Position numbers and translations under genes: made by a program
Notes under the pieces: model-generated
The model's input: only the letters and a program-made list of their open reading frames with translations
What the model was told of the DNA's origin: nothing
Database searches by the model: none
Assembly (NCBI RefSeq): GCF_009193175.1
Contig: NZ_VUKE01000003.1
Span: 1-64,000 of the forward strand
DNA length: 64,000 bases
DNA from: Georgenia ruanii
GTDB lineage: Bacteria > Actinomycetota > Actinomycetes > Actinomycetales > Actinomycetaceae
Direction of reading: 5' to 3'
Shown here: positions 1-64,000 of the stretch, in pieces
Layout: every line of letters begins with the position of its first letter
How positions within the stretch are numbered: position 1 is the stretch's first letter

Positions 1-308
1 GCACGACCGAGGAACCCGACGTGGAAGGGCCGGCACAGACCGGCAGCCCCGCCATGCCCACGACCTCATCCCGACCCCAGCGACCGCCAGACCAACGGGC
101 TCCGCTCAGCGTCGGTGGATCAGGGCTCAGTAGCCGGGGGCAGGGCCGAGGGGCCGTCGGCGGGTCGCGATCCGCCGACGGCCCCTTCCTCGTGCTCGGA
201 CCAACGCGTACCCGGCGACCTCGTCCGGATGCTGAGAAGTGGCGCGTCGTCCACCCGCCATCTGAGAAGCCGTTCGCCGGTGTCGGTGGCGGCTGCCAGG
301 CTCGTGCC
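1..308. other. Left-edge non-coding stretch with one hairpin
   Basis: I see no convincing gene here. Reading frames cross it, but they lack ribosome-binding sites and recognisable protein features. The only clear structure is the strong hairpin at 150-185, probably the end of a gene lying left of the window. The remainder would be the promoter and leader region of the thioredoxin/NHL gene that starts at 309. Confidence 0.5.
150..185. terminator. Strong hairpin, probable terminator
   Basis: Perfect 14-bp inverted repeat: GGGGCCGTCGGCGG at 150-163 and its complement at 172-185, with an 8-nt loop, followed by TTCCT. GC-rich hairpins with little or no U-tract are common terminators in actinobacteria. 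It would stop transcription arriving from the left, before the gene starting at 309. Confidence 0.6.
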
Positions 309-2180
309 ATGACGACGAACCCCACCCGCGCCCCCCGCGTGCGCGCCTCGGAGCTCACCGGCCGCGGCTGGCTCAACACCGGCGGCAAGGACGTCACGCT
401 GGCGGACCTGCGCGGCAAGATCGTCATCCTCGACTTCTGGACGTTCTGCTGCATCAACTGCCTGCACGTCCTCGACGAGCTGCGCGAGCTCGAGGAGCGT
501 CACCGCGACGAGGTCGTCATCGTCGGCGTCCACTCGCCCAAGTTCGTCCACGAGGCCGACCCCGACGCGCTCGCGGCGGCGGTCCAGCGCTACGGCGTGG
601 CCCACCCCGTCCTCGACGACCCCCAGCTCGTCACGTGGTCGGCCTACACCGCCCGCGCCTGGCCGACCCTCGTCGTCATCGACCCCGAGGGCTACGTCGT
701 CGCCACCATGGCGGGGGAGGGGCACGCCACAAATCTGGCGATCCTCGTCGAGGAGCTCGTCACCCAGCACGAGGCCGCCGGCACGCTGCACCGCGGCGAC
801 GGCCCCTACGTCCCGCCGGAGCCGGCCGCCACCACCCTGCGCTTCCCCGCCAAGGCGGTCGAGCTGCCCGGCGGCAACCTGCTCGTCGCCGACGCCGGCC
901 ACCACCGCCTCACCGAGCTCGCCGCCGACGGCGAGACGCTCGTGCGCACGATCGGCACCGGCGAGCGCGGCCGGGCCGACGGCGCCCCCGACGCCGCCCG
1001 CTTCAGCGAGCCCAACGGCCTGGCCCTGGTGCCGGCGGAGCTGCGCGCCACGCTCGGCTACGACGTCGTCGTCGCCGACACCGTCAACCACCTCCTGCGC
1101 GGGGTCCGGCTGGCCGACGGGCACGTCACCACGCTCGCGGGCACCGGCGAGCAGTACATGGTCGGCGGCCCGGACAACGGCACCGGCACCGCCCCCCTCG
1201 CCCTGCGCCTCAGCTCGCCCTGGGACGTCGCCTGGTCGCCCACCGCCGCCGCCTTCGTCGTCGCCATGGCCGGGAACCACACCCTCTGGGCCTTCGACCC
1301 CGTCGAGGGCGCCCTGCGACACCTGGCCGGCACGATGCACGAGGGCCTGGTGGACGGCGAGCTGCGCCCGGCCTGGTTCGCCCAGCCGTCCGGCCTGGCC
1401 GCCGACGACGGCGGGCTGTGGCTGGCCGACGCCGAGACCTCCGCGCTGCGCCGGGTGGACCTCACCGGCCGGTTCGACGGCACCGTGAGCACCGCCGTCG
1501 GCCAGGGGCTCTTCGAGTTCGGCCACCGCGACGGCCCCGGCTCCGAGGCGCTGCTGCAGCACCCGCTCGGCGTCTGCGCGCTGCCCGACGGCACCGTCGC
1601 GCTCGCGGACACCTACAACGGCGCCGTGCGGGTCTACGACCCCGCGGCCGGCGTGGTCTCCACCCTGGCCACCGGCCTCGCCGAGCCGTCCGGGCTGCTC
1701 GTCGTCGACGGCGGCACCCACCTCCTCGTCGTCGAGTCCGCCGCCCACCGCCTCACCCGGCTGCCCCTGGGCCAGGCGGGCCGTCGGCACGACGGCGCCG
1801 CGCACCGCACCCGCCGGCCGGTCACCGAGGTCGCGCCCACCTTCGCGCTGCGGGTGGTGTTCACCCCCGCCTCCGGCCAGAAGCTCGACGACCGGTTCGG
1901 GCCGTCCACCCAGCTCGACGTCGCCGCCTCCCGGCCCGGCGTCCTGCTCGACGGCGCCGGCTCGGGCACCGAGCTCGAGCGCGTCGTCACCCTCGCGGCC
2001 GACCCGGCCCAGGACGGCACCGAGACCGTCGTCCTGTCCGTCACCGCCAAGGCGGCCTCCTGCGACGCCGACCCGGCCGTGGAGTTCCCCGCGTGCCACC
2101 TGGCCTCACAGGACTGGGGCATCCCGGTGCGGGTGGTCGAGGGCGGCCCCACCGAGCTGGTGCTGCCGCTGCACGGCTGA
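309..2180 (+). CDS. Thioredoxin-fold / NHL-repeat protein (NHLRC2-like)
   Basis: Cytoplasmic protein of 623 residues. The first ~150 residues form a TlpA/thioredoxin-like domain with the redox motif FCCINC (Cys48-x-x-Cys51) and a conserved WPTLVVID segment. The rest looks like an NHL beta-propeller, with repeated units such as LLVADAGHHRLTEL, VVVADTVNHLL and VALADTYNGAVRVYD. The same order (thioredoxin, then NHL propeller, then a small beta domain) is known from NHLRC2-type proteins, whose bacterial role is unsettled; a thiol-redox or scaffold function is inference. ATG309 is chosen because the thioredoxin homology begins right after it; the open frame extends further upstream but that part looks non-coding. 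No signal peptide is seen. It appears monocistronic. Confidence 0.85.
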   Translation: MTTNPTRAPRVRASELTGRGWLNTGGKDVTLADLRGKIVILDFWTFCCINCLHVLDELRELEERHRDEVVIVGVHSPKFVHEADPDALAAAVQRYGVAHPVLDDPQLVTWSAYTARAWPTLVVIDPEGYVVATMAGEGHATNLAILVEELVTQHEAAGTLHRGDGPYVPPEPAATTLRFPAKAVELPGGNLLVADAGHHRLTELAADGETLVRTIGTGERGRADGAPDAARFSEPNGLALVPAELRATLGYDVVVADTVNHLLRGVRLADGHVTTLAGTGEQYMVGGPDNGTGTAPLALRLSSPWDVAWSPTAAAFVVAMAGNHTLWAFDPVEGALRHLAGTMHEGLVDGELRPAWFAQPSGLAADDGGLWLADAETSALRRVDLTGRFDGTVSTAVGQGLFEFGHRDGPGSEALLQHPLGVCALPDGTVALADTYNGAVRVYDPAAGVVSTLATGLAEPSGLLVVDGGTHLLVVESAAHRLTRLPLGQAGRRHDGAAHRTRRPVTEVAPTFALRVVFTPASGQKLDDRFGPSTQLDVAASRPGVLLDGAGSGTELERVVTLAADPAQDGTETVVLSVTAKAASCDADPAVEFPACHLASQDWGIPVRVVEGGPTELVLPLHG

Positions 2181-2224
2181 GTCGGGCGGCGGCCCGGCCC
2201 AACACGCCCAGGGCGCGCGGAGAC

Positions 2225-2246
2225 TTTCCCCACAGTCTTGTCCACA
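2225..2246. promoter_or_regulatory. Pair of DnaA-box-like motifs
   Basis: TTCCCCACA at 2226-2234 and TTGTCCACA at 2238-2246 lie 12 bp apart, start to start, in the gap between the thioredoxin/NHL gene and the convergent TetR gene. TTGTCCACA is the preferred DnaA box of high-GC actinobacteria; the first copy is one or two bases away from it. No dnaA or dnaN gene is nearby, so this would be an accessory DnaA site or chance. Confidence 0.4.
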
Positions 2247-2318
2247 ATCAGTGCATAACCGACGCGTGGGCCGGTCGGTACGCCCGGCCCCGGTCAGCGG
2301 CCCCGAGCCTCGGCGAGG

Positions 2319-2891
2319 TCAGGCGACGAGCACCGCGCCGAGCGGCACGGGGAAGCTGGCGAGCAGGGCGTCGACCGAGCCGGCGACGTCGAGGGTCTCG
2401 TCCGCGATGACCGCCTCGATGAGCCCGTAGGAGGCGAACCCCAGGGCGAGCCCGAGCGCGCGCTCGTCCATCCTGGGCACGTGGCCCTCAGCCGTCGCCG
2501 CCGCGACCGCCTCCTGGGCGCGGGCCGTGAGGAGGTTGCACACCGTCCGCATGAGGACGGGGTCGCCGCTCGCCGTGAGGAGGTAGCGGTAGGTCTGCCG
2601 GTTCTCGGCCACCCGCGCGAGCGTCGCCTTGAGCCAGGCGGCGTAGCCGACGTCCGGCGGGTCGGCGCCCTCCAGGAGGTCCGTCAGGAGGGACAGGGCC
2701 AGGCCGGAGACCGTGTCGAAGTGCTTGTAGAACGTCGTCCGGTGGACGCCGGCGGCGCGGCAGAGCGACGTGACGTCGATGTGCGCGGGCGACGTCGTGC
2801 GTGCCAGGGAGGCCAGCGCGCGCTGGAGCGACGAGACCGTCCGCTGGGATCGCGGGTCGCGAGGGCGGGTAAGGGTCTCCACGCAACCCAA
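2319..2891 (-). CDS. TetR family transcriptional regulator (copy 1)
   Basis: DNA-binding repressor of 190 residues. The TetR helix-turn-helix is clear at about residues 38-58 (SLCRAAGVHRTTFYKHF). The C-terminal ligand/dimer domain ends with FASYGLIEAVIADE. It is a close paralogue of the regulator at 43907-44488, with nearly identical recognition helices and C-terminal motifs. The frame opens with TTG at 2891 and a GTG follows at 2882; neither has a good ribosome-binding site, so the start is uncertain. It is divergent from the penicillin-binding protein gene. An AT-rich stretch with TTCA-4-TGAA at 2900-2911 next to the start could be its operator. Its target and ligand cannot be read from the sequence. 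Confidence 0.85.
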   Translation of the reverse strand: MGCVETLTRPRDPRSQRTVSSLQRALASLARTTSPAHIDVTSLCRAAGVHRTTFYKHFDTVSGLALSLLTDLLEGADPPDVGYAAWLKATLARVAENRQTYRYLLTASGDPVLMRTVCNLLTARAQEAVAAATAEGHVPRMDERALGLALGFASYGLIEAVIADETLDVAGSVDALLASFPVPLGAVLVA

Positions 2892-3073
2892 TAATGGCGT
2901 TCATTTTTGAAAAGGCAATGGTTTCGCCCCGTTTTGGCAGGAGGCTGCCAGGTGGGCTGGGAAGCACGATAGATACTGGAGACCGTCCGGTGGGGCTACA
3001 GAGTGGCAAGCCAAGTAGACCCCACTTGTCCGTAACCTTTTTTCAGACCGTGCGGCCCCGTACTGTACGTGCT

Positions 3074-5458
3074 ATGACCCCCCTCCCGTCGCCGACGCGT
3101 GCCGTGAGGCCCAAGCAGCTCGTGGCCCTCCTGCTCGCCTTCGTCATGACCGCCGCGACGGGCGGCGTGCTCGTCGCCGGTCTCGTCATGCCGGCCGTCG
3201 GCGCCGTCGGCACCGTGGCCACCGCCTCGAGCGACCTGTTCGAGGACCTCCCCGGCGAGCTCGCCATCCCCCAGCCGTCGCAGCAGAGCGTCATGCTCGC
3301 CGCCGACGGCTCGCCGATGGCGACGTTCTACCTGGAGAACCGCATCGTCGTCGGGCTGGACCAGATCTCCGAGCACGTGCAGCACGCGGTGGTGGCGGTC
3401 GAGGACCGCCGCTTCTACAACCACAAGGGCATCGACCCCGAGGGCATGCTCCGCGCGGCGGCGAACAACGTGGCGGGCGGCCAGCTCGAGGGCGCGTCGA
3501 CGCTGACCCAGCAGTACGTCAAGAACGTGCTCATCGAGGCCGGTCGGGTCAGCGGGGACGACGAGGCGATCAAGACCGCGACCGAGACGTCCTTGGGCCG
3601 CAAGCTGCGCGAGGCGCGCCTCGCCGTCGGCCTCGAGGAGCAGGTCGGCAAGGACGACATCCTCGAGGGCTATCTCAACATCGCCCAGTTCGGCCCGTCC
3701 GTCTGGGGCGTGGAGGCCGGCGCCCGGCACTACTTCAACAAGTCCGCGGCCGACCTGGGCATCGGCGAGTCGGCCCTGCTCGCCGGCATCACGCAGTCCC
3801 CGGCCCGGCACGATCCCGTGGCCCACCCCGACAACGCCGAGCGCCGCCGCAACGAGGTCCTGCGCGACATGCTCCGCGAGGAGTACATCACCCAGGAGGA
3901 GTACGACGAGGCGGTGGCCGTCCCGGTCCCGGACATGCTCGACGTGCAGAACACCCCCAACGGGTGCGACGCCGCCGGCATCGCGGCGTACTTCTGTGAG
4001 TACGTCGTCAAGGACCTGATGAACAACGAGAGCTGGGGCAAGGACCGGGCCGAGCGCTCCCAGATGCTCATGCGCGGCGGCCTGACCATCCACACCACCC
4101 TCGACCTCGCCAAGCAGCAGACCGCCTACGACTCCGTCGTGGCCTCCGTGCCGGTCAACGACCCGTCCGGCATCAAGATGGCGATGTCCTCGGTCGAGCC
4201 GGGCACCGGCAAGATCGTCGCGATGGTGCAGAACACCAACTACGGCGAGGCCAGCGAGGCCGACCCCTCGGCCATGCAGCTCAACCTCAACGTGGGCACC
4301 TCGCACGGCGGCGGGCGGGGCTTCCAGTCCGGGTCGAGCTTCAAGGTGTTCACCCTCATCGAGTGGCTCGAGACCGGGCACTCCCTCGGGGACCTGGTCT
4401 CGGCGACGAAGAAGACCTACCCACGCGCGTCGTGGAACATCTCCTGCGCGCCCGAGTACAAGGCGGACTACAACAACGCCACCAACCTCGAGGGCATCCC
4501 CACCTCCTCGAAGATGTCCGTGCTGGACGCGACGCGCCAGTCCATCAACCTCACGTTCCTGGACATGGCGAACCAGATGGACATGTGCGACATCGTCGGC
4601 AACGCCGCCAGCATGGGCCTCAAGCAGGGCAACGGCGAGCCCCTCATGCCCAACCCGGCGGCGGTGCTGGGCACCAACACCGTCACCCCGCTCGACCAGG
4701 CGAACGCCTTCGCCACGCTCGCGGCGGGGGGGACCTACTGCACCCCGGTGGCCGTCACCAAGGTCACCGACCGGGCCGGCAACGACGTGCCCGTCCCGCC
4801 GTCCAGCTGCACCAAGGTGCTCGAGCCCGAGGTCGTCAACGGTGTGAACTACGCCCTCCAGCAGGTCGTCTCCGCCCGGGGCACAGGCAAGAACGCCGTG
4901 CTGCCGGGCCGGCCCGCCGCCGGCAAGACCGGCACGGCCAACGACGAGACGCACGCCTGGTTCGTCGGCTACACGCCCCAGCTGGCGGGCGCCGTGTGGA
5001 TGGGGCACTCGCAGGGCGACAAGTCGATGATGTACACGACCATCAACGGCCGGTACAACACGTGGGTCTTCGGCGGCTCGTACCCGGCGCAGACCTGGCA
5101 GCGGTACATGACCCGGGCCCTCGACGGCGTGCCGGTGGAGCGGTTCGCGCAGCCGGGCTCGCGTCAGCTCTACGGCGACCGCGTGGCGCTGCCCGCCGTC
5201 GTCGGCCGCTCGGTGGACGAGGCACGGGCCATCCTGCGCGACCACGGCTTCGACGTCACCGTCGCCGACCCGGTGGCCTCGACGTGGCCTCCCGGCACGG
5301 TGGCCGAGACGGATCCGGGCCCGGGGGTGCGGGCCCGGCCCGGCTCGACGGTCGCGCTGGTGCCGAGCTCCGGCCCGGCCCCCGCCCCGGCGGAGCCCTC
5401 GCCGGCGGCGCCGCCGCCCGCGGAGGCCGCTCCCGCCGCCCCGCCCAACCCCGCGTAA
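3074..5458 (+). CDS. Class A penicillin-binding protein (transglycosylase/transpeptidase) with PASTA domain
   Basis: Bifunctional peptidoglycan synthase of 794 residues. An N-terminal membrane anchor (about residues 14-45) is followed by a GT51 glycosyltransferase domain with VAVEDRRFYNHKG (catalytic Glu110) and GASTLTQQYVKN. The transpeptidase domain has SSFK (nucleophile Ser421), SIN (490-492) and KTGT (from Lys618). One PASTA domain (LPAVVGRSVDEARAILRDHG) follows, ending in a Pro/Ala-rich tail. It polymerises and cross-links lipid II outside the membrane. ATG3074 is chosen because the basic N-terminus and membrane segment start there; the longer frame upstream overlaps the promoter. Divergent from the TetR gene at 2319-2891, whose product may or may not control it. 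Confidence 0.95.
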   Translation: MTPLPSPTRAVRPKQLVALLLAFVMTAATGGVLVAGLVMPAVGAVGTVATASSDLFEDLPGELAIPQPSQQSVMLAADGSPMATFYLENRIVVGLDQISEHVQHAVVAVEDRRFYNHKGIDPEGMLRAAANNVAGGQLEGASTLTQQYVKNVLIEAGRVSGDDEAIKTATETSLGRKLREARLAVGLEEQVGKDDILEGYLNIAQFGPSVWGVEAGARHYFNKSAADLGIGESALLAGITQSPARHDPVAHPDNAERRRNEVLRDMLREEYITQEEYDEAVAVPVPDMLDVQNTPNGCDAAGIAAYFCEYVVKDLMNNESWGKDRAERSQMLMRGGLTIHTTLDLAKQQTAYDSVVASVPVNDPSGIKMAMSSVEPGTGKIVAMVQNTNYGEASEADPSAMQLNLNVGTSHGGGRGFQSGSSFKVFTLIEWLETGHSLGDLVSATKKTYPRASWNISCAPEYKADYNNATNLEGIPTSSKMSVLDATRQSINLTFLDMANQMDMCDIVGNAASMGLKQGNGEPLMPNPAAVLGTNTVTPLDQANAFATLAAGGTYCTPVAVTKVTDRAGNDVPVPPSSCTKVLEPEVVNGVNYALQQVVSARGTGKNAVLPGRPAAGKTGTANDETHAWFVGYTPQLAGAVWMGHSQGDKSMMYTTINGRYNTWVFGGSYPAQTWQRYMTRALDGVPVERFAQPGSRQLYGDRVALPAVVGRSVDEARAILRDHGFDVTVADPVASTWPPGTVAETDPGPGVRARPGSTVALVPSSGPAPAPAEPSPAAPPPAEAAPAAPPNPA

Positions 5459-5846
5459 CGGCCTCCCCGCCGCCCTGCGGGCGGTGCTGCGCAGGAGGAT
5501 GATGCGAAGCGTCGAGCGGTCGCTGGCGAAGAAGGCGAGCCGATGGACGCCGAGGTGGACGTGCCCGCGCTCGTCGCGCCGCCGCCGAGGTGCCCGCGCT
5601 GGGCTGCGTCGTCGACGTCGACGACCCGGCCTCCCTGCCGCCGGGACGTGCCCGCCCGCCTCGCCGCCGCGCCCGCCGCCGAGCGGCGCCTGGTCGCCGT
5701 CCCCGCGTGAAGGGGGGCACCGATGCGCGACACCCCCGACCGCCCGGCGCCTGCGCAGGGTCCGGCGCCGGCTCGGCGCGGGGCGGGCGCGGTGACGGCC
5801 CCCGACCCGCCGGATACGCTCGTGGGACGACCGCTGGAGGTGTGAC
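5459..5846. other. 388-bp gap with a hairpin and a possible gene relic
   Basis: No gene is recognisable. A short hairpin follows the penicillin-binding protein stop: CCGCCC at 5470-5475, TGC loop, GGGCGG at 5479-5484. The stretch 5543-5710 has an open frame of 55 codons with a fair ribosome-binding site (GAAGG before ATG5543). Its peptide looks like two frames of one protein spliced together: protein-like segments VDVPALVA, VPALGCVVDVDDPASLPP and ARLAAAPAAERRLVAVPA lie in different frames. It could be a frameshifted remnant; I cannot name the parent family. Confidence 0.35.
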
Positions 5847-6770
5847 GTGCGCATCGCCCTGTTCGCCACCTGCCTGAACGAGGCGCTGTTCCCGCAGGCC
5901 CCGGCGGCCACCGCCCGGCTGCTCGAGCGGCTGGGCCACGAGGTCGACTTCCCCGCCGGGCAGGCCTGCTGCGGGCAGATGCACGTCAACACCGGCTACT
6001 TCCGCCAGGCGGTGCCGGTCATCCGCAACCACGTGACGGCCTTCGCGCCGGTGCTGGACGGCGCGTGGGACGCGATCGTCGCGCCGTCGGGCTCGTGCGT
6101 GGGCTCGGTGCGCCACCAGCAGGCCATGGTCGCCGACCGGGAGGGCGAGCGGACGCTGGCCCGGGACGCGGCCCTCGTGGCCGAGCGCACCTACGAGCTC
6201 TCCGAGCTGCTCGTCGACGTCCTCGGCGTCACCGACGTCGGCGCGTGGTTCCCGCACCGGGTCACCTACCACCCCACCTGCCACTCGCTGCGCCTGCTCA
6301 AGGTCGGCGACCGGCCGCTGCGGCTGCTGCGCGCGGTGGCGGGGATCGACCTCGCCGAGCTGCCCCAGGCGGCCTCGTGCTGCGGGTTCGGCGGCACCTT
6401 CTCCCTGAAGAACGCCGAGACCTCCACCGCGATGGTCACCGAGAAGGTCCGCAACGTCCTCGCCACCGGCGCGGAGGTGCTCGCCGCCGGGGACTACTCG
6501 TGCCTGATGAACATCGCCGGGGCGCTCTCGCGCGGGGGCACCGGGGTGCACGTGGCCCACCTGGCGGAGATCCTCGCCGCCACCCGCGAGGAGCCGTGGG
6601 CCCCCACCGTGCTGCCCGTGGACCGGCCCGGCGCCGCCCGCCCGCCCGGATCCGCCGGCCCGCCCGGCCCGCACGGCCCGGCCGGTTCGGCCGCACCGGG
6701 GGAGCGGGCCGGCACGACGGCGGCGACCGCCACCCCGGCGCCGCAGAACCGCCCGGAGGCAAACCGATGA
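5847..6770 (+). CDS. lutA: L-lactate oxidation protein LutA (CCG-domain Fe-S protein)
   Basis: Component of the LutABC iron-sulfur L-lactate dehydrogenase complex, which oxidises L-lactate to pyruvate. 307 residues. It carries the two cysteine-rich CCG motifs of the family: ACCGQMHVNTG in the first half and SCCGFGGTF in the second, plus the N-terminal CLNEALFP. The family is usually ~240 residues; this one has an extra Pro/Ala/Gly-rich tail of about 60 residues with no recognisable fold. GTG5847 is supported by GGAGG six bases upstream. Its stop overlaps the lutB start (ATGA), so the three genes form one operon. No lactate regulator of the LutR/LldR type is adjacent. Confidence 0.93.
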   Translation: MRIALFATCLNEALFPQAPAATARLLERLGHEVDFPAGQACCGQMHVNTGYFRQAVPVIRNHVTAFAPVLDGAWDAIVAPSGSCVGSVRHQQAMVADREGERTLARDAALVAERTYELSELLVDVLGVTDVGAWFPHRVTYHPTCHSLRLLKVGDRPLRLLRAVAGIDLAELPQAASCCGFGGTFSLKNAETSTAMVTEKVRNVLATGAEVLAAGDYSCLMNIAGALSRGGTGVHVAHLAEILAATREEPWAPTVLPVDRPGAARPPGSAGPPGPHGPAGSAAPGERAGTTAATATPAPQNRPEANR

Positions 6771-8290
6771 GCACCACGTTCCTCGGCATGCCCGAGGTCC
6801 GGCCCCTGCCGCCCCACCACCCCGAGGACCCGCTGCGGTGGGGCCCGACCTTCCCGGAGGCGGCCCACGAGACCCTGGGCGACGCCCAGATGCGGGCCAA
6901 CCTCGGCCACGCCACCCGCACCATCCGCGACAAGCGGCTGCGGGTGACGGCCGAGCTGCCCGACTGGGAGAAGCTCCGCGCGGCCGGGGCGGCCATCAAG
7001 GACGAGGCGCTGGCCCGCCTGCCCGAGCTGCTCACCGAGCTCGAGGCCCAGGTCACCGCGCGCGGCGGCGTCGTGCACTGGGCCCGCGACGCCGCCGAGG
7101 CCAACCGCATCGTCACCGACCTCGTCCGGGCGACCGGGCAGGACGAGGTCGTCAAGGTCAAGTCCATGGCCACCCAGGAGATCGGCCTCAACGAGCACCT
7201 CGAGGCCGCCGGCATCCGCGCCACCGAGACCGACCTGGCCGAGCTCATCGTCCAGCTCGCCGGCGACATGCCCTCCCACGTCCTCGTGCCGGCCATCCAC
7301 CGCAACCGCGAGGAGATCCGCGCGATCTTCCTCGAGCGCATGGGCGACGCCCCCGCGGGCCTGACGGCGCAGCCGCGCGAGCTGGCCATGGCCGCCCGGG
7401 CGCACCTGCGGGCGCGGTTCCTCGCCGCCGAGGTGGCGATCTCCGGGGCGAACTTCGCCGTCGCCGAGACCGGCACCGTGGCGGTGTTCGAGTCCGAGGG
7501 CAACGGCCGGATGTGCCTGACCCTGCCGCGCACCCTCATCACCGTCATGGGCGTCGAGAAGGTGCTGCCGCGCTTCCGCGACCTGGAGGTCTTCACCCAG
7601 CTGCTGCCACGCTCGTCCACCGGCGAGCGGATGAACCCCTACACCTCCATGTGGACCGGCGTCACCCCGGGCGACGGCCCCCAGGAGTTCCACCTGGTCC
7701 TGCTCGACAACGGGCGCACCAAGGCGCTCGCGGACGAGGTGGGCCGCCAGGCGCTGCGCTGCATCCGCTGCTCGGCGTGCATGAACGTCTGCCCGGTCTA
7801 CGAGCACACAGGCGGGCACGCCTACGGGTCGGTCTACCCCGGTCCGATCGGCGCCATCCTCACCCCGCTGCTGCGCGGCACCGGCACCGGCCCGGGCCCG
7901 CTGGACCCGCACGACCCCACCGCGACCCTGCCCTACGCCTCCTCCCTGTGCGGGGCCTGCTTCGAGGCCTGCCCGGTCAAGATCGACATCCCCGCGGTGC
8001 TCGTGCACCTGCGCAACCGGGTCACCGAGGCCCAGCAGCGCCGCGCGCTGCCCACCGGGTGGGAGGCCGCCATGGGCGCCGCCTCGGCGGTGATGTCCTC
8101 CGGCCGCCGCTTCGGCGCCGCGGCGGCCGCCGCCCGCGCCGGCCGGCTGCTCGCGCGGGACGAGCGGATCGGGCGGCTGCCCTTCCCCGCCTCGCTGTGG
8201 ACGGACAGCCGCGACCTGCCCGCCCCACCGCCCGAGAGCTTCCGCACCTGGTGGGCCCGCCAGCGCGGCGAGGAGGGGGTGGGATCATGA
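6767..8290 (+). CDS. lutB: L-lactate oxidation iron-sulfur protein LutB
   Basis: Central electron-transfer subunit of LutABC, 507 residues. The N-terminal two thirds match the LUD domain (VKSMATQEIGLNEHLE, AVAETGTVAVFESEGNGRM). A ferredoxin-like region near the C-terminus binds two [4Fe-4S] clusters through CIRCSACMNVCPVY and CGACFEACPVKI. ATG6767 overlaps the lutA stop by four bases and has GGAGG seven bases upstream. The stop overlaps lutC in the same way. Length and motifs are normal for the family. Confidence 0.95.
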   Translation: MSTTFLGMPEVRPLPPHHPEDPLRWGPTFPEAAHETLGDAQMRANLGHATRTIRDKRLRVTAELPDWEKLRAAGAAIKDEALARLPELLTELEAQVTARGGVVHWARDAAEANRIVTDLVRATGQDEVVKVKSMATQEIGLNEHLEAAGIRATETDLAELIVQLAGDMPSHVLVPAIHRNREEIRAIFLERMGDAPAGLTAQPRELAMAARAHLRARFLAAEVAISGANFAVAETGTVAVFESEGNGRMCLTLPRTLITVMGVEKVLPRFRDLEVFTQLLPRSSTGERMNPYTSMWTGVTPGDGPQEFHLVLLDNGRTKALADEVGRQALRCIRCSACMNVCPVYEHTGGHAYGSVYPGPIGAILTPLLRGTGTGPGPLDPHDPTATLPYASSLCGACFEACPVKIDIPAVLVHLRNRVTEAQQRRALPTGWEAAMGAASAVMSSGRRFGAAAAAARAGRLLARDERIGRLPFPASLWTDSRDLPAPPPESFRTWWARQRGEEGVGS

Positions 8291-8934
8291 CCGGCGCCCG
8301 CGAGGCCGTGCTCGCCCGCCTCCGCGACGCCCTCGGCCGCACCCCGCACGCCGCGCCGCCGCCCGTGCCGCGCGAGTACCGCACCCGCTCCGACGTCGCC
8401 CCCGGCTCGGCGGAGGCGCTGGCGCTGCTCGTCGACCGGCTGGAGGACTACAAGGCCCGGGTGCACCGGTGCACCCCCGCCGAGCTGCCCACCGCCCTGG
8501 CCGACCTGCTCGCCGGCGCCGGGTCCGTCGTCGTCCCGCCCGCCCTGCCCGAGGGGTGGCTCGCCGCCCTGCCCGCCGGCGTCGAGGTGCGCATCGACGC
8601 CCCCGGCGCCCGGCTGTCGAACGCCGACCTCGACGGCGCCGGGGCGGTCCTCACCGGCGCGCGCGTCGCGATCGCGGAGACCGGCACCATCGTGCTCGAC
8701 GCCGAGCCGGACCAGGGCCGGCGCGCCATCACGCTGGTCCCGGACCGGCACGTGTGCGTGGTGACCGCCGGGCAGGTCGTGGCGACGGTGCCGGAGGCGG
8801 TGGCCGTGCTCGACGCGCACCCCGCCCGGCCGCTGACGTGGATCGCCGGCCCGTCCGCCACCAGCGACATCGAGCTCGAGCGTGTCGAGGGCGTGCACGG
8901 GCCCCGCACCCTCGACGTCGTCCTGGTGCGATGA
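8287..8934 (+). CDS. lutC: L-lactate oxidation protein LutC (LUD domain)
   Basis: Third member of the LutABC complex, 215 residues, essentially one LUD domain. The family motif IAETGTIVLDAEPDQGRRA is present, as is the C-terminal GPSATSDIELERVEGVHGP, which is characteristic of LutC. ATG8287 overlaps the lutB stop (ATGA), implying translational coupling. The gene ends 16 bp from the end of the convergent small membrane protein gene at 8950. Confidence 0.95.
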   Translation: MTGAREAVLARLRDALGRTPHAAPPPVPREYRTRSDVAPGSAEALALLVDRLEDYKARVHRCTPAELPTALADLLAGAGSVVVPPALPEGWLAALPAGVEVRIDAPGARLSNADLDGAGAVLTGARVAIAETGTIVLDAEPDQGRRAITLVPDRHVCVVTAGQVVATVPEAVAVLDAHPARPLTWIAGPSATSDIELERVEGVHGPRTLDVVLVR

Positions 8935-8949
8935 CAGGGCGCCCGCCGG

Positions 8950-9204
8950 TCACGCGCGGCGCTGCCACACCGCTCCGGCGGCCAGCCCGGCGGTGATGAG
9001 GTGCCGGACGGCGACCACCAGCGCCGTCGTGAGCAGGCTCGACCAGCCCGGCTCGGCCGCGAGCCGGAGCAGGCCGGCGGCGAGGAGGAAGTCGAGCAGC
9101 ACCCCGATCGCCGCGCGCACCCCGACGACGAGCACCGCCCCGGCGGCGACGACCAGGCCCGCGGCGACGGCCGCGAGAGCCAGGGTGCTCAGCACGGCGC
9201 TCAC
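8950..9204 (-). CDS. Small multi-pass membrane protein coupled to DUF1622
   Basis: Hypothetical protein of 84 residues with two to three hydrophobic segments (LSTLALAAVAAGLVVAAGAV, VGVRAAIGVLLDFLLAAG and TALVVAVRHLITAGLAAGAV). The GTG start at 9204 overlaps the stop of the upstream DUF1622 gene (GTGA), the same coupling seen in clear operons of this window. I do not recognise a named family. The frame runs on upstream through the DUF1622 gene, but that part is a shadow. Its role is presumably tied to the DUF1622 protein in the membrane. Confidence 0.6.
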   Translation of the reverse strand: MSAVLSTLALAAVAAGLVVAAGAVLVVGVRAAIGVLLDFLLAAGLLRLAAEPGWSSLLTTALVVAVRHLITAGLAAGAVWQRRA

Positions 9205-9608
9205 GGCGGGGCCGGCGGGGGCGCGGTCGGCGGCGCGGCGGGTGGGGGAGCGCCGCTCGCGGCGGGCTCGCCCTCGAGCTGGCGCCGCTCCTCGGCGATC
9301 TCCTTGGCCAGGAAGTAGTTCAGCCCGGTGCGGATGGCGGCGATGGCGGCCAGCTGCCCGATCTCGGCAAAGCTCGGCGCGACGGCGGTCCGCAGCACGT
9401 CGCTCGCGAGCTGGAACTCCAGGCCGAGGGCGAGGAAGCGCCCGAGGAGGAGCCGCACGCGGACGAACCCGCGGGTGTCGCGCTGGGCCAGCGCCCTGAC
9501 GAAGAGCGCGAAGGCGATGGCCGCTCCGACGGTGATCACGGCGGCCCCCGCGGCCTCCACGAGGCGCACGAGCACGGCCACGACGCGACCCAGCAGCTCT
9601 TCGGTCAT
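9201..9608 (-). CDS. DUF1622 family membrane protein
   Basis: Integral membrane protein of 135 residues. The N-terminal half has two hydrophobic helices (VVAVLVRLVEAAGAAVITVG, AAIAFALFVRAL), followed by the DUF1622 signature region RLLLGRFLALGLEFQLASDVL. The tail is Pro/Ala-rich (PPPAAPPTAPPPAPP). ATG9608 has GGGAGG about nine bases upstream. The function of the family is unknown. The gene is first in a two-gene operon with the 84-residue membrane protein. Confidence 0.75.
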   Translation of the reverse strand: MTEELLGRVVAVLVRLVEAAGAAVITVGAAIAFALFVRALAQRDTRGFVRVRLLLGRFLALGLEFQLASDVLRTAVAPSFAEIGQLAAIAAIRTGLNYFLAKEIAEERRQLEGEPAASGAPPPAAPPTAPPPAPP

Positions 9609-9684
9609 CGATCGTCACCTCCCGGGCAGGGCCTCAACGTCGTGGGTGGCGCCAGGCGCCGCAACTTGGGCTGCCGAGGTCCTC

Positions 9685-9729
9685 GCGGCACGCCGGCACA
9701 CCGGCACACCGGCACACCGGCACGCCGGC
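9685..9729. repeat. 8-bp tandem repeat (CCGGCACA)n
   Basis: About five tandem copies of an 8-bp unit: exact CCGGCACA at 9693-9700, 9701-9708 and 9709-9716, flanked by one-base variants at 9685-9692 and 9717-9724. It lies between the divergent DUF1622 and GNAT genes, about 50 bp upstream of the GNAT start. The copy number is likely to vary by slippage. Confidence 0.8.
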
Positions 9730-9774
9730 GGGCGGGTGGACGGGTGGGCGCTCGTGGGGCGCGAGGATGCACGG

Positions 9775-10218
9775 ATGACGTACGACATCGACGACGACCC
9801 CGCCCGGCTCGACCTCGACACGATCTGGGCGTTCCTGTCCGCCGAGGCGTACTGGAACCGCTGGCGCACCCGCGCCGACGTCGAGGAGCAGGTCCGCACG
9901 GCCTGGCGGGTGGTCGGCGCCTACGCGCCGGACGGGGAGCTGGTGGGCTTCGCCCGGGCGGTGTCCGACGGCGTCGCCTTCGCCTACCTCGCCGACGTCT
10001 TCATCCTGCCGGCGCACCGCGGGCACGGGCTCGGCAAGCGGCTGGTCGCGGCGATGATCGACGAGGGGCCGGGGGCCCACTTCCGCTGGACGCTGTTCAC
10101 CGGCGACGCGCACGGGCTGTACGAGCAGTTCGGCTTCGCGGCACCGGACGCCACCGCGATGGTCCGCCCGGCGCGGCCGGACGTCTCGGCGATCGGCGCG
10201 GCCGGGCCGGCTACCTGA
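9775..10218 (+). CDS. GNAT family N-acetyltransferase
   Basis: Small acetyltransferase of 147 residues. The acetyl-CoA binding motif A is seen as VFILPAHRGHGLGKRLVAAM (R/Q-x-x-G-x-G/A pattern), preceded by strand VGFARAVSDGVAFAYLADV. The C-terminal LYEQFGFA segment is typical of the fold. The substrate is unknown. ATG9775 has GAGG about eight bases upstream. Probably monocistronic; the gene after it is convergent. Confidence 0.85.
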   Translation: MTYDIDDDPARLDLDTIWAFLSAEAYWNRWRTRADVEEQVRTAWRVVGAYAPDGELVGFARAVSDGVAFAYLADVFILPAHRGHGLGKRLVAAMIDEGPGAHFRWTLFTGDAHGLYEQFGFAAPDATAMVRPARPDVSAIGAAGPAT

Positions 10219-10471
10219 TGCCGCGCACGCGCATCAGGGCGCGGTGCCGGACGGCGCGGGCGTGCTCGCCGCGGCGCTCGCAGAGCTCGTCGTAGGGGAC
10301 GCCGCCCCGCAGCACCCGCGCGAGCTGGGCCCAGCGGCGTTCCTCGTCTGCCTCGGCGGCGGCGTAGCCCGCGCACCAGCCCTCGCACCGGCCGATCTCG
10401 AAGTAGGCCTCGGCGATCGTGCGGGTCGCCGGGGTGAGCTCGGCGAGCGTAGGGACATGGTCGTATCGCAC
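10211..10471 (-). CDS. Hypothetical protein, 86 residues, behind a LexA-like box
   Basis: Short soluble protein rich in charged residues, with a Trp/Cys motif GRCEGWCAGYAAAEADEERR and a basic C-terminus (RHRALMRVRGIR). No signal peptide or membrane segment. I do not recognise the family. GTG10471 is chosen because GGGAG precedes it and the protein-like composition starts there; the open frame extends upstream only through a repeat. A LexA-box-like palindrome (10523-10538) sits about 52 bp upstream and overlaps a plausible promoter, so damage-inducible expression is possible. It overlaps the end of the convergent GNAT gene by 8 bp. Confidence 0.6.
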   Translation of the reverse strand: MRYDHVPTLAELTPATRTIAEAYFEIGRCEGWCAGYAAAEADEERRWAQLARVLRGGVPYDELCERRGEHARAVRHRALMRVRGIR

Positions 10472-10522
10472 GGCGGCTCCCGGCGAGCGCGGGCGTGAGC
10501 GGCGTGAACGAAACCCATGATA

Positions 10523-10538
10523 TCGCACATGCGTTCGA
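10523..10538 (-). promoter_or_regulatory. LexA (SOS) box-like operator
   Basis: Read on the minus strand the site is TCGAACGCATGTGCGA. The actinobacterial/Gram-positive SOS box is TCGAAC-N4-GTTCGA; the left half-site is exact and the right has one mismatch. GATATCAT just downstream could serve as a -10 element for the gene starting at 10471. The match is seen in the sequence; regulation is inference. Confidence 0.45.
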
Positions 10539-10582
10539 ATCGTCGTGCGGTGCGCCTCGCCTGGGTCACGCCGCTCCTGCTC

Positions 10583-10654
10583 GCCGTCGGACACCCCGTC
10601 GCCCGCGCCGTCGGACACCCCGTCGCCCGCGCCGTCGGACACCCCGTCACCGCG
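10583..10654. repeat. 24-bp tandem repeat, three copies
   Basis: Three head-to-tail copies of a 24-bp unit at 10583-10606, 10607-10630 and 10631-10654. The first two are identical and the third diverges in its last bases. The array lies in the 205-bp gap between the 86-residue gene and the DUF1269 gene. On the minus strand it could encode an Asp/Gly/Ser repeat, but no start signal supports translation. Confidence 0.8.
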
Positions 10655-10676
10655 GCGGAACGAGGGCAACGCGCCG

Positions 10677-11201
10677 CTACGACGTCTTCAGGTCGGCGGC
10701 GAGCTGGTCGGCTTCCATGTCGGTGGCCTTCGAGATGATCCGGTTGGCGGCCTTGATGTTCGCCGCGATCTGGTCGGCCATGTTGGTGGCGTAGACGGCG
10801 ATCAGCCCAGCGGTGCCGGCGTCCAGGGCCTCGCCGAGCTCCTTGAGGTCGTCGCGGGACATGCCGCCGGTGGCATGCCCGGTCACCGCGCCGATGGCCG
10901 TCCCCGCACCCCCGGCGGTGGCGAGCCCGATGCCGACGGGTGGGAACAGCGCCGCGGCCACGCCGACGGCCAGGCCCCAGCCCAGTCCGACCGCTGCCCC
11001 GTGCCGGGTGGGCTGCTCGTGCTTCTTGACGATGTGGACCTTGCCGTCGGCGTCCTTCGAGATGACGGCGGCATCGAAGTCGTGGGATGTCTTCACCGCC
11101 TTGTACAGCTCCTTGACCGCCTCGTAGTCGGCCACCGCGGCGTCGACGTCGTCGTACGCGGCCGCGATCACGTACAGGGTGTCCTCATCCTGCTTGGCCA
11201 T
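10677..11201 (-). CDS. DUF1269 family protein with glycine-rich membrane segment
   Basis: 174 residues. The N-terminal domain (LYVIAAAYDDVDAAVADYEAV) is the hallmark of DUF1269 proteins. A long Gly/Ala segment follows (AAVGLGWGLAVGVAAALFPP, then VGIGLATAGGAGTAIGAVTG), resembling a glycine-zipper membrane region, and a helical C-terminal tail. The function of the family is unknown; members are often annotated as general membrane or stress proteins. ATG11201 has AGAGGGG upstream. Probably monocistronic. Confidence 0.85.
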   Translation of the reverse strand: MAKQDEDTLYVIAAAYDDVDAAVADYEAVKELYKAVKTSHDFDAAVISKDADGKVHIVKKHEQPTRHGAAVGLGWGLAVGVAAALFPPVGIGLATAGGAGTAIGAVTGHATGGMSRDDLKELGEALDAGTAGLIAVYATNMADQIAANIKAANRIISKATDMEADQLAADLKTS

Positions 11202-11316
11202 GAAGAGCCCCTCTCAGTCCGCTGTGAGACAGCCACGTTCGCCCATGCAGGCTCCGCGGCCTTCATCCGCCGCGGACGAAGTCGTCGTGCCGGGCAGGAC
11301 GTCGCAGCCGCGGGCG

Positions 11317-12459
11317 CTAGGGCCGTGGAGGCTCCGGGTCGTCGACGCCCAGCACGAGCGCCGCCGACGTCGCCATGACGACGGCGAGCACCAGTCCGAG
11401 CGCGGGGTAGCCGGCGCCGGAGATCACCGCTCCGCCGACGACGGCGCCGACGAGGTAGCCGGTCTGCGTGGCGCCGGTGCGCGCCGTCATCATCGCCGCG
11501 GGCTGGGCGGGCAGCTGGTCGAGCCCCAGGGAGGCGGACACTGGCGTGCGGATCCCGGCAGCCAGGCCCAGGAGGCAGAAGAGCGCCACGGCCACCGGCG
11601 CCGAGCGGGCGACGGCGAGCATCATCGGCAGGAGGACGGCCATGATCAGCGCCGCCGTGGCGACCAGCCGGCGCCGCGGCACGCGGCGGGACAGGCGCCC
11701 GGAGCGGACCGAGGCCAGGAGGTAGGCGCCGGCGCCGCCGGCGAGCAGCCAGCCGGCCAGGGACTCGCGCACCCCCAGGCGCTGGACGAAGAAGGCGCCC
11801 GCGAAGGTGAGCAGCGACGTCCAGGCGGCGTACCCGGCCACCTCGGCGACGATCCAGCGGCGGGCGACCCCCACCCGGAGCGGGGCCAGGGCGGCCCCCG
11901 CGCGCGCCGACGGGGCCGGCCGGGCCGCGGGCGCGGCCACCAGCGCGGCGACCGCCAGCGCCGCCGGCAGCGCCTCCGCGGCCCGCCACGACCAGGCCTC
12001 CGTCAGCACCCCGGCCGCCGGCGTGACGAGGATCCACGCCAGCGCGTTGGAGCCGGCGACGTAACCCGTCGCCCACGGGCGCCGGTCGGCGTCGAACGCC
12101 GCCAGGCCGGCGAAGCCGCCGGAGAGCAGGAGGGCGAAGGCGAGGCCGACGAGGACGTGCGCGGCGAGGAACGTCGCCGTGGACCCGGCCGCGGCCACCG
12201 CACCGGAGGCCAGGACGGCCAGAACGGACCCGGCGACGAGCAGCCGACGCACCGACAGCAGGCCCGGCCGGGTGCCGAGCAGCAGCGAGACCGCGACGGA
12301 GACCGCGGCGGTGACCGACCGGGCCTGACCGGCGGCCCCGACCGTCGTCCCCAGCTCGGCCCCGACGGCGACCACGGTGGGGGCCAGGACCACGAGCAGG
12401 GCCTGGGAGGTCATCGTCGCGAGCACCAGCGGGAGGACCTTCGCTGCGGAGCTCGTCAT
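11317..12459 (-). CDS. MFS transporter
   Basis: Polytopic membrane protein of 380 residues with about 12 hydrophobic segments, consistent with a major facilitator efflux carrier. The loop after the second helix (LLGTRPGLLSVRRLLVAGSV) corresponds to MFS motif A, and ALLLSGGFAGLAAFDADRRPW follows later. It fits the sugar-efflux/drug-efflux subfamily, but the substrate is not evident. ATG12459 is the natural start of the first helix. The next gene upstream on the same strand ends at the thioesterase start side, 80 bp away, so joint transcription is possible. Confidence 0.85.
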   Translation of the reverse strand: MTSSAAKVLPLVLATMTSQALLVVLAPTVVAVGAELGTTVGAAGQARSVTAAVSVAVSLLLGTRPGLLSVRRLLVAGSVLAVLASGAVAAAGSTATFLAAHVLVGLAFALLLSGGFAGLAAFDADRRPWATGYVAGSNALAWILVTPAAGVLTEAWSWRAAEALPAALAVAALVAAPAARPAPSARAGAALAPLRVGVARRWIVAEVAGYAAWTSLLTFAGAFFVQRLGVRESLAGWLLAGGAGAYLLASVRSGRLSRRVPRRRLVATAALIMAVLLPMMLAVARSAPVAVALFCLLGLAAGIRTPVSASLGLDQLPAQPAAMMTARTGATQTGYLVGAVVGGAVISGAGYPALGLVLAVVMATSAALVLGVDDPEPPRP

Positions 12460-12540
12460 GTCCCGCTCCCTGCCGTCCGCGCCCGTAGCCCCGGCCCCAG
12501 CCCCGGGGCGGCCGGGGCTACGGCCGCGTGCCGGGCCCGG

Positions 12541-12984
12541 TCACCACTGGGTCGGGGAGCCGGCCACCCGCAGGCGCTCCGGCACCCGGTCGCGCTCGTA
12601 GGTGATGTCGGTGTACCCGTGCGGCGTCGGCCGGCCGTCCGGGCCGAGGTTGACGAACACCATCTTCTCGATGGTGAGGATGCTCTGCCGGGTGAACAGG
12701 TTGCGCACCTCGGCGCGCATGGTCATCGACGTGCGGCCGAACGCCGTCGCCCGCAGGCCCATCTCGACGACGTCCCCCTGCTGGGCAGAGCTGACGAAGT
12801 TGATCTCCGAGATGAACTTCGTGACCACCCGCTCGTTGCCGAGCTGGATCATCACGTAGATCGCCGCCTCCTCGTCGATCCAGCGCAGGAGGCTGCCGCC
12901 GAACAACGTGCCGTTGGCGTTGAGGTCCTCGGGCTTGATCCACTTGCGGGTGCGGAAGGTGATCTCGTCGTCGTCGGGGGTCAT
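12541..12984 (-). CDS. Acyl-CoA thioesterase (hotdog fold)
   Basis: 147-residue single-domain hotdog thioesterase of the YciA/BFIT type, which hydrolyses acyl-CoA. Family motifs are visible: NANGTLFGGSLLRWIDEEAA (the G-x-x-L-x-W-x-D/E helix motif), FVSSAQQGDVVEM and FVNLGPDGRPTPHG. ATG12984 is chosen because the homology begins there (MTPDDDEITFRTRKW); the frame continues upstream without protein-like content. The Shine-Dalgarno sequence is weak. It is divergent from corA. Confidence 0.85.
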   Translation of the reverse strand: MTPDDDEITFRTRKWIKPEDLNANGTLFGGSLLRWIDEEAAIYVMIQLGNERVVTKFISEINFVSSAQQGDVVEMGLRATAFGRTSMTMRAEVRNLFTRQSILTIEKMVFVNLGPDGRPTPHGYTDITYERDRVPERLRVAGSPTQW

Positions 12985-13166
12985 GGGCCCAGGGTAGGGC
13001 GACCCTCCGACCCGAGCCCGGGCACGGCGCCGGCCCCTCCCGCGTCTCGGCGCCGTCACCGTGCCATGCTGAGCACGAGACCGACGCAGACGCCGGGAGC
13101 TCCGACGACACGGACCGCGCCGCCCACGGACCGCTCCGCCGGCGTCGGCGAGGAAGGGGCACGCTC

Positions 13167-14183
13167 ATGGCCGTCGTGGACAACGTCATCTACGTCAACG
13201 GCTCCCGCGCGGCGAGCCCTGCCAGCCTCGAGGAGACCTTCGACCTGCGCGACGAGACCGGGGGCATGGCCTGGGTCGGCCTGTACCGGCCCGCCCCCGA
13301 GGAGGTCCACGCGGTCGCCCAGGAGTTCCACCTGCACCCGCTCGCCGAGGAGGACACCTACAAGGCGCACCAGCGCCCCAAGCTCGAGCGGTACGGGCAC
13401 ACCCTCTTCGTCGTGCTGCACCCCGCGCGCTACATGGACGTCGCGGAGAAGGTGGAGTTCGGCGAGCTGCACGTGTTCATCGGCCCCGGGTTCGTCGTCA
13501 CCGTCCGGCACGCCGAGTCGCCGAACCTGGCGCAGGTGCGGCGCCGCATGGAGGGCGCCCCGGACACGCTCCGCCTCGGCCCGGAGGCGGTGCTCTACGC
13601 CATCTTCGACCAGGTGGTCGACGAGTACGCCCCGGTGGTGGCCGGCCTGGAGAACGACATCGACGAGATCGAGGACCAGCTCTTCGAGCGCGACCAGTCC
13701 GTCTCGCGCCGCATCTACGAGCTCACCCGCGAGGTCATCGCCTTCCAGCGGGCCACCCACCCGCTCGTCCAGATGCTCAAGCACCTCGAGCAGGGGTTCG
13801 ACATCTTCGGCGTCGACGTCGAGCTGCGGCACAAGCTCCGGGACGTCTACGACCACACCCTGCGCATCGTCGAGCGGGCCGACTCCTTCCGGGCGCTGCT
13901 CCAGAACGCCCTCACGGTGAACTCCACCCTCGTGGCCCAGCGGCAGAACGACGAGATGCGCCGGCTCACCGAGGCCAGCTACCAGCAGAGCGAGGAGGTC
14001 AAGCGCATCTCCTCCTGGGCGGCGATCCTCTTCGCCCCGACCCTGGTGGGCACGATCTACGGGATGAACTTCCACAACATGCCCGAGCTGGGCTGGTACT
14101 ACGGCTACCCGGCCGCGCTGGTGGCGATGGTGATCATGGGCGTCGTGCTGTGGGTCGTGTTCAAGCGGCACCACTGGTTGTAG
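13167..14183 (+). CDS. corA: CorA family magnesium/cobalt transporter
   Basis: Pentameric Mg2+ channel subunit of 338 residues. A soluble alpha/beta domain at the N-terminus is followed by long helices (LENDIDEIEDQLF, VLYAIFDQVVDEY) and two C-terminal membrane helices. The signature YGMNF lies at the end of the first membrane helix (TIYGMNFHNMPEL). ATG13167 has GAGGAAGGGG upstream. Length and motifs are typical. Monocistronic, convergent with the amidohydrolase gene. Confidence 0.95.
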   Translation: MAVVDNVIYVNGSRAASPASLEETFDLRDETGGMAWVGLYRPAPEEVHAVAQEFHLHPLAEEDTYKAHQRPKLERYGHTLFVVLHPARYMDVAEKVEFGELHVFIGPGFVVTVRHAESPNLAQVRRRMEGAPDTLRLGPEAVLYAIFDQVVDEYAPVVAGLENDIDEIEDQLFERDQSVSRRIYELTREVIAFQRATHPLVQMLKHLEQGFDIFGVDVELRHKLRDVYDHTLRIVERADSFRALLQNALTVNSTLVAQRQNDEMRRLTEASYQQSEEVKRISSWAAILFAPTLVGTIYGMNFHNMPELGWYYGYPAALVAMVIMGVVLWVVFKRHHWL

Positions 14184-14201
14184 CGCAGACCTCGAGGTCG
14201 G

Positions 14202-15353
14202 TCAGCCGAGGCCGAGCACCCGGCGGGCGTTGTCCCGGTAGACCGCGCGCAGCACCTCCCCGGGCAGGTGGACGCCGGAGATCGTCCAGCGTCCCTGAGG
14301 CGGAACGGCGCAGCCGGGCGCGTAGTCGAAGGCCTCGTCGGCCGTCTCGAGGAAGCGCAGGTGCACCTCGAGCTGCTCCGCGGTCAGCGGGTAGGCGTCG
14401 GTGCCGAAGAGCACGCGATCCGGGTGGTCGAGGACGAGCCGGCGGAACCGCCGCGGCTGCCGACCGAGCTCGGCCAGCCGCCCGGCGATGTCGACCACGA
14501 GGTTCGGCGCGGCGTCCAGCAGCCGCTCGACGTGATCGAGGTCCTCGGCGACGCAGCCGACGTGCGCGCCGATGTAGCGCGTCCCCGGGGTTGCGGTGAC
14601 GAGCGCCTGGAGGGCCTCGAGGAGGCGCTCGAACGTGGGGAACCGGTCGCGGTCCGCGAACGACCACTCGGGGACGGCGAGCAGCTCGTCGAGTCGCTCG
14701 TTGTGCTCGTCCACCGGGTCGAAGAACGCCTTGGGGTCGGCGACGTGGATGAGCACGGGTAGGCCGAGCTCACCCGCGAGCGCGAGGGTCCGGACCACCC
14801 GGGGGTCGTCGGGCAGGACGAGGGCGCCCGTCTCGTCCCGCACGTGGAGACCGAGGTCCTTCCACACCTTGACGCCGCGTGCCCCGCGACGGGCGCTGTC
14901 GCGCAGCTGCTCCTGGGCGCGCCGCTCACCGTCGGGCTGGGCCAGCAGGGCCCACTCGACCTGGCAGAAGGTCAGGAACCGGCCGGGGTGCGCCCGGTCG
15001 TAGCGGTCCAGGTTGGCCTCGAGCTCCCCGCCCCAGAGGCCGTCGAGGTTGACGACGGTCTCCACCCCCGCGGCGTCCATGGTGGCCAGCAGGGCGTCCA
15101 CGTCGGGCGTGCACCACTGACCGTCGGTGAGCCAGCGGCCCAGGTGGTTGTGCACGTCGATGGCCGGCACCGCGGCGCGGCCGACCGTGGTGGTGGTCGC
15201 GGCGAGCCGGCTCCGCGGTGCCCAGTCGGCGACGCGGAGATCGGACGGCAGCCGGCCACGGGTGCGTTCACCGGACCCGGCCGGTGCCGGTGCGGACGTC
15301 GTCGGCCGCGGATGTGCGGGCTGCGGCCGGGGAGAGGGGGGCGGCTGGGACAT
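14202..15353 (-). CDS. Amidohydrolase_2 family metal-dependent hydrolase
   Basis: TIM-barrel hydrolase of 383 residues. The metal-binding pattern of the PF04909 family is visible: HNH (DVHNHLGRW) near the start of the barrel, then LIHVADP, IGAHVGCVAED and the catalytic Asp in LFGTDAYPL. A Pro-rich N-terminal extension of ~60 residues precedes the barrel. Family members include lactonases, hydratases and decarboxylases; the substrate is not evident. ATG15353 gives a sensible N-terminus but the ribosome-binding site is weak, so a later start is possible. It is divergent from the sugar operon at 15523 and shares its control region, so it may act on a product of the same sugar. Confidence 0.8.
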   Translation of the reverse strand: MSQPPPSPRPQPAHPRPTTSAPAPAGSGERTRGRLPSDLRVADWAPRSRLAATTTTVGRAAVPAIDVHNHLGRWLTDGQWCTPDVDALLATMDAAGVETVVNLDGLWGGELEANLDRYDRAHPGRFLTFCQVEWALLAQPDGERRAQEQLRDSARRGARGVKVWKDLGLHVRDETGALVLPDDPRVVRTLALAGELGLPVLIHVADPKAFFDPVDEHNERLDELLAVPEWSFADRDRFPTFERLLEALQALVTATPGTRYIGAHVGCVAEDLDHVERLLDAAPNLVVDIAGRLAELGRQPRRFRRLVLDHPDRVLFGTDAYPLTAEQLEVHLRFLETADEAFDYAPGCAVPPQGRWTISGVHLPGEVLRAVYRDNARRVLGLG

Positions 15354-15435
15354 GGCTCGAAGAATGGCCGCTGCCGATGCGGATCGGTACGCCACCCACG
15401 CAAGTGCGCATTCATACTGCTCACTTCCTTCAGTT

Positions 15436-15465
15436 TCGCTGACTTTCGTGCAATTGCTGAGCAAT
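15436..15465. promoter_or_regulatory. Probable sugar-operon operator region (copy 1)
   Basis: In the amidohydrolase/SIS divergent gap, TCGCTGAC at 15436-15443 is followed by TTCGTGCA at 15445-15452 and a short palindrome ATTGC-TGA-GCAAT at 15453-15465. The first two elements recur before the GH4 gene at 22443-22462. They are candidates for binding of the DeoR protein encoded between the two operons. Confidence 0.4.
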
Positions 15466-15522
15466 ATGAGCGCATCAGAAAACGTTCTGGCCTCGGCCTG
15501 ATCCTCGATCGAAGGATGCGAT

Positions 15523-16401
15523 GTGAGCAGCCTCACCACCCGTGAGATCCATAGCCAGCCCGATGTGTGGGCTCGGGCGCTGGCCGAGCCCGTGATCGGA
15601 GCGTTGCTCGGCGCCGCGGGCGAACGTGTGCTCATCCTCGGGTGCGGGACGAGCGCCTTCGTCGCCGAGTCCGTCGCCGCGCTGCGCGAGAGCGCGGGCC
15701 TCGGCATGACCGCCGGCACCTACGCGTCCGAGTGGCGGCCGGGCCGCGAGTACGACCGGGTCGTCGTCATCAGCCGCTCGGGGACGACGACCGAGGTGCT
15801 CGATGCCCTCCGGCGCGTCCCCGCCGGTGTGACCACGGCCGCGATCGTCGGGGTCCCCGGGAGCCCGGTTGCCGCCGCTGTCGACGAGGTGCTTGCGCTC
15901 GACTACGCCGACGAGAAGTCGGTCGTCCAGACGCGCTTCCCGACGTCGGTCATCGCCGCCGCCCGCGCGGCGTTCGGCGAAGACATGAGCCACCTTGTCG
16001 AGGAAGGGCGCACCGCCCTCGCCGCGCCGCTGCCGGTGACGGCCGACGCCTTCCAGCACTTCGTCTTCCTCGGCTCGTCGTGGACCTACGGCCTCGCACA
16101 GGAGGCAGCGCTCAAGATCCGTGAGGCCGCGCAGGCGTGGTCCGAGTCCTATCCCGCCCTCGACTACCGGCACGGTCCCATTGCCGTCGCTGGTCAGCAG
16201 TCCCTGGTGATGGTTCTGGGGGCGTACGACGCGGGGCTCGCGGCCGACATCGAGCGGACGGGGGCGACGGTGCTGCACCTCGATGTCGACCCGCTGGTCC
16301 AGCTCGCCCAGGCCCAGCGGCTCGCGGTGAACCTCGCAGAGAGCCGCGGACTGACACCGGACACCCCCCGCGGCCTGACCCGATCCGTCGTCCTCATGTG
16401 A
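15523..16401 (+). CDS. SIS-domain sugar isomerase/deaminase (AgaS-like)
   Basis: Phosphosugar-binding protein of 292 residues with two SIS domains. Domain 1 has the sugar-phosphate loop LGCGTSAFVAESVA and SRSGTTTEVLDALR; domain 2 has FLGSSWTYGLAQEAALKIRE and the active-site loop DYRHGPIAV. The family includes AgaS (galactosamine-6-phosphate deaminase/isomerase), the isomerase domain of GlmS, and FrlB. Given its neighbours (kinases and a tagatose-bisphosphate-type aldolase), conversion of an amino-hexose phosphate to a ketose phosphate is the likely job. GTG15523 has AAGGA seven bases upstream. First gene of the six-gene sugar operon ending at 21530. Confidence 0.85.
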   Translation: MSSLTTREIHSQPDVWARALAEPVIGALLGAAGERVLILGCGTSAFVAESVAALRESAGLGMTAGTYASEWRPGREYDRVVVISRSGTTTEVLDALRRVPAGVTTAAIVGVPGSPVAAAVDEVLALDYADEKSVVQTRFPTSVIAAARAAFGEDMSHLVEEGRTALAAPLPVTADAFQHFVFLGSSWTYGLAQEAALKIREAAQAWSESYPALDYRHGPIAVAGQQSLVMVLGAYDAGLAADIERTGATVLHLDVDPLVQLAQAQRLAVNLAESRGLTPDTPRGLTRSVVLM

Positions 16402-16446
16402 CCGGTGACCCTCCGACCCCTGACCCTTCAACAGACTAGGACAACG

Positions 16447-17769
16447 ATGTCTCAGCGCCGCTCCCTCCCCTTGACCGCCCTCACAGCGGTGGTGGCCCTC
16501 ACCGCTGCAGGTGCACTCGCGGCCTGCTCGCCCTCGTCCAAGGGCGGCGCCACCACGCTCGACGCGGACGCGGACGTGACCCTCACCTGGTGGACCGGCC
16601 AGGCCGACCAGGCGGAGACGATCCTCGAAGGGCTCGCTGCGGAGTTCGAGCAGGAGCACCCGAACGTCACCATCAAGGTGTCCTCCGGGGCGCCTTCCAC
16701 CGAGGACCTCCTGCAGAAGCTCTCCGCGTCGTTCGCCGGCGGCACCTACCCCGACATCTCCTACGCCTTCGGGTCCTGGGCGAGCGAGCTGGCCGCGTCG
16801 GAGCGCACGCTCGACATCACCGAGCAGGTCTCGGAGCCCGACGTCGCCTGGGACGAGTTCTCCGGCGCCGCGCGGCAGACGGCGCAACCCACCGGTGAGG
16901 CGACCATCGGCTTCCCCGCCGTCGTCGACAACCTCTCCCTCATCTACAACACGACGGTGTTCGACGCCGCCGGGGTGGAGTACCCGACCGAGGACTGGAC
17001 GTGGGAGGACTTCCGCGCCGCGGCGAAGAAGCTGACCGACGCGTCGACCAACACCTACGGGTACGCGTACTCGGTGTCCGGCTCCGAGGAGACGACCTGG
17101 CAGTTCTGGCCGCACCTGTGGCAGGGCGGCGGGCAGATCCTCTCCGAGGACGGCGCGACGGCCGAGTTCAACTCCGCGGCCGGCGTCGAGGCGCTGACGT
17201 TCCTGCGCGACATGGCGGTCGAGGACAAGTCGGTGTACCTGGACCAGACGGACACCAAGTTCACCGAGCTCTTCGCGAGCGACCGCATCGGCATGGTCAC
17301 CTCCGGGCCCTGGACGCTGTACGACCTGAGCGTGGCCGGCACGCAGTACGGCGTCGTCCCGCTGCCCGGGACCGGCGGCAAGCACACGACGGTCTCCGGA
17401 CCGGACCTGTGGGTGCTGTTCGACCACCACGACCTCAACCGGGCGCACTGGGCGTACGAGTTCACGAAGTGGCTCACGTCCCCCGAGCAGGACGTGCGGT
17501 GGAACGTCGCCTACGGCAACCTGCCGCTGCGGGCGAGCGAGATCGAGAGCCCGGAGTTCCGTGCTCAGGTCGAGGAGATGCCCGGGCTCGACGTCATGGC
17601 CGCCAACGGCGAGAACGCGACCGAGCCGCGGCCCACGGTCGCCGGCTACGTCAACCTCTCCGAGGCCATCGGCACCGCCATCTCCCAGGTGCTGCAGGGC
17701 CAGGGCGACCCGAAGTCGGCGCTCGACGGGGCAGCGGCGACCGCGACCGCGGCGCTGGCGAACAAGTGA
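16447..17769 (+). CDS. Sugar ABC transporter substrate-binding lipoprotein
   Basis: Extracellular solute-binding protein family 1, 440 residues. A lipoprotein signal peptide ends at the lipobox LAAC (GALAACS). The mature part has motifs typical of CUT1 binding proteins: LTWWTGQADQAETI, FAGGTYPDISYAFGSWASEL, GMVTSGPWTLYDL, and a C-terminal helix with repeated Ala. It captures a sugar or oligosaccharide outside the membrane and delivers it to the two permeases encoded next. ATG16447 has AGGA upstream. Its stop overlaps the first permease start (GTGA). Confidence 0.93.
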   Translation: MSQRRSLPLTALTAVVALTAAGALAACSPSSKGGATTLDADADVTLTWWTGQADQAETILEGLAAEFEQEHPNVTIKVSSGAPSTEDLLQKLSASFAGGTYPDISYAFGSWASELAASERTLDITEQVSEPDVAWDEFSGAARQTAQPTGEATIGFPAVVDNLSLIYNTTVFDAAGVEYPTEDWTWEDFRAAAKKLTDASTNTYGYAYSVSGSEETTWQFWPHLWQGGGQILSEDGATAEFNSAAGVEALTFLRDMAVEDKSVYLDQTDTKFTELFASDRIGMVTSGPWTLYDLSVAGTQYGVVPLPGTGGKHTTVSGPDLWVLFDHHDLNRAHWAYEFTKWLTSPEQDVRWNVAYGNLPLRASEIESPEFRAQVEEMPGLDVMAANGENATEPRPTVAGYVNLSEAIGTAISQVLQGQGDPKSALDGAAATATAALANK

Positions 17770-18713
17770 GCGCACTCCCGGCCCTCGGGTGGCGCTCGCC
17801 GCCGGAGTCGAGCCGACCCCCCGGGCAGCGGGTCCGCACCCGCCGCCCGGGGGGCCGGCTGCTCGGCTGGGGGTTCGTGGGGCCCGCGCTGCTCGTCGTG
17901 CTCGGGCTGTCGGTGTTTCCGGCCGTGTGGGCGTTCATCCTGTCGCTGCAGGAGTGGAACGGCTTCTCCGCGCCGCAGAACATCGGTTTCGCGAACTACC
18001 AGGGCATGGTGACCGACGCACAGCTCCGCGCCGCGACCATGCACACGGTCGTCTACACGGCCCTCTTCGTGCCGGCGTCCGTGCTGCTCGGTCTGTTGCT
18101 CGCGGTCGCCCTCAACCGGCGCGTCGTGCTGGTCGGCGTGTACCGGACGCTGATCTTCCTGCCGTTCGTCGTGTCGGCGGCGGCGACCGGAATCCTCACC
18201 ACGTACCTGTTCAACCCCCAGTTCGGCCTCGTCAACAACGTCCTGCGGGTGGTGGGCCTGCCGCAGCAGGGCTGGCTCGAGAATCCCCACCAGGCGATGG
18301 TGGTCATCACGCTGATGTCCTTGTGGGGGCAGGCCGCCTTCACCACGGTGATCTACCTGGCGGCCCTCCAGGACATCCCCGCCGAGCTCGTGGAGGCGGC
18401 CCGGATCGACGGGGCCAACCGCTGGCAGGCGTTCTGGCACGTGACGTTCCCCCAGCTCGCGCCGGTGACGGTGTTCGTGACGATCTGGCAGATGATCGGC
18501 GCGATCCAGCTGTTCGACCTCGTGTACACCACCACGCGAGGCGGTCCGCTCAAGGCGACCGAGACGATCGTGTACTACCTGTGGAGCGCGGCCTTCAAGC
18601 AGCTCGAGTTCGGGTATGCGTCCGCGGTCGCCTACGGGCTGTTCGCCGTGACGCTGCTCATCACGATCGCGATCACGCTCTACTCCCGCCGGACCAAGGT
18701 GAGTGCCTTCTGA
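17766..18713 (+). CDS. Sugar ABC transporter permease (MalF-like)
   Basis: Inner-membrane permease of 315 residues with about six membrane helices. The EAA loop that contacts the ATPase is clear (EAARIDGANRWQAFWHVTFP). GTG17766 overlaps the binding-protein stop. The long basic N-terminus before the first helix is common in actinobacterial CUT1 permeases. It pairs with the following permease. No ATP-binding gene occurs in the island, so the pump must use an ATPase encoded elsewhere, as in MsiK-type systems. Confidence 0.93.
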   Translation: MSALPALGWRSPPESSRPPGQRVRTRRPGGRLLGWGFVGPALLVVLGLSVFPAVWAFILSLQEWNGFSAPQNIGFANYQGMVTDAQLRAATMHTVVYTALFVPASVLLGLLLAVALNRRVVLVGVYRTLIFLPFVVSAAATGILTTYLFNPQFGLVNNVLRVVGLPQQGWLENPHQAMVVITLMSLWGQAAFTTVIYLAALQDIPAELVEAARIDGANRWQAFWHVTFPQLAPVTVFVTIWQMIGAIQLFDLVYTTTRGGPLKATETIVYYLWSAAFKQLEFGYASAVAYGLFAVTLLITIAITLYSRRTKVSAF

Positions 18714-19615
18714 TGACTGCCCCGCCCACGAACCTCCCGGCAGCCCGCTCGACGGCCGGTCCCGCCCCGGTTCGAACCACCCCCCACGGTCGCCGCCGCG
18801 TGCGGCGCCGGTCCTGGCGGTGGCACCTCGTCCTCGCGCCCATCGCGCTGGTCTTCGCGACCCCCTTCGTGCAGATGGCGCTGACGTCCCTGACGCCCGA
18901 GTCGCAGATCAACAAGTTCCCGCCCCGGTTCTTCCCTTCCACGCTGACCCTCGCGGGCTTCGGCAAGCTCTTCGCCGAGTCGGACATCCTGCGCTGGACG
19001 GCGAACACCGTGGCGGTCTCCGCCGTCGCCATCCTGTTCCACCTCGTGCTCTGCTCGCTCGCGGGGTACGGGTTCGCGCGCCTGAAGTTCGCCGGCCGTG
19101 ACGTCGGCTTCTTCGCGATCGTGGGCACCATCATGATCCCGACGCAGCTGCTCATGGTGCCGACCTACGTGATGTTCTCCAGGCTCGGGATCATCGACAC
19201 CCTCGCGGCCGCGATGGTGCCGTGGCTCGCCTCGGCGTTCGGGATCTTCCTCATGCGCCAGTTCTTTCTCTCCCTGCCCGTCGAGCTCGAGGAGGCCGCC
19301 GTGCTCGACGGGTGCACCCGGTTCCAGGTCTTCTGGCGCATCGTGCTGCCGCTCGCACGCCCCGCCCTGGCGACCCTCGCGATCTTCACGCTCCTCGGAT
19401 CGTGGAACGACCTCGTGTGGCCGCTCATCGCGATCAACGATCCGAGCGCCTTCACGCTTCAGCTCGGCATCACCAACTTCCAGGGTGCGCGCCGCACCGA
19501 CTGGTCGCTGCTGATGGCCGGCAACGTGGTCGCGACGCTCCCTCTCGTGGTGTTCTTCCTTGTCGCGCAGAAGCAGTTCATCGCCACCATGACCTTCTCC
19601 GGGCTGAAGGGATGA
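18713..19615 (+). CDS. Sugar ABC transporter permease (MalG-like)
   Basis: Second CUT1 permease, 300 residues, about six helices. The EAA loop reads EEAAVLDGCTRFQVFWRIVL, and the C-terminal segment QKQFIATMTFSGLKG is the usual MalG-type ending. ATG18713 overlaps the previous stop by one base (TGATG). Its own stop overlaps the first kinase start. Forms a heterodimeric channel with the preceding permease. Confidence 0.93.
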   Translation: MTAPPTNLPAARSTAGPAPVRTTPHGRRRVRRRSWRWHLVLAPIALVFATPFVQMALTSLTPESQINKFPPRFFPSTLTLAGFGKLFAESDILRWTANTVAVSAVAILFHLVLCSLAGYGFARLKFAGRDVGFFAIVGTIMIPTQLLMVPTYVMFSRLGIIDTLAAAMVPWLASAFGIFLMRQFFLSLPVELEEAAVLDGCTRFQVFWRIVLPLARPALATLAIFTLLGSWNDLVWPLIAINDPSAFTLQLGITNFQGARRTDWSLLMAGNVVATLPLVVFFLVAQKQFIATMTFSGLKG

Positions 19616-20616
19616 GCGCCGGCGGTGCCGTCACCCCTGTCGTGGTGCTGGGCGACGCGAACGTCGACCTCGTGCTCCGTGGCGATGTCGTGCCGCGCTT
19701 CGGGCAGGCGGAGCAGCTGGTCGAGTCCGGAGAGCTCGTCCTGGGTGGCTCGGCGAGCATCGCCGCGGCCGGGCTCGCGCGGCTCGGCGTCCCGACGACG
19801 CTCATCTCCCGGGTGGGCGACGACGCCTTCGGTCGCTACACGGTGGAGACCCTGGAGGCCTGTGGCGTCGTCGTCGAGGCGGAGGTCGACACCGTCCTCC
19901 CGACCGGATTCTCCGTGATCCTCTCCACGCCGGGCGACCGCGCGATCCTCACCGTGCCGGGCACCATCCCGACGCTGCGCGCCGCACGGGTGCGGGACGC
20001 GCTGGCGGGGCGTCCGCCGGGCCACGTCCACGTCGCGTCCTACTTCCTGCAGCCCGCCCTCGCCGCCGAGCTGCCGGCCCTCCTCGCGGACCTGCGCCGT
20101 GCGGGCTGGACGACCAGCCTCGACACCAACTGGGATCCTGCCGAGCGGTGGACGGGCCTGGCGGACGTGCTGCAGCACGTCGACGTGCTGCTGCCCAACA
20201 CGGCCGAGCTGCGCGCGATCGCCACGGCGCTCGGCCCGGGGCCGGGAGGGGGCCGCCTGGGGGCGGACGCGGACGACGACGTCGCCGCAGCGCGTGCGGT
20301 CGCGTCGCTCGGTCCGCGGGTGGCGGTCAAGGACGGCGCCGACGGCGGCTGGTCGGTCGGTGCGTCAGGACCCGTGGTTCGGGCCGCCGGGCTCGAGGTC
20401 GACGTGGTGGACACCACCGGGGCCGGGGACAGCTTCGACGCCGGGTACCTGGCGGCCATGGCGCACGGCCGGCACGAGGAGGCGGTCCGGCTGCGCTGGG
20501 CCACGGCAACCGGGTCGCTGTCGACCCTCGGGGCGGGCGGCACGGGCCGGCAGGCGACGCTCGCCGACCTGCGGCCGCTCGGGATGCTCGCGTCCCACCC
20601 CGCGGAGGCCCGGTGA
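19612..20616 (+). CDS. PfkB family carbohydrate kinase
   Basis: Ribokinase-fold sugar kinase of 334 residues. N-terminal motif VLGDANVDLVLRG and glycine-rich GGSASIAAAGLARLG fit PfkB signature 1. The C-terminal anion-hole/catalytic signature is VDTTGAGDSFDAGYLAAM, with the catalytic Asp in GAGD. ATG19612 overlaps the permease stop (ATGA). The likely role is phosphorylation of the imported monosaccharide to its 6-phosphate, which the SIS protein would then convert. The exact sugar cannot be told from the sequence. Confidence 0.88.
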   Translation: MSAGGAVTPVVVLGDANVDLVLRGDVVPRFGQAEQLVESGELVLGGSASIAAAGLARLGVPTTLISRVGDDAFGRYTVETLEACGVVVEAEVDTVLPTGFSVILSTPGDRAILTVPGTIPTLRAARVRDALAGRPPGHVHVASYFLQPALAAELPALLADLRRAGWTTSLDTNWDPAERWTGLADVLQHVDVLLPNTAELRAIATALGPGPGGGRLGADADDDVAAARAVASLGPRVAVKDGADGGWSVGASGPVVRAAGLEVDVVDTTGAGDSFDAGYLAAMAHGRHEEAVRLRWATATGSLSTLGAGGTGRQATLADLRPLGMLASHPAEAR

Positions 20617-21530
20617 TCTCGGCGGTCGCCCTGAGCCCGGCCCTGGACGTGACCTACGTCGTGAGCGAGCTGCACGGGATCCAGCGCCCGCTCGCGGTGC
20701 GGCGAGTGGGCGGTGGCAAGTCGCTCAACGCCGCGCGCGCAGCGGCGCGTCTCGGCGCGGACGTGCTCGCGCTCGCCGTCCTCGGTGGCGGCACGGGGCA
20801 GGTGGTCCGGGAGGCGGCAACGGCCGACGGCGTCGTGGTCGAGGCGTTCGACGGTGGAGCGCTCACCCGGACATGCATCTCCATCTCCTCGGCGGCGACG
20901 GGTGAGCTGACGGAGATCTACGAGACCGCCGTGCCCGTCGCGGCCGAGACGTTCGACGCCGTCCTCGAGCGCCTGGCCGACGTCGCCCGGGAGCGTCCCG
21001 GCTGGTGGCTCGTGTCGGGCTCCTCGCCGCAGTCGCTCGGCGACGACGCGCTCACCCGGGTAGCGGCGACCGTCCGCGCCGCCGGGGCGCGGCTCGCGGT
21101 CGACAGCCATGGCCGCGCGCTGGCAGCCGTGGTGCGCGACGCCGCGCCCGACCTGGTCAAGGTCAACCGTGCCGAGGCCGTCGAGCTCACCGGCCTGCCC
21201 GTGGACGCTCCCCTCACCGACCTGGTCGATGCGGTGGGCCGCCGGACGGGCGGGCTGGTGGTGGTCACCGACGGGACGGCCGGGGCGACCGCCGGCGACG
21301 GTCGGTCGAGGGTGCACGTCCGGCTCGAGGGCCACGTCGGGCTGTTCCCGGTCGGGAGCGGTGACTCGTTCCTCGGTGGGCTGCTCGTCGGGCTCGAGGA
21401 GACCGGCTCGCTCGGGGAGGCGCTTCGGCTCGCCGCGGCGGCCGCGGCGGCCAACGCCCAGGTGCCGGGGGCGGCGGTTCTCGACCCCGAGCTCGCCCGG
21501 GAGTGGGCGGCGCGCGTGGCCCTCGGGTAG
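20613..21530 (+). CDS. Phosphofructokinase/tagatose-6-phosphate kinase-like PfkB kinase
   Basis: 305 residues. It differs from the preceding kinase and resembles the 1-phosphofructokinase/tagatose-6-phosphate kinase branch: ALSPALDVTYVV at the N-terminus, GGGKSLNAARAAARLGADV (like GGKGINVA in FruK/LacC), VKVNRAEAVELTG and PVGSGDSFLGGLLVGL with the catalytic Asp. GTG20613 overlaps the previous stop (GTGA) with GGAGG upstream. The expected reaction is ketose-6-phosphate (tagatose or fructose) to the 1,6-bisphosphate, feeding the aldolase at 23807. Confidence 0.88.
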   Translation: MISAVALSPALDVTYVVSELHGIQRPLAVRRVGGGKSLNAARAAARLGADVLALAVLGGGTGQVVREAATADGVVVEAFDGGALTRTCISISSAATGELTEIYETAVPVAAETFDAVLERLADVARERPGWWLVSGSSPQSLGDDALTRVAATVRAAGARLAVDSHGRALAAVVRDAAPDLVKVNRAEAVELTGLPVDAPLTDLVDAVGRRTGGLVVVTDGTAGATAGDGRSRVHVRLEGHVGLFPVGSGDSFLGGLLVGLEETGSLGEALRLAAAAAAANAQVPGAAVLDPELAREWAARVALG

Positions 21531-21534
21531 CGCT

Positions 21535-22341
21535 TCAGCCCTCCGCCACATGCACCTCGACGCCGGCGGCCCGGATCGCCTCGAGCGCGGTCGGGTCCGC
21601 GCTCGAGTCGGTGACGAGGACGTCGACCTCGGAGAGGTCGGCCATCTTGGCGAGCGTCACGCGGCCAACTTTGGAGCCGTCCGCGACGACGACGACGCGC
21701 TCCGCGTGCGCGACCATCGCGTGGTTCGTGCGGGCCTCGATCTCGTCGTGTGTGGTCGCGCCACCGCGGACGCTGATGCCGTCGGTGCCCAGGATCGCGG
21801 TACCGACGTTGATCGCGTTGAAGGTGCGCTCGGCGAGCACCCCGACGGCCTCGAAGGAGGTCGAGCGCACCACGCCGCCGGTCATGATCACCTGGAGGTT
21901 GCTCCGGGAGGCGAGCTCGGTGGCCGTTGTCAGTGCGTTGGTGACGATGGCGAGGCCGGGTCGGGTGGCGAGCACACGCGCGACGGCGGCCGCGGTGGTC
22001 CCGCCGCTGATCGCGACGGAGTAGCGGCCCTGCGGGAGCAGCTCGGAGGCGCGCGCCGCGATGCGCAGCTTCGCCTCGCGGTAGTGCGTGTCGCGGAGCC
22101 GGACCGGCAGCTCCTGCGCCGCGTCGAACGCCCGCACGCCGCCGTGCGTGCGCACGACGAGGCCCTGGTCCTCCATGTCGGCGAGGTCGCGGCGCATGGT
22201 GGCCGGGGAGACGCCAAGCTCGCGGACCAGGTCGGCCAGGCGCACCGTGCCGGCGTGGTTGATCAGCTCGAGCGCGCGCATCATGCGCGTCGAGCGCTTG
22301 TGCGAGATGGCGCGCGGAGCGCTGTCCGGGTCGGTGATCAC
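21535..22341 (-). CDS. DeoR family transcriptional regulator
   Basis: 268 residues. N-terminal DeoR helix-turn-helix (VRLADLVRELGVSPATMRRD, DLADMEDQGLVVRTHGGV). The C-terminal DeoRC sensor domain is related to sugar-phosphate isomerases (SVAISGGTTAAAVARVL, VAHAERVVVVADGSKVGRV). It probably senses a phosphorylated intermediate of the surrounding sugar pathway and represses both flanking operons. GTG22341 is the start. It is convergent with the kinase operon (5-bp gap) and divergent from the GH4-aldolase operon. The shared motifs at 15436-15452 and 22443-22462 are candidate operators. Confidence 0.92.
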   Translation of the reverse strand: MITDPDSAPRAISHKRSTRMMRALELINHAGTVRLADLVRELGVSPATMRRDLADMEDQGLVVRTHGGVRAFDAAQELPVRLRDTHYREAKLRIAARASELLPQGRYSVAISGGTTAAAVARVLATRPGLAIVTNALTTATELASRSNLQVIMTGGVVRSTSFEAVGVLAERTFNAINVGTAILGTDGISVRGGATTHDEIEARTNHAMVAHAERVVVVADGSKVGRVTLAKMADLSEVDVLVTDSSADPTALEAIRAAGVEVHVAEG

Positions 22342-22442
22342 GCTGTTCCTCGGTAGGACGGAGAGGCTCGGGGCGGGATCGGAGCGTCGGCGAACGCGCT
22401 GCAGTGGCCGATTCGCGCAATAAAAATGAGCACTTTGAAATA

Positions 22443-22462
22443 TCGCTGACCGTATTCTTGCA
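22443..22462. promoter_or_regulatory. Probable sugar-operon operator region (copy 2)
   Basis: TCGCTGAC at 22443-22450 followed by TTCTTGCA at 22455-22462 repeats the pair of elements found at 15436-15452. It lies in an AT-rich part of the DeoR/GH4 divergent gap, 32-51 bp before the GH4 start. This is the natural place for a DeoR operator. Confidence 0.4.
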
Positions 22463-22493
22463 CGATTTGCGCGGAGCGGTCGAGGATCGGCGC

Positions 22494-23810
22494 ATGGTCA
22501 CGATCGCGTTCCTCGGCGCCGGCAGCGTGGTGTTCACCCGTCAGCTCGTCGCTGACCTCCTGAGCTTTCCGGAGCTCGCCGATGCGCACCTCGCGCTGCA
22601 CGACATCGACGCGGAGCGGCTGGCCGTGGCCGAGGGCACCGCCCGGCGGCTGGACGCCCAGCTGGGCGGCCGGTTGACCGTCACGGCGACGCTCGACCGG
22701 CGCGCAGCCCTCGCCGGCGCCGACTTCGTGATCTGCATGATCCAGGTCGGCGGCATCGAGGCGACCATCAAGGACCTCGAGATCCCCGCGTCGTACGGCC
22801 TGAACCAGACCATCGGCGACACCACGGGCGTCGGCGGGGTGTTCCGCGCGCTCCGGACCTTCCCCGTGCTGGCCGGCATCGCGGCCGACATGCTCGCCGT
22901 GTGCCCGGACGCCTGGCTGCTCAACTACACCAACCCGATGGCGATGAACGTGTGGTGGGCGTCCGTCGTCGCGCCCGAGCTCAAGGTCGCCGGCCTGTGC
23001 CACAGCGTGTACTGGACCGCGCACGACCTCGCCGCACTCGTCGGGGTCCCGGTGGACCAGACGCGCTACCGTGCCGCGGGTGTCAACCACCAGGCGTGGC
23101 TGCTCGAGTGGACGCACCAGGGCCGCGACCTGTACCCGGCGCTGCGGGACCGCATCCGCGCCGAGCCCGGGCTGGAACGTCGCGTTCGCGTCGAGATGTT
23201 CCGCCGCCTCGGCTACTACCCGACCGAGACGAGCGAGCACTCGTCGGAGTACCTGAGCTGGTTCCTGCGCTCGGCCGCGCAGGTCGCCCGCTTCCGCATC
23301 GAGCCTCTGCAGTACATCGGCATCAGCCGCGAGAACGTGGCCGAGTTCGAGGCGGCCAAGGCGCTCCTTGCGGACGGGTCCCCGCTGCCGCTCGAGGACG
23401 GGGCGAGCGAGTACGCGCCGCAGATCATCCACTCGATCGTGACGGGCACGCCGCGCGAGGTGCACGTGAACGTCCCCAACGCGGGCCTGATCGACAACCT
23501 CCCCCGGGACGCCGTCGTCGAGGTGCCCGCCGCGGTCGACCGCGACGGGCTGCACCCGGTGGCCATGGGGTCGCTGCCCGTGCAGTGCGCCGCGCAGAAC
23601 CAGCCCTACCTCTCGGTCGCCAGGCTCACGGTCGAGGCCGCGCGGACGGGCGACCCGCGGCTGGTGCGCCAGGCCGTGCTCATGGACCCGAACGCCTCCT
23701 CGACCCTCACGCCGCGCGAGATCTGGGAGATGTGCGACACCCTGAGCTCCGCGCACGGGGAGCTGCTCCCCGAGCCGCTGCGCGCCCTCGTCCCCGCGGA
23801 GTCCCTGTGA
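22494..23810 (+). CDS. Glycoside hydrolase family 4 (alpha-galactosidase MelA-like)
   Basis: NAD- and metal-dependent glycosidase of 438 residues. The N-terminal Rossmann motif is IAFLGAGSVVFTRQL. Family hallmarks follow in order: TIGDTTGVGGVFRALRTFP, LLNYTNPMAMN, GLCHSV with metal ligand Cys169, and GVNHQAWL with His199. The pattern NPMAMN/GLCHSV and NVPNAGLIDNLP match alpha-galactosidase MelA better than the phospho-glucosidase members. It probably cleaves the imported alpha-galactoside (or a galactosaminide) in the cytoplasm. ATG22494 has AGGA upstream. Its stop overlaps the aldolase start (GTGA). Substrate preference is inference. Confidence 0.9.
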   Translation: MVTIAFLGAGSVVFTRQLVADLLSFPELADAHLALHDIDAERLAVAEGTARRLDAQLGGRLTVTATLDRRAALAGADFVICMIQVGGIEATIKDLEIPASYGLNQTIGDTTGVGGVFRALRTFPVLAGIAADMLAVCPDAWLLNYTNPMAMNVWWASVVAPELKVAGLCHSVYWTAHDLAALVGVPVDQTRYRAAGVNHQAWLLEWTHQGRDLYPALRDRIRAEPGLERRVRVEMFRRLGYYPTETSEHSSEYLSWFLRSAAQVARFRIEPLQYIGISRENVAEFEAAKALLADGSPLPLEDGASEYAPQIIHSIVTGTPREVHVNVPNAGLIDNLPRDAVVEVPAAVDRDGLHPVAMGSLPVQCAAQNQPYLSVARLTVEAARTGDPRLVRQAVLMDPNASSTLTPREIWEMCDTLSSAHGELLPEPLRALVPAESL

Positions 23811-24664
23811 CCCTCACGACGACGTCGTCCCTGGTGGCCGAGGCGGGTCGGGTCGGCTCCGCGGCGTTGGCCTTCAACGTCATCACGCTCGAGCACGCGG
23901 AGGGGATCGTCGCCGGGCTCGAACGAGCCGGCGTCGGCGGCATCCTCCAGGTCAGCGAGAACGCCGTGCGCTTCCACGGCGGCCGGCTCGGGCCGCTCGT
24001 CCTCGCGTGCCGGGAGGTCGCCGAGGCGGCCGGTGTGCCGATCGCGGTGCACCTCGACCACCTCCAGGACGTGGAGCTGTGCCTCGAGAGCGTCGCCGCC
24101 GCCGGACGCCTCGGCGTGACCTCGGTCATGATCGACGCCGCACACCTCGACGACGAGGCAAACGTCAGCCTCACCGCCGATCTTGCGCGGCGCGCGCACG
24201 CCCACGGTCTGTGGGTCGAGGCGGAGCTCGGCGAGATCGGCGGCAAGGGGGGTGCGCACGTCCCGGGCGTGCGCACCGACCCGGAGGACGCCGCAGCCTT
24301 CGTGGCCCGCACGGGAGTGGACGGGCTCGCCGTCGCCGTCGGGAGCACCCACGCGATGACGTCCGCGACGGCGCAGCTCGACGCCGGGCTCATCCGGCGG
24401 CTCACGGCTGCCGTCCCGGTGCCGCTCGTGCTGCACGGGTCGTCCGGCGTCCCGGCGGAGGGCTTGCGTGAGGCCATTGCGGCCGGCATCCGCAAGGTCA
24501 ACGTGGGCACCGCCCTCAACGTCGGCTACACCGCCGCGGTCCGCACCTGTCTCGCCGCCGACGAGCGCGTCACAGACCCGCGCCGCTACCTCACCCAGGC
24601 CCGCGCCGCCGTCGCCGACACGGTGGCGGGGCTGGCCAGGACGCTCATCCCCGCGCACACCTGA
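23807..24664 (+). CDS. Class II fructose/tagatose-bisphosphate aldolase family protein
   Basis: Zinc-dependent aldolase of 285 residues, the usual length of GatY/KbaY-type tagatose-bisphosphate aldolases. Visible motifs: HLDHLQD (zinc ligand and active-site Asp), SVMIDAAHL, VEAELGEIGGKGG, LHGSSGVP (zinc/phosphate) and KVNVGTALN (phosphate binding). It cleaves a ketose-1,6-bisphosphate to dihydroxyacetone phosphate and glyceraldehyde-3-phosphate. GTG23807 overlaps the GH4 stop, so both are co-translated. The context with two PfkB kinases favours tagatose over fructose, as inference. Confidence 0.9.
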   Translation: MTLTTTSSLVAEAGRVGSAALAFNVITLEHAEGIVAGLERAGVGGILQVSENAVRFHGGRLGPLVLACREVAEAAGVPIAVHLDHLQDVELCLESVAAAGRLGVTSVMIDAAHLDDEANVSLTADLARRAHAHGLWVEAELGEIGGKGGAHVPGVRTDPEDAAAFVARTGVDGLAVAVGSTHAMTSATAQLDAGLIRRLTAAVPVPLVLHGSSGVPAEGLREAIAAGIRKVNVGTALNVGYTAAVRTCLAADERVTDPRRYLTQARAAVADTVAGLARTLIPAHT

Positions 24665-24678
24665 CGGGCGAGCCGCGG

Positions 24679-25128
24679 CTACCTGGCGACGACCGTGCCC
24701 GTCATGTTGGGGTGGATGGCGCAGTGGTAGGCGTACGTGCCCGCCGTGGCGAAGGTGTGCGTGAACGTCTTCCCCGGGGCGAGCCGGCCGCTGTCGAACG
24801 AGTTGTCGTCGGCGGTGACGGTGTGGTCCGTCGAGTCGTCGTTCGTCCAGGTCACCGTCTGACCGGCCGCCACTGTCTGGGACGCCGGTGCGAACGCGAA
24901 GTTCTTGATCTGCACGGCCGCCGCGGCCATCGATGCACCGGCCGATGACGCGCCGGCCGATGACGGGGCGGCGGTCATCGGACTGGGGGACGGGGTGCTG
25001 GGCGCCGCCGACGGCGCACCCCCACCGCACGCGCCGAGCAGCATGGTGACCGCCGCGGCGAGGGCCACGGCGCCGGCGGCACGGACGTGCCGGGAGCCGT
25101 GCGGAACCGGGTCAGGTGGCGTGCGCAC
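24679..25128 (-). CDS. Cupredoxin (plastocyanin/azurin-like) lipoprotein
   Basis: Small secreted blue-copper protein of 149 residues. The N-terminus is a lipoprotein signal with lipobox LLGAC. A Ser/Ala/Pro-rich linker with repeated SSAGA follows, then a cupredoxin domain. Type-1 copper ligands are visible: His in STDHTV, then Cys, His and Met in YHCAIHPNM. It should be anchored on the outer face of the membrane as an electron carrier or copper-binding protein. GTG25128 starts the signal peptide. Convergent with the aldolase gene. Confidence 0.92.
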   Translation of the reverse strand: MRTPPDPVPHGSRHVRAAGAVALAAAVTMLLGACGGGAPSAAPSTPSPSPMTAAPSSAGASSAGASMAAAAVQIKNFAFAPASQTVAAGQTVTWTNDDSTDHTVTADDNSFDSGRLAPGKTFTHTFATAGTYAYHCAIHPNMTGTVVAR

Positions 25129-25298
25129 GGGGCGCCCCCCTTCTCACCGACGGCGGTCTGTCGACGATCGGCGCCAGCGTAGGCACGCCCGCACCCGGTG
25201 CGCGCGGGGGCCGGCGCTCCCGGTTGCGGCGCACGAGAGCGTCCTCTACACCAGGGACGTCGGCCGCACGCGCGGCCTGCCCGAGGGCGGGAGGTCCG

Positions 25299-27110
25299 GT
25301 GAGCCAGCGCATCGAGGACTACGGCCCGATCGGTGACCTGCACACCATGGCCCTCGTGGGCCGCGACGGCTCCATCGACTGGCTCTGCCTGCCCCGGTTC
25401 GACTCCGGCGCCTGCTTCGCCCGGCTGCTCGGCGGGGACGACGCCGGCTTCTGGCAGATCGGGCCCGCGGCCGGCGGCCGGTGCACGCGGCGGCACTACC
25501 ACGGCGACAGCCTCGTGCTCGAGACCGAGTGGGAGACACCCGACGGCACCGTCCGCCTCATCGACTTCATGCCCCCGCGCGACGATGCCGCGGACATCGT
25601 CCGCATCGTCGAGGGCGTCTCCGGCCGGGTGCCGATGCGGATGGAGATGCGGCTGCGCTTCGACTACGGCCACATCATCCCGTGGGTCCGGCGCCAAGGC
25701 GGGCAGCAGCTCTCGGCCATCGCGGGCCCGGACGCGATCTGGCTGGACACCCCGGCACGGCTCGAGGGCCGTGACATGACGACCGTCTCCGAGTTCGAGG
25801 TCGGCGAGGGGGAGCGGGTGCCGTTCGTGCTCACCCACCACCCCTCCCACCAGCCGGCGCCGGGCCGGCGCGACGCCGGGAAGGTGCTCGACCGGACCCT
25901 GGACTTCTGGCGGCGATGGATCGCCAACATCAAGTACGAGGGCTCCTGGGAGGAGCCCGTGCACCGCTCCCTGATCACCCTCAAGGCGCTCAGCTACGAG
26001 CCCACCGGCGGCATCGTCGCCGCCGCCACGACGTCGCTGCCCGAGCGGCTCGGCGGCCCGCGCAACTGGGACTACCGCTTCTGCTGGCTGCGCGACGCCA
26101 CCTTCACCCTCCAGGCCCTGCTCGGCACCGGGTTCGTCAAGGAAGCCGGCGCCTGGCGTGACTGGCTGCTGCGCGCCGTCGCCGGGGACCCGGCCGACCT
26201 GCAGATCATGTACGGCATCGACGGCACCCGCCGGCTGACCGAGTACGAGGTGGACTGGCTGGCCGGCTACGAGGGGTCCCGCCCGGTGCGCATCGGCAAC
26301 GCCGCGGTCGGCCAGTTCCAGCTCGACGTGTGGGGCGAGGTCCTCGACGGCCTGCACGTGGCCCGGATGGCCGGGATGACCCGGGAGAGCCCGGCGTGGG
26401 AGCTCCAGCGCGCGCTGCTCGACTACCTCGAGGGGCACTGGCAGGACCAGGACAACAGCCTGTGGGAGGTGCGTGGGCCCCGGCGCGACTTCGTCCACTC
26501 CAAGGCCATGGCCTGGGCCGGCATCGACCGGGCGGTGCAGGCCGTCGAGCGGTTCGGGCTCGACGGCCCGGTGGACAGGTGGAGGGCGCTGCGCGAGCAG
26601 ATCCACGCCGAGGTCTGCGCCAAGGGCTTCGACGCCGACCGCGGCACCTTCACCCAGTTCTACGGCTCCCGGGGCCTGGACGCGGCGCTGCTGCTGCTGC
26701 CGCAGGTGGGCTTCCTGCCCTGGGACGACGACCGGATCGTCGGCACCGTCGACGCCGTGCGCCGCGAGCTGATGGAGGACGGCTTCGTGCTGCGCTACCG
26801 GCCCGACGCCGACGGCGGCGTCGACGGCCTGCCCGGCGCCGAGGGGGCGTTCCTCGCCTGCAGCTTCTGGCTCGCCAACGCCCTGCACGGCACGGGCCGC
26901 CGGGACGAGGCGGTCGACCTGTTCGAACGCCTGCTCGGCCTGCGCAACGACCTCGGCATCCTCAGCGAGGAGTACGACCTCGACACGCACCGCCAGGTCG
27001 GCAACACCCCCCAGGCCTTCAGCCACGTGGGCCTGGTCAACACCGCCCGCCACCTCAGCGGCACCCATCCCGCGAAGGAAGCCAAGAAGGCCACGAACCG
27101 GTCCGCCTAG
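25299..27110 (+). CDS. GH15 family glucoamylase/trehalase
   Basis: Glycoside hydrolase family 15 enzyme of 603 residues, cytoplasmic (no signal peptide). The N-terminal beta-sandwich begins IEDYGPIGDLHTMALVGRDG. The (alpha/alpha)6 barrel has RNWDYRFCWLRDA, GILSEEYD and the terminal GNTPQAFSHVGLVNTARHL, all hallmarks of this family. In actinobacteria close relatives act as trehalases or glucoamylases that release glucose. GTG25299 has GGGAGG five bases upstream. The next gene, a glucose-dehydrogenase-like enzyme, starts 8 bp after the stop, suggesting a shared pathway from polysaccharide or trehalose to gluconate. Confidence 0.92.
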   Translation: MSQRIEDYGPIGDLHTMALVGRDGSIDWLCLPRFDSGACFARLLGGDDAGFWQIGPAAGGRCTRRHYHGDSLVLETEWETPDGTVRLIDFMPPRDDAADIVRIVEGVSGRVPMRMEMRLRFDYGHIIPWVRRQGGQQLSAIAGPDAIWLDTPARLEGRDMTTVSEFEVGEGERVPFVLTHHPSHQPAPGRRDAGKVLDRTLDFWRRWIANIKYEGSWEEPVHRSLITLKALSYEPTGGIVAAATTSLPERLGGPRNWDYRFCWLRDATFTLQALLGTGFVKEAGAWRDWLLRAVAGDPADLQIMYGIDGTRRLTEYEVDWLAGYEGSRPVRIGNAAVGQFQLDVWGEVLDGLHVARMAGMTRESPAWELQRALLDYLEGHWQDQDNSLWEVRGPRRDFVHSKAMAWAGIDRAVQAVERFGLDGPVDRWRALREQIHAEVCAKGFDADRGTFTQFYGSRGLDAALLLLPQVGFLPWDDDRIVGTVDAVRRELMEDGFVLRYRPDADGGVDGLPGAEGAFLACSFWLANALHGTGRRDEAVDLFERLLGLRNDLGILSEEYDLDTHRQVGNTPQAFSHVGLVNTARHLSGTHPAKEAKKATNRSA

Positions 27111-27118
27111 GAGGGCCC

Positions 27119-28174
27119 ATGCGCGCGCTGACCGTCGTCCCGCTCCAGGGCGACTCGCTCGACGTCACCGACGTCCCCGAGCCCGGCCCGGACACCGGGG
27201 ACCTCCTGGTCGACGGCGTCGCCCTGGGGGTGTGCGGCACCGACAGGGAGATCGCCCGCGGCGAGTATGGCTGGGCGCCCGCGGGCCACGACCGCCTCGT
27301 GCTCGGGCACGAGTCCCTGGGCCGGGTCCGGGAGGCGCCGGAGGGGTCCGGCTTCGGCGCCGGCGACCTCGTCGTCGGCGTCGTGCGCCGCCCCGACCCG
27401 GTGCCGTGCGGGGCCTGCGCCCGCGGGCAGTTCGACATGTGCCGCAACGGCAGGTACACCGAGCGCGGGATCAAGGAGCGCGACGGGTACGGCAGCGAGC
27501 GCTGGCGGGTGGAGCACGAGTTCGCCGTACGCCTGGAGCCCGGGCTGGCCGACGTCGGGATGCTCCTCGAGCCCACCACCGTCGTCGCCAAGGCCTGGGA
27601 CCAGGTCGAGCGCATCGGGGCGCGGTCCTGGTTCGACCCGCGCACCGTGCTCGTCACCGGCGCCGGACCCATCGGCCTGCTCGCCGCCCTGCTGGGGGTC
27701 CAGCGCGGGATGGAGGTGCACGTCCTCGACCGGGTCACCGACGGGCCCAAGCCCCAGCTCGTGGCCGACCTCGGCGCGACCTACCACAGCGACCCGGCCG
27801 ACGACGTCGCCGGCAAGCTCCGGCCCGACGTGACGATCGAGGCGACCGGGGCGGTGTCGGTGGTCGTCGCGGCCATGGCGAACACCGGCGCCTACGGCAT
27901 CGTGTGCCTCACCGGCGTCTCCTCCCGCGGGCGTCGCCTGACCATCGACGCCGGGTCGCTCAACCGCGAGATCGTCCTGGACAACGACGTCGTGGTCGGC
28001 TCGGTCAACGCCAACCTGGCCCACTACGCCGCCGCGGCCGACGCCCTGGCCAAGGCCGACCTGGACTGGCTGCGCCGGCTGATCACCCGGCGGGTGCCGC
28101 TGCAGCGGGCGGCGGAGGCGTTCCAGCCGCAGGAGGCCGACATCAAGGTCGTGATCGACCTGTCGGCGGCCTGA
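27119..28174 (+). CDS. Glucose 1-dehydrogenase-like zinc alcohol dehydrogenase (MDR family)
   Basis: 351 residues. Zinc site residues are seen in GVCGTDREIARGEYG and LGHESLGRV; a structural-zinc-type loop PCGACARGQFDMC is partly kept. The nucleotide-binding motif is VTGAGPIGLLAALLG. The N-terminal LGVCGTDREI, GRYTERGIKERDGYG and VLDNDVVVGSVNAN are typical of archaeal-type glucose 1-dehydrogenases, which oxidise glucose with NAD(P) to gluconolactone. ATG27119 has GGAGGG just upstream. It sits directly after the GH15 gene, as expected if glucose released by one enzyme is oxidised by the other. Confidence 0.88.
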   Translation: MRALTVVPLQGDSLDVTDVPEPGPDTGDLLVDGVALGVCGTDREIARGEYGWAPAGHDRLVLGHESLGRVREAPEGSGFGAGDLVVGVVRRPDPVPCGACARGQFDMCRNGRYTERGIKERDGYGSERWRVEHEFAVRLEPGLADVGMLLEPTTVVAKAWDQVERIGARSWFDPRTVLVTGAGPIGLLAALLGVQRGMEVHVLDRVTDGPKPQLVADLGATYHSDPADDVAGKLRPDVTIEATGAVSVVVAAMANTGAYGIVCLTGVSSRGRRLTIDAGSLNREIVLDNDVVVGSVNANLAHYAAAADALAKADLDWLRRLITRRVPLQRAAEAFQPQEADIKVVIDLSAA

Positions 28175-28212
28175 CCGCGGCGCGGCGGGCGGCGTCGGTG
28201 CGCCGGCCGGCG

Positions 28213-28923
28213 CTACGGCTCGACCGGCTCGATCAGTTCGGGCCCGTCGTTGCGGACGTCGCCGACGGCCGCGGACACCGGGCGCGGGCGCAGCACCGGC
28301 TTCGGCATCGCCGCGACCATCTCGCGCACGGTGCCGAGGTCCTCCACGCTGGGGTCCAGCCAGGCGTCGATGAGGTCCGCGGGCACGAGAAGCGGGGTCC
28401 GGTCGTGGATGTGCCCGATGGCGTCGGCGGCCTGGGTGGTGAGGATGGTGTTGGTCCACAGCCACCTGTCGGGGTGGTCGTCGGGCAGGGCCGGGTCCGG
28501 CCAGAGCTCGTAGAGCCCCGCGAAGGCCAGCACGCCGTCGCCGTGGAGGAAGTAGGGCTGCTTGCCCTCGGGGGTCTTCTCCCACTCGTAGTACCCGTCG
28601 GCGGCCAGCAGGCACCGTCGACGCGCGGCGGCCTTGCGGAAGGCCGGCTTCTCGGTGACCGTCTCCGAGCGGGCGTTGATGAGGCGGGCGCCGCCCCGGG
28701 GGTCCTTGGCCCAGGAGGGCACCAGCCCCCAGCGCACCGTGCGCAGCTGGCGCGCCGGCGTCGCCTCGGGGTCCTGGCGCGGCGCGCGTTCGAGCACCGC
28801 GCGCACCTGGTCGGTGGGGGCGACGTTCCACGACGGCGGCAGCTCCTCGCCGACCACCTCGTCGATCGCGAAGGCGGTGACCAGATCGGCGTCGCGGCGG
28901 GCGTTGGCGTAGCGACCACACAT
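28213..28923 (-). CDS. SRAP family protein (HMCES/YedK-like abasic-site binder)
   Basis: 236 residues. SOS-response-associated peptidase/abasic-site shield: it forms a covalent link to abasic sites in single-stranded DNA through Cys2. Motifs present: MCGRYAN at the extreme N-terminus, PSWNVAPTDQ, LINARSET, ADGYYEWEK (catalytic Glu) and HDRTPLLV (His). ATG28923 is fixed by the requirement that Cys follows Met. Length is normal. Monocistronic, divergent from the decarboxylase gene. Confidence 0.95.
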   Translation of the reverse strand: MCGRYANARRDADLVTAFAIDEVVGEELPPSWNVAPTDQVRAVLERAPRQDPEATPARQLRTVRWGLVPSWAKDPRGGARLINARSETVTEKPAFRKAAARRRCLLAADGYYEWEKTPEGKQPYFLHGDGVLAFAGLYELWPDPALPDDHPDRWLWTNTILTTQAADAIGHIHDRTPLLVPADLIDAWLDPSVEDLGTVREMVAAMPKPVLRPRPVSAAVGDVRNDGPELIEPVEP

Positions 28924-29060
28924 GGGGCCAGTGTGCGGCACCCCACCCACACCCGCCGGGCCGACCGGCCGGGGTCGTTGCGGTTGCGGGGCGTCGGGAG
29001 CGCCCCCAGGATCGGCCTTCCCAGGCGGTCACGGGCCGCTTGAGCAGGGAGGGAGCCGTC

Positions 29061-30521
29061 ATGGACCACTCGCGCGTGCCGGTGCTGGAGGCGTTGGAGG
29101 CCTTCCGCAGCCGGGGGGACATCGTCTACGGCCCTCCGGGGCATCGGCAGGGCCGGGGGGCCGACCCGCGGGTGGTCGAGGTGGTCGGCGAGGGGGTCTA
29201 CGCCTCGGACGTGCTCTCCCTCAACGGCCTGGACGACCGGCGCCAGTCGCAGGGCGTCCTCCAGCAGGCCCAGGAGCTCATGGCCGACGCCGTGCGCGCC
29301 GACAAGGCGTTCTTCTCCACCTGCGGCAGCTCGCTGTCGGTCAAGACCGCCATGATGTCCGTGGCCGGCCCGGGGGAGAAGCTGCTCGTCTCGCGCAACG
29401 CCCACAAGTCGGTCGTCTCCGGCCTCATCCTCAGTGGCATCCGGCCCGTGTGGGTCCACCCGCACTTCGACGAGGACCTCCACATCGCCCACCCGCCCGA
29501 GCCCGAGGACGTGCGCAGCGCCCTCGAGGCGCACCCCGACGCCAAGGGCATGCTGCTCGTCTCGCCCACCGACTGGGGGACCTGCGCGGACATCGCCGGC
29601 GTCGCCCGGGTCTGCCACGACGACGACGTCCCCCTCATCGTCGACGAGGCGTGGGGCGCCCACCTGCCCTTCCACGACGACCTGCCGGCCTGGGGCATGG
29701 ACGTCGGCGCCGACCTCGTGGTCACGAGCGTGCACAAGATGGGCGGCGCGATCGAGCAGAGCTCGGTGTTCCACCTCCAGGGGGACCGGGTGGACCCCGA
29801 CGTGCTCAAGGCGCGCGAGGACCTCCTCGGCACGACGAGCTCGTCGAGCCTGGTCTACCTCACCCTCGACGGGTGGCGCCGGCAGATGGTCGAGCAGGGG
29901 GAGGAGCTGCTGTCTGCCGCCATCGACCGGGCCGGGCGGGTGCGCGAGGCCGTGGGGCGCATCGACGGGATCGAGCTCATGGGGCGCGAGGTCGTCCGGC
30001 CGCAGGGAGTGTTCGACCTCGACCCGCTCGTGCTCACGATGGACGTCCGGCCGCTGGGGATCACCGGGTTCCAGGCCGCCGAGTGGCTGCGCGCCACCTG
30101 CCACGTCGACACCGGGTCGGCGGACACCTGCCGGCTCAGCGCGCGCATCACCGTCGGCGACGACGACCGCACCGAGCAGGTGCTCGTCGACTCCCTCGCC
30201 CGCCTCGCCGAGGAGGCGGGGGGCATCGAGCCGGCGCCGCCGGTGGCGCTGCCACCCGGGTCCGCCCTGGAGACCGAGATGGTCATGCTGCCGCGCGAGG
30301 CGTTCTTCGCCCGGGTGGAGCAGGTGCCGATCGCCCAGGCCGTCGGTCGCGTCGTCGCCGAGGAGATCAGCCCCTACCCGCCCGGGGTCCCGGTGCTGGC
30401 GCCCGGGGAGCGGGTCAACGCCGAGATCGTCGAGTACCTCACCACCGGGCTCGCGGCGGGGATGCTCGTGCCCGACGCCGCCGACCCCAGGCTCACCTCG
30501 CTGCGGGTGGTGGCCGAGTAA
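29061..30521 (+). CDS. Orn/Lys/Arg decarboxylase (PLP fold type I)
   Basis: 486 residues, the short Gram-positive type (like Bacillus SpeA), not the ~710-residue inducible enterobacterial form. The PLP lysine is in SVHKMGGAIEQSS. Other motifs: DIVYGPPGHRQGRG, FFSTCGSSLSVKTAMM, SRNAHKSV, IVDEAWGAHLPFH. The C-terminal domain ends with PPGVPVLAPGERVN. It decarboxylates a basic amino acid to a polyamine precursor; which amino acid is not evident. ATG29061 has GGGAGGGAG upstream. A GC-rich palindrome follows the stop. Confidence 0.9.
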   Translation: MDHSRVPVLEALEAFRSRGDIVYGPPGHRQGRGADPRVVEVVGEGVYASDVLSLNGLDDRRQSQGVLQQAQELMADAVRADKAFFSTCGSSLSVKTAMMSVAGPGEKLLVSRNAHKSVVSGLILSGIRPVWVHPHFDEDLHIAHPPEPEDVRSALEAHPDAKGMLLVSPTDWGTCADIAGVARVCHDDDVPLIVDEAWGAHLPFHDDLPAWGMDVGADLVVTSVHKMGGAIEQSSVFHLQGDRVDPDVLKAREDLLGTTSSSSLVYLTLDGWRRQMVEQGEELLSAAIDRAGRVREAVGRIDGIELMGREVVRPQGVFDLDPLVLTMDVRPLGITGFQAAEWLRATCHVDTGSADTCRLSARITVGDDDRTEQVLVDSLARLAEEAGGIEPAPPVALPPGSALETEMVMLPREAFFARVEQVPIAQAVGRVVAEEISPYPPGVPVLAPGERVNAEIVEYLTTGLAAGMLVPDAADPRLTSLRVVAE

Positions 30522-30522
30522 C

Positions 30523-30540
30523 CGCGCGGGCGCCCGCGCG
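30523..30540. terminator. GC-rich palindrome, possible terminator
   Basis: Perfect 18-bp palindrome CGCGCGGGCGCCCGCGCG immediately after the decarboxylase stop and before the convergent SulP gene end. It has no real loop, so a stable hairpin would need to open some bases at its centre. Placement between convergent genes supports a bidirectional terminator. Confidence 0.45.
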
Positions 30541-30569
30541 CGGCGTCGGGGCCGCCGCCGGCCGGCGCG

Positions 30570-32114
30570 TCAGTGCCCGCCGGCGAGGTGGCCGGCGAGG
30601 CGCCCGTGCCGCTCCGCGCTGTCCGCGTCCAGCCCGACGATGGTGGCCGTCTTGCCCTTGGCGGCGTACCTGGTCGTGATCGCGTCCAGGGCGGCCACGG
30701 TGGAGGCGTCCCAGATGTGCGACCGGGACATGTCGATGACGACGTTCTCCGGGTCGCCGGCGTAGTCGAACTGGGTGACGAGGTCGTTGCTCGAGGCCCA
30801 GAACAGCTCGCCGACCACGGCGTAGACCCGGGTGTGCTCGTCGGGATGGGCGACCTCGACGACCTCGGTGAGGTGGGCGACGCGGCGCACGAACATCACC
30901 GCGGCCACCAGCACGCCGGTGACGACGCCGTAGGCGAGGTTGTGGGTGGCGACCGTGACGGCGACGGTGGCCAGCATGACGAGGGTCTCGGACCGCGGCA
31001 TGCGCCGCAGCGTCGCCGGCCGGATCGAGTGCCAGTCGAAGGTGCCGACGCAGACCATGACCATCACCGCGACGAGCGCGGCCATCGGGATGGTGGCGAC
31101 GACGTCGCCCAGCCCGACCACGAGGATCAGCAGGAACACCCCCGCGAGGAACGTCGAGATCCGGGTGCGGGCGCCGGAGGCCCTGACGTTGATCATCGTC
31201 TGGCCGATCATCGCGCACCCGCCCATGCCGCCGAAGAACCCGGTGACGACGTTCGCCACGCCCTGGCCCCACGCCTCCCGCGTCTTGTCCGACCGGGTGT
31301 CGGTGACGTCGTCGACCAGCTTGGCCGTCATGAGCGACTCCATCAGCCCGACCAGCGCCATGGCGACGGCGTAGGGGCCGATGATCCGCAGGGTGTCCAG
31401 GCTCAGCGGCACGTCCGGGACGAACAGGGACGGCAGGGACTCGGGCAGCTGGCCCTGGTCCCCGACGGTGGGCACGTGCAGCGCGAACGCCACCGTGACG
31501 ACGGTGAGGACGACGATGGTCACGAGCGGGGCCGGGACCGCCGTGGTGAGCCGCGGGACGAGGACGATGAGCGCGATGCCGACGGCGACCATGCCGTAGA
31601 CGACCACCGGCACCCCGGTCAGGTGCGGCAGCTGGGCCAGAAAGATGAGGATCGCCAGGGCGTTGACGAAGCCGACCATGACGCTGCGCGGGATGAACCG
31701 CACGAGCTTCGCCACCCCGAGGACCCCGAAGGCGACCTGGATGACCCCGGCGAGGATCACCGTGGCGATGAAGTGGTCCATGCCGTGCTCGCGCACCACC
31801 GGCGCGATGACGAGGGCGACCGCGCCGGTGGCGGCGGAGATCATGGCCGGCCGTCCACCAAGGATCGCGATCGAGACGGCCATCGTGAACGAGGCGAACA
31901 GGCCCATCCGCGGGTCGACCCCGGCGATGATCGAGAACGAGATGGCCTCCGGGATCAGCGCCAGGGCGACGACCAGTCCGGCGAGGACCTCGGTGCGCAG
32001 GCGGCGCGGATCGCGCAGCGCGCCGCGGACGGAGGTGACGTCCTCGGTCCGCGCCTGCCGGCGCTCCTCGGGACCGCGCGGCGGGCGCTGGACGGCGGCG
32101 AAGGGCGAGGTCAC
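30570..32114 (-). CDS. SulP family anion transporter with STAS domain
   Basis: Membrane transporter of 514 residues with about 10-12 helices and a C-terminal cytoplasmic STAS domain. Family motifs: LVVALALIPEAISFSIIAGV near the N-terminus and GGMGGCAMIGQTMINVRASG. STAS begins around VYAVVGELFWASSNDL and includes VVIDMSRSHIWDASTVAAL. Substrates of the family are sulfate, bicarbonate or dicarboxylates; this subgroup is often a bicarbonate/sulfate carrier, but I cannot decide. GTG32114 has GGGAG six bases upstream. Confidence 0.92.
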   Translation of the reverse strand: MTSPFAAVQRPPRGPEERRQARTEDVTSVRGALRDPRRLRTEVLAGLVVALALIPEAISFSIIAGVDPRMGLFASFTMAVSIAILGGRPAMISAATGAVALVIAPVVREHGMDHFIATVILAGVIQVAFGVLGVAKLVRFIPRSVMVGFVNALAILIFLAQLPHLTGVPVVVYGMVAVGIALIVLVPRLTTAVPAPLVTIVVLTVVTVAFALHVPTVGDQGQLPESLPSLFVPDVPLSLDTLRIIGPYAVAMALVGLMESLMTAKLVDDVTDTRSDKTREAWGQGVANVVTGFFGGMGGCAMIGQTMINVRASGARTRISTFLAGVFLLILVVGLGDVVATIPMAALVAVMVMVCVGTFDWHSIRPATLRRMPRSETLVMLATVAVTVATHNLAYGVVTGVLVAAVMFVRRVAHLTEVVEVAHPDEHTRVYAVVGELFWASSNDLVTQFDYAGDPENVVIDMSRSHIWDASTVAALDAITTRYAAKGKTATIVGLDADSAERHGRLAGHLAGGH

Positions 32115-32295
32115 ACAGACTCCCAGGGGCTGCGGGCGCGCGGCGCCCGATGGTCACGTCATGGCGCGGCGCGCCATCGCACCGGGAGAGGGGCTGCCGC
32201 CACCGCGCGGGGACCACGCGGGCGGACCCGGCAACCCTAGCCCAACCCGAGAGTTCGGATCGTGTGAGATGCCCCGACGGTCGCGAACCGCCGGA

Positions 32296-32943
32296 TCACC
32301 CCTCGACGTGCCGGATGACCTTCGCGGGGTTGCCCACGGCGACGACGTTGGCGGGCAGGTCCTTGGTGACGACGGCGCCCGCGCCGACCACGGTGTTCTC
32401 CCCGATCGTCACCCCGGGGCACACGATGACCCCGCCGCCGAGCCACACGTTGTCCCCGATGGTGATCGGCTCGGCCGCCTCCCACTTCGCCCGGCGCGGC
32501 TCCGGCTCGACCGGGTGGGTGGGGGTCAGCAGCTGGACGTTCGGGCCGATCTGGACGTCGTCGCCGATGGTGATGCGGGCGACGTCGAGCGCCACGAGGC
32601 CGTAGTTGGCGAAGGTGCGGGCCCCGAGGGCGATCTGGGTGCCGTAGTCGACGAAGAGGGGCGGGCGGATCTCGGTGTCCTCCCCGATCGACCCGAGCAG
32701 CTCCTCGAGGAGGCGACGGCGCAGCGGACCCTGCCGGACCGTCGTGGCGTTGTAGGCGTCCATGAGGTCGAGCGCGGCCTGGTTCTGCGCGGCCAGCTCG
32801 GGGTCGTCGGCGATGTAGAGGTCACCGGCGAGCATCCGCTCGCGCATCGTCCGGGTGTCGGTGGCCGCCGGGTCGTCGCCGGCGGCCGTGGTGCGGGTGT
32901 CGCCGGTGGGGGCCGCGGGCGGGAAGGCGTCGGTGGGTGCCAT
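32296..32943 (-). CDS. Maltose/galactoside O-acetyltransferase family (left-handed beta-helix)
   Basis: 215 residues. The N-terminal maltose-acetyltransferase helix (MRERMLAGDLYIADDPELAA) is followed by hexapeptide repeats forming a left-handed beta helix: IRPPLFVDYGTQIALG, ITIGDDVQIGPNVQLLTPTH, ITIGDNVWLGGGVIVCPGVTIGE, VVGAGAVVTKDLP. The catalytic His is in LTPTHPVEP. It transfers acetyl from acetyl-CoA to a sugar hydroxyl. An unusual ~35-residue Ala/Thr-rich N-terminal extension is present. ATG32943 is preferred; a TTG three codons upstream is an alternative. Confidence 0.9.
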   Translation of the reverse strand: MAPTDAFPPAAPTGDTRTTAAGDDPAATDTRTMRERMLAGDLYIADDPELAAQNQAALDLMDAYNATTVRQGPLRRRLLEELLGSIGEDTEIRPPLFVDYGTQIALGARTFANYGLVALDVARITIGDDVQIGPNVQLLTPTHPVEPEPRRAKWEAAEPITIGDNVWLGGGVIVCPGVTIGENTVVGAGAVVTKDLPANVVAVGNPAKVIRHVEG

Positions 32944-32982
32944 GGCCCCCAACGTAGCCTGCGCCGTCGGCCGGATCCGCGC

Positions 32983-33372
32983 TCAGGCGGCGGGCGGGCG
33001 GTGGGTGGTGACGGGCTCGTCGGGGTCCTCGTCGAGGATGTCGACGATCTCCCCGAGCTGGGTGACGTCGAGCAGGAACCGGACCAGGTCCGGGGGCCGC
33101 AGCATCCGCAGCCGGTCGGGCACGCGGTAGGCCAGCCGGGCGAGCATGGCGACGACGGCGGAGTCCATGAAGGTCACGTCGGCGGTGTCGACGTCGACCG
33201 GCCGGCCGAGCCCGACGGCCAGCTCGACCGCGTCGTTGAGCGTGGCGTTGAGGCTGATGTCGACGTCGCCCGCGAGCACCAGGCGGGTGCGGGCCCGGGT
33301 GCGGAGCACCGACACGGAGCCGGGTGTCCTGGTCTCGTTCGCGGGGGTGGAGGAGGTCCCGGTCGTGCTCAC
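32983..33372 (-). CDS. STAS-domain protein (anti-sigma-factor antagonist-like)
   Basis: 129 residues, a single STAS domain: ARTRLVLAGDVDISLNATL, then the phosphorylatable-serine loop ADVTFMDSAVVAMLARLAY. Such proteins bind anti-sigma kinases and are switched by phosphorylation of that Ser. GTG33372 has AGGA five bases upstream and begins a Ser/Thr-rich tail before the domain; the frame is open 13 codons further. No anti-sigma kinase is adjacent; the FHA gene upstream may belong to the same signalling network. Confidence 0.82.
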   Translation of the reverse strand: MSTTGTSSTPANETRTPGSVSVLRTRARTRLVLAGDVDISLNATLNDAVELAVGLGRPVDVDTADVTFMDSAVVAMLARLAYRVPDRLRMLRPPDLVRFLLDVTQLGEIVDILDEDPDEPVTTHRPPAA

Positions 33373-33458
33373 GATGTCCTGCGGTTCCTTTCGGTGGTGC
33401 GGCCGGTTCACCGTCGCACGGGGCGGGCCGCACTGTCGCGCCGAGGGTGCGTGTGTGG

Positions 33459-33515
33459 TGTCACGCCCCGTCGGCGCGCGGCGTGCGGCGTCACGGGCCG
33501 TCGGGGTGCGGCGTC
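33459..33515. repeat. Imperfect GGCGTCACG-type direct repeats
   Basis: Roughly two and a half imperfect copies of a 23-29 bp unit around GGCGTCACGGGCCGTCGG, spanning the end of the FHA gene and the gap to the STAS gene. The units differ by several substitutions. No coding or structural role is evident. Confidence 0.5.
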
Positions 33516-34294
33516 AGGTGCCAGGACGTCGGCGGCGGCGGGATCGTCCTCGTGATCCGGCGTGCCCGTGAGCGTGCGAGCACGTGCACGAGGAGGGCGA
33601 GCAGCACCGTGAGCAGCCCGGCCAGCCCGACCGCCCACGCCACGTGCCCGCTGAGCACGCGGCCGGCCAGCGCCCAGCCGAACATGTCCGGCGGACGGGG
33701 GACGACGTCGAGCAGCGCCGGGGGCCAGCCGAGGAAGGCGAGCATCCCCACGGCGAAGGCCGCGCCGCCGAGGGCGACCACCGCCGCGCCGACCCAGAAC
33801 AGCCGGCGGGCACGCCCCAGCCAGACCGCCGCGCGTCCGAGGAGCTGCTCGCGGTGGTGCACCACCAGCTCGGCGTAGACCTCCGGCTCCATGGTGGTCA
33901 CCGTCTCGGCGGAGTCGAGGACCGCGAGCGGGTCGGCCGGGCCGGCCGTGGCGGGCTCCGCCGGTGCCTGCCCGTACCGCAGCCGGACGTCGCCGAGGGT
34001 GACGACGTCGCCGGCGTGCAGCTCGCTCGGGGCGGTCACGGCCACGCCGTCGAGGAAGGTGCCCAGCCGGGACCCGAGATCCTCGACGAGCACCGTCTCG
34101 CCCACGCGCCGGACGGCCGCGTGCTGCGGGCTGAGGTCCGGGTCCTCGAGGCACACGTCGCAGGTGGGCGCGTTACCGAGCACGAGCGCCTCGCGCACCA
34201 GGGGGATGCGGCGCCCGCGGATCCCCGGGCCGAGCACCTCGAGGAACGGCATCCCGGCGGGAGGCAGGAGCGGTATCCCCAGGGGCTGCGCCAT
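33491..34294 (-). CDS. FHA-domain protein with two membrane helices
   Basis: 267 residues. The N-terminal part holds a forkhead-associated phosphothreonine-binding domain: VLGNAPTCDVCLEDPDLSPQ, HAAVRRVGETVLVEDLGS, RLGTFLDGVAV. Two hydrophobic segments follow (FWVGAAVVALGGAAFAVGML and VAWAVGLAGLLTVLLALLVH), so the FHA domain should face the cytoplasm and be tethered to the membrane. ATG34294 has GGAGG six bases upstream. The partner is presumably a Ser/Thr kinase substrate, but no kinase is encoded here. Confidence 0.85.
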   Translation of the reverse strand: MAQPLGIPLLPPAGMPFLEVLGPGIRGRRIPLVREALVLGNAPTCDVCLEDPDLSPQHAAVRRVGETVLVEDLGSRLGTFLDGVAVTAPSELHAGDVVTLGDVRLRYGQAPAEPATAGPADPLAVLDSAETVTTMEPEVYAELVVHHREQLLGRAAVWLGRARRLFWVGAAVVALGGAAFAVGMLAFLGWPPALLDVVPRPPDMFGWALAGRVLSGHVAWAVGLAGLLTVLLALLVHVLARSRARRITRTIPPPPTSWHLTPHPDGP

Positions 34295-34419
34295 CGCGAC
34301 CTCCGCGGCGCCGAGCAGGTCGACAAGTGTTGGCGAAAGTCTCTCACCGGCGCCAGGCACGCGGCGCGCTGGATGCCCCCCTGTCGGCGCCCCCTCCCGA
34401 CCCCCCAGGGTCGTAGGGG

Positions 34420-35220
34420 TCAGCCGGCGAAGGCCCCCTGCCAGACGGTGTCGAAGGGGGTGCGGGCCGCGACCCGGCCCTCGATCCCCGCCGTGACGAA
34501 CCGCTTGGCCAGGTCGACGGCGTCGCGCACGTCGGCGCCCTTGGCCAGCTCGGCCGTGACCGCCGCCGCCAGGGTGCACCCGGCCCCGGAGACCCGCTCC
34601 TGGCCGACCTTGGGGGCCGCGAACACCGTGACGTCCTCGCCGTCGAAGAGCACGTCGACCGCGTCCTCGCCGGGCAGCTCGACGCCGCCCTTGGCCAGGA
34701 CGAACCGCGGCCCGAGGTCGTGGATGCGGCGGGCCGCCTCGGCCAGGTCGTCGACCGACTCGATGGTGTCCATGTCGGACAGCGTCTTGGTCTCGAACAG
34801 GTTCGGGGTGACCACGGTGGCCAGCGGGAGGACCGCCTCGCGCAGGGCGTTGTCGGTGTCGAGGGCGGCGCCGGGCTCCTGGCCCTTGCAGATGAGCACC
34901 GGGTCGAGGACGACGTGCCGCCACGGCTGGCGGCGCAGGCCCTCGGCGACGACGTCGATGGTCGTCGGGGTGCCGAGCATGCCGATCTTGACGACGTCGA
35001 GCGCGTGCGCGGACGTGGCCGCCTCCATCTGGTCGGCGATGACCTCCGCCGGGACCGGGACGAAGCGGTGGCCCCAGTCGTTCTTGGGGTCGAAGGACAC
35101 GATGCAGGTGATGGTGCCGACCCCGTAGACCCCGAGCTCCTGGAAGGTCTTGAGATCCACCTGGAGGCCGGCGCCGCCGGTGGCCTCCGAGCCGGCGATG
35201 ACATAGGCGAGGTTGACCAC
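34420..35220 (-). CDS. pdxK: Pyridoxamine/pyridoxal kinase or HMP kinase (PdxK/ThiD family)
   Basis: 266 residues, ribokinase-like ThiD/PdxK fold. Motifs: VIAGSEATGGAGLQVDLKTF at the N-terminus, KIGMLGTPTTIDVVAEGL, VVLDPVLICKGQ, VTPNLFETKTL and the catalytic GAGCTLAAAVTAEL. The short length and the N-terminal SEATGGAG resemble Gram-positive PdxK of the ThiD type, which phosphorylates pyridoxal or pyridoxamine; hydroxymethylpyrimidine phosphate kinase cannot be excluded. GTG35220 has GGAG upstream. No thiamine genes are nearby. Divergent from the ornithine-cyclodeaminase-like gene. Confidence 0.85.
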   Translation of the reverse strand: MVNLAYVIAGSEATGGAGLQVDLKTFQELGVYGVGTITCIVSFDPKNDWGHRFVPVPAEVIADQMEAATSAHALDVVKIGMLGTPTTIDVVAEGLRRQPWRHVVLDPVLICKGQEPGAALDTDNALREAVLPLATVVTPNLFETKTLSDMDTIESVDDLAEAARRIHDLGPRFVLAKGGVELPGEDAVDVLFDGEDVTVFAAPKVGQERVSGAGCTLAAAVTAELAKGADVRDAVDLAKRFVTAGIEGRVAARTPFDTVWQGAFAG

Positions 35221-35353
35221 GGACAGCTCCGATCCTGTGCGGGACGTGCGGGTTGCTGGGCCGAGGGTACGCCCGGCGCCGTCCGGTGTCGGTGTGCATC
35301 CCGCCACACGCCGTCGCGGCGTGAGAACGTGTGACGGTACAAGGAGGTCCACC

Positions 35354-36370
35354 GTGAGCGATCTCGATCCCGGCGTGCGCCCGGACGAGAAGGCATCCCC
35401 CGGGAGCGGGCCGTCGCTGTTCGGGGGCGCGCGGCTGGTCTCCGCCGCCGAGGTGGTGGCGAGCGTGCCGGTGGGGACCGCCGTCGACGCGCTCGAGGCG
35501 GCGCTGCGCGGCGGGCTCGACCCCGAGGCGGACGCGCCGCGCTCGCGGGCGGTGACCGCGCACGGGGAGCTGCTGCTCATGCCCTCCGCCAGCGGGGCGT
35601 GGTCGGGCGTAAAGGTGCTCTCCTCGACCCCGGCCAACCCCGCGGGCGGCCTGCCGCTGCTGCAGGGGATGTACCTGCTCTTCGCGGGGGCGGACCAGCG
35701 GCCGGCCGCGCTCCTGGACGGCACGGCGCTCACCGTGCTGCGCACCCCGGCGCTCTCGGCGCTGGCGGTGCGTCACCTGGCGCCGGGCCCGGCGGACCAG
35801 CCCGTGCTGCTCACCGTCTTCGGCACCGGGCCGCAGGCCCGCGGGCACGTGGCGGCGGTGCGGGCGGTGCGCGAGGTCGCCGAGGTGACGCTGGTGGGCC
35901 GCGACCGGCGGCGGCTGGACGCGCTCGCCGCCGAGGTGGCCGCCGCGGGCGTGCCGGTGCGGACCCTCGGCGCCGGTGACGGCGACGCCGCCGTCGCCGG
36001 GGCGGACGTCGTGTGCTGCTGCACCAGCGCCCGCGAGCCGCTGTTCGACGGGGCGATGGTGCGCGACGACGCCGTCGTCGTCGCCATGGGCTCGCACCAC
36101 CCCGACGCCCGCGAGACGGACGACGCCCTCGTGGTGCGCTCCGCCGTGGTGGTGGAGTCTCGCGCCAGCACCCTGCGCGAGGGCGGGGACGTGGTCCTCC
36201 CGCTGGCCGAGGGCGTGCTGGGCGCGGAGGAGATCGTCACCCTGGCGGAGGTGGTCACCGGGCGGGCGGAGCTGCCGCCGACGGGCCCGCGGCTGTTCAA
36301 GGGGACCGGCATGCCGTGGGAGGACCTCGTCGTCGCCGTCGAGGTCCACCGCGCGCTGGGCCGGGGCTGA
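35354..36370 (+). CDS. Ornithine cyclodeaminase/mu-crystallin family protein
   Basis: 338 residues, NAD(P)-binding. N-terminal substrate domain (LLLMPSASGAWSGVKVLSST, PALLDGTALTVLRTPALSAL) and Rossmann domain with LLTVFGTGPQARGHVAAV and TLVGRDRRRLDAL. Family members include ornithine cyclodeaminase, alanine dehydrogenase and ketimine reductases; key residues R and K of the substrate site appear kept, but the substrate cannot be assigned. GTG35354 has a strong AAGGAGG six bases upstream. Monocistronic. Confidence 0.88.
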   Translation: MSDLDPGVRPDEKASPGSGPSLFGGARLVSAAEVVASVPVGTAVDALEAALRGGLDPEADAPRSRAVTAHGELLLMPSASGAWSGVKVLSSTPANPAGGLPLLQGMYLLFAGADQRPAALLDGTALTVLRTPALSALAVRHLAPGPADQPVLLTVFGTGPQARGHVAAVRAVREVAEVTLVGRDRRRLDALAAEVAAAGVPVRTLGAGDGDAAVAGADVVCCCTSAREPLFDGAMVRDDAVVVAMGSHHPDARETDDALVVRSAVVVESRASTLREGGDVVLPLAEGVLGAEEIVTLAEVVTGRAELPPTGPRLFKGTGMPWEDLVVAVEVHRALGRG

Positions 36371-36417
36371 CGCCTTCGCCGGGGCCCGGAGGCCCGAGGG
36401 GCGCGGGGCGCGGGGCT

Positions 36418-37521
36418 TCAGCCCGTGCGGTAGCGCTCCGCGGCGGGTGCGAGGGTGATCCCGTGCCCCGGCGCCGCCAGGTCGGGGACCATCGCGCCGC
36501 CGGTGGCGGCGGGGGCGCCGTCGAGCAGGAGGTGCTCGATGCGCACGTGGTCGTGGAACCACTCGACGTGGCGCAGGTTCGGCGCGGCGCCGGCGACAGG
36601 GGCGTGCAGCGCCGGTGCGCAGTGCGCGGAGACCTCCAGGTGGTGGGCGGCCGCCACCGCGGCGATGCGCAGCCACTCGGTGTAGCCGCCGCAGCGGGTG
36701 GCGTCGGCCTGCAGGCAGTCCACCGCCTGCGCGGCGCACAGCCGCTGGGCCTCGACCAGGGACCAGGCGTACTCCCCGGCGGCGACGTCGGCCGTGGTCC
36801 GCCGACGCACGTGGCGCAGGCCGGCCAGGTCGTCGGAGCTGACCGGCTCCTCGAACCAGGTCACCCCCTGGTCCTCGAGCGGGCGGGCCAGGCGCACCGC
36901 CTGCCCCACGGAGTAGGCGCCGTTGGCGTCGACGAACAGCTCGGCGGCGTCCCCGATGGTCGCCCGGGCCAGCCGCACCCGGGCGAGGTCGCGGTCGGTG
37001 CGGGTGCCCCAGGACTCGCCGATCTTGATCTTGACCCGGGGGATGCCGTCCGCGTGCACCCACCCGCCCAGCTGGGAGCGCAGCGTCGCGTCGTCGTAGG
37101 TGGTGAACCCGCCGCTGCCGTAGACGGGGACGGCGTCGCGGGCGCGGCCGAGCAGCCGCACGAGCGGGACGTCGAGCAGCCGGGCGGCCAGGTCCCACAG
37201 CGCGACGTCGACGGCGGACAGCGCGCACGAGGCGATGCCCGGCCGCCCGATGTTGCGCAGCTGCTGCTGCATCGCGGCCCAGGCGGCCGGGACGTCGCGG
37301 GCGTCGCGCCCGCGCACGACGTCGGCCAGGACGTCGCGGACCACCGCCGCCGCCGCGGCCGCGGCGTAGGTCCAGCCGAGGCCGACGGCGCCGCCGGCCC
37401 GGGCCCGGACGGCGACCATCGTCGTCGCCGACCACGCGATGGTCCCGTCCGCCTCGGGCTGGTCCGTGGGGATCGTGTAGACCAGAACGTCCAGGCCCTC
37501 GACCGGCACGTCGGGCGTCAT
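36418..37521 (-). CDS. Enolase superfamily protein (mandelate racemase/muconate lactonizing group)
   Basis: 367 residues. The barrel has the KxK motif VKIKIGES, metal ligands in FVDANGAY, FEEPVS and AAGEYAW, and a histidine in SAHCAPALHA, the arrangement of mandelate-racemase-like dehydratases or racemases. The substrate is not evident; acid-sugar dehydratases are the commonest function. ATG37521 has GAGGGG that overlaps the stop of the preceding TPP-enzyme gene, so it is the third gene of an operon with that gene and the D-lactate-dehydrogenase-like gene. Confidence 0.87.
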   Translation of the reverse strand: MTPDVPVEGLDVLVYTIPTDQPEADGTIAWSATTMVAVRARAGGAVGLGWTYAAAAAAAVVRDVLADVVRGRDARDVPAAWAAMQQQLRNIGRPGIASCALSAVDVALWDLAARLLDVPLVRLLGRARDAVPVYGSGGFTTYDDATLRSQLGGWVHADGIPRVKIKIGESWGTRTDRDLARVRLARATIGDAAELFVDANGAYSVGQAVRLARPLEDQGVTWFEEPVSSDDLAGLRHVRRRTTADVAAGEYAWSLVEAQRLCAAQAVDCLQADATRCGGYTEWLRIAAVAAAHHLEVSAHCAPALHAPVAGAAPNLRHVEWFHDHVRIEHLLLDGAPAATGGAMVPDLAAPGHGITLAPAAERYRTG

Positions 37522-37528
37522 CGGCCCC

Positions 37529-39340
37529 TCACGAGACGCGGTGGGGGAGGAACTCCTGCAGCTTGGTCTTGGCGCCCTCCCACAGCACCGACCAGCGGTC
37601 CTCGTCGCCGGCCGCCATGGACGAGACCAGCGCCTTGACCTCCGCGAACGTCGCGTGCGGCGGGATGGGCGGGACGTTGGGGCTGGTGCGCACGTCGAGC
37701 ACGGTGGGCCGGTCGGCCCCTAATGCGGCGTCCCACGCCGGGGCGATCGCGTCGGGCTGCTCGACCGCGACGCCCTGCAGGCCCAGGCTCCGGGCGAAGC
37801 CGGCGTAGTCCACGCTCGGCAGGGACTGGGACTCGACGAACTTCGGCACCCCCTGCATGGCGCGCATCTCCCAGGTGACCTGGTTGAGGTCGTCGTTGTG
37901 CAGGACGGCGACGACGAGCCGCGGGTCGCTCCACCGCTCGTAGTACTTCTTGACGGTGACGAGCTCGGCCATGCCGTTCATCTGCATGGCCCCGTCGCCG
38001 ACGAACGCGATCGCCGGGCGCTCGGGGTGGGCGAACTTCGCGCCGATGACGTAGGGCACGCCCGGGCCCATGGTGGCCAGGGTGCCCGAGAGCGACCCCC
38101 GGACCCCGTCGGGGAACCGCAGGTCGCGGGCGTACCAGTTCGCCGAGGACCCGGAGTCGGCCGCCAGCATCGCGTTCTCCGGCATCCGCTCGTTGAGCTC
38201 CCAGAACAGCCGCATGGGGTTGACGGGGTCGGCGGAGACCATCGCCTGGTCGTGCATGGTCTCCCACCAGCGGGCGACGTCCTGCTCGATGCCCGCGCGC
38301 CAGCCGCGGTCGCTCTTGCGCGCCAGGTGCGGGATCAGCGCCCGCAGGGTCCGGGCGGCGTCGCCGACGAGGTTGACCTCGTAGGGGTAGCGCATGCCGA
38401 TGAAGCGGGCGTCGATGTCGATCTGGACGGCGCGGGCCTGGTCCAGCGGCGGCATGAACTGGGTGTAGGGGAAGTTCGACCCGACGGTGAGCAGGGTGTC
38501 GCAGCCCATCATCATCTCGTAGCTCGGCCGGGTGCCGAGCAGGCCGATGGACCCGGTGACCCAGGGCAGGTGGTCGGGCAGGACGTCCTTGCCCAGCAGC
38601 GCCTTGGCGGCGCCGGCGCCGAGCAGGTCCGCCACCCGCTCGATCTCCGCGCGCGCCCCGCGGGCGCCCTGACCCACGAGCAGCGCCACCCGCGTGCCGG
38701 CGTTGAGGACGTCCGCCGCGCGGCGGACGGCCTCGTCGTCGGGGTCCACGTCGGGCCAGGCGGTGCCCAGGCTCGAGGGCACCTCCTTGAACGCGTGCCC
38801 CGGGGCGGTGTACTCGAGGTCCTGGACGTCGGAGGGGATGACGATCGCCGTCGGTGCCCGCTGGCCGATGGCGACCCGGATGGCCCGGTCGAGCACGTTC
38901 GGCAGCTGCTCGGGCACGGTGACCATCTGGACGTAGTCGCTGGCGACGTCCTTGAACAGGGTGAGCAGGTCGACCTCCTGCTGGTAGGACCCGCCCATCG
39001 CGCTGCGCGCGGTCTGCCCCACGATCGCCACGACCGGCACGTGGTCGAGCTTGGCGTCGTAGAGCCCGTTGAGCAGGTGGATCGCCCCCGGGCCCGACGT
39101 GGCCATGCAGACCCCGAGGCGCGGGCGCGGGCCGCCCGGCCAGGCGTACTTCGCGTACCCGACGGCCTCGAACGCGGCCATCTCCTCGTGACGGGCCTGC
39201 ACGAACGCGGGCGCGTGCAGGGACTCGTCGGTCCAGGCGCCGAGGATGCCGTTGATGCCGTCGCCGGGGAAGGCGAAGACGTGCTCGACGCCCCACTCAC
39301 GCAGCCGGGACAGCAGGTACGCGGCCACCGTCATCGCCAT
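37529..39340 (-). CDS. Thiamine-diphosphate-dependent enzyme, pyruvate oxidase-like
   Basis: 603 residues with the three-domain layout of the acetolactate synthase/pyruvate oxidase family. Activating Glu in VQARHEEMAAFEAVGYAKY; central domain GTRVALLVGQGARGA; ThDP motif FVGDGAMQMNGMAEL with the downstream VAVLHNDDLNQVTWEM. It most resembles PoxB-type pyruvate oxidases/dehydrogenases that yield acetate or acetyl phosphate and CO2. ATG39340 has AGAGGA upstream; a second ATG lies two codons later. The start lies one base after the stop of the D-lactate-dehydrogenase-like gene, so lactate to pyruvate to acetate is a natural reading. Confidence 0.87.
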   Translation of the reverse strand: MAMTVAAYLLSRLREWGVEHVFAFPGDGINGILGAWTDESLHAPAFVQARHEEMAAFEAVGYAKYAWPGGPRPRLGVCMATSGPGAIHLLNGLYDAKLDHVPVVAIVGQTARSAMGGSYQQEVDLLTLFKDVASDYVQMVTVPEQLPNVLDRAIRVAIGQRAPTAIVIPSDVQDLEYTAPGHAFKEVPSSLGTAWPDVDPDDEAVRRAADVLNAGTRVALLVGQGARGARAEIERVADLLGAGAAKALLGKDVLPDHLPWVTGSIGLLGTRPSYEMMMGCDTLLTVGSNFPYTQFMPPLDQARAVQIDIDARFIGMRYPYEVNLVGDAARTLRALIPHLARKSDRGWRAGIEQDVARWWETMHDQAMVSADPVNPMRLFWELNERMPENAMLAADSGSSANWYARDLRFPDGVRGSLSGTLATMGPGVPYVIGAKFAHPERPAIAFVGDGAMQMNGMAELVTVKKYYERWSDPRLVVAVLHNDDLNQVTWEMRAMQGVPKFVESQSLPSVDYAGFARSLGLQGVAVEQPDAIAPAWDAALGADRPTVLDVRTSPNVPPIPPHATFAEVKALVSSMAAGDEDRWSVLWEGAKTKLQEFLPHRVS

Positions 39341-39341
39341 G

Positions 39342-42300
39342 TCAACGTCCTCTCGTGTGCTCGACGGGGCGGCCTGAGTGGCGCAGCGCCGTCGCCAGCA
39401 GCTGCGCGACGTGGACGGGGCGCCGCCCGTCGCCCTGCCCGGGGAGCTCGCCGCTCTGGTCGATCTGGGTCCGGCAGCTGAACCCGTCCGCCACGACGAC
39501 GGTGTCGGTGCTGGCCGCGCGCAGGGCGGGCAGCAGCCCGTCCTCGGCGCACCGCATCGACACGTCGTAGTGGCCGGCCTCGAAGCCGAAGTTGCCCGCC
39601 AGCCCGCAGCAGCCCGAGTCCAGCACCTGCGCGGAGACGCCCGCGCGCCGCAGCAGCTCGACGTCGGCGTGCTCGTCGAGGACGGCGTGCTGGTGGCAGT
39701 GCATCTGGACGATGGCCGCGCGCTGGAGGCGGGGCGGGTCCCAGTCCGGGGCCCGCTCCAGGACGAGCTCGCCGAGGGTCTTCGTCTGCGCCCGCAGCCG
39801 CTCGACATCGCGGTCCCGCGGGAACAGGTCGGCGGCGTCGGCCCGGAAGACCGCGGTGCAGCTCGGCTCGAGGCCCACCACGGGGGTGCCGGCGGCCGTC
39901 CAGGGGGCCAGGGCGGCCGCGGTGCGGTGCAGGACCTTCTTGGCGATGCCCAGCTGACCGGTGGAGATCCACGTCAGCCCGCAGCACAGCTCCTGGTCAG
40001 GGATGCGCACGGTGAAGCCGGCGGCCTCGAGCACCTCCACCGCGGCCGCCCCGATCCAGGGGCCGAGGTGGTTGGTGAAGGTGTCCGGCCAGAGCAGGAC
40101 CTCCCCGCGCGACCCGTCCCCGCGCGGCAGGCGGCCGCGGCGGTCGAGGCGGCGGAACCACGTGGTGAACCGCGTGCGGGCGAAGCGGGGGAGGGTGCGG
40201 CGGGCGTCGACGCCGCCGGCGGCCTTGAGCACCCCGTCGAGCCCGGGGGTGTGCGCGAGCGCGTTGACCGCTCCCGGCGCCAGCGCCGCCAGCCGGGCCC
40301 ACACCGGCAGCCAGCCCATGGAGTAGTGCGCCGCCGGGCGCAGCCGCCCGGCGTAGTGGTGGGCGAGGAACTCGGCCTTGTAGGTGGCCATGTCCACGTG
40401 CATGGGGCAGTCGCTGCGGCATCCCTTGCACGCCAGGCACAGGTCGAGCGCCTCGAGCACGTCCGTGGACCGCCAGCCCCCGCTGACGGTGGAGTCGGCG
40501 TGCCCGTCGAGCACCTCGAACAGCAGCCGCGACCGCCCCCGGGTGGCGTGCTCCTCCTCGCGGGTGGCCCGGTAGCTCGGGCACATCACCCGCCCCTGGC
40601 TGTCCGGCGCGTGGCACTTGCCCACCCCCACGCAGCGCAGCACCGCCCGCTGGAAGCTGCCGTCGTCGTCCGGGTAGCGGAAGTACAGGTCCTGCGGGTC
40701 GGCCGGCGCCCACTCCGTCCCCAGTCGCAGGTCGGCGGTGAGCGGGCGGGCGTCGACGACCTTGCCCGGGTTCATCAGCCCGTCGGGGTCCCAGATGCGG
40801 CGGAACCGGCGCATCGCCTCGACGAGCTCGGGCCCGAACATGGTCTCGAGGAGCGGGCCGCGGGCCTGGCCGTCACCGTGCTCGCCCGACAGCGACCCGC
40901 CGTAGCCGACCACGAGCTCGGCGGCGTCGTGCATGAAGGCCCGGAAGGTCTCCAGCCCGGCGGCGGTGACGAGGTCGAAGGGGATGCGGCAGTGCAGGCA
41001 GCCCTGGCCGAAGTGGCCGTAGAGGGAGACCTCCTGGTAGCCGTGGCGCTGCAGCAGCCCGCGCAGGTCGCGGATGTAGTCGCCGAGCCGGTCCGGGGCG
41101 ACGGCGGAGTCCTCCCACCCCGGCCAGCAGTCCGGCCTGGTCTCTGCGGGACCACCCGGCCGCGCGGTGGCGCCAAGGCCGCCCTCGCGCACCTGCCACA
41201 GGGCCGCCGCGTGGTCGGCGTCGTCGACGAGGTGGACGGAGGGGCCGCCGGCCCCCGCCCGGCCGCCGGACCCGTCGCCCCGCTGGAGGTCCGCCGCCAT
41301 CGCGTGTGCCTTGGCGCGCGCGTCGTCGTCGTCCTCGCCCGGGAGGCTGACGAAGAGCCAGGCGCCGCCGTCGGGCAGCTCCGCCATGGCCCGCTTGTGC
41401 ATTCCCCGGGTCTTCTCGAGGTCGACGAGCCGCTGGTCGACGCCCTCGAGCTTGAACGGCTGGTAGGGCAGGATCGCCGGGACCGCGTCGGCGGCGGCCG
41501 CCGAGTCCGGGTAGCCCAGGAGCACCAGCGACGTCGCCTTCGGCGCCGGCGCGAGCTCGAGCTCGGCCCGCAGGATCGTCAGGCACGTGCCCTCGCTGCC
41601 CACCACGGCCTTGGCCAGGTGGAAGCCGTGCTCGGGCAGGAGGGAGTCGAGGTTGTAGCCCGACACCCGCCGCGGGATGTGCGGGAAGCCCTCGCGGATG
41701 CGGTCGGCGTAGTCGTCGGCCAGGTCCTTGAGCTCGCGATAGACCTCCGCACGCCGGCCGCCGGCGGCCATGACGGCGTCCCACCGCAGGTCCGGGTACT
41801 CGTCGCTGTCGGTAGGCCCGAGCCAGAAGCGGTCGCCGCGGTAGGTGACCACCTCCAGCCGGCGGATGTTGTCGACGGTCTTGCCGTAGGTCTGGGCCGT
41901 CGCCCCGCAGGAGTTGTTCCCCAGCATCCCGCCGATCGTGCAGTTGGGGTGCGTGGACGGCTCGGGGCCGAAGCGCAGGCCCGTCGGGGCGAGGTGGTCG
42001 TTGAGGACGTCGAGCACCACCCCCGGCTGCACCAGGCAGGTGCGCCGCGCGACGTCGACGTGCTCGATCGCGTGGCAGTACTTCGTCCAGTCCAGGACCA
42101 CCGCCGTGTTCGTGCACTCGCCCGCCAGGCTCGTGCCGCCCCCGCGCGAGAGGACCGGGGCGCGGTGCCCGGCGCACACCCGCACCGCCGCGGCCGCGGC
42201 GTCCGGGGTGCGGGGGACGACGACGCCGAGGGGCACCTGGCGGTAGTTCGACCCGTCGGTGGAGTAGGCGCCCAGGGTGCCGGCGTCGAAGCGGACCTCG

Positions 42301-42365
42301 CCGTCCACGGCGTCCCGCAGGTCGCGTTCGAGGTCCTCCACGTTCACGCCGACCCTGAACGTCAT
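39342..42365 (-). CDS. FAD-linked oxidase / Fe-S protein fusion (D-lactate dehydrogenase-like)
   Basis: Large fused oxidoreductase of 1007 residues. The N-terminal half is a GlcD-type FAD domain: VLSRGGGTSLAGECTN, MLGNNSCGATAQTYGKT, KAVVGSEGTCLTI. The C-terminal half is GlpC/CCG-like: one [4Fe-4S] motif CLACKGCRSDCPM, then CCG motifs ELCCGLTW and GCCGLAGNFGFE. Such fusions oxidise D-lactate (or another 2-hydroxyacid) and pass electrons to the membrane chain. Normal length for the Dld-II/YdiJ class. ATG42365 has GAGGGGG upstream. First gene of a three-gene operon. Together with lutABC the organism can probably use both lactate enantiomers. Confidence 0.9.
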   Translation of the reverse strand: MTFRVGVNVEDLERDLRDAVDGEVRFDAGTLGAYSTDGSNYRQVPLGVVVPRTPDAAAAAVRVCAGHRAPVLSRGGGTSLAGECTNTAVVLDWTKYCHAIEHVDVARRTCLVQPGVVLDVLNDHLAPTGLRFGPEPSTHPNCTIGGMLGNNSCGATAQTYGKTVDNIRRLEVVTYRGDRFWLGPTDSDEYPDLRWDAVMAAGGRRAEVYRELKDLADDYADRIREGFPHIPRRVSGYNLDSLLPEHGFHLAKAVVGSEGTCLTILRAELELAPAPKATSLVLLGYPDSAAAADAVPAILPYQPFKLEGVDQRLVDLEKTRGMHKRAMAELPDGGAWLFVSLPGEDDDDARAKAHAMAADLQRGDGSGGRAGAGGPSVHLVDDADHAAALWQVREGGLGATARPGGPAETRPDCWPGWEDSAVAPDRLGDYIRDLRGLLQRHGYQEVSLYGHFGQGCLHCRIPFDLVTAAGLETFRAFMHDAAELVVGYGGSLSGEHGDGQARGPLLETMFGPELVEAMRRFRRIWDPDGLMNPGKVVDARPLTADLRLGTEWAPADPQDLYFRYPDDDGSFQRAVLRCVGVGKCHAPDSQGRVMCPSYRATREEEHATRGRSRLLFEVLDGHADSTVSGGWRSTDVLEALDLCLACKGCRSDCPMHVDMATYKAEFLAHHYAGRLRPAAHYSMGWLPVWARLAALAPGAVNALAHTPGLDGVLKAAGGVDARRTLPRFARTRFTTWFRRLDRRGRLPRGDGSRGEVLLWPDTFTNHLGPWIGAAAVEVLEAAGFTVRIPDQELCCGLTWISTGQLGIAKKVLHRTAAALAPWTAAGTPVVGLEPSCTAVFRADAADLFPRDRDVERLRAQTKTLGELVLERAPDWDPPRLQRAAIVQMHCHQHAVLDEHADVELLRRAGVSAQVLDSGCCGLAGNFGFEAGHYDVSMRCAEDGLLPALRAASTDTVVVADGFSCRTQIDQSGELPGQGDGRRPVHVAQLLATALRHSGRPVEHTRGR

Positions 42366-42552
42366 GGCGGCCCCCTCGCACTCGCCGGTGTGCGTGCGCC
42401 AACTCGTCCAACGTAGGACGGATGCCCGGTGCCGCAACCGGGGTGTGCGGGGCGAGCGGTCGGCTGGTGAGACCCGGCTCACCGCCCGGTGAGCTTTCGC
42501 CGCCCCAGTGAGAGGATCGGAGAAGGACCGCGGAAACCTGGAGGATCCCGAC

Positions 42553-43446
42553 ATGGCTCTGCCCTACGACGACGACCCGAAGTTCGCCGGCTACGCCCAC
42601 CCCGAGCGTCTCGTCGGCACCCAGTGGCTGGCCGACCACCTCGATGCGGACGGGCTGGTCGTGGTGGAGAGCGACGAGGACGTGCTGCTCTACGAGACCG
42701 GGCACATCCCCGGCGCGGTGAAGGTGGACTGGCACCTGGACCTCAACGACCCCGTCGCCCGCGACTACGTCGACGGCGAGGCCTTCGCCCGGCTCATGTC
42801 CGCCAAGGGGATCGCCCGCGACACCACCGTGGTGATCTACGGCGACAAGTCCAACTGGTGGGCCGCCTACGCCCTGTGGGTCTTCACCCTCTTCGGCCAC
42901 CCGGACGTGCGCCTGCTCGACGGCGGCCGCGCCAAGTGGCAGGCCGAGGGCCGGGAGATGACCACCGAGACCCCCAGCCCCGCGGCCACGGAGTACCCGG
43001 TGGTCGAGCGCGACGACTCGACGATCCGCGCCTACAAGGACGACGTCCTCGCCTTCCTCGGCGGCCAGCTCATCGACGTGCGCTCCCCGCAGGAGTTCAC
43101 CGGCGAGCGCACCCACATGGCCGACTACCCCCAGGAGGGCACGCTGCGCGGCGGCCACATCCCCGGGGCCCTCTCGGTGCCCTGGGCCCGCGCCGCCAAC
43201 GAGGACGGCACGTTCAAGGCGCGCGAGGAGCTCGAGGCGATCTACGAGGGCGAGAAGGGCCTGGACCCGGGCGAGCCGGTCGTCGCCTACTGCCGCATCG
43301 GCGAGCGCTCGAGCCACACCTGGTTCGTCCTCCAGCACCTGCTCGGCTTCCCCGACGTGCGCAACTACGACGGCTCGTGGACGGAGTGGGGCAACGCCGT
43401 GCGCGTCCCGATCGCCACGGGCCCGGAGGAGGTTCCCACCCGATGA
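42553..43446 (+). CDS. sseA: Sulfurtransferase (tandem rhodanese)
   Basis: Thiosulfate/3-mercaptopyruvate sulfurtransferase of 297 residues. Two rhodanese domains: an inactive first one ([20 protein letters not shown]) and a catalytic second one ([13 protein letters not shown]) with active-site loop [20 protein letters not shown]; the Cys carries the persulfide. CRIGERSSH fits actinobacterial thiosulfate sulfurtransferases (CysA/SseA type). ATG42553 has GGAGG eight bases upstream. The sufE gene overlaps its stop (ATGA), so sulfur mobilised here may be passed to Fe-S assembly. Confidence 0.93.
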
Positions 43447-43895
43447 CCGAGACGACCGCGCTGCCCACCGCCTTCGCGGCGATCGTCGAGGACTTCACGG
43501 CCCTCGGCCCCAACGACCGGCTGCAGCTGCTGCTGGAGTTCAGCCAGGGGCTGCCGGCGCTGCCCGAGCGCTACGCCGACCACCCCGAGCTGCTCGAACC
43601 GGTGCCCGAGTGCCAGTCCCCGATCTTCCTCCTCACCGAGGTGGACGGCACCGGCGACGACGCCGCGGTACACCTGCACTTCTCCGCGCCGGCGGAGTCG
43701 CCCACCACCCGCGGGTTCGCCGGGATCCTGCACGAGGGCCTCGACGGGCTCACCGCCCGCGCGGTCCTCGACGTCCCGGCCGACGTGTACAACCGGCTCG
43801 GGCTGGCCGAGGTGGTCAGCCCGCTGCGGCTGCGCGGCATGGCCGGCATGCTCGGGCGGATCAAGCGGCAGGTGCGCGAGAAGGCCGGCCTCTAG
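43443..43895 (+). CDS. sufE: SufE family sulfur acceptor protein
   Basis: 150 residues. The family receives persulfide sulfur from a cysteine desulfurase (SufS) and hands it to Fe-S cluster assembly. Conserved core: [12 protein letters not shown]-like helix near the N-terminus, the catalytic cysteine in [28 protein letters not shown] and the C-terminal [21 protein letters not shown]43443 overlaps the sulfurtransferase stop. The sseA-sufE pair without sufS is a known actinobacterial arrangement. Confidence 0.93.
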
Positions 43896-43906
43896 CGGGA
43901 CGGCGC

Positions 43907-44488
43907 TCAGGCCGCGGCGCTCTGCTGCCGCAGCGTCCGTGGCAGCTGGCCGACGAAGGCGTCCACCGACGCCGCGACGTCGAGGTCCTCGTTGGCGATG
44001 ACGGCCTCGATGAGGCCGTAGGAGGCGAACGCCAGGGTGTGCGCCAGCACGTCGGCGTTGCCCGGGTCCTCCGACGCCGGGACCACCTCGGCGGTGCGCC
44101 GCACGAGGCGGTCGCAGACGTTGCGGACCACGGCGGGGTCGCCGTCGGCGCCGAGGAAGTGCGAGTAGGTGCCGCGCCGGCGCACCGCCTGGGCGAGGAC
44201 CTCGTCCAGCCAGGCCCGGTAGCCCCGCTCGGGGTCCATCGGGGCGGAGTCGATGCGCTCGAGCAGGTCCGCGACGATGGTCTCGGCCACCTCGGAGACC
44301 GCGGTGAAGTGCTTGTAGAAGGTGGTGCGGTGCACCCCCGCCGCCCGGCACAGCTTCGAGACGTCGATCTCGCTGGGTGACGTGGTGGCGCAGAGCGTGA
44401 GGAGCGCCTGCTGCAGCGCGGCGATGGTGCGGCGGGCGCGGGGGTCCGCGGCCCGGCCCGGTGTGCTGGTTCCCCCTGTGGTGCTCAT
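43907..44488 (-). CDS. TetR family transcriptional regulator (copy 2)
   Basis: 193 residues, clear paralogue of the regulator at 2319-2891. Recognition region KLCRAAGVHRTTFYKHF at about residues 45-61 differs by one residue from copy 1; the C-terminal FASYGLIEAVIANEDLDVAASVDAF also matches closely. ATG44488 is chosen because the protein-like N-terminus begins there, although the ribosome-binding site lies unusually close. An imperfect palindrome directly upstream (44494-44536) probably mediates autoregulation. The two copies may bind related operators; their ligands are unknown. Confidence 0.9.
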   Translation of the reverse strand: MSTTGGTSTPGRAADPRARRTIAALQQALLTLCATTSPSEIDVSKLCRAAGVHRTTFYKHFTAVSEVAETIVADLLERIDSAPMDPERGYRAWLDEVLAQAVRRRGTYSHFLGADGDPAVVRNVCDRLVRRTAEVVPASEDPGNADVLAHTLAFASYGLIEAVIANEDLDVAASVDAFVGQLPRTLRQQSAAA

Positions 44489-44493
44489 GCCCC

Positions 44494-44536
44494 CTATTTT
44501 GGGTCGACTACACCCGAATTGGAACGTCCGAAATAG
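44494..44536. promoter_or_regulatory. Palindromic operator candidate of TetR copy 2
   Basis: CTATTTTGG at 44494-44502 and CCGAAATAG at 44528-44536 are inverted copies with one mismatch. Nested inside, TTTGGGT and ACCCGAA form a second near-palindrome. The site begins six bases from the start codon, where a bound repressor would block transcription. It is the most AT-rich stretch in the area. Confidence 0.5.
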
Positions 44537-44599
44537 ACCGGAACCGGCCGTGGCATCTTCATGCCACCTCTGCCGCCCGTGCTCGCCCCCGCCGCACAG

Positions 44600-44638
44600 A
44601 CGACGAGAGGGGCGACCGGTGGTCGCCCCTCTCGTCGT
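44600..44638 (-). terminator. Strong hairpin terminator of the NlpC/P60 gene
   Basis: Perfect 18-bp inverted repeat (ACGACGAGAGGGGCGACC at 44600-44617, complement at 44621-44638) with a 3-base loop. It begins 12 bases past the NlpC/P60 stop codon on the minus strand. No U-tract follows, as usual in this GC range. Confidence 0.85.
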
Positions 44639-44649
44639 TGCTGCGAGTG

Positions 44650-45414
44650 TCAGCCCACCCGGATGAAGGTGGGGCTGGAGTGGGTGATGGGCCCCTCGTG
44701 CAGCGCGGTGCCCGGCTGCCGGGCGGCGATGTGGTTGCCGCCGCCGGTGTAGATGCCCACGTGACCGGGCCACCACACGAGATCGCCGGGCTGGGCCTCG
44801 GCGGCCGAGACCACGGTGCCGGCGTAGCGCTGGTCGCCGGAGGAGCGGGGCAGGTTGATGCCGAAGTGCGCGAAGACGTACTGGGTGAACCCGGAGCAGT
44901 CGAACCCGGCCGGCGTCACGCCGCCGTAGACGTAGGGCGTGCCGGTGAACTGGCGCGCGTAGTTGACGATGGCGCTGGCCGAGGCGAGGGGAGCCGGGGC
45001 CGCCTCGCGGGCGGGAGCCTCGGCCGCCAGCGCCGCGGACAGGGCGGGACGCTCACCCGAGCGGGAGGCGGCGGCCTCGGGCCGCTCGACGGCGACGGCG
45101 CGCGGGGCGCGGACGGCGACCTCGAGCTCGTCGACGCTCCACGTCACGTCCGCCGGGGCGACGACGCTGGGCGTGGTGATCATCGCCGTCACGGCCTCGG
45201 CCGCGGCGGCGGAGACGTCGACGCGCGGCAGTGCGCTGGTCTCGGCGGCGGAGGCCGAGGTGGCGGCGAGGGAGAGCACGAGGCCGGAGGTGGCCACGGT
45301 GGCGAGGCCGCGGCGGGCACCGGTGCCCGAGAGGCGCTCACCGAATTCGGTCAGAGGGGTGGAGGGACGGCATGCACGGCGGTGGCGAGCGGTGACGGAC
45401 GCGGACGTACTCAC
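44650..45414 (-). CDS. Secreted NlpC/P60 cell-wall hydrolase
   Basis: Peptidoglycan endopeptidase of 254 residues. A long basic N-terminus leads into a signal peptide (GLATVATSGLVLSLAATSAS, cleavage near ASA-AE). An Ala-rich spacer of about 80 residues follows, then the NlpC/P60 domain: catalytic Cys in FDCSGFTQYVF, His in WWPGHVGIYTGGG, third residue in NHIAARQP. It would cleave D-Glu-meso-DAP links in the wall. GTG45414 is the start; AGGAGAGG lies about eleven bases upstream and forms the end of the riboswitch leader. Expression is probably controlled by c-di-AMP through the riboswitch at 45436-45625. Confidence 0.92.
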   Translation of the reverse strand: MSTSASVTARHRRACRPSTPLTEFGERLSGTGARRGLATVATSGLVLSLAATSASAAETSALPRVDVSAAAAEAVTAMITTPSVVAPADVTWSVDELEVAVRAPRAVAVERPEAAASRSGERPALSAALAAEAPAREAAPAPLASASAIVNYARQFTGTPYVYGGVTPAGFDCSGFTQYVFAHFGINLPRSSGDQRYAGTVVSAAEAQPGDLVWWPGHVGIYTGGGNHIAARQPGTALHEGPITHSSPTFIRVG

Positions 45415-45435
45415 TTCACTGACTACCTCTCCTGC

Positions 45436-45625
45436 ATCCTGCGGGGTGAGCTGTCGGGTTCGGGCGGGAGCCGCCCGGTGCGCCGTCCTGGCCGCACTTC
45501 ACCCCAAGGCCCTGGTGGGCCACGATCACTGGTTCCCCCGTCCCTGCCGCGGGTTTCGGTCGGCTCCGTGCGGCGGCAGGGTTCGGACTCCGCACGAAGG
45601 CTGCGGGACGGGGGAGTCCCGAAGC
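45436..45625 (-). ncRNA. c-di-AMP riboswitch (ydaO/yuaA type)
   Basis: In the leader of the NlpC/P60 gene the minus strand shows the conserved blocks of the ydaO RNA in order: GGGGGAACCA, then TTGGGGTGAAG, then CCGAACCCGACAGCTCACCC followed by CGCAGG and the ribosome-binding AGGAGAGG. A 10-bp perfect stem pairs 45605-45614 with 45535-45544. In actinobacteria this riboswitch class typically precedes NlpC/P60 hydrolases and turns them off when c-di-AMP is high. The outer limits are approximate. Confidence 0.85.
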
Positions 45626-45671
45626 AGGGGAGACATTACCGGAAAGTTCAAGTGGAAAGTTACGACCGAAT

Positions 45672-45871
45672 AACGTGTGTCACTGATCGGTCTCGACGAC
45701 CCGCCCTCGCGGCCGCCGCGGCGCGGCCTCTCCAGGGACGAACGTCCCGTCCTCGGGCACCCCGCCGAGGCCGGGACCTACGTCCCCGGGGCGCTCGGGG
45801 GGACGTCCTAGGTTCGCAGGTGTCCCCATCGGCCGAGGCGGCAGGAGCACCATGGCGCGCAGCACCACGGC
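45672..45871. other. Gap between riboswitch promoter and adenosyltransferase gene
   Basis: Non-coding. An inverted repeat ACGTCCCC (45780-45787) / GGGGACGT (45799-45806) lies downstream of the adenosyltransferase stop on the minus strand and may act as its terminator. The promoter of the NlpC/P60 transcript should lie near 45640-45680, where the sequence is locally AT-rich (TAATGT preceded by TAACTT 18 bp upstream, read on the minus strand). Confidence 0.45.
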
Positions 45872-46426
45872 TCAGTCGTGGCTGGCCGGCTCCTCGGCGT
45901 CGCCCGCGGCCCGCCGGGCCAGCACGAACAGCAGGTCCGAGAGCCGGTTGAGGTACTCCAGCGCCGTCGCGCTCACGGCGCGACCGCCCGTCCGGGCGCC
46001 GACCGCGTGCCGCTCCGCCCGGCGGGCCACCGTGCGGGCGTGGTCCACGGCCGCGCTGAGCGGCGTCGCGCCCGGCACCACGAACACCGGGCGCAGCGGC
46101 CGCTCGGCGACCAGCCGGTCGATGAGCGCCTCGACGTCGGCGACCATCTCCGGCGTCACCCGGGACACCGTGTCGGTGAGGTGGTGGCGCCGCTCCGGGT
46201 GCGTGGCGAGGTCCGCGCCGACGACGAACAGGTCGCGCTGGAGCCGCAGCAGCAGGTCGGCGAGCTCGGGGTCGGTGCAGCCGGCCCGCGCGACGCCGAG
46301 CAGGGCGACGGTCTCGTCGACGTCGCCGCACGCCTCCACCAGCGGGTCCGCCTTGGACACGCGGCCGCCGAGGAACTGGCCGGTGGTCCCGTCGTCGCCG
46401 GTGCGGGTGTAGATCCTGCTGCTCAC
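45872..46426 (-). CDS. Corrinoid adenosyltransferase (PduO type)
   Basis: 184 residues. ATP:cob(I)alamin adenosyltransferase that makes adenosylcobalamin. Motifs: RIYTRTGDDGTTGQFLGG (ATP loop) at the N-terminus, GDVDETVALLGVARA, and the C-terminal helix LEYLNRLSDLLFVLARR. GTG46426 gives the standard family N-terminus (VSSRIYTRTG); an in-frame ATG at 46438 with GGGAG upstream is the alternative. A 34-residue frame ending at 46423 overlaps GTG46426 by GTGA, the coupling pattern common here. The product is the cofactor form likely needed by NrdJ at 54142, and the cobalamin importer lies next door. Confidence 0.9.
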   Translation of the reverse strand: MSSRIYTRTGDDGTTGQFLGGRVSKADPLVEACGDVDETVALLGVARAGCTDPELADLLLRLQRDLFVVGADLATHPERRHHLTDTVSRVTPEMVADVEALIDRLVAERPLRPVFVVPGATPLSAAVDHARTVARRAERHAVGARTGGRAVSATALEYLNRLSDLLFVLARRAAGDAEEPASHD

Positions 46427-46527
46427 CCGCCGAAGCATGGCACTCCCGCCCGCGGGAGGCAGCGAGCACGGCGCTGGGGCCCGCGGGCGGCGGCGGGCAT
46501 GGCGCTGCGCCCGGGCTCGGAACGCAT
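46423..46527 (-). CDS. Possible 34-residue leader peptide before the adenosyltransferase
   Basis: Short frame from ATG46527 (GGGCGGGAG upstream) to a TGA that overlaps the adenosyltransferase GTG46426. The peptide starts MRSEPGRSAMPAAARG and is Arg/Ala/Pro-rich with two Cys. Its start signal is almost identical to the one before the alternative start ATG46438, as both lie in copies of a repeated hairpin. It may be a coupling leader, or just a by-product of the repeat. Confidence 0.3.
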   Translation of the reverse strand: MRSEPGRSAMPAAARGPQRRARCLPRAGVPCFGG

Positions 46528-46554
46528 GACACTCCCGCCCCGGCGGGAGGACAG
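46436..46554. repeat. Repeated hairpin pair
   Basis: Two imperfect copies of a CATGRCACTCCCGCCC-GGGAGG element, at 46436-46462 and 46525-46554. Each can form a GC-rich hairpin (CTCCCGCC pairing with GGCGGGAG or a near match). Copy B is followed by ACAGTAGTG and leads into the cobalamin riboswitch transcript. Confidence 0.6.
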
Positions 46555-46580
46555 TAGTGAAAACAGAACGAACGTCTCGA

Positions 46581-46760
46581 ACCAGGGGAAGCCGGTCGAA
46601 GCCCGGCGCTGACCCGCAACCGTAGGCCCGGCGGCCCTCCGCCCGGCGAGCCGGAATGCCTGGCCGGGACGGTACGGCTCCATCCGTCGAGGTCTGCGGA
46701 CGAGCCCGGAGCCCGACCCGTGCCCCCTCGGCGCGGTCAGGTGCCGGACCCGTCCCGGCC
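46581..46760 (+). ncRNA. Cobalamin riboswitch with visible alternative pairing
   Basis: The conserved core is seen at 46581-46664: AGGGGAAGCCGG, then CGGCGCTGACCCGCAACCGT (the B12-box region), then GCGAGCCGGAATGCCTGG. P1 can form between CCAGG at 46582-46586 and CCTGG at 46659-46663. Downstream, GGCCGGGACGG (46662-46672) is perfectly complementary to CCGTCCCGGCC (46750-46760) just before the ribosome-binding site. A competing hairpin pairs CAGGTGC (46739-46745) with GCACCTG (46761-46767). It precedes the surface protein and ECF transporter operon, so B12 should repress that operon. Confidence 0.88.
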
Positions 46761-46781
46761 GCACCTGAGAGGCATCGCAGC

Positions 46782-47474
46782 ATGAGTCCCCTGCCCCGTC
46801 CCGCCCGGACCGCCGCCCTCGCCCTGGGCCTGGCCGCGGTGGTGCTGGCCCCCGCGCCCGCCGTGGCCGCCGGGAGTACCGGTCCGGCCGCGGGGACCCC
46901 CGCCACGTCCGCGCCCACCGCCTCCGCGCCCCCCGGTGCCTGTGCGGACACGGACGGGGTCACCGTCGTCGTCGACCTCACCGACCTCGGCGGGGACGTG
47001 CGCGCCGGCTGCGCCCCCGGCGACCCGGCCACCGGGCGGGAGGCGCTGACGGGGGCCGGCTTCACCACCACCGACTCCCAGCCGGGCCTCATCTGCGCGA
47101 TCGACGACCTGCCCGACCCGTGCCCCACCGCGTTCGACGGGCGCTACTGGGCGTACTGGTCCACCGGCCCCGGCGGGGAGTGGACCGCGCGCACCGAGGG
47201 CGCCGACACCGCCAACCCGGCCCCCGGGTCCTTCGAGGGCTGGCGGTACAACGACGGCGCCACCCCGCCCGGCGTCACCCCTGCCGCGCTGGCCGCGGCC
47301 GCGACCGGGACGCCGGGCCCCACGCCCTCGCCCGGCACCGCCTCCTCCCCGACGAGCGCGCCGCAGGCCGCCGGGGACCACAAGCCGGCCCGCACCGCGT
47401 ACCTGGCGCTGGGGGCCGCCGTCGTCCTGCTCGCCGCGGCCGGCGTGATGGCCCGCCGCCGTGGCCGCGGCTGA
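46782..47474 (+). CDS. Secreted membrane-anchored protein, SCO2322-like, of the B12 operon
   Basis: 230 residues. Signal peptide at 1-31 (LALGLAAVVLAPAPAVAAG), a Pro/Thr/Ala linker, a globular domain of about 110 residues, another Pro/Ser/Thr linker, a C-terminal membrane helix (TAYLALGAAVVLLAAAGVMA) and a basic tail. The globular part begins DGVTVVVDLTDLGGDVRAGC, has four Cys (two probable disulfides) and a WAYWSTGPGGEWT motif followed by GWRYNDG. This resembles the DUF4430/transcobalamin-like beta domain and the SCO2322-type proteins found beside ECF transporters. Under cobalamin riboswitch control, so a surface cobalamin-binding role is a reasonable inference. ATG46782 has GAGAGG upstream; CbiQ follows after 3 bases. 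Confidence 0.8.
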   Translation: MSPLPRPARTAALALGLAAVVLAPAPAVAAGSTGPAAGTPATSAPTASAPPGACADTDGVTVVVDLTDLGGDVRAGCAPGDPATGREALTGAGFTTTDSQPGLICAIDDLPDPCPTAFDGRYWAYWSTGPGGEWTARTEGADTANPAPGSFEGWRYNDGATPPGVTPAALAAAATGTPGPTPSPGTASSPTSAPQAAGDHKPARTAYLALGAAVVLLAAAGVMARRRGRG

Positions 47475-47477
47475 GCC

Positions 47478-48617
47478 ATGACGACGGCGAGAGCCGCGGC
47501 GGCGCAGGCGCCGCCGCCAGGGCGGCTGGGCCGCTCGGAAGCGCGGCCGCAGGGGCAGGCTGGTCGCGGGGGCGTGCACCCGGTGGCCTGGTGGGCCTGG
47601 GCGCTCGGGCTCGCCGTCGCCGTCTCCCGCACCACGCACCCGCTGGTGCTCGCCCTGCTGCTGGCCGCCGTCGTCCTGGTGGTGGCCGCCTGCCGGGACG
47701 ACTCGCCCTGGGCCCGCGCCTTCCCCGGCTACCTCGTCCTCGGCGCGGTCATCGTCGCCGTGCGGGTCGGCTTCTACGTCCTGCTCGGGGTCGACGGCGC
47801 CGGGCCCGTGGTGCTCGAGCTGCCCGCCATCGCCCTGCCCGGCTGGGTGCGCGGGGTCGAGCTGCTCGGCCCGGTCCACGCCTGGGGCCTGCTCGACGCG
47901 GCGGTGGGCGGGCTGCGGCTCGCCGCCCTGGTCGTCTGCTTCGGCGCCGCCAACGCCCTGGCCAACCCCAAGCGGGCGCTGCGCTGCCTGCCCGCCTCCC
48001 TCCACCATCTCGGCACCGCCGTGGTGGTCGCCGTGACCGTCACCCCCCAGCTGGTCGGGGCGGTGGCGCGGGTGCGGCGCGCCCAGCGGCTGCGCGGGCT
48101 GACCGGCCGCAGCCCGCGCGCCGCCGCGGCCCGCCTCGTGCCGGTGCTCCAGGACGCCCTGGACCACGCGCTCGCGCTGGCGGCGTCCATGGACTCGCGC
48201 GGCTACGCCCGCACCGCCACCCCCGGCGGGCGTCGCGGTCTCGGCGCGGCCCTGGTCGTCGCGCTCGGCGCCGCGGCCCTGGGCACCTACGGCCTGCTCG
48301 ACGCCGCCGCGCCCCGGCCGCTGACCCTCGCCCTGCTCGCCCTCGGCGCCGCGGTGGCGGCCGAGGCCTCGGTGGTCGCGGGCCGGCGGGTGCGCCGCAC
48401 CCGCTACCGGCCCGACCCGTGGCGCGCCCGCGAGAGCGTCATCGCCGCCGGCGGGGCCGCGGCCGGGCTCGCCGTCGCCCTCGCGGCCGCCGCCGACCCC
48501 GCCGCGCTGGTCCCGGCCGGCGGCAGCCCCCTGTGGTGGCAGCTGCCGCCGGTGGCCGTCCTCGCCGCGGCGCTGGCGCTCGTGCCGCTGCCGGCCGGCG
48601 CGGGGGCGGGCCGATGA
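47478..48617 (+). CDS. ECF transporter transmembrane subunit (EcfT/CbiQ)
   Basis: 379 residues, longer than typical EcfT (~265) because of extra C-terminal helices. Membrane segments include VAWWAWALGLAVAVSRTTHP and LLLAAVVLVVAACR. The coupling helices that dock on the ATPases carry the EcfT signature AASMDSRGYAR near the C-terminal third (an A-x-x-x-x-S-R-G motif). It forms the scaffold between the S-component and the ATPase. ATG47478 is 3 bases after the previous stop; the ATPase start overlaps its stop. Confidence 0.88.
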   Translation: MTTARAAAAQAPPPGRLGRSEARPQGQAGRGGVHPVAWWAWALGLAVAVSRTTHPLVLALLLAAVVLVVAACRDDSPWARAFPGYLVLGAVIVAVRVGFYVLLGVDGAGPVVLELPAIALPGWVRGVELLGPVHAWGLLDAAVGGLRLAALVVCFGAANALANPKRALRCLPASLHHLGTAVVVAVTVTPQLVGAVARVRRAQRLRGLTGRSPRAAAARLVPVLQDALDHALALAASMDSRGYARTATPGGRRGLGAALVVALGAAALGTYGLLDAAAPRPLTLALLALGAAVAAEASVVAGRRVRRTRYRPDPWRARESVIAAGGAAAGLAVALAAAADPAALVPAGGSPLWWQLPPVAVLAAALALVPLPAGAGAGR

Positions 48618-50338
48618 TCCGCGTCGAGGACGTCTCGGTGACCTACCCGGCGGCCGCCGCGCCCACCCTGCGGGGGGTGGACCTTGCGGTGGCCGAGGGC
48701 GAGCTGTGCCTGGTCGTCGGACCCACCGGCGCCGGCAAGTCCACGCTGCTGGGCGCCGCGTGCGGGCGCGTGCCGCACTTCACCGGCGGGCTGCTCACCG
48801 GGCGGGTGCTCGTCGACGGCCGCGACACGGCCGCGCACCTGCCGCGCGACCTGGCCGACGTCGTCGGCGTCGTCGGCCAGGATCCGCTCGCCGGGTTCGT
48901 CACCGACACCGTCGAGGAGGAGCTCGCCTACGGCATGGAGCAGCTCGGCGTCGCGCCCGGGCTCATGCGCACCCGCGTGGAGGACGCGCTCGACCTGCTC
49001 GGTCTGGCCGCGCTGCGGGACCGGCCGCTCGCCACGCTGTCCGGCGGCGAGCAGCAGCGGGTGGCCATCGGCGCCGTCCTCACCGCCCAGCCACGGGTGC
49101 TCGTGCTCGACGAGCCCACCTCCGCGCTCGACCCCACCGCCGCCGAGGAGGTCCTCGCGGCCCTCGCCCGGCTCGTGCACGACCTGGGGGTGACGGTGCT
49201 GCTGGCCGAGCACCGCCTCGAGCGGGTGGTCCAGTTCGCCGACCAGGTGGTCGCCCTCGACACCGACGGCGGGGCCACCGCCGGGGACCCGGCCACCGTG
49301 CTCGCCACCGCCGCCGTCGCCCCGCCGGTCGTCGAGCTCGGCCGGCTCGCCGGGTGGGAGCCGCTGCCCCTGTCCGTGCGCGACGCCCGCCGCGCGGCCG
49401 GCCCGCTGCGCGAGCGGCTCGCGACGCCGTCCGGGCCGGACCGGGCACACGCACCCGCGCGGGCACAGCCGGTCCACGCACCGGCGCCCGGCGCGCCGCT
49501 GCTGCGCGCGGCCGGCGTGCACGTGCGCCACGGCGCGGTGCACGCGGTGCGCGGCGTGGACCTCGAGCTGCGCGCGGGCGAGGTGGTCGCCCTCCTGGGC
49601 CGCAACGGCGCGGGCAAGTCGTCCCTGCTGTGGGCGCTGCAGGGCCAGGGCCCGCGCGGGGCCGGCACCGTGCAGCTGGTCGGAGTCGCCGCCGGCCCCG
49701 GCGCCCGGGCCCCCGGCGCCCGAGGCCGTGGCGCCCGAGGCCGCGGCGGCCCGGACCGCGACCGCGGCCCCGACCCCGCCCGGCTGGCCCCCGCCGAGGC
49801 GCGCCGGTGCGTCGCCCTGGTGCCGCAGTCGCCGTCGGATCTGCTCTACCTGCCCACCGTGGCCGCCGAGTGCGCCGCCGCGGACGCCCAGGCCGGCGCG
49901 GCGCCCGGCACGGCGGCCGGCGCGCTCGAGGCCCTGGCGCCCGGGGTGCCCGCCGGCCGCCACCCCCGCGACCTGTCCGAGGGCCAGCGCCTCGCGCTCG
50001 CCCTGGCCGTCCAGCTCGCCGGCGACCCGGCGGTCGTCCTGCTCGACGAGCCCACCCGCGGCCTCGACTACGCCGCGAAGGCCGCCCTGTCGCGGGCGCT
50101 GGGCGCGCTCGCGGCCGAGGGCCGCGCGGTGCTCCTGGCCAGCCACGACGTCGAGTTCGTCGCCGGGTGCGCCCACCGCACCCTCGTCCTCGCCGAGGGC
50201 GAGGTCATCGCCGACGGGCCGGCCCGCGACGTCCTGGCCGGCTCGGCCGCGTTCGCGCCGCAGGTCGCCAAGATCTTGCGCCCGCTGCCGCTGCTCACCG
50301 TCGAGGACGTGCGCGCCGGGCTCGGGAGGCGACCGTGA
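48614..50338 (+). CDS. ECF transporter ATPase, two fused ABC domains
   Basis: 574 residues with two ATP-binding domains in one chain. Domain 1: Walker A GPTGAGKS (36-43), signature LSGGEQQR, Walker B VLVLDEPTSALD, switch His in LLAEHRLER. Domain 2: Walker A GRNGAGKS (329-336), signature LSEGQRLAL, Walker B VLLDEPTRGLD, switch His LASHDVEF. In most ECF systems these are separate EcfA and EcfA' proteins. An insertion of ~29 residues with Gly/Arg/Ala/Asp repeats (about 364-392) interrupts domain 2 after Walker A. ATG48614 overlaps the CbiQ stop; the S-component overlaps its own stop. Confidence 0.92.
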   Translation: MIRVEDVSVTYPAAAAPTLRGVDLAVAEGELCLVVGPTGAGKSTLLGAACGRVPHFTGGLLTGRVLVDGRDTAAHLPRDLADVVGVVGQDPLAGFVTDTVEEELAYGMEQLGVAPGLMRTRVEDALDLLGLAALRDRPLATLSGGEQQRVAIGAVLTAQPRVLVLDEPTSALDPTAAEEVLAALARLVHDLGVTVLLAEHRLERVVQFADQVVALDTDGGATAGDPATVLATAAVAPPVVELGRLAGWEPLPLSVRDARRAAGPLRERLATPSGPDRAHAPARAQPVHAPAPGAPLLRAAGVHVRHGAVHAVRGVDLELRAGEVVALLGRNGAGKSSLLWALQGQGPRGAGTVQLVGVAAGPGARAPGARGRGARGRGGPDRDRGPDPARLAPAEARRCVALVPQSPSDLLYLPTVAAECAAADAQAGAAPGTAAGALEALAPGVPAGRHPRDLSEGQRLALALAVQLAGDPAVVLLDEPTRGLDYAAKAALSRALGALAAEGRAVLLASHDVEFVAGCAHRTLVLAEGEVIADGPARDVLAGSAAFAPQVAKILRPLPLLTVEDVRAGLGRRP

Positions 50339-51189
50339 GCGGGCCGGCGGAAAGCCCGGTCCGCCGGTGGCGCCGGCGGACGCCGGCCGGGGGCGGGGAG
50401 CCGCGCCTGACGGTCGCCGCCGTGCCGCTCAGCCGCCGGACCGTCGTGGCCCTCGCGCTCGCCTCGGCCGTGGGCGTGCTGGCCTTCGGCTGGCCGCTGC
50501 TCGTCGACGCCGCCGCCGCGCTGGGCGCGGACGCGCCGCTGGTGCTCGCGCTCGTGCTCGCCGGGGTGCTGGCGGTGCTGTTCGTCGGCCTGGGCGCCGG
50601 GGACCTCGACGTCAAGGCCGTCGCCGTCCTCGGCCTGCTCACCGCAGTCGGCGCCGTGCTGCGCCCCCTCGCCGCCGGCACCGCGGGGGTGGAGACCGTC
50701 TTCTTCCTGCTCGTGCTCGCCGCCCGGGTCTTCGGCCCGGGCTTCGGGTTCGTCCTCGGCGCGACCACCCTGTTCACCTCGGCCCTGCTCACCGGCGGGG
50801 TGGGACCCTGGCTGCCGTTCCAGATGCTCGGCGCCGCCTGGGTGGGCCTCGGTGCGGGGCTGCTCCCGCGGCGTCCGCGCGGCGCGGCCGAGCTGGCCCT
50901 GCTCGCCGGCTACGCCGTCGTCGCCGCGCTGGCCTTCGGGCTGGCGATGAACCTCTCCTTCTGGCCCGTCCAGCTGGGCCTGGGCACCCAGCTGTCCTTC
51001 GTCGCCGGCGACCCGGCCGCGGCGAACCTGCACCGGTTCCTGCTCTTCAGCCTGGCCACCTCGCTCGCCTGGGACCTGGGCCGGGCGGTGACGACGGCGC
51101 TCGGCGTCCTGCTGCTCGGGCGTCCAGTGCTCGCCACGCTGCGGCGGGCGGCGGCGCGGGCGGCGTTCGCCCCAGGCGGGCGGTCCTGA
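50335..51189 (+). CDS. ECF transporter substrate-binding S-component (probable cobalamin)
   Basis: 284 residues, about six membrane helices preceded by a basic cytoplasmic tail. Segments such as LTAVGAVLRPLAAGTAGVET and ARVFGPGFGFVLGATTLFTS fit ECF S-components of the SCO2325-type. GTG50335 overlaps the ATPase stop with GGGAGG upstream. Substrate assignment to cobalamin (or a precursor) rests on the riboswitch of the operon, the neighbouring adenosyltransferase and NrdJ, not on binding residues. Last gene of the operon. Confidence 0.85.
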   Translation: MSGPAESPVRRWRRRTPAGGGEPRLTVAAVPLSRRTVVALALASAVGVLAFGWPLLVDAAAALGADAPLVLALVLAGVLAVLFVGLGAGDLDVKAVAVLGLLTAVGAVLRPLAAGTAGVETVFFLLVLAARVFGPGFGFVLGATTLFTSALLTGGVGPWLPFQMLGAAWVGLGAGLLPRRPRGAAELALLAGYAVVAALAFGLAMNLSFWPVQLGLGTQLSFVAGDPAAANLHRFLLFSLATSLAWDLGRAVTTALGVLLLGRPVLATLRRAAARAAFAPGGRS

Positions 51190-51303
51190 CCTTCCCTCCG
51201 GCGGGAGCGCGCCCCGCCTGCCGCCCGGCTCGCCGGTCGCGCCCCTCCCAGCGCTGCCCGGTCGGAGGCCGGGACGCACAGGTGCCCACGGGCGCCGCAC
51301 GGC

Positions 51304-51783
51304 TCAGCGCCTGGTCTCCTTGTTGGCGTGGTAGAGCGCGGTCATGGCGTCGGCCACGAGCCGGGCCCGCTCGGGGCCCAGGACCTCGACGAACACTGAG
51401 CGCTTGATGTCGGCGGCCAGGCACGCGAGCTCGCCGGCGAGCTGCTCGCCGGCGGGGGTCAGCTCGAGGTAGGTGACGCGGCGGTCCTCGGCGCACGCCA
51501 CCCGCGCGGTCAGCTCGCGGGCGGCGAGCTTGTCGGCGACCTTGGTGAAGCCGCCGCTGGTGTACGCGACCGCCCGGGCGAGCGTCGCCATGGGGGCGCG
51601 GCGCTCGGGGTTGCGGTGCAGGTTGAGCAGGGTCTCGACCTCAGCCTCGTTGAGGTTGCAGGCCGTGTTGATCGCGGCGTGCACGCGCCGGTTGGTGGTC
51701 TGGAAGCCCTGGATGACACGGCCCCAGAGGGCGACGGCGGTCGCGTCGTCGGGCGTGGTGGGCCCCGCGGCAGGGGTGGTCAT
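51304..51783 (-). CDS. MarR family transcriptional regulator
   Basis: 159 residues. Winged helix-turn-helix: NLNEAEVETLLNLHRNPERR, MATLARAVAYTSGGFTKVAD, then the wing ARVACAEDRRVTYLELTPAG. ATG51783 has AAGGAG upstream. Divergent from the FAD-dependent dehydrogenase; the 175-bp gap contains an imperfect inverted repeat ACCTT-6-AAGTT at 51814-51829 next to AATATT, a possible operator. It probably controls itself and the divergent gene; the inducer is unknown. Confidence 0.9.
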   Translation of the reverse strand: MTTPAAGPTTPDDATAVALWGRVIQGFQTTNRRVHAAINTACNLNEAEVETLLNLHRNPERRAPMATLARAVAYTSGGFTKVADKLAARELTARVACAEDRRVTYLELTPAGEQLAGELACLAADIKRSVFVEVLGPERARLVADAMTALYHANKETRR

Positions 51784-51958
51784 GGCGGCTGCTCCTTCCG
51801 GAGGAACAATATTACCTTGCCGGGAAGTTGCTTGCGCGTGAGATATATGGTCTGGTGGCAACGGTGGCCGGCACGGCCCCGCGCGCGCCGTCTTCCTGTG
51901 GGGGCCGACCGGGCGTGAGGCGACCTGCCGGGACATTCGCGACACTGAGGAGGAAATC

Positions 51959-53797
51959 GTGGTTGACAGCTCGACGCGGCACCGTGGCTCCATCGGGACC
52001 GTGGCACAGCAGGGCATCCCTGAGGAGGTCGACGTCGCCGTCGTCGGCTCCGGCGGGGCGGGGCTGATGGCGGCGCTCACCGCCGCCAAGCAGGGGGCGC
52101 GCGTGCTCGTCGTGGAGTCCCGGGAGATCGTCGGTGGCGCGACCGGGATCTCGGCGGGTGCCGCGTGGATCCCCGACCACGGCTTCTCCACCAAGCAGCT
52201 CAAGGTGCACGACGACCTGGACAAGGCTCGGCGCTACATGTACGGCCAGGGCCGGGACCAGACCCTCGACCACGACATCATCGAGGCCTTCCTCGAGACG
52301 GGGCCCCACGTCGCCCGCTACATCGAGGAGCACACCGCCTTCGGGTGGATCCCGGCGATCTGGCCGGACTACCGGTCCGACATCGACGGCGCGTCGATCG
52401 GGCGGGCGCTCTTCCCCGGCCCCTTCTCCCCCGAGCGGCTGGGGGAGGCCGCCAGGTTCGTGCGACCGGCCCTGACGACCGGCATGGCGAAGAACCCGCT
52501 CCCGTTCTGGATGCTCAACGGACTGAGCAGCGACGACGTGTGGATGGCCGGACCGGCGCTGGTCGGCGCCCTGCTCGACGCGGGGCTCCGCAACGGCGTC
52601 GACGTCCGGGTCGAGGCGCCCGCGGTCCGGCTCGTCACCGATGAGTCGGGGGTGCGCGGCGTCGTCGTCCAGGCCGACGGCGTGGAGCGGACGGTCCGTG
52701 CCACCAAGGGAGTCCTGCTCACCACCGGCGGCTTCGAGAGCTCGGACGAGCGTGCCACGACCCATCTCGGTGCGCCGTTCGGGGTGCAGGTCTCGCCCCA
52801 GGGCCACGAGGGCATCGCGGTCCAGCTGGGCGAGGAGATCGGTGCCGACCTCGCCGGGATGGAGGACGCGTGGTGGATGCCCGGGGTGCAGCTGCCCGGC
52901 GAGACGCTCGAGGGCCGTCCGCTCGCCCGGGTGTTCCTCGGTGAGCGTGCGCTGCCGCACAGCATCATGGTCAACCGCAAGGGCGAGCGCTTCGCGAACG
53001 AGGCGCTCGCGTACGACCAGTTCGGCGCGATCATGCGCGAGGTCGACCCGGAGACCGGCGAGATGCCGAACGCCGAGGCATGGCTCATCTTCGACCACAG
53101 CTACTGGACGAAGTTCGGGATCTTCGGCGTCACGCCAGGCGGAGAGGTGCCCGACTACCTCCACCGCGCCAGCACGCTGGCGGAGCTGGCGGGCCAGATC
53201 GGGGTCGACGAGGTCGCGCTGCTGCGCACCGTCGACCGGTTCAACCCCGAGGCCGCACGCGGCCGTGACCCGCAGTTCAACCGCGGTGGCACCCTCTTCG
53301 ACCGGTACTTCGGCGCGTTCTACCCCCGGCTGGGCAAGAACTCGCCCGACGCGCGATTCCCCGCCGCCACCGCCAAGGCGCGGACGGTGATCGCCAAGGC
53401 GATCGGGCCGGTCGTGAACAAGGCCGCGGCGGCCACGGCGAAGAAGGCCGACTTCGAGCGGCTGCGCTCCCTCGTCGTCGGGCCGCTCGCCGCGATCATG
53501 CGGCCCGTGCTGAAGAGCCCGCGGTCCAGCGTCCTCGGGCCGGTCGCCACCGCGCCCTACTACGCGCTCAAGGTCGAGGCCAGCGCGCTCGGCACCGTGG
53601 GCGGCCCGAGGACCGACGCCCGAGGGCACGTGCTCGACACCGAGGGGCAGGTCATCCCGGGCCTGTACTCCGCCGGCAACGCCGGCGGCGCACCGACGAA
53701 GGGGTTCTACGGGGGCGCCGGAGGGACGATCTCCCTCGGCCTCGTGTTCGGCTACCTCGCGGGCCAGGAGGCGGCCCGGCGGCAGGCGGGCGCCTGA
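51959..53797 (+). CDS. FAD-dependent dehydrogenase, 3-ketosteroid-Delta1-dehydrogenase-like
   Basis: 612 residues. FAD-binding motif VAVVGSGGAGLMAALTAAKQ, then ESREIVGGATGISAGAAWIP, VLLTTGGFESSDE and the C-terminal VIPGLYSAGNAGGAPTKGFY with GGAGGTISLGLVFGYLAG. This is the fumarate reductase/KstD/KsdD flavoprotein family; the GFYGGAGGTI ending is common in KstD-like enzymes. It probably desaturates a ring ketone or a related substrate. GTG51959 has GAGGAGGA six bases upstream. No other steroid genes are present, so the physiological substrate is open. A hairpin follows the stop. Confidence 0.87.
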   Translation: MVDSSTRHRGSIGTVAQQGIPEEVDVAVVGSGGAGLMAALTAAKQGARVLVVESREIVGGATGISAGAAWIPDHGFSTKQLKVHDDLDKARRYMYGQGRDQTLDHDIIEAFLETGPHVARYIEEHTAFGWIPAIWPDYRSDIDGASIGRALFPGPFSPERLGEAARFVRPALTTGMAKNPLPFWMLNGLSSDDVWMAGPALVGALLDAGLRNGVDVRVEAPAVRLVTDESGVRGVVVQADGVERTVRATKGVLLTTGGFESSDERATTHLGAPFGVQVSPQGHEGIAVQLGEEIGADLAGMEDAWWMPGVQLPGETLEGRPLARVFLGERALPHSIMVNRKGERFANEALAYDQFGAIMREVDPETGEMPNAEAWLIFDHSYWTKFGIFGVTPGGEVPDYLHRASTLAELAGQIGVDEVALLRTVDRFNPEAARGRDPQFNRGGTLFDRYFGAFYPRLGKNSPDARFPAATAKARTVIAKAIGPVVNKAAAATAKKADFERLRSLVVGPLAAIMRPVLKSPRSSVLGPVATAPYYALKVEASALGTVGGPRTDARGHVLDTEGQVIPGLYSAGNAGGAPTKGFYGGAGGTISLGLVFGYLAGQEAARRQAGA

Positions 53798-53817
53798 GCC
53801 CGGCTCGTTGCCGACCT

Positions 53818-53843
53818 CGACCGCCGTCGCAGCACGGCGGTCG
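53818..53843 (+). terminator. Hairpin terminator after the FAD-dehydrogenase gene
   Basis: Perfect 10-bp stem CGACCGCCGT (53818-53827) / ACGGCGGTCG (53834-53843) with a 6-base loop, 20 bases past the stop codon. Confidence 0.75.
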
Positions 53844-54016
53844 GGGTCGCCCCGGCAACGGCAGCCGTCGTGGCGGGTGCTGACGGTGCCGACCGCGACG
53901 TCGGATGAACCGTCGACCCCGCGACGCCACCGGTGCCTCCCGCGCGCACCGGACGGACGAGGTCAGCACGGAAGCGTCGGCGAGGCGTGTGACGGAGGTC
54001 CCACACACTGGCTCAA

Positions 54017-54067
54017 CCACTACATATGGTGGTGGTGTCAGCAGAAGCACCCCACATCTTGTGGTGA
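54017..54067 (+). promoter_or_regulatory. Tandem NrdR-box-like operators of nrdJ
   Basis: CCACTACATATGGTGG at 54017-54032 and CCACATCTTGTGGTG near 54052-54066 both resemble the NrdR box (ACAC-N8-GTGT type palindromes found in pairs before ribonucleotide reductase genes). The centres lie about 33-35 bp apart, close to three helical turns. The nrdR gene itself is not in this window. Confidence 0.5.
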
Positions 54068-54141
54068 CACGGCGTCAGAACAGGCGGACAATGGGAACGA
54101 AGACGCCCATTTCGGGTCCTGGGCGACGCGAAGGAGACGAC

Positions 54142-56958
54142 ATGTCCGTGACCCCCGCCCCCAAGGGATCGGCCCGCACCTCCCGCCGGAGGGGCCTGAC
54201 GATCCCGCGCGTGTTCTCGACGGCCGGCACGCACCCGTACGACCAGGTCGCGTGGGAGCGCCGGGACATCGTCCAGACCAACTGGAAGACCGGCGAGACG
54301 ATCTTCGAGCAGCACGGCACCGAGTTCCCCGCGTCCTGGTCGGTCAACGCCTCGACCATCGTGGCGACGAAGTACTTCCGCGGCGCCGTCGGCTCCCCCG
54401 AGCGCGAGCACAGCCTGCGCCAGATCATCGACCGCGTCGTCGGCGCCTACACCGCCGCCGGCCGCGAGCACGGCTACTTCGCCACCGCCGACGACGCCGC
54501 CGTCTTCGCCGACGAGCTCGCCTGGCTGCTGCTGCACCAGGTCTTCGCGTTCAACTCGCCGGTGTGGTTCAACGTCGGCACGCCCGCGCCCCAGCAGGTC
54601 AGCGCCTGCTTCATCCTCTCCGTCGACGACACCATGGAGTCGATCCTCAACTGGTACCGCGAGGAGGGGATGATCTTCAAGGGCGGCTCCGGGGCCGGCC
54701 TGAACCTCTCGCGCATCCGCTCCTCCAGGGAGCTGCTCTCCTCCGGCGGCAACGCCTCCGGCCCGGTCTCGTTCATGCGCGGGGCGGACGCCTCGGCCGG
54801 CACCATCAAGTCCGGCGGCGCCACCCGGCGCGCGGCGAAGATGGTCGTCCTCGACGTCGACCACCCCGACATCGAGGAGTTCGTCGAGACCAAGGCGCGC
54901 GAGGAGGACAAGATCCGCGCGCTGCGGGCGGCCGGGTTCGACATGGACCTCGGGGGCCGGGACATCACCTCGGTGCAGTACCAGAACGCCAACAACTCCG
55001 TGCGCGTGTCCGACGAGTTCATGCGCGCCGTCGAGACCGGCGGCACGTTCGACCTCCGGGCCCGCCAGGACGGCCACGTCGTCGAGACCGTCGACGCCAG
55101 GGCGCTGTTCCGCACGATCGCCCAGGCCGCCTGGGAGTGCGCCGACCCCGGCCTCCAGTACGACGACACCATCAACGCCTGGCACACCTCGCCCGAGGCG
55201 GGCCGCATCACCGCCTCCAACCCGTGCAGCGAGTACATGCACCTGGACAACTCCTCGTGCAACCTCTCCTCGATCAACCTCCTGACGTTCCTGCGCGAGG
55301 ACGACACCTTCGACGTCGAGCGGTTCACCGCCGCCGTCGAGCTGATCATCACCGCGATGGACATCTCCATCGGCTTCGCCGACTTCCCCACCGACGCCAT
55401 CGCCGCGACCACCCGCGCCTACCGCCAGCTCGGCCTCGGCTACGCCAACCTCGGCGCCCTCCTCATGGCCACCGGCCACGGCTACGACTCCGACGGCGGG
55501 CGCGCCCTCGCCGCCGCGATCACCTCGCTCATGACGGCGGCGGCGTACCGCCGCTCCGCCGAGCTCGCCGCGGCCCTGGGCCCCTACGACGGGTACGCCC
55601 GCGACGCCGCCGCCCACCAGCGGGTGGTCCGCAAGCACGCCGCCGCCAACGACGACCTGCGCACGGTCAACGCCATGGACGCCGCCGTCCACGACGCCGC
55701 CACCGCCGAGTGGCAGCGCGGGCTGCGGCTGGGCGGCGAGGCCGGCTGGCGCAACGCCCAGGTCTCCCTGCTCGCCCCCACCGGGACCATCGGCTTCATG
55801 ATGGACTGCGACACCACCGGCATCGAGCCCGACTTCTCGCTGGTGAAGTTCAAGAAGCTCGTCGGCGGCGGGTCGCTGCAGATCGTCAACCAGACGGTGC
55901 CCCGCGCCCTGCGCCGCCTGGGCTACCCGGCGGAGACGGTCGAGGCGATCGTCGAGCACGTCGCCGGCCACGGCCACGTCGTCGACGCCCCCGGCCTGCG
56001 GCCCGAGCACTACGAAGTCTTCGACACCGCCATGGGCCGGCGCGCGATCGCGCCGATGGGTCACGTGACGATGATGGCCGCCGTCCAGCCGTTCCTCTCC
56101 GGCGCCATCTCCAAGACCGTCAACCTCCCCGAGGCCGCCACCGTGGAGGACATCGAGCGGGTCTACTTCGACGGCTGGAAGCTCGGCCTCAAGGCCCTGG
56201 CGGTCTACCGCGACAACTGCAAGGTGGGCCAGCCGCTCTCCCACGGCAAGGCGACGACGGCGGAGACGGTCGCCGAGCCGGGGCCCGGCGAGCCGCCGCG
56301 CGCCGTGCGCCGCCGGCTGCCCAAGTCCCGGCCCTCCGTGACGACCTCGTTCCGGGTCGGCGGGGCCGAGGGGTACATGACGGCCGGGTCCTACCCCGAC
56401 GACGGCCTCGGCGAGGTCTTCCTCAAGCTCGGCAAGCAGGGCTCGACCCTGGCCGGGGTCATGGACGCCTTCTCCATCGCCGTCTCGATCGGCCTGCAGC
56501 ACGGCGTGCCGCTGGAGGTGTTCGTCCAGAAGTTCACCAACCTGCGCTTCGAGCCGGCCGGCATGACGGACGACCCGGACATCCGGATGGCGCAGTCGAT
56601 CGTCGACTACATCTTCCGCCGCCTCGCCCTGGACTACCTGCCCTACGAGACCCGGGCGAGCATGAACGTCCACACCACCGCCGAGCGCAAGCGCTACGCC
56701 GAGACCGGCTCCTACGCCGAGACCGGCTCCTACGAGGAGGCCGCCGAGGACGTCGCGGCGGAGCTGGAGACCTTCAACCAGACCGCCGGGGACGAGCCGC
56801 GGCTGCCGTCGCGGGCGCACTCGACCGCCGAGCTGCTCGAGCTGCAGCAGGGCCACGCGGCCGACGCGCCGCTGTGCCTGGCGTGCGGGACGAAGATGCG
56901 CCCCGCGGGCAGCTGCTACGTGTGCGAGAACTGCGGGTCGACGTCGGGCTGCAGCTGA
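54142..56958 (+). CDS. nrdJ: Adenosylcobalamin-dependent ribonucleoside-diphosphate reductase
   Basis: Class II ribonucleotide reductase of 938 residues, which makes deoxyribonucleotides without oxygen using adenosylcobalamin. Catalytic residues fit the T. maritima pattern: Cys156 in QVSACFILSVDD, thiyl Cys362 in NPCSE and Cys373 in NSSCNLSS (same 11-residue spacing), plus ANNSVRVSDEFM and LLAPTGTIGFMMDCD. The C-terminal tail has redox/zinc cysteines (CLACGTKM and CYVCENCGSTSGCS). A seven-residue-type duplication YAETGSYAETGS lies near residue 853. ATG54142 has AAGGAG five bases upstream. Probably controlled by NrdR. It depends on the cobalamin import and adenosylation genes just upstream. 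Confidence 0.96.
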   Translation: MSVTPAPKGSARTSRRRGLTIPRVFSTAGTHPYDQVAWERRDIVQTNWKTGETIFEQHGTEFPASWSVNASTIVATKYFRGAVGSPEREHSLRQIIDRVVGAYTAAGREHGYFATADDAAVFADELAWLLLHQVFAFNSPVWFNVGTPAPQQVSACFILSVDDTMESILNWYREEGMIFKGGSGAGLNLSRIRSSRELLSSGGNASGPVSFMRGADASAGTIKSGGATRRAAKMVVLDVDHPDIEEFVETKAREEDKIRALRAAGFDMDLGGRDITSVQYQNANNSVRVSDEFMRAVETGGTFDLRARQDGHVVETVDARALFRTIAQAAWECADPGLQYDDTINAWHTSPEAGRITASNPCSEYMHLDNSSCNLSSINLLTFLREDDTFDVERFTAAVELIITAMDISIGFADFPTDAIAATTRAYRQLGLGYANLGALLMATGHGYDSDGGRALAAAITSLMTAAAYRRSAELAAALGPYDGYARDAAAHQRVVRKHAAANDDLRTVNAMDAAVHDAATAEWQRGLRLGGEAGWRNAQVSLLAPTGTIGFMMDCDTTGIEPDFSLVKFKKLVGGGSLQIVNQTVPRALRRLGYPAETVEAIVEHVAGHGHVVDAPGLRPEHYEVFDTAMGRRAIAPMGHVTMMAAVQPFLSGAISKTVNLPEAATVEDIERVYFDGWKLGLKALAVYRDNCKVGQPLSHGKATTAETVAEPGPGEPPRAVRRRLPKSRPSVTTSFRVGGAEGYMTAGSYPDDGLGEVFLKLGKQGSTLAGVMDAFSIAVSIGLQHGVPLEVFVQKFTNLRFEPAGMTDDPDIRMAQSIVDYIFRRLALDYLPYETRASMNVHTTAERKRYAETGSYAETGSYEEAAEDVAAELETFNQTAGDEPRLPSRAHSTAELLELQQGHAADAPLCLACGTKMRPAGSCYVCENCGSTSGCS

Positions 56959-57072
56959 CCCGCCCCGCGACCAGGATGCCCTGCTGGCCGCAGCCGGATC
57001 GGCACCCTGGCCGCGGCCGGAACGGCGTTCGGGCTGCCGCCACGCTGGCACGGTCGTCGCTGACGGGCCGGC

Positions 57073-57112
57073 ACCTGACAGGTCGGTCAGGTTTATCAGG
57101 TTGCCCCCAGGT
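57073..57112. repeat. Cluster of CAGGT elements before the His-rich gene
   Basis: ACCTG-A-CAGGT forms a perfect palindrome at 57073-57083. CAGGT then recurs at 57079, 57088 and 57097 (exact 9-bp steps) and again at 57108. CCTGAC (57074-57079) and GTCAGG (57086-57091) also form an inverted repeat. Located 84-123 bp upstream of the small secreted protein start; a regulator-binding region is likely. Confidence 0.5.
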
Positions 57113-57195
57113 CTTCACAGCGTGCTTCCAGTAACCGCTCGCAGCGTGAGGATCGCCAGAAGCAGTACCCGAAGCAGATCAGTGAGGGATCTGAT

Positions 57196-57435
57196 ATGCG
57201 TCGCAAGATTCTCAGTGCGCTGGCAGCGGTGATCCTCGGTGGGACCATCCTCGGTGGCGCGGGCACCGCCTTCGCCTCGACCACGGCCACCGGGCCGTAC
57301 GGGGGCACCCACCACAACGTGCGTCACCACGTCAGGCACGTCCGGCACCACGCCCGGCAACACGCCCGGCACGTGCGGCACAATGTCCGGCACCACGTGC
57401 GGCACGTCCGGCACCACACGATGCACCGCATGTAG
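57196..57435 (+). CDS. Small secreted histidine/arginine-rich protein
   Basis: 79 residues. Signal peptide 1-27 with cleavage after AFA (MRRKILSALAAVILGGTILG then GAGTAFA). The mature 52 residues contain 16 His and 10 Arg and no Asp or Glu. They are built of HHVRHVR-type units; the 13-residue block HNVRHHVRHVRHH occurs twice (residues 40-52 and 62-74). I know no named family with this pattern. Metal binding (Zn, Cu, Ni), an acid-switched cationic peptide, or wall/polyanion binding are possible; all are inference. ATG57196 has GAGGGA six bases upstream. It stands alone, with its own upstream repeat cluster and a strong terminator downstream. Confidence 0.85.
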   Translation: MRRKILSALAAVILGGTILGGAGTAFASTTATGPYGGTHHNVRHHVRHVRHHARQHARHVRHNVRHHVRHVRHHTMHRM

Positions 57436-57532
57436 CGAGGGCACGCACAGGGCGCACCCGGCCGGTCAGCGTCGACCGCCGCGACGGCTGCCGGGCCGGC
57501 ACCGCCACCACCGGGTGACGGACCAGCGCAAC

Positions 57533-57562
57533 GAGGGCGGCCGGGGACTCCCGGCCGCCCTC
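57533..57562. terminator. Strong bidirectional hairpin terminator
   Basis: Perfect 13-bp stem GAGGGCGGCCGGG (57533-57545) / CCCGGCCGCCCTC (57550-57562), loop GACT. It lies between the convergent His/Arg-rich and PIG-L genes, 98 and 20 bases from their stops. Confidence 0.85.
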
Positions 57563-57581
57563 CGCCGCGTCCGGGCGGCCA

Positions 57582-58475
57582 TCAGCCCGGGACGGCGGCG
57601 GTGTGCAGGTACGACGTCAGGTGCCGGTCCGAGGTCAGCATCGCGAAGGACCAGGGCGTGCTGCGGTATCCGATCGCGTCGAGCCCGGCCGCGGGGTCGG
57701 CGCGCGCGTACGCAGCCGCGGCGGCGCGCACCGCCCGGACGTCGGCGCGCGTCAGCGCCTGGAAGCGCCGCAGGTCCCGCCGCGGGATCACGAGCCTCTC
57801 GAACGGCCGCACCCAGAACAGCGCGTCGTGGACGAGCCCCGCGTCGGCCAGGTCCTTCAGGACCCGCCCGTTCGCGCGGTGCAGGACGTTGGGATCGGCG
57901 GCGTAGGAGTGCGCCACATGGGTCACCGACCGCCCGGCCCGCGCCTCGGTCCGCTCCAGATCCAGCGCCGTCGCCCGCATCTCGGCGAGGTTGTCGGCCG
58001 GGCCGGGGCTGAGGTCGGGGAGGACGACGACGTGACCGGCCTCGACGCCGAGGGCGCGCATGGCGGCGCGGAACTCCTCGACGCGCCGCGCCCCGATCTC
58101 CGCGATCGTCATCCCGGCGAGGGACGGACCCGGCCAGAGCGCTCCCACCCCGCGACCCTCCGAGACGAGGACGACGTAGACGTTCCCGGGACCCTTCTGG
58201 GCCAGGGCCGCGCGGATGGCGCTGCCGCCGAGGAGGACCTCGTCGTCGGGGTGCTCGGGGTAGAAGACGACGACGTCGCCGGCGAAGCGGGGGTTCTCGG
58301 CCAGGGGCGGGTCGCTCAGGACGGCGGGCACGACGAGCGCCAGGACGGCGATCGCCGCGAGGGCGCGCACCACGCGACCGCCCAGGGCGCCTCCCGACCC
58401 GGGCCGGGACAGGCCCCAGACGTCGCCCGGCGGGCCGGAGCGGTGGGGCCGGGTCGCCGGTGCCGCGCGCACCAC
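57582..58475 (-). CDS. Membrane-anchored PIG-L family deacetylase
   Basis: 297 residues. An N-terminal hydrophobic helix (VVRALAAIAVLALVVPAVL) suggests a signal anchor or signal peptide. The catalytic zinc motif is YPEHPDDEVLLGGSAI (His-Pro-Asp-Asp-Glu) and the second zinc histidine is in VTHVAHSYAADPNV. PIG-L enzymes remove acetyl groups from N-acetylglucosamine-type sugars. An extracytoplasmic position would point to a cell-surface glycan rather than mycothiol synthesis. GTG58475 is chosen; a second GTG is adjacent and another sits just before the hydrophobic helix. Divergent from the esterase operon. Confidence 0.87.
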   Translation of the reverse strand: MVRAAPATRPHRSGPPGDVWGLSRPGSGGALGGRVVRALAAIAVLALVVPAVLSDPPLAENPRFAGDVVVFYPEHPDDEVLLGGSAIRAALAQKGPGNVYVVLVSEGRGVGALWPGPSLAGMTIAEIGARRVEEFRAAMRALGVEAGHVVVLPDLSPGPADNLAEMRATALDLERTEARAGRSVTHVAHSYAADPNVLHRANGRVLKDLADAGLVHDALFWVRPFERLVIPRRDLRRFQALTRADVRAVRAAAAAYARADPAAGLDAIGYRSTPWSFAMLTSDRHLTSYLHTAAVPG

Positions 58476-58622
58476 GTCAGCGCCCCCCGCGTCGGCACGG
58501 CGGGGCCGAGGGCTGGTGACACCGGAGGGTCACAGGGACAAGGATGGACCTCAGCACCCGTGGAGCGGGAGCCCTCAGCCCGCGCTCAGGTGCGTCCCAG
58601 GTCCGTGTGACTCAATGGAGAG

Positions 58623-59765
58623 ATGCGAGTGGGACTCACGCCGTCGAGCGCGGTCGCACCGCACGAGCTGCTGGCCCGCCTCGCACACCAGCACGGGCTC
58701 CTGACCTCGCCGCTGGTCGGCACCGCCCTGGCCGTGGTCGGTGCGGTGCTGGCGCTGCTGCTCCTGCGCCGGGTGCGCCGCGCGGGCGGGCCCGCCGGCA
58801 TGGGCCGGGGCCGCTTCGTCTTCCGCACGGTGTCCGTCCTGGGCGTGGTCGCGCTGGCCACCGGTGCCTACGTCAACGCCTACTCCGGATACTTCCCCAC
58901 CCCCGGCGCGCTGGCGCAGGCGGCCGGGCTCTCCGGGGTCGCCGCCGCCGGGCCGGGCGGTCCGACGCCCACCGCGGACCCCGGCCAGCTCACCACCGTC
59001 CGCGTCGCCGCCCCCGCCCTGGGCGTCACCGACGGCACGACGTACGTCTACACGCCCGCCGGCTACGCGACCTCGCCCACCCGCCATTACCCGGTCATCT
59101 ACCTCATCCCGGGCTCGCCGGGCACGCCGAGCGACTGGTTCCGGACCGGGCGGGTGGACCAGGTCATGGAGTCGCTCGTGCAGGCCCATGCCATGCCGCC
59201 CGCGATCGTCGTGGCGATGAACACCTGCGGCGGGATCACCGGCGACACCGAGAGCCTCGACGTCGTCCGCGGCCCGCAGGTCGAGAGCTACTACACCCGC
59301 GTGGTCCTGCCCTACGTCGACGCGCACTACCGGACCCTTCCCGACCGGGCTCACCGGGTCATCGGCGGGATGTCCTCGGGCGGCTTCGCCGCGCTCAACG
59401 TCGGGCTGCACCACCTCGACCTGTACGGGACCATCCTCGGGTTCGAGCCCTACGGCGACCCCGGGCCGGCCAACCTGCGGCACCTGCTCGGCGGCGACGT
59501 CGCCCGGTTCCGGGCCAACTCGCCGCGCCACTACATCCCCACGATGGCCTTTCCCGAGCCCGTCGGCGTCTTCCTCGACGTCGGCGCCGACACCGGGCAC
59601 GACGTGGCCCGCGTGCGGACCCTGGCCGCCGAGCTGACCGCCCGGGGCCAGCAGGTGCAGCTGCGGGTCGAGCCGGGCCAGCACCACACCTGGACCGAGA
59701 CGGTCGCCGGCCTGCCGTACGCGCTGGCCTTCGCCGGCTCCCGCCTCTCCGGCGCGCCCGGGTGA
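58623..59765 (+). CDS. Membrane-anchored alpha/beta-hydrolase esterase
   Basis: 380 residues. Two hydrophobic segments near the N-terminus (LVGTALAVVGAVLALLLL and TVSVLGVVALATGAYVNAY) hold an extracytoplasmic esterase-D-type domain. Nucleophile elbow GMSSGG (Ser251), catalytic His in GQHHTWTE, N-terminal strand VYTPAGYATSPTRHYPVIYL. It resembles actinobacterial putative esterases next to MprF-like genes. ATG58623 has GGAG just upstream. Its stop overlaps the DUF2156 gene (GTGA). Possible role: hydrolase of aminoacylated lipids made by the next gene product, by analogy with known synthase/hydrolase pairs. Confidence 0.85.
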   Translation: MRVGLTPSSAVAPHELLARLAHQHGLLTSPLVGTALAVVGAVLALLLLRRVRRAGGPAGMGRGRFVFRTVSVLGVVALATGAYVNAYSGYFPTPGALAQAAGLSGVAAAGPGGPTPTADPGQLTTVRVAAPALGVTDGTTYVYTPAGYATSPTRHYPVIYLIPGSPGTPSDWFRTGRVDQVMESLVQAHAMPPAIVVAMNTCGGITGDTESLDVVRGPQVESYYTRVVLPYVDAHYRTLPDRAHRVIGGMSSGGFAALNVGLHHLDLYGTILGFEPYGDPGPANLRHLLGGDVARFRANSPRHYIPTMAFPEPVGVFLDVGADTGHDVARVRTLAAELTARGQQVQLRVEPGQHHTWTETVAGLPYALAFAGSRLSGAPG

Positions 59766-61483
59766 CGGCGGTCGAGACCCGCCCACGCGCGGCCGCCGGC
59801 CGGGCAGCCGCGTGGGCGCGTCGGGACCACGCGCGCCGGTGGGCGGCGTACGTGGCGGCGGGCCTCGGCGTCATCGGCCTGTTCTCGGCCCTGTCGCGGC
59901 CGCTGCGCGGCCGGGTGCGGGTGCTGCTGGAGGTCATGCCGATCGTCGTCCCGCGGACGGCGGTGCTCACCCTCGTGTTCGTCTCCGTCGCCCTGGTCCT
60001 CACCGCCCGCGGCCTGCGCCGCGGGCACCGGCTCGCCTGGGTGGCGGCCGAGGGCCTCATGGTGGCCTCGGTGGTGCTGCACCTCACCAAGGGCCTCGAC
60101 ATCGAGGAGGCGCTCCTCGCCGCGGCCGGCGCCGCGTGGCTGGCCACCCAGCACCGCGCCTTCCCGGTGCTGCCCACCCGGGTCGCCGCCAGCCGGGCTG
60201 CGGTCGCGGGCATCGGTGGCCTCGTGGTCGTGGTGGGCATGTCCCTGGCCGTCGCCGTCCAGGCCCGCCGCGGCGGCGTGCGGGAGCTGAACGACCTCGC
60301 CGGCGTCGTCATCCGCGACCTCACCGGACAGAACCAGACGGTGGCGGTGCTGCACGGGCACTTCCACGGCCCGGTGCTCGCCGCCGCAGGGGTGGCGCTG
60401 CTGGCCAGCGTGGCCTGGCTGCTGCTCAGCCCCCGGCAGCCGGAGCCGCTGGTGGGGGAGGCGCACCGGCGCGAGCGGGAGCGGGCCCGCACGCTCGTGG
60501 CCCGCTACGGCGGGGGGAGCCTCGACTTCTTCGCCCTGCGCGACGACAAACAGTGGTTCTTCACCGGACGCAGCGTGGTGGCTCACGCCGTGCGCGGCAC
60601 GGTGTGCCTCGTCTCGCCGGACCCCATCGGGCCGACGGTGGAACGTGAGGACGTCTGGGCCGAGTTCATGGCCTACGCGGAGAGCTGCGGCTGGTCCGTC
60701 GCGGTGGTGGGCGCCGCGCAGGACTGGCTGCCGCTCTACGAGGCCAGCGGGCTGCGCAGCGTCTACCTCGGGGACGAGGGCGTGGTGGACTGCCAGGCGT
60801 TCACCCTGAGCGGGCACGAGATGCAGAGCGTGCGCCGGGCGCACCGGCGCGTGGGCGCCGCCGGCTACACCGCCACCTTCCACGACCCGGCCGGGCTCGA
60901 CGAGGCCACCCGGCGGGCCCTGCTCGCCCTGTCCGAGGAGGGCCGGCGCGGCGGGGAGGAGCGCGGCTTCTCCATGACGCTGTCCCGGCTCTTCGACCCG
61001 GCCGACGCCGGGGTGCTGGTCGCGGTGGCCCACGACCCCGCGGGCCGCCCGGCGGCGTTCATCCAGTGGGTGCCGGCCCCGCGGCTGCCCGGCTGGTCGC
61101 TCGACGTCATGCGCCGCGGCACCGGCCAGATGCCCAACGGCGTGATGGACTTCCTCATCGTCGAGACGATCCGGCACGTGCGCGAGGTCGGCGGGAAGGC
61201 GCTGGGCCTGAACTTCGCCGTGTGGCGCCGTATCGTCGCCGGCGAGCACGACGCCTCGGCCGGCGGGCGGCTGGCCCGCCGGGTGCTGCGGCGCGCCTCG
61301 GCCAGCGCCCAGATCGAGTCGTTGTGGCGGTTCAACGCCAAGTACGGCCCGCGCTGGGTGCCGCGCTACGCCGCGGTCGGCACCGTGGACCTCCTGGCCT
61401 CGCAGGGCGTGGCCATCGCCGGCGCCGAGGGCGTGACCGACGTGCCGGTGATCGGGCGCCTCGTCGGCCGGAGCGGGCCGTGA
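59762..61483 (+). CDS. DUF2156 protein, MprF/LysX-like aminoacyl-lipid synthase candidate
   Basis: 573 residues. The N-terminal part has about six membrane helices; the C-terminal ~300 residues form a DUF2156 (double GNAT-like) domain as in phosphatidylglycerol lysyl/alanyltransferases. Motifs: GSLDFFALRDDKQWFFT, SPDPIGP, DEGVVDCQAFTLSG, MQSVRRAHRRV, DFLIVETIRHVREVG, LNFAVWRR and the C-terminal LWRFNAKYGPRWVPRY. These enzymes move an amino acid from aminoacyl-tRNA to a membrane lipid, lowering surface negative charge. Shorter than full MprF (~840 residues) because fewer flippase helices are present. GTG59762 overlaps the esterase stop; the stop overlaps the next gene. Confidence 0.87.
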   Translation: MTAVETRPRAAAGRAAAWARRDHARRWAAYVAAGLGVIGLFSALSRPLRGRVRVLLEVMPIVVPRTAVLTLVFVSVALVLTARGLRRGHRLAWVAAEGLMVASVVLHLTKGLDIEEALLAAAGAAWLATQHRAFPVLPTRVAASRAAVAGIGGLVVVVGMSLAVAVQARRGGVRELNDLAGVVIRDLTGQNQTVAVLHGHFHGPVLAAAGVALLASVAWLLLSPRQPEPLVGEAHRRERERARTLVARYGGGSLDFFALRDDKQWFFTGRSVVAHAVRGTVCLVSPDPIGPTVEREDVWAEFMAYAESCGWSVAVVGAAQDWLPLYEASGLRSVYLGDEGVVDCQAFTLSGHEMQSVRRAHRRVGAAGYTATFHDPAGLDEATRRALLALSEEGRRGGEERGFSMTLSRLFDPADAGVLVAVAHDPAGRPAAFIQWVPAPRLPGWSLDVMRRGTGQMPNGVMDFLIVETIRHVREVGGKALGLNFAVWRRIVAGEHDASAGGRLARRVLRRASASAQIESLWRFNAKYGPRWVPRYAAVGTVDLLASQGVAIAGAEGVTDVPVIGRLVGRSGP

Positions 61484-62331
61484 CGCTCGCGCTGCTCGCC
61501 GCGCTGGCCGGCACCGTCGGGTACGGCGCCGGCTCGGTGCTCCAGGCCGCCGCCACCTCCCGCGCCAGCGGGCCGGCCGCCCTGCGCCACCCGCTGTACC
61601 TCGCCGGCCTGGGATGCGACCTGGTCGCGTGGCTGGCCTCCCTCGTGGCGCTGCGCCACCTGCCGCTCTTCGCCGTCCAGGCCCTGCTCGCCGGCTCCCT
61701 GGCGGTCACCGCCGTGCTGGGGCGGGTGTTCCTCGACGCCCGGCTGCGGCGCCGTGACATCGCCGCGATCGCGGTGGTCACCCTCGCGCTGGTGGCCGTC
61801 GCCGCCTCCGCCGGCGAGCAGGCGCCCCACCGCCCGCCGGCCCCGTTCACCGCCGCGATGCTCGGCGCGCTCGCGCTGTGCGCGCTGGCCCTGCTGGCGC
61901 TGTACCCCCGCGGCCGGTCGGCGGCGCTCGCGGTGGTGGCCGGGGCGGCGTTCTCCGGCGCGGCGCTGAGCGCTCGAGCGGTGCGCGCGCCGGGGCCGGG
62001 CACGCCGGGCACCCGGGTGGTGGTGGGCCTGCTCGCCGACCCGCTGCTCTGGGTGATCCCGGTGTTCGGGCTGGTCGGGCTGCTGGCCTACGCCCGTTCG
62101 CTCGAGCGCGGCGCCGTCGGGCCCGCCACGGCCGTGATGTGGACGGTCGAGGTGGTCGTGCCGGCCGTCGTCGGGGTCGCGCTGCTCGGCGACGCCGTCC
62201 GGCCGGGCTGGGCGGGGGTGGCTGCGGCGGCGGTGCTGCTCGCCGTGGCGGGGTGCGCCGTCCTGGCGCTGGGCCCGGCCGACGCACCGCACCCCTCCAC
62301 GGGCGCGGCAACGGGGAGGGGGCTGTCATGA
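61480..62331 (+). CDS. Multi-pass membrane protein (DMT/EamA-like)
   Basis: 283 residues with eight to ten hydrophobic helices. The first, LALLAALAGTVGYGAGSVLQ AA-type, and the conserved LPLFAVQALLAGSLAVTAVL resemble drug/metabolite-type DMT transporters in actinobacteria; the match is loose. GTG61480 overlaps the DUF2156 stop (GTGA), so it is part of the same operon. A flippase or export role for the modified lipid is conceivable but unsupported. Confidence 0.7.
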   Translation: MTLALLAALAGTVGYGAGSVLQAAATSRASGPAALRHPLYLAGLGCDLVAWLASLVALRHLPLFAVQALLAGSLAVTAVLGRVFLDARLRRRDIAAIAVVTLALVAVAASAGEQAPHRPPAPFTAAMLGALALCALALLALYPRGRSAALAVVAGAAFSGAALSARAVRAPGPGTPGTRVVVGLLADPLLWVIPVFGLVGLLAYARSLERGAVGPATAVMWTVEVVVPAVVGVALLGDAVRPGWAGVAAAAVLLAVAGCAVLALGPADAPHPSTGAATGRGLS

Positions 62332-62987
62332 CGCCCGACCGGCGCGGCGCGAACGCGCAGCTGGGCCCGACCGCCGCGACCCGGCTGGTGGTCGCCGCGG
62401 TGCTCGGGGCGGCGAGCGGCGTCGCCGCCGGCACCGTCGTCGACTGGCCGATCGGGCTGCTGCTCGGCTGGATCGTCGCCGCGGGCGTCTACGTCGGCTG
62501 GATGTGGATCACGATCGGGCACATGGACGGCGCCGCCACGGCCGCCCACGCCGCCCGCGAGGACCCGGGCCGCCGCCCGGTGCACCTCATCGTCAACGGC
62601 GCGGCGCTGGTGAGCCTCGGCGCCGTGGCGCTGCTGCTCGTGGGCCGCTCGGGCGGGGCCGCCGCCGAGGTGGGGCGGGCCCTGCTGAGCGTCGCGAGCG
62701 TGGCGCTGGCGTGGGCGACCGTCCACACCGCGTTCACCGCCCGCTACGCGCACCTGTACTACACCAGCACCGCCCCGGTCGTGGACTTCGGCGCCGTCAC
62801 GCACCCGTCCTACACGGACTTCGCCTACCTCGCCTTCACCGTCGGCATGACCTTCCAGGTCAGCGACACCCAGCTGAAGACCACCGACATGCGCCGCGCC
62901 GTGCTCGAGCACGCCCTCTTCTCCTACCTGATCGGCGTGGTCGCCATCGCCGCGACCGTCAACCTCCTCGCCGGCCTGAAGGGCTGA
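62328..62987 (+). CDS. DUF1345 family membrane protein
   Basis: 219 residues with about five membrane helices. The DUF1345 signature is very clear: HPSYTDFAYLAFTVGMTFQV followed by SDTQLKTTDMRRAVLEHALF, ending FSYLIGVVAIAATVNLLAGL. The function of the family is unknown. ATG62328 overlaps the previous stop (ATGA), making it the fourth gene of the envelope operon. Convergent with the glycosyltransferase-like gene. Confidence 0.88.
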   Translation: MTPDRRGANAQLGPTAATRLVVAAVLGAASGVAAGTVVDWPIGLLLGWIVAAGVYVGWMWITIGHMDGAATAAHAAREDPGRRPVHLIVNGAALVSLGAVALLLVGRSGGAAAEVGRALLSVASVALAWATVHTAFTARYAHLYYTSTAPVVDFGAVTHPSYTDFAYLAFTVGMTFQVSDTQLKTTDMRRAVLEHALFSYLIGVVAIAATVNLLAGLKG

Positions 62988-63010
62988 CCGCGGCGGGGGA
63001 CCTGGCGGGG

Positions 63011-64000
63011 TCACGGGCGCGGCGCGCGGAGCCGGAACCCGTCGGCCTCGGCGAGCACCGGCCAGGTGGCCACCGTGGCCCGGGAGGCCGCGCCCAGGCC
63101 CGTGGCCGGGCGGTGCACCAGCGTCGCCGCCCCCGAGGCGAGGTAGCCGAGCACCTCCCGCTGCCACCGCTGGTCCCGGGATCGCGGGGTGCCGTGACCG
63201 GGCCGGGCCGGGTCGTAGGTGAGGCCGGAGACGTCGACCCACACCCGGCAGCCGCGGGTCAGGTCCCGGGCGAGGGTGTCCATGAGCACCAGCGCGGTGG
63301 GGTCGTCGGCGGTGACGCAGCCGTCCACCCTGCGCGCCGCGTCGGCGAGCACGCGGGGGAACGGGGCGTTCGCCGGTCCGAGCGACACCACGGCGGCGGT
63401 GACGAGCACCGCCGCACCGCCCGCCACGAGCGCCTGCGCCGCCCGCCGGTGGCGCACGGGGCCGTCGCGCGCTCGCTGCACCGCCAGGCCGAGCACCACA
63501 CTGACCGGCACGGCCGCCAGCGCGCCGTAGTGGCGGAACGTCGTGGGGCTGGCCAGCAGCGTCAGCACGGCCGCGCCGGCGAGCGCGAGGAAGAGGCGCG
63601 CGCGCCGGTCCCGCCGCAGCGACCAGGCGGCCAGACCCACCACCACGCAGCCGGCCGCCACCAGCGCCACCTCGGCCGGGCGCGGTGCCGCGGCCGGGCC
63701 GAGGGCCGGGCCCACCACCCCGGCCAGCCGGTCCGTCCAGCCGGCCGCCATGCGCGCACGGCCGAGCTGGGCGAGCACGACGTAGCGCACCATCTCGCCG
63801 GGGGCAGCGAGGAAGAAGGGCAGGCACACGGCGGTCAGGGCAGCGGCGGCCCCGGTGAGCAGCTGCGCGAGCCGGCGCCTCCCGCCATGCAGGGCCACCC
63901 ACCCGGCCACGACGGCGAGCGGGACGACGCCCCAGACCTTCACGCCGGCCCCCAGCCCGAGGAGCGCGCCCGCCCCCAGCGCCGCGCGGGCGGTGGGGAG
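63011..64000 (-). CDS. Polytopic membrane protein, probable glycosyltransferase (GT87-like), 5' end missing
   Basis: Partial: the frame is still open at the window edge, so 330 codons of the 3' part are present. Several hydrophobic helices (VVPLAVVAGWVALHGGRR, LTGAAAALTAVCLPFFLAAP, VALVAAGCVVVGLAAWSL) are followed by a C-terminal extracytoplasmic domain of about 130 residues. The segment LLGLGAGVKVWGVVPLAVVA matches the G-x-x-VK-x-W/P pattern of GT87/polyprenol-dependent mannosyltransferases. The catalytic acidic loop should lie beyond the window. Such enzymes add sugars from polyprenol-phosphate on the outer face of the membrane. Confidence 0.7.
   Translation of the reverse strand, partial: LPTARAALGAGALLGLGAGVKVWGVVPLAVVAGWVALHGGRRRLAQLLTGAAAALTAVCLPFFLAAPGEMVRYVVLAQLGRARMAAGWTDRLAGVVGPALGPAAAPRPAEVALVAAGCVVVGLAAWSLRRDRRARLFLALAGAAVLTLLASPTTFRHYGALAAVPVSVVLGLAVQRARDGPVRHRRAAQALVAGGAAVLVTAAVVSLGPANAPFPRVLADAARRVDGCVTADDPTALVLMDTLARDLTRGCRVWVDVSGLTYDPARPGHGTPRSRDQRWQREVLGYLASGAATLVHRPATGLGAASRATVATWPVLAEADGFRLRAPRP

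Follow-up and report, generated by a model that had tools for sequence, protein, structure and literature searches.

The small open reading frame at 57196-57435 of the Georgenia ruanii sequence raises the question of whether a micro-protein made of a His/Arg repeat is the product of a real gene and, if so, what switches the gene on and what the peptide does outside the cell. The whole stretch of DNA analysed, 64,000 nucleotides, is referred to below as the window. The reading preferred here is that the gene is a member of a two-component regulon, that its product is exported and that it serves as a metal and proton sponge at the wall. The probability of this whole statement is estimated at roughly 0.4, and its parts are graded where their evidence is given.

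The reading frame, its peptide and its neighbours

The frame encodes 79 amino acids on the forward strand and contains no internal stop. The features of the locus are the following.

53905-56958, forward: presumed ribonucleotide reductase gene, the upstream neighbour
57077-57120, forward: TCAGG-type direct-repeat box, a putative OmpR/PhoB-type response regulator site, with the elements GACAGG (57077-57082), GTCAGG (57086-57091), ATCAGG (57095-57100), CCCAGG (57106-57111) and TTCACAG (57114-57120)
57184-57189, forward: Shine-Dalgarno-like GAGGGA 5' of the ATG, read from the sequence
57196-57435, forward: gene for the His/Arg repeat peptide, probably secreted; orthologue L006/L008 in Georgenia thermotolerans
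57196-57276, forward: signal peptide MRRKILSALAAVILGGTILGGAGTAFA, the part common to the whole family (alignments A1 and A2)
57319-57417, forward: three 11-residue repeats, VRHHVRHVRHH, ARQHARHVRHN and VRHHVRHVRHH (residues 42-74)
57533-57562, no strand assigned: terminator-like hairpin with a perfect 13-bp stem, between two convergent genes
57582-58475, reverse: PIG-L deacetylase-like gene, the convergent neighbour (PF02585, E 2.4e-6; 28.5 bits, cut-off 28.2)

Translation and counting confirmed the original description of a signal peptide and a mature part of 52 residues, in which there are 16 His, 10 Arg and neither Asp nor Glu; the cleavage position between AFA and ST was assigned by eye. 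The frame contains the His-richest 40-residue stretch in the window, with 16 His; the runner-up among 298 six-frame ORFs of at least 60 amino acids has 9. GC at codon position 3, read in frame, is 0.89. An antisense ORF of 109 amino acids overlaps the small gene on the reverse strand.

A block of 13 residues occurring twice had also been described. The block, HNVRHHVRHVRHH, is present in exactly two copies, at residues 40-52 and 62-74 of the 79, but the region is better seen as three units of 11 residues at 42-52, 53-63 and 64-74, with which DNA spacings of 33 nt agree. In the 11-residue frame Val or Ala occupies residues 42, 46, 49, 53, 57, 60, 64, 68 and 71 and Arg residues 43, 47, 50, 54, 58, 61, 65, 69 and 72, with His between them in a ladder of i, i+3/i+4 spacing. 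The hydrophobic moment has its maximum at 98 degrees, a height reached by none of 5000 shuffles. AlphaFold2 gave, from the single sequence and with no metal, a helix at 39-77 with a block pLDDT of 91-96 across residues 41-70, the mean pLDDT of the five models being 63-79. The repeat region 42-74 is predicted to be an amphipathic helix with stripes of Val/Ala, Arg and His. The net charge of the peptide is +10 and comes from Arg alone.

Conservation of the frame was found in the nearest relative, G. thermotolerans (G002), where the orthologue lies at the same position between nrdJ and the PIG-L gene. Frame, start, signal peptide, H/R tail and promoter are all kept, and the two proteins are 66-69% identical depending on the alignment. 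At the DNA level the two loci are 85% identical in the box (57066-57125), 79% from the box to the ATG, 89% in the signal-peptide codons and 65% in the mature codons; the outer spacers reach 45% (just upstream of the box) and 15%. Codons 1-41 differ by 8 non-synonymous and 4 synonymous changes and show no purifying signal. The mature part of the orthologue, with 19 His in 50 residues, retains the composition and a unit of the form hydrophobic-R/K-H-H. The precise amphipathic helix is not conserved, because the orthologue lacks the 11-residue period: its moment peaks at 80 degrees and 3841 of 5000 shuffles reach its value at 90-110 degrees. Eight Georgenia genomes have an nrdJ match, and the small gene lies 3' of nrdJ in two of them, the source genome and G. 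thermotolerans; in the other six no such ORF was found within 1.2-1.5 kb downstream of nrdJ.

The upstream neighbour at 53905-56958 presumably encodes the B12-dependent ribonucleotide reductase NrdJ. This protein has a tandem YAETGSYAETGSY duplication (window about 56698-56735) that is not present in the G. thermotolerans protein. On the other side, where a strong terminator had been described, the hairpin exists, and the 61-nt stretch that holds it (57520-57580) has a folding energy of -43.5 kcal/mol (z -3.1), which 3 of 200 shuffles equalled. A consensus scan of 56900-57700 for T-tract terminators scored none, since the hairpin has no T tract. The hairpin is probably a two-way terminator common to the small gene and the convergent PIG-L gene. 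A sigma-70 consensus scan of 56900-57700 gave no site, and no Rfam family matched at gathering level in 53000-60000. Further downstream a phosphatidylglycerol lysyltransferase-like gene (PF09924) lies 2.3 kb from the small gene. The cluster within 57582-62987 comprises this kind of gene (lysyl-phosphatidylglycerol synthase-like), a DMT-like membrane protein with no Pfam match and a DUF1345 protein. No metal-efflux gene was found among the neighbours looked at, and no exporter or immunity gene was recognised in the five downstream neighbours scanned.

The first reading knew of no named family for the peptide, and none was found to fit. Its sole Pfam match is YkpC at E 0.19, with no acid-shock profile among the matches, and its best NCBIfam score is 17.3 bits where the cut-off is 518. 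A PDB sequence search returned no chain at E up to 10, and Foldseek with the peptide model returned no match. In the excerpts of the literature that were retrieved no description was found of a His-rich Georgenia protein, of similar His-rich secreted proteins from actinobacteria or Streptomyces, or of TTCAGG repeats together with response regulators. A real gene with its own promoter region and a probably secreted H/R-repeat product is supported by these observations; the gene is almost certainly real and, judging from the sequence, its peptide is very likely exported.

The repeat box and the linked two-component system

The question of what controls the gene leads to a paralogue elsewhere in the source genome (G000). 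This paralogue, L002 (C14:59767-59973; 31% His, E 1.1e-6 in a single-sequence search), is followed by a gene for an OmpR/PhoB-type response regulator (PF00072 and PF00486) and then by one for a histidine kinase; HAMP, HisKA and HATPase domains were found on the G003 relative of the linked kinase. A weaker paralogue, L003 (C30:79279), has 5 His in 60 residues (8%). The regulator was searched for in 9 genomes of the genus, 297 of the order and 186 of one other family, with the best 9-15 candidates scored per genome in the last two sets. A secreted low-complexity gene lies directly upstream of the regulator gene in all nine orthologues found at 66% identity or more, namely those of G000, G002, G008 (C11 and C36), G001 and G003 and, in another family, G262, G506 and G586. 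The partners in the source genome and in G. thermotolerans are His-rich, with 31% and 49% His. In G005 the regulator (59%) lacks an upstream secreted gene of this kind, but TCAGG repeats are found in front of the regulator gene, and beside the kinase gene lies one for a PepSY-like protein (45.6 bits, cut-off 60). Regulators at 53-59% identity, at 29 loci of the order, showed no charged partner under a weak filter that also missed L101, two of the loci having no regulator placed. Regulator paralogues at 45-56% in G008 (L079 and L080) and G007 (L077) stand outside the partner count.

The repeat cluster that had been described upstream of the gene exists, at 57077-57120; no other three-box TCAGG site on either strand of the 64 kb scores as well. 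In the promoters of the linked partners three half-sites of the form CAG(G/C) follow one another at intervals of about 10-11 nt; typical are GACAGG, GTTCAGG and TTCAGG, and the sites of L131 and L132 were identified by eye. Such repeats are found in 9 of 11 Georgenia family promoters, including those of the window gene and its orthologue. The L016 promoter has no box and that of L009, which is regulator-linked, only a partial set. The strict pattern TCAGGN5TTCAGGN7CAG, with one mismatch allowed, has sites in six of nine Georgenia genomes and none in the source genome or G002, and the reversed control also gave matches. The looser pattern TCAGGN{4,6}TCAGG gave 23 sites in the source genome against 13 for its reversed control. 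Three of the 23 end 59, 60 and 95 nt 5' of the ATG of three family members, and most of the 23 look like chance.

A matrix was built from eight of the nine regulator-linked promoters (L009 omitted), with hand-picked half-sites; the window gene and its orthologue were kept out of it, as were L003 and L062. It is a cleaner test because the spacer range of the loose pattern had been set after the window and L003 promoters were seen, although the matrix spacer range of 9-11 was itself known beforehand to fit. The site at 57077 ranked first of 127,938 positions with 25.8 bits, the next separate site scoring 20.2. Since a matrix from linked promoters ranks the window promoter first, the window gene probably belongs to the regulon. 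The half-sites of the window box are spaced 9-9-11 nt against 10-11 nt in the linked ones. Assignment to one regulator is weakened because similar triple boxes precede lipoprotein-like ORFs in G006 (L021), G003 (L024) and G008 (L028); the L021 ORF, the one scanned, is DUF2807. From these sequences the box type is probably common to related or sister regulators. The source genome has three boxed genes, the window gene and two others with the same signal peptide and boxes. An independently controlled gene standing alone, as originally proposed, is therefore not what was found: signal peptide and boxes are common to two more genes of the source genome and to relatives, and co-control is the likelier state. 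It is quite probable that the C14 two-component system controls the window gene as an unlinked part of its regulon.

The signal sensed by this system was approached through profiles and models. Among NCBIfam profiles the heavy-metal kinase TIGR01386 scores best, though below cut-off, for both linked kinases that were scanned (G003 and G008 C11). The source-genome regulator scores 177 bits with the PhoB profile against 174 with the heavy-metal profile, both below cut-off. Seven sensor domains, from kinases that are linked or related, contain no Cys and have 1-3 His. A sensor model from a seven-sequence alignment (pLDDT 75) leaves the signal unnamed, since its Foldseek matches to KinD, WalK and PAS are weak (best E 2.7e-3). 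The solved regulator nearest by sequence to the linked one is named PhoP, which we take to be the mycobacterial protein. M. tuberculosis PhoP is likewise described as binding direct repeats, namely DR1/DR2 and, farther off, DR3 (PMC3413638).

Several neighbours of the linked loci were recorded. In G008 C11 a galactose-oxidase-like protein (L083:1735-3429) precedes the secreted partner and the two-component system, a catalase is found at that place in G000 (L002:1895-3169), and a Fur-type regulator and, by translation, a catalase lie near the linked locus in G002 (L082:742-1245). A peroxide link of these loci is possible. On the G008 contig C36 (L086) a lysyl-phosphatidylglycerol synthase-like cluster, similar to that in the window, adjoins the secreted partner and the two-component system.

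The secreted family and its variable tails

The window peptide has the signal peptide common to the secreted partner family. It matches profile A1 at E 5.7e-24, being itself a row of A1. In nine genomes of the genus the profile gave nine matches at E <1e-10, in four genomes (three in G000, two in G002, three in G008, one in G001); eight of these are rows of A1 or the same locus under another handle, and only L062 is new. The profile is weak or blind for other members: the G003 member scored E 0.27 and the poly-His partner L072 of G002 was missed, both having been found via the regulator. A pattern search of a genome collection of 84,980 species returned two loci, one in G. thermotolerans and one in Paenibacillus tritici (residues 6-33 only). 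Eight of 99 related genomes matched at E 0.01 or better. Four of the eight lie outside the genus (G024, G036, G070 and G089; E 8e-5 to 8e-3), and a crude His filter found no short His-rich ORF in them. With profile A2 one of 396 genomes of the order matched, the source genome itself, when at most the best 10 candidates were scored per genome. Similarity searches clearly miss tails of different composition, and the acidic partners surfaced via the regulator alone.

The signal peptide, or N-terminal helix, is the well-conserved part of the family, and an A-x-A cleavage site is present by eye in 11 of 11 members. The mature tails hardly align. They include poly-His (49% His, in G. thermotolerans), D/K/H/R repeats, E/R/N repeats and Pro/Ala-rich chains, and three different tails are possible within one genome. 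Net charge, counted over R, K, D and E in 11 members, runs from +10 to -10. The partners in G262 (L101), G506 (L131) and G586 (L132) are acidic, with 2, 3 and 3 His, and their genes are preceded by a TCAGG box of the same type. Two of these three, L131 and L132, are plainly built of repeats such as SPDTxASAEKAGTESGVxDGPGGHADxxG and terminate in VDHQFEGNE or VDHQFDGQE. In two other partners (L010:1210-1713 and L075:2371-2934) a module with two Cys (CWxVxFYR..GxW.V.W.D.DG, then the second Cys in CDR) stands before the D/K/H/R repeats; it matches no Pfam family.

Possible roles of the peptide

In the mechanism that we infer, for regulator binding, signal, secretion and metal or proton binding alike, a signal at the envelope, be it metal, acid or oxidative stress, would activate the PhoB/OmpR-type system on contig C14, and the response regulator would bind the TCAGG repeats at 57077-57111 and switch the small gene on. 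The pre-peptide would be exported by Sec and cut after AFA. At neutral pH the His of the 52-residue H/R chain would be mostly neutral and the chain cationic, with up to 16 more charges in acid. The peptide would stay near the anionic wall, its His ladder soaking up protons and soft or transition metals like a sponge, and would probably fold into a helix upon binding. It would act like SilE/PcoE or Asr and be unrelated to either.

From sequence comparison these appear to be its closest working analogues, with membership in neither group found. SilE is described as a disordered His/Met sponge that becomes helical on metal, encoded in the sil cluster with silRS, and SilE/PcoE resemble the window peptide in being small and His-rich, with helix potential, and in their export and tie to a two-component system, both of which are probable for the window peptide (PMC5008109). 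Searches against Pfam and NCBIfam profiles and PDB sequences gave no family above cut-off and no chain that would indicate homology. The silver motifs MxxHx6HxxM and HxxMx3HxxM, as given in the same paper (PMC5008109), occur in none of 11 family members. The window peptide differs from SilE/PcoE in its 10 Arg, its actinobacterial host and, within the neighbourhood inspected, the lack of efflux genes. As to a tie to a metal two-component system, the paralogues adjoin the regulator, the window gene has the box, and the metal profile of the kinase stays below cut-off. Asr is a basic, low-complexity protein, and RstA is an OmpR-type regulator. As is proposed for the window peptide, Asr of E. coli, which is under RstAB control, is described as a small exported protein switched by a promoter box (PMC11135836). 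The difference is that the window peptide matches no Pfam acid-shock family. The 11-mer helices of LEA proteins are amphipathic. A repeat of 11 residues, as in the window peptide, is a feature of group 3 LEA proteins (PMC12871917) and of other helices built in this way. The window peptide differs in its signal peptide, the absence of acidic mature residues, the presence of three repeats only and the loss of the period in the orthologue. The family looks like a new one that works like a known kind.

The His content, the ladders, the His-rich linked paralogues, the heavy-metal-type kinase profile (below cut-off), the catalase and galactose-oxidase-like neighbours and the SilE and Asr precedents point toward the sponge. 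Acidic and His-poor members, the absent SilE motifs, Cys-free sensors, a regulator profile no nearer to the heavy-metal type than to PhoB and the lack of efflux genes among the neighbours seen point against it. Metal capture is a plausible role for this one peptide, but with tails that span poly-His, H/R and acidic chains it cannot be what the family as a whole does. From its composition, metal or proton binding is tentatively taken as the role of the peptide, at somewhat below even odds.

The same conserved N-terminal helix, the only well conserved part, could be read otherwise: the secreted protein or its signal-peptide helix may bind the sensor kinase and damp or tune it. The tail would then be free to vary, the work falling to the conserved N-terminal part, and the partner gene does directly precede the regulator gene in all nine close orthologues found. 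CpxP acts in this way on CpxA. MgrB, a small product of its regulon that inhibits PhoQ, is a further precedent (PMC8404706, PMC10576120) and is, as the window peptide probably is too, tied to its own two-component system (PMC8404706). The window peptide differs from MgrB in its cleavable (predicted) signal peptide and long charged tail. The A-x-A site in every member, judged by eye, suggests removal of the helix; in addition the window gene is not linked to the system, an elaborate H/R repeat would be superfluous for feedback and one genome can hold three different tails. Feedback on the kinase is considered rather unlikely.

A somewhat lower chance is given to a polycation that coats or cross-links anionic wall polymers through its H/R helix and alters surface charge, the polyelectrolyte differing by lineage. 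The charge of +10 from Arg alone would suit it, as would the PF09924 lysyltransferase-like gene 2.3 kb away and the similar cluster beside the G008 C36 system, G008 being the one genome compared; with charges of +10 to -10 in 11 members, a polycation is not the property that the family has in common. Histatins and other His-rich cationic peptides share the His/Arg composition, and a pH-switched antimicrobial or membrane-active peptide of that type would fit the amphipathic H/R/V helix, the absence of acidic residues and the signal peptide, the nearby lysyltransferase-like gene offering possible self-protection. The window peptide is unlike histatins in being bacterial and repeat-built, and most family members are not cationic. 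This role is improbable, given an orthologue without the helical period, zwitterionic or acidic relatives under the same box and no exporter or immunity gene recognised in five downstream neighbours. A dispensable low-complexity tail drifting behind a conserved promoter and signal peptide, its repeat without selected function, would explain tails that hardly align, a gene 3' of nrdJ in only two of eight nrdJ-bearing Georgenia genomes and the missing purifying signal over 41 codons, but it too is a poor candidate, with the H/R composition and the phi-R/K-H-H unit persisting in the orthologue, a GC of 0.89 at codon position 3 in frame and a strongly conserved promoter.

The sponge reading may be part of a wider pattern, put forward at fairly low odds, in which box and signal peptide are fixed and the mature chain is a fast-changing polyelectrolyte, an ion-exchange resin of the wall of which the H/R peptide would be the metal- and proton-binding grade, unrelated to described families. 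Among Gram-negatives, SilE and Asr are known cases of a single small exported protein of low complexity under the control of a two-component system. If the pattern is true, one two-component system of a bacterial order tunes an exported polyelectrolyte that may be poly-His, an H/R helix, D/K/H repeats or acidic S/G/E repeats. One regulator lineage would keep the box and the signal peptide while the chemistry of the exported chain changes almost completely between species. If confirmed, this would provide a natural series for the role of such chains outside the cell, be it metal, proton buffering, wall charge or kinase contact, and a solitary His/Arg micro-protein would become one product of a regulon that is open to test and has a candidate binding site already defined.
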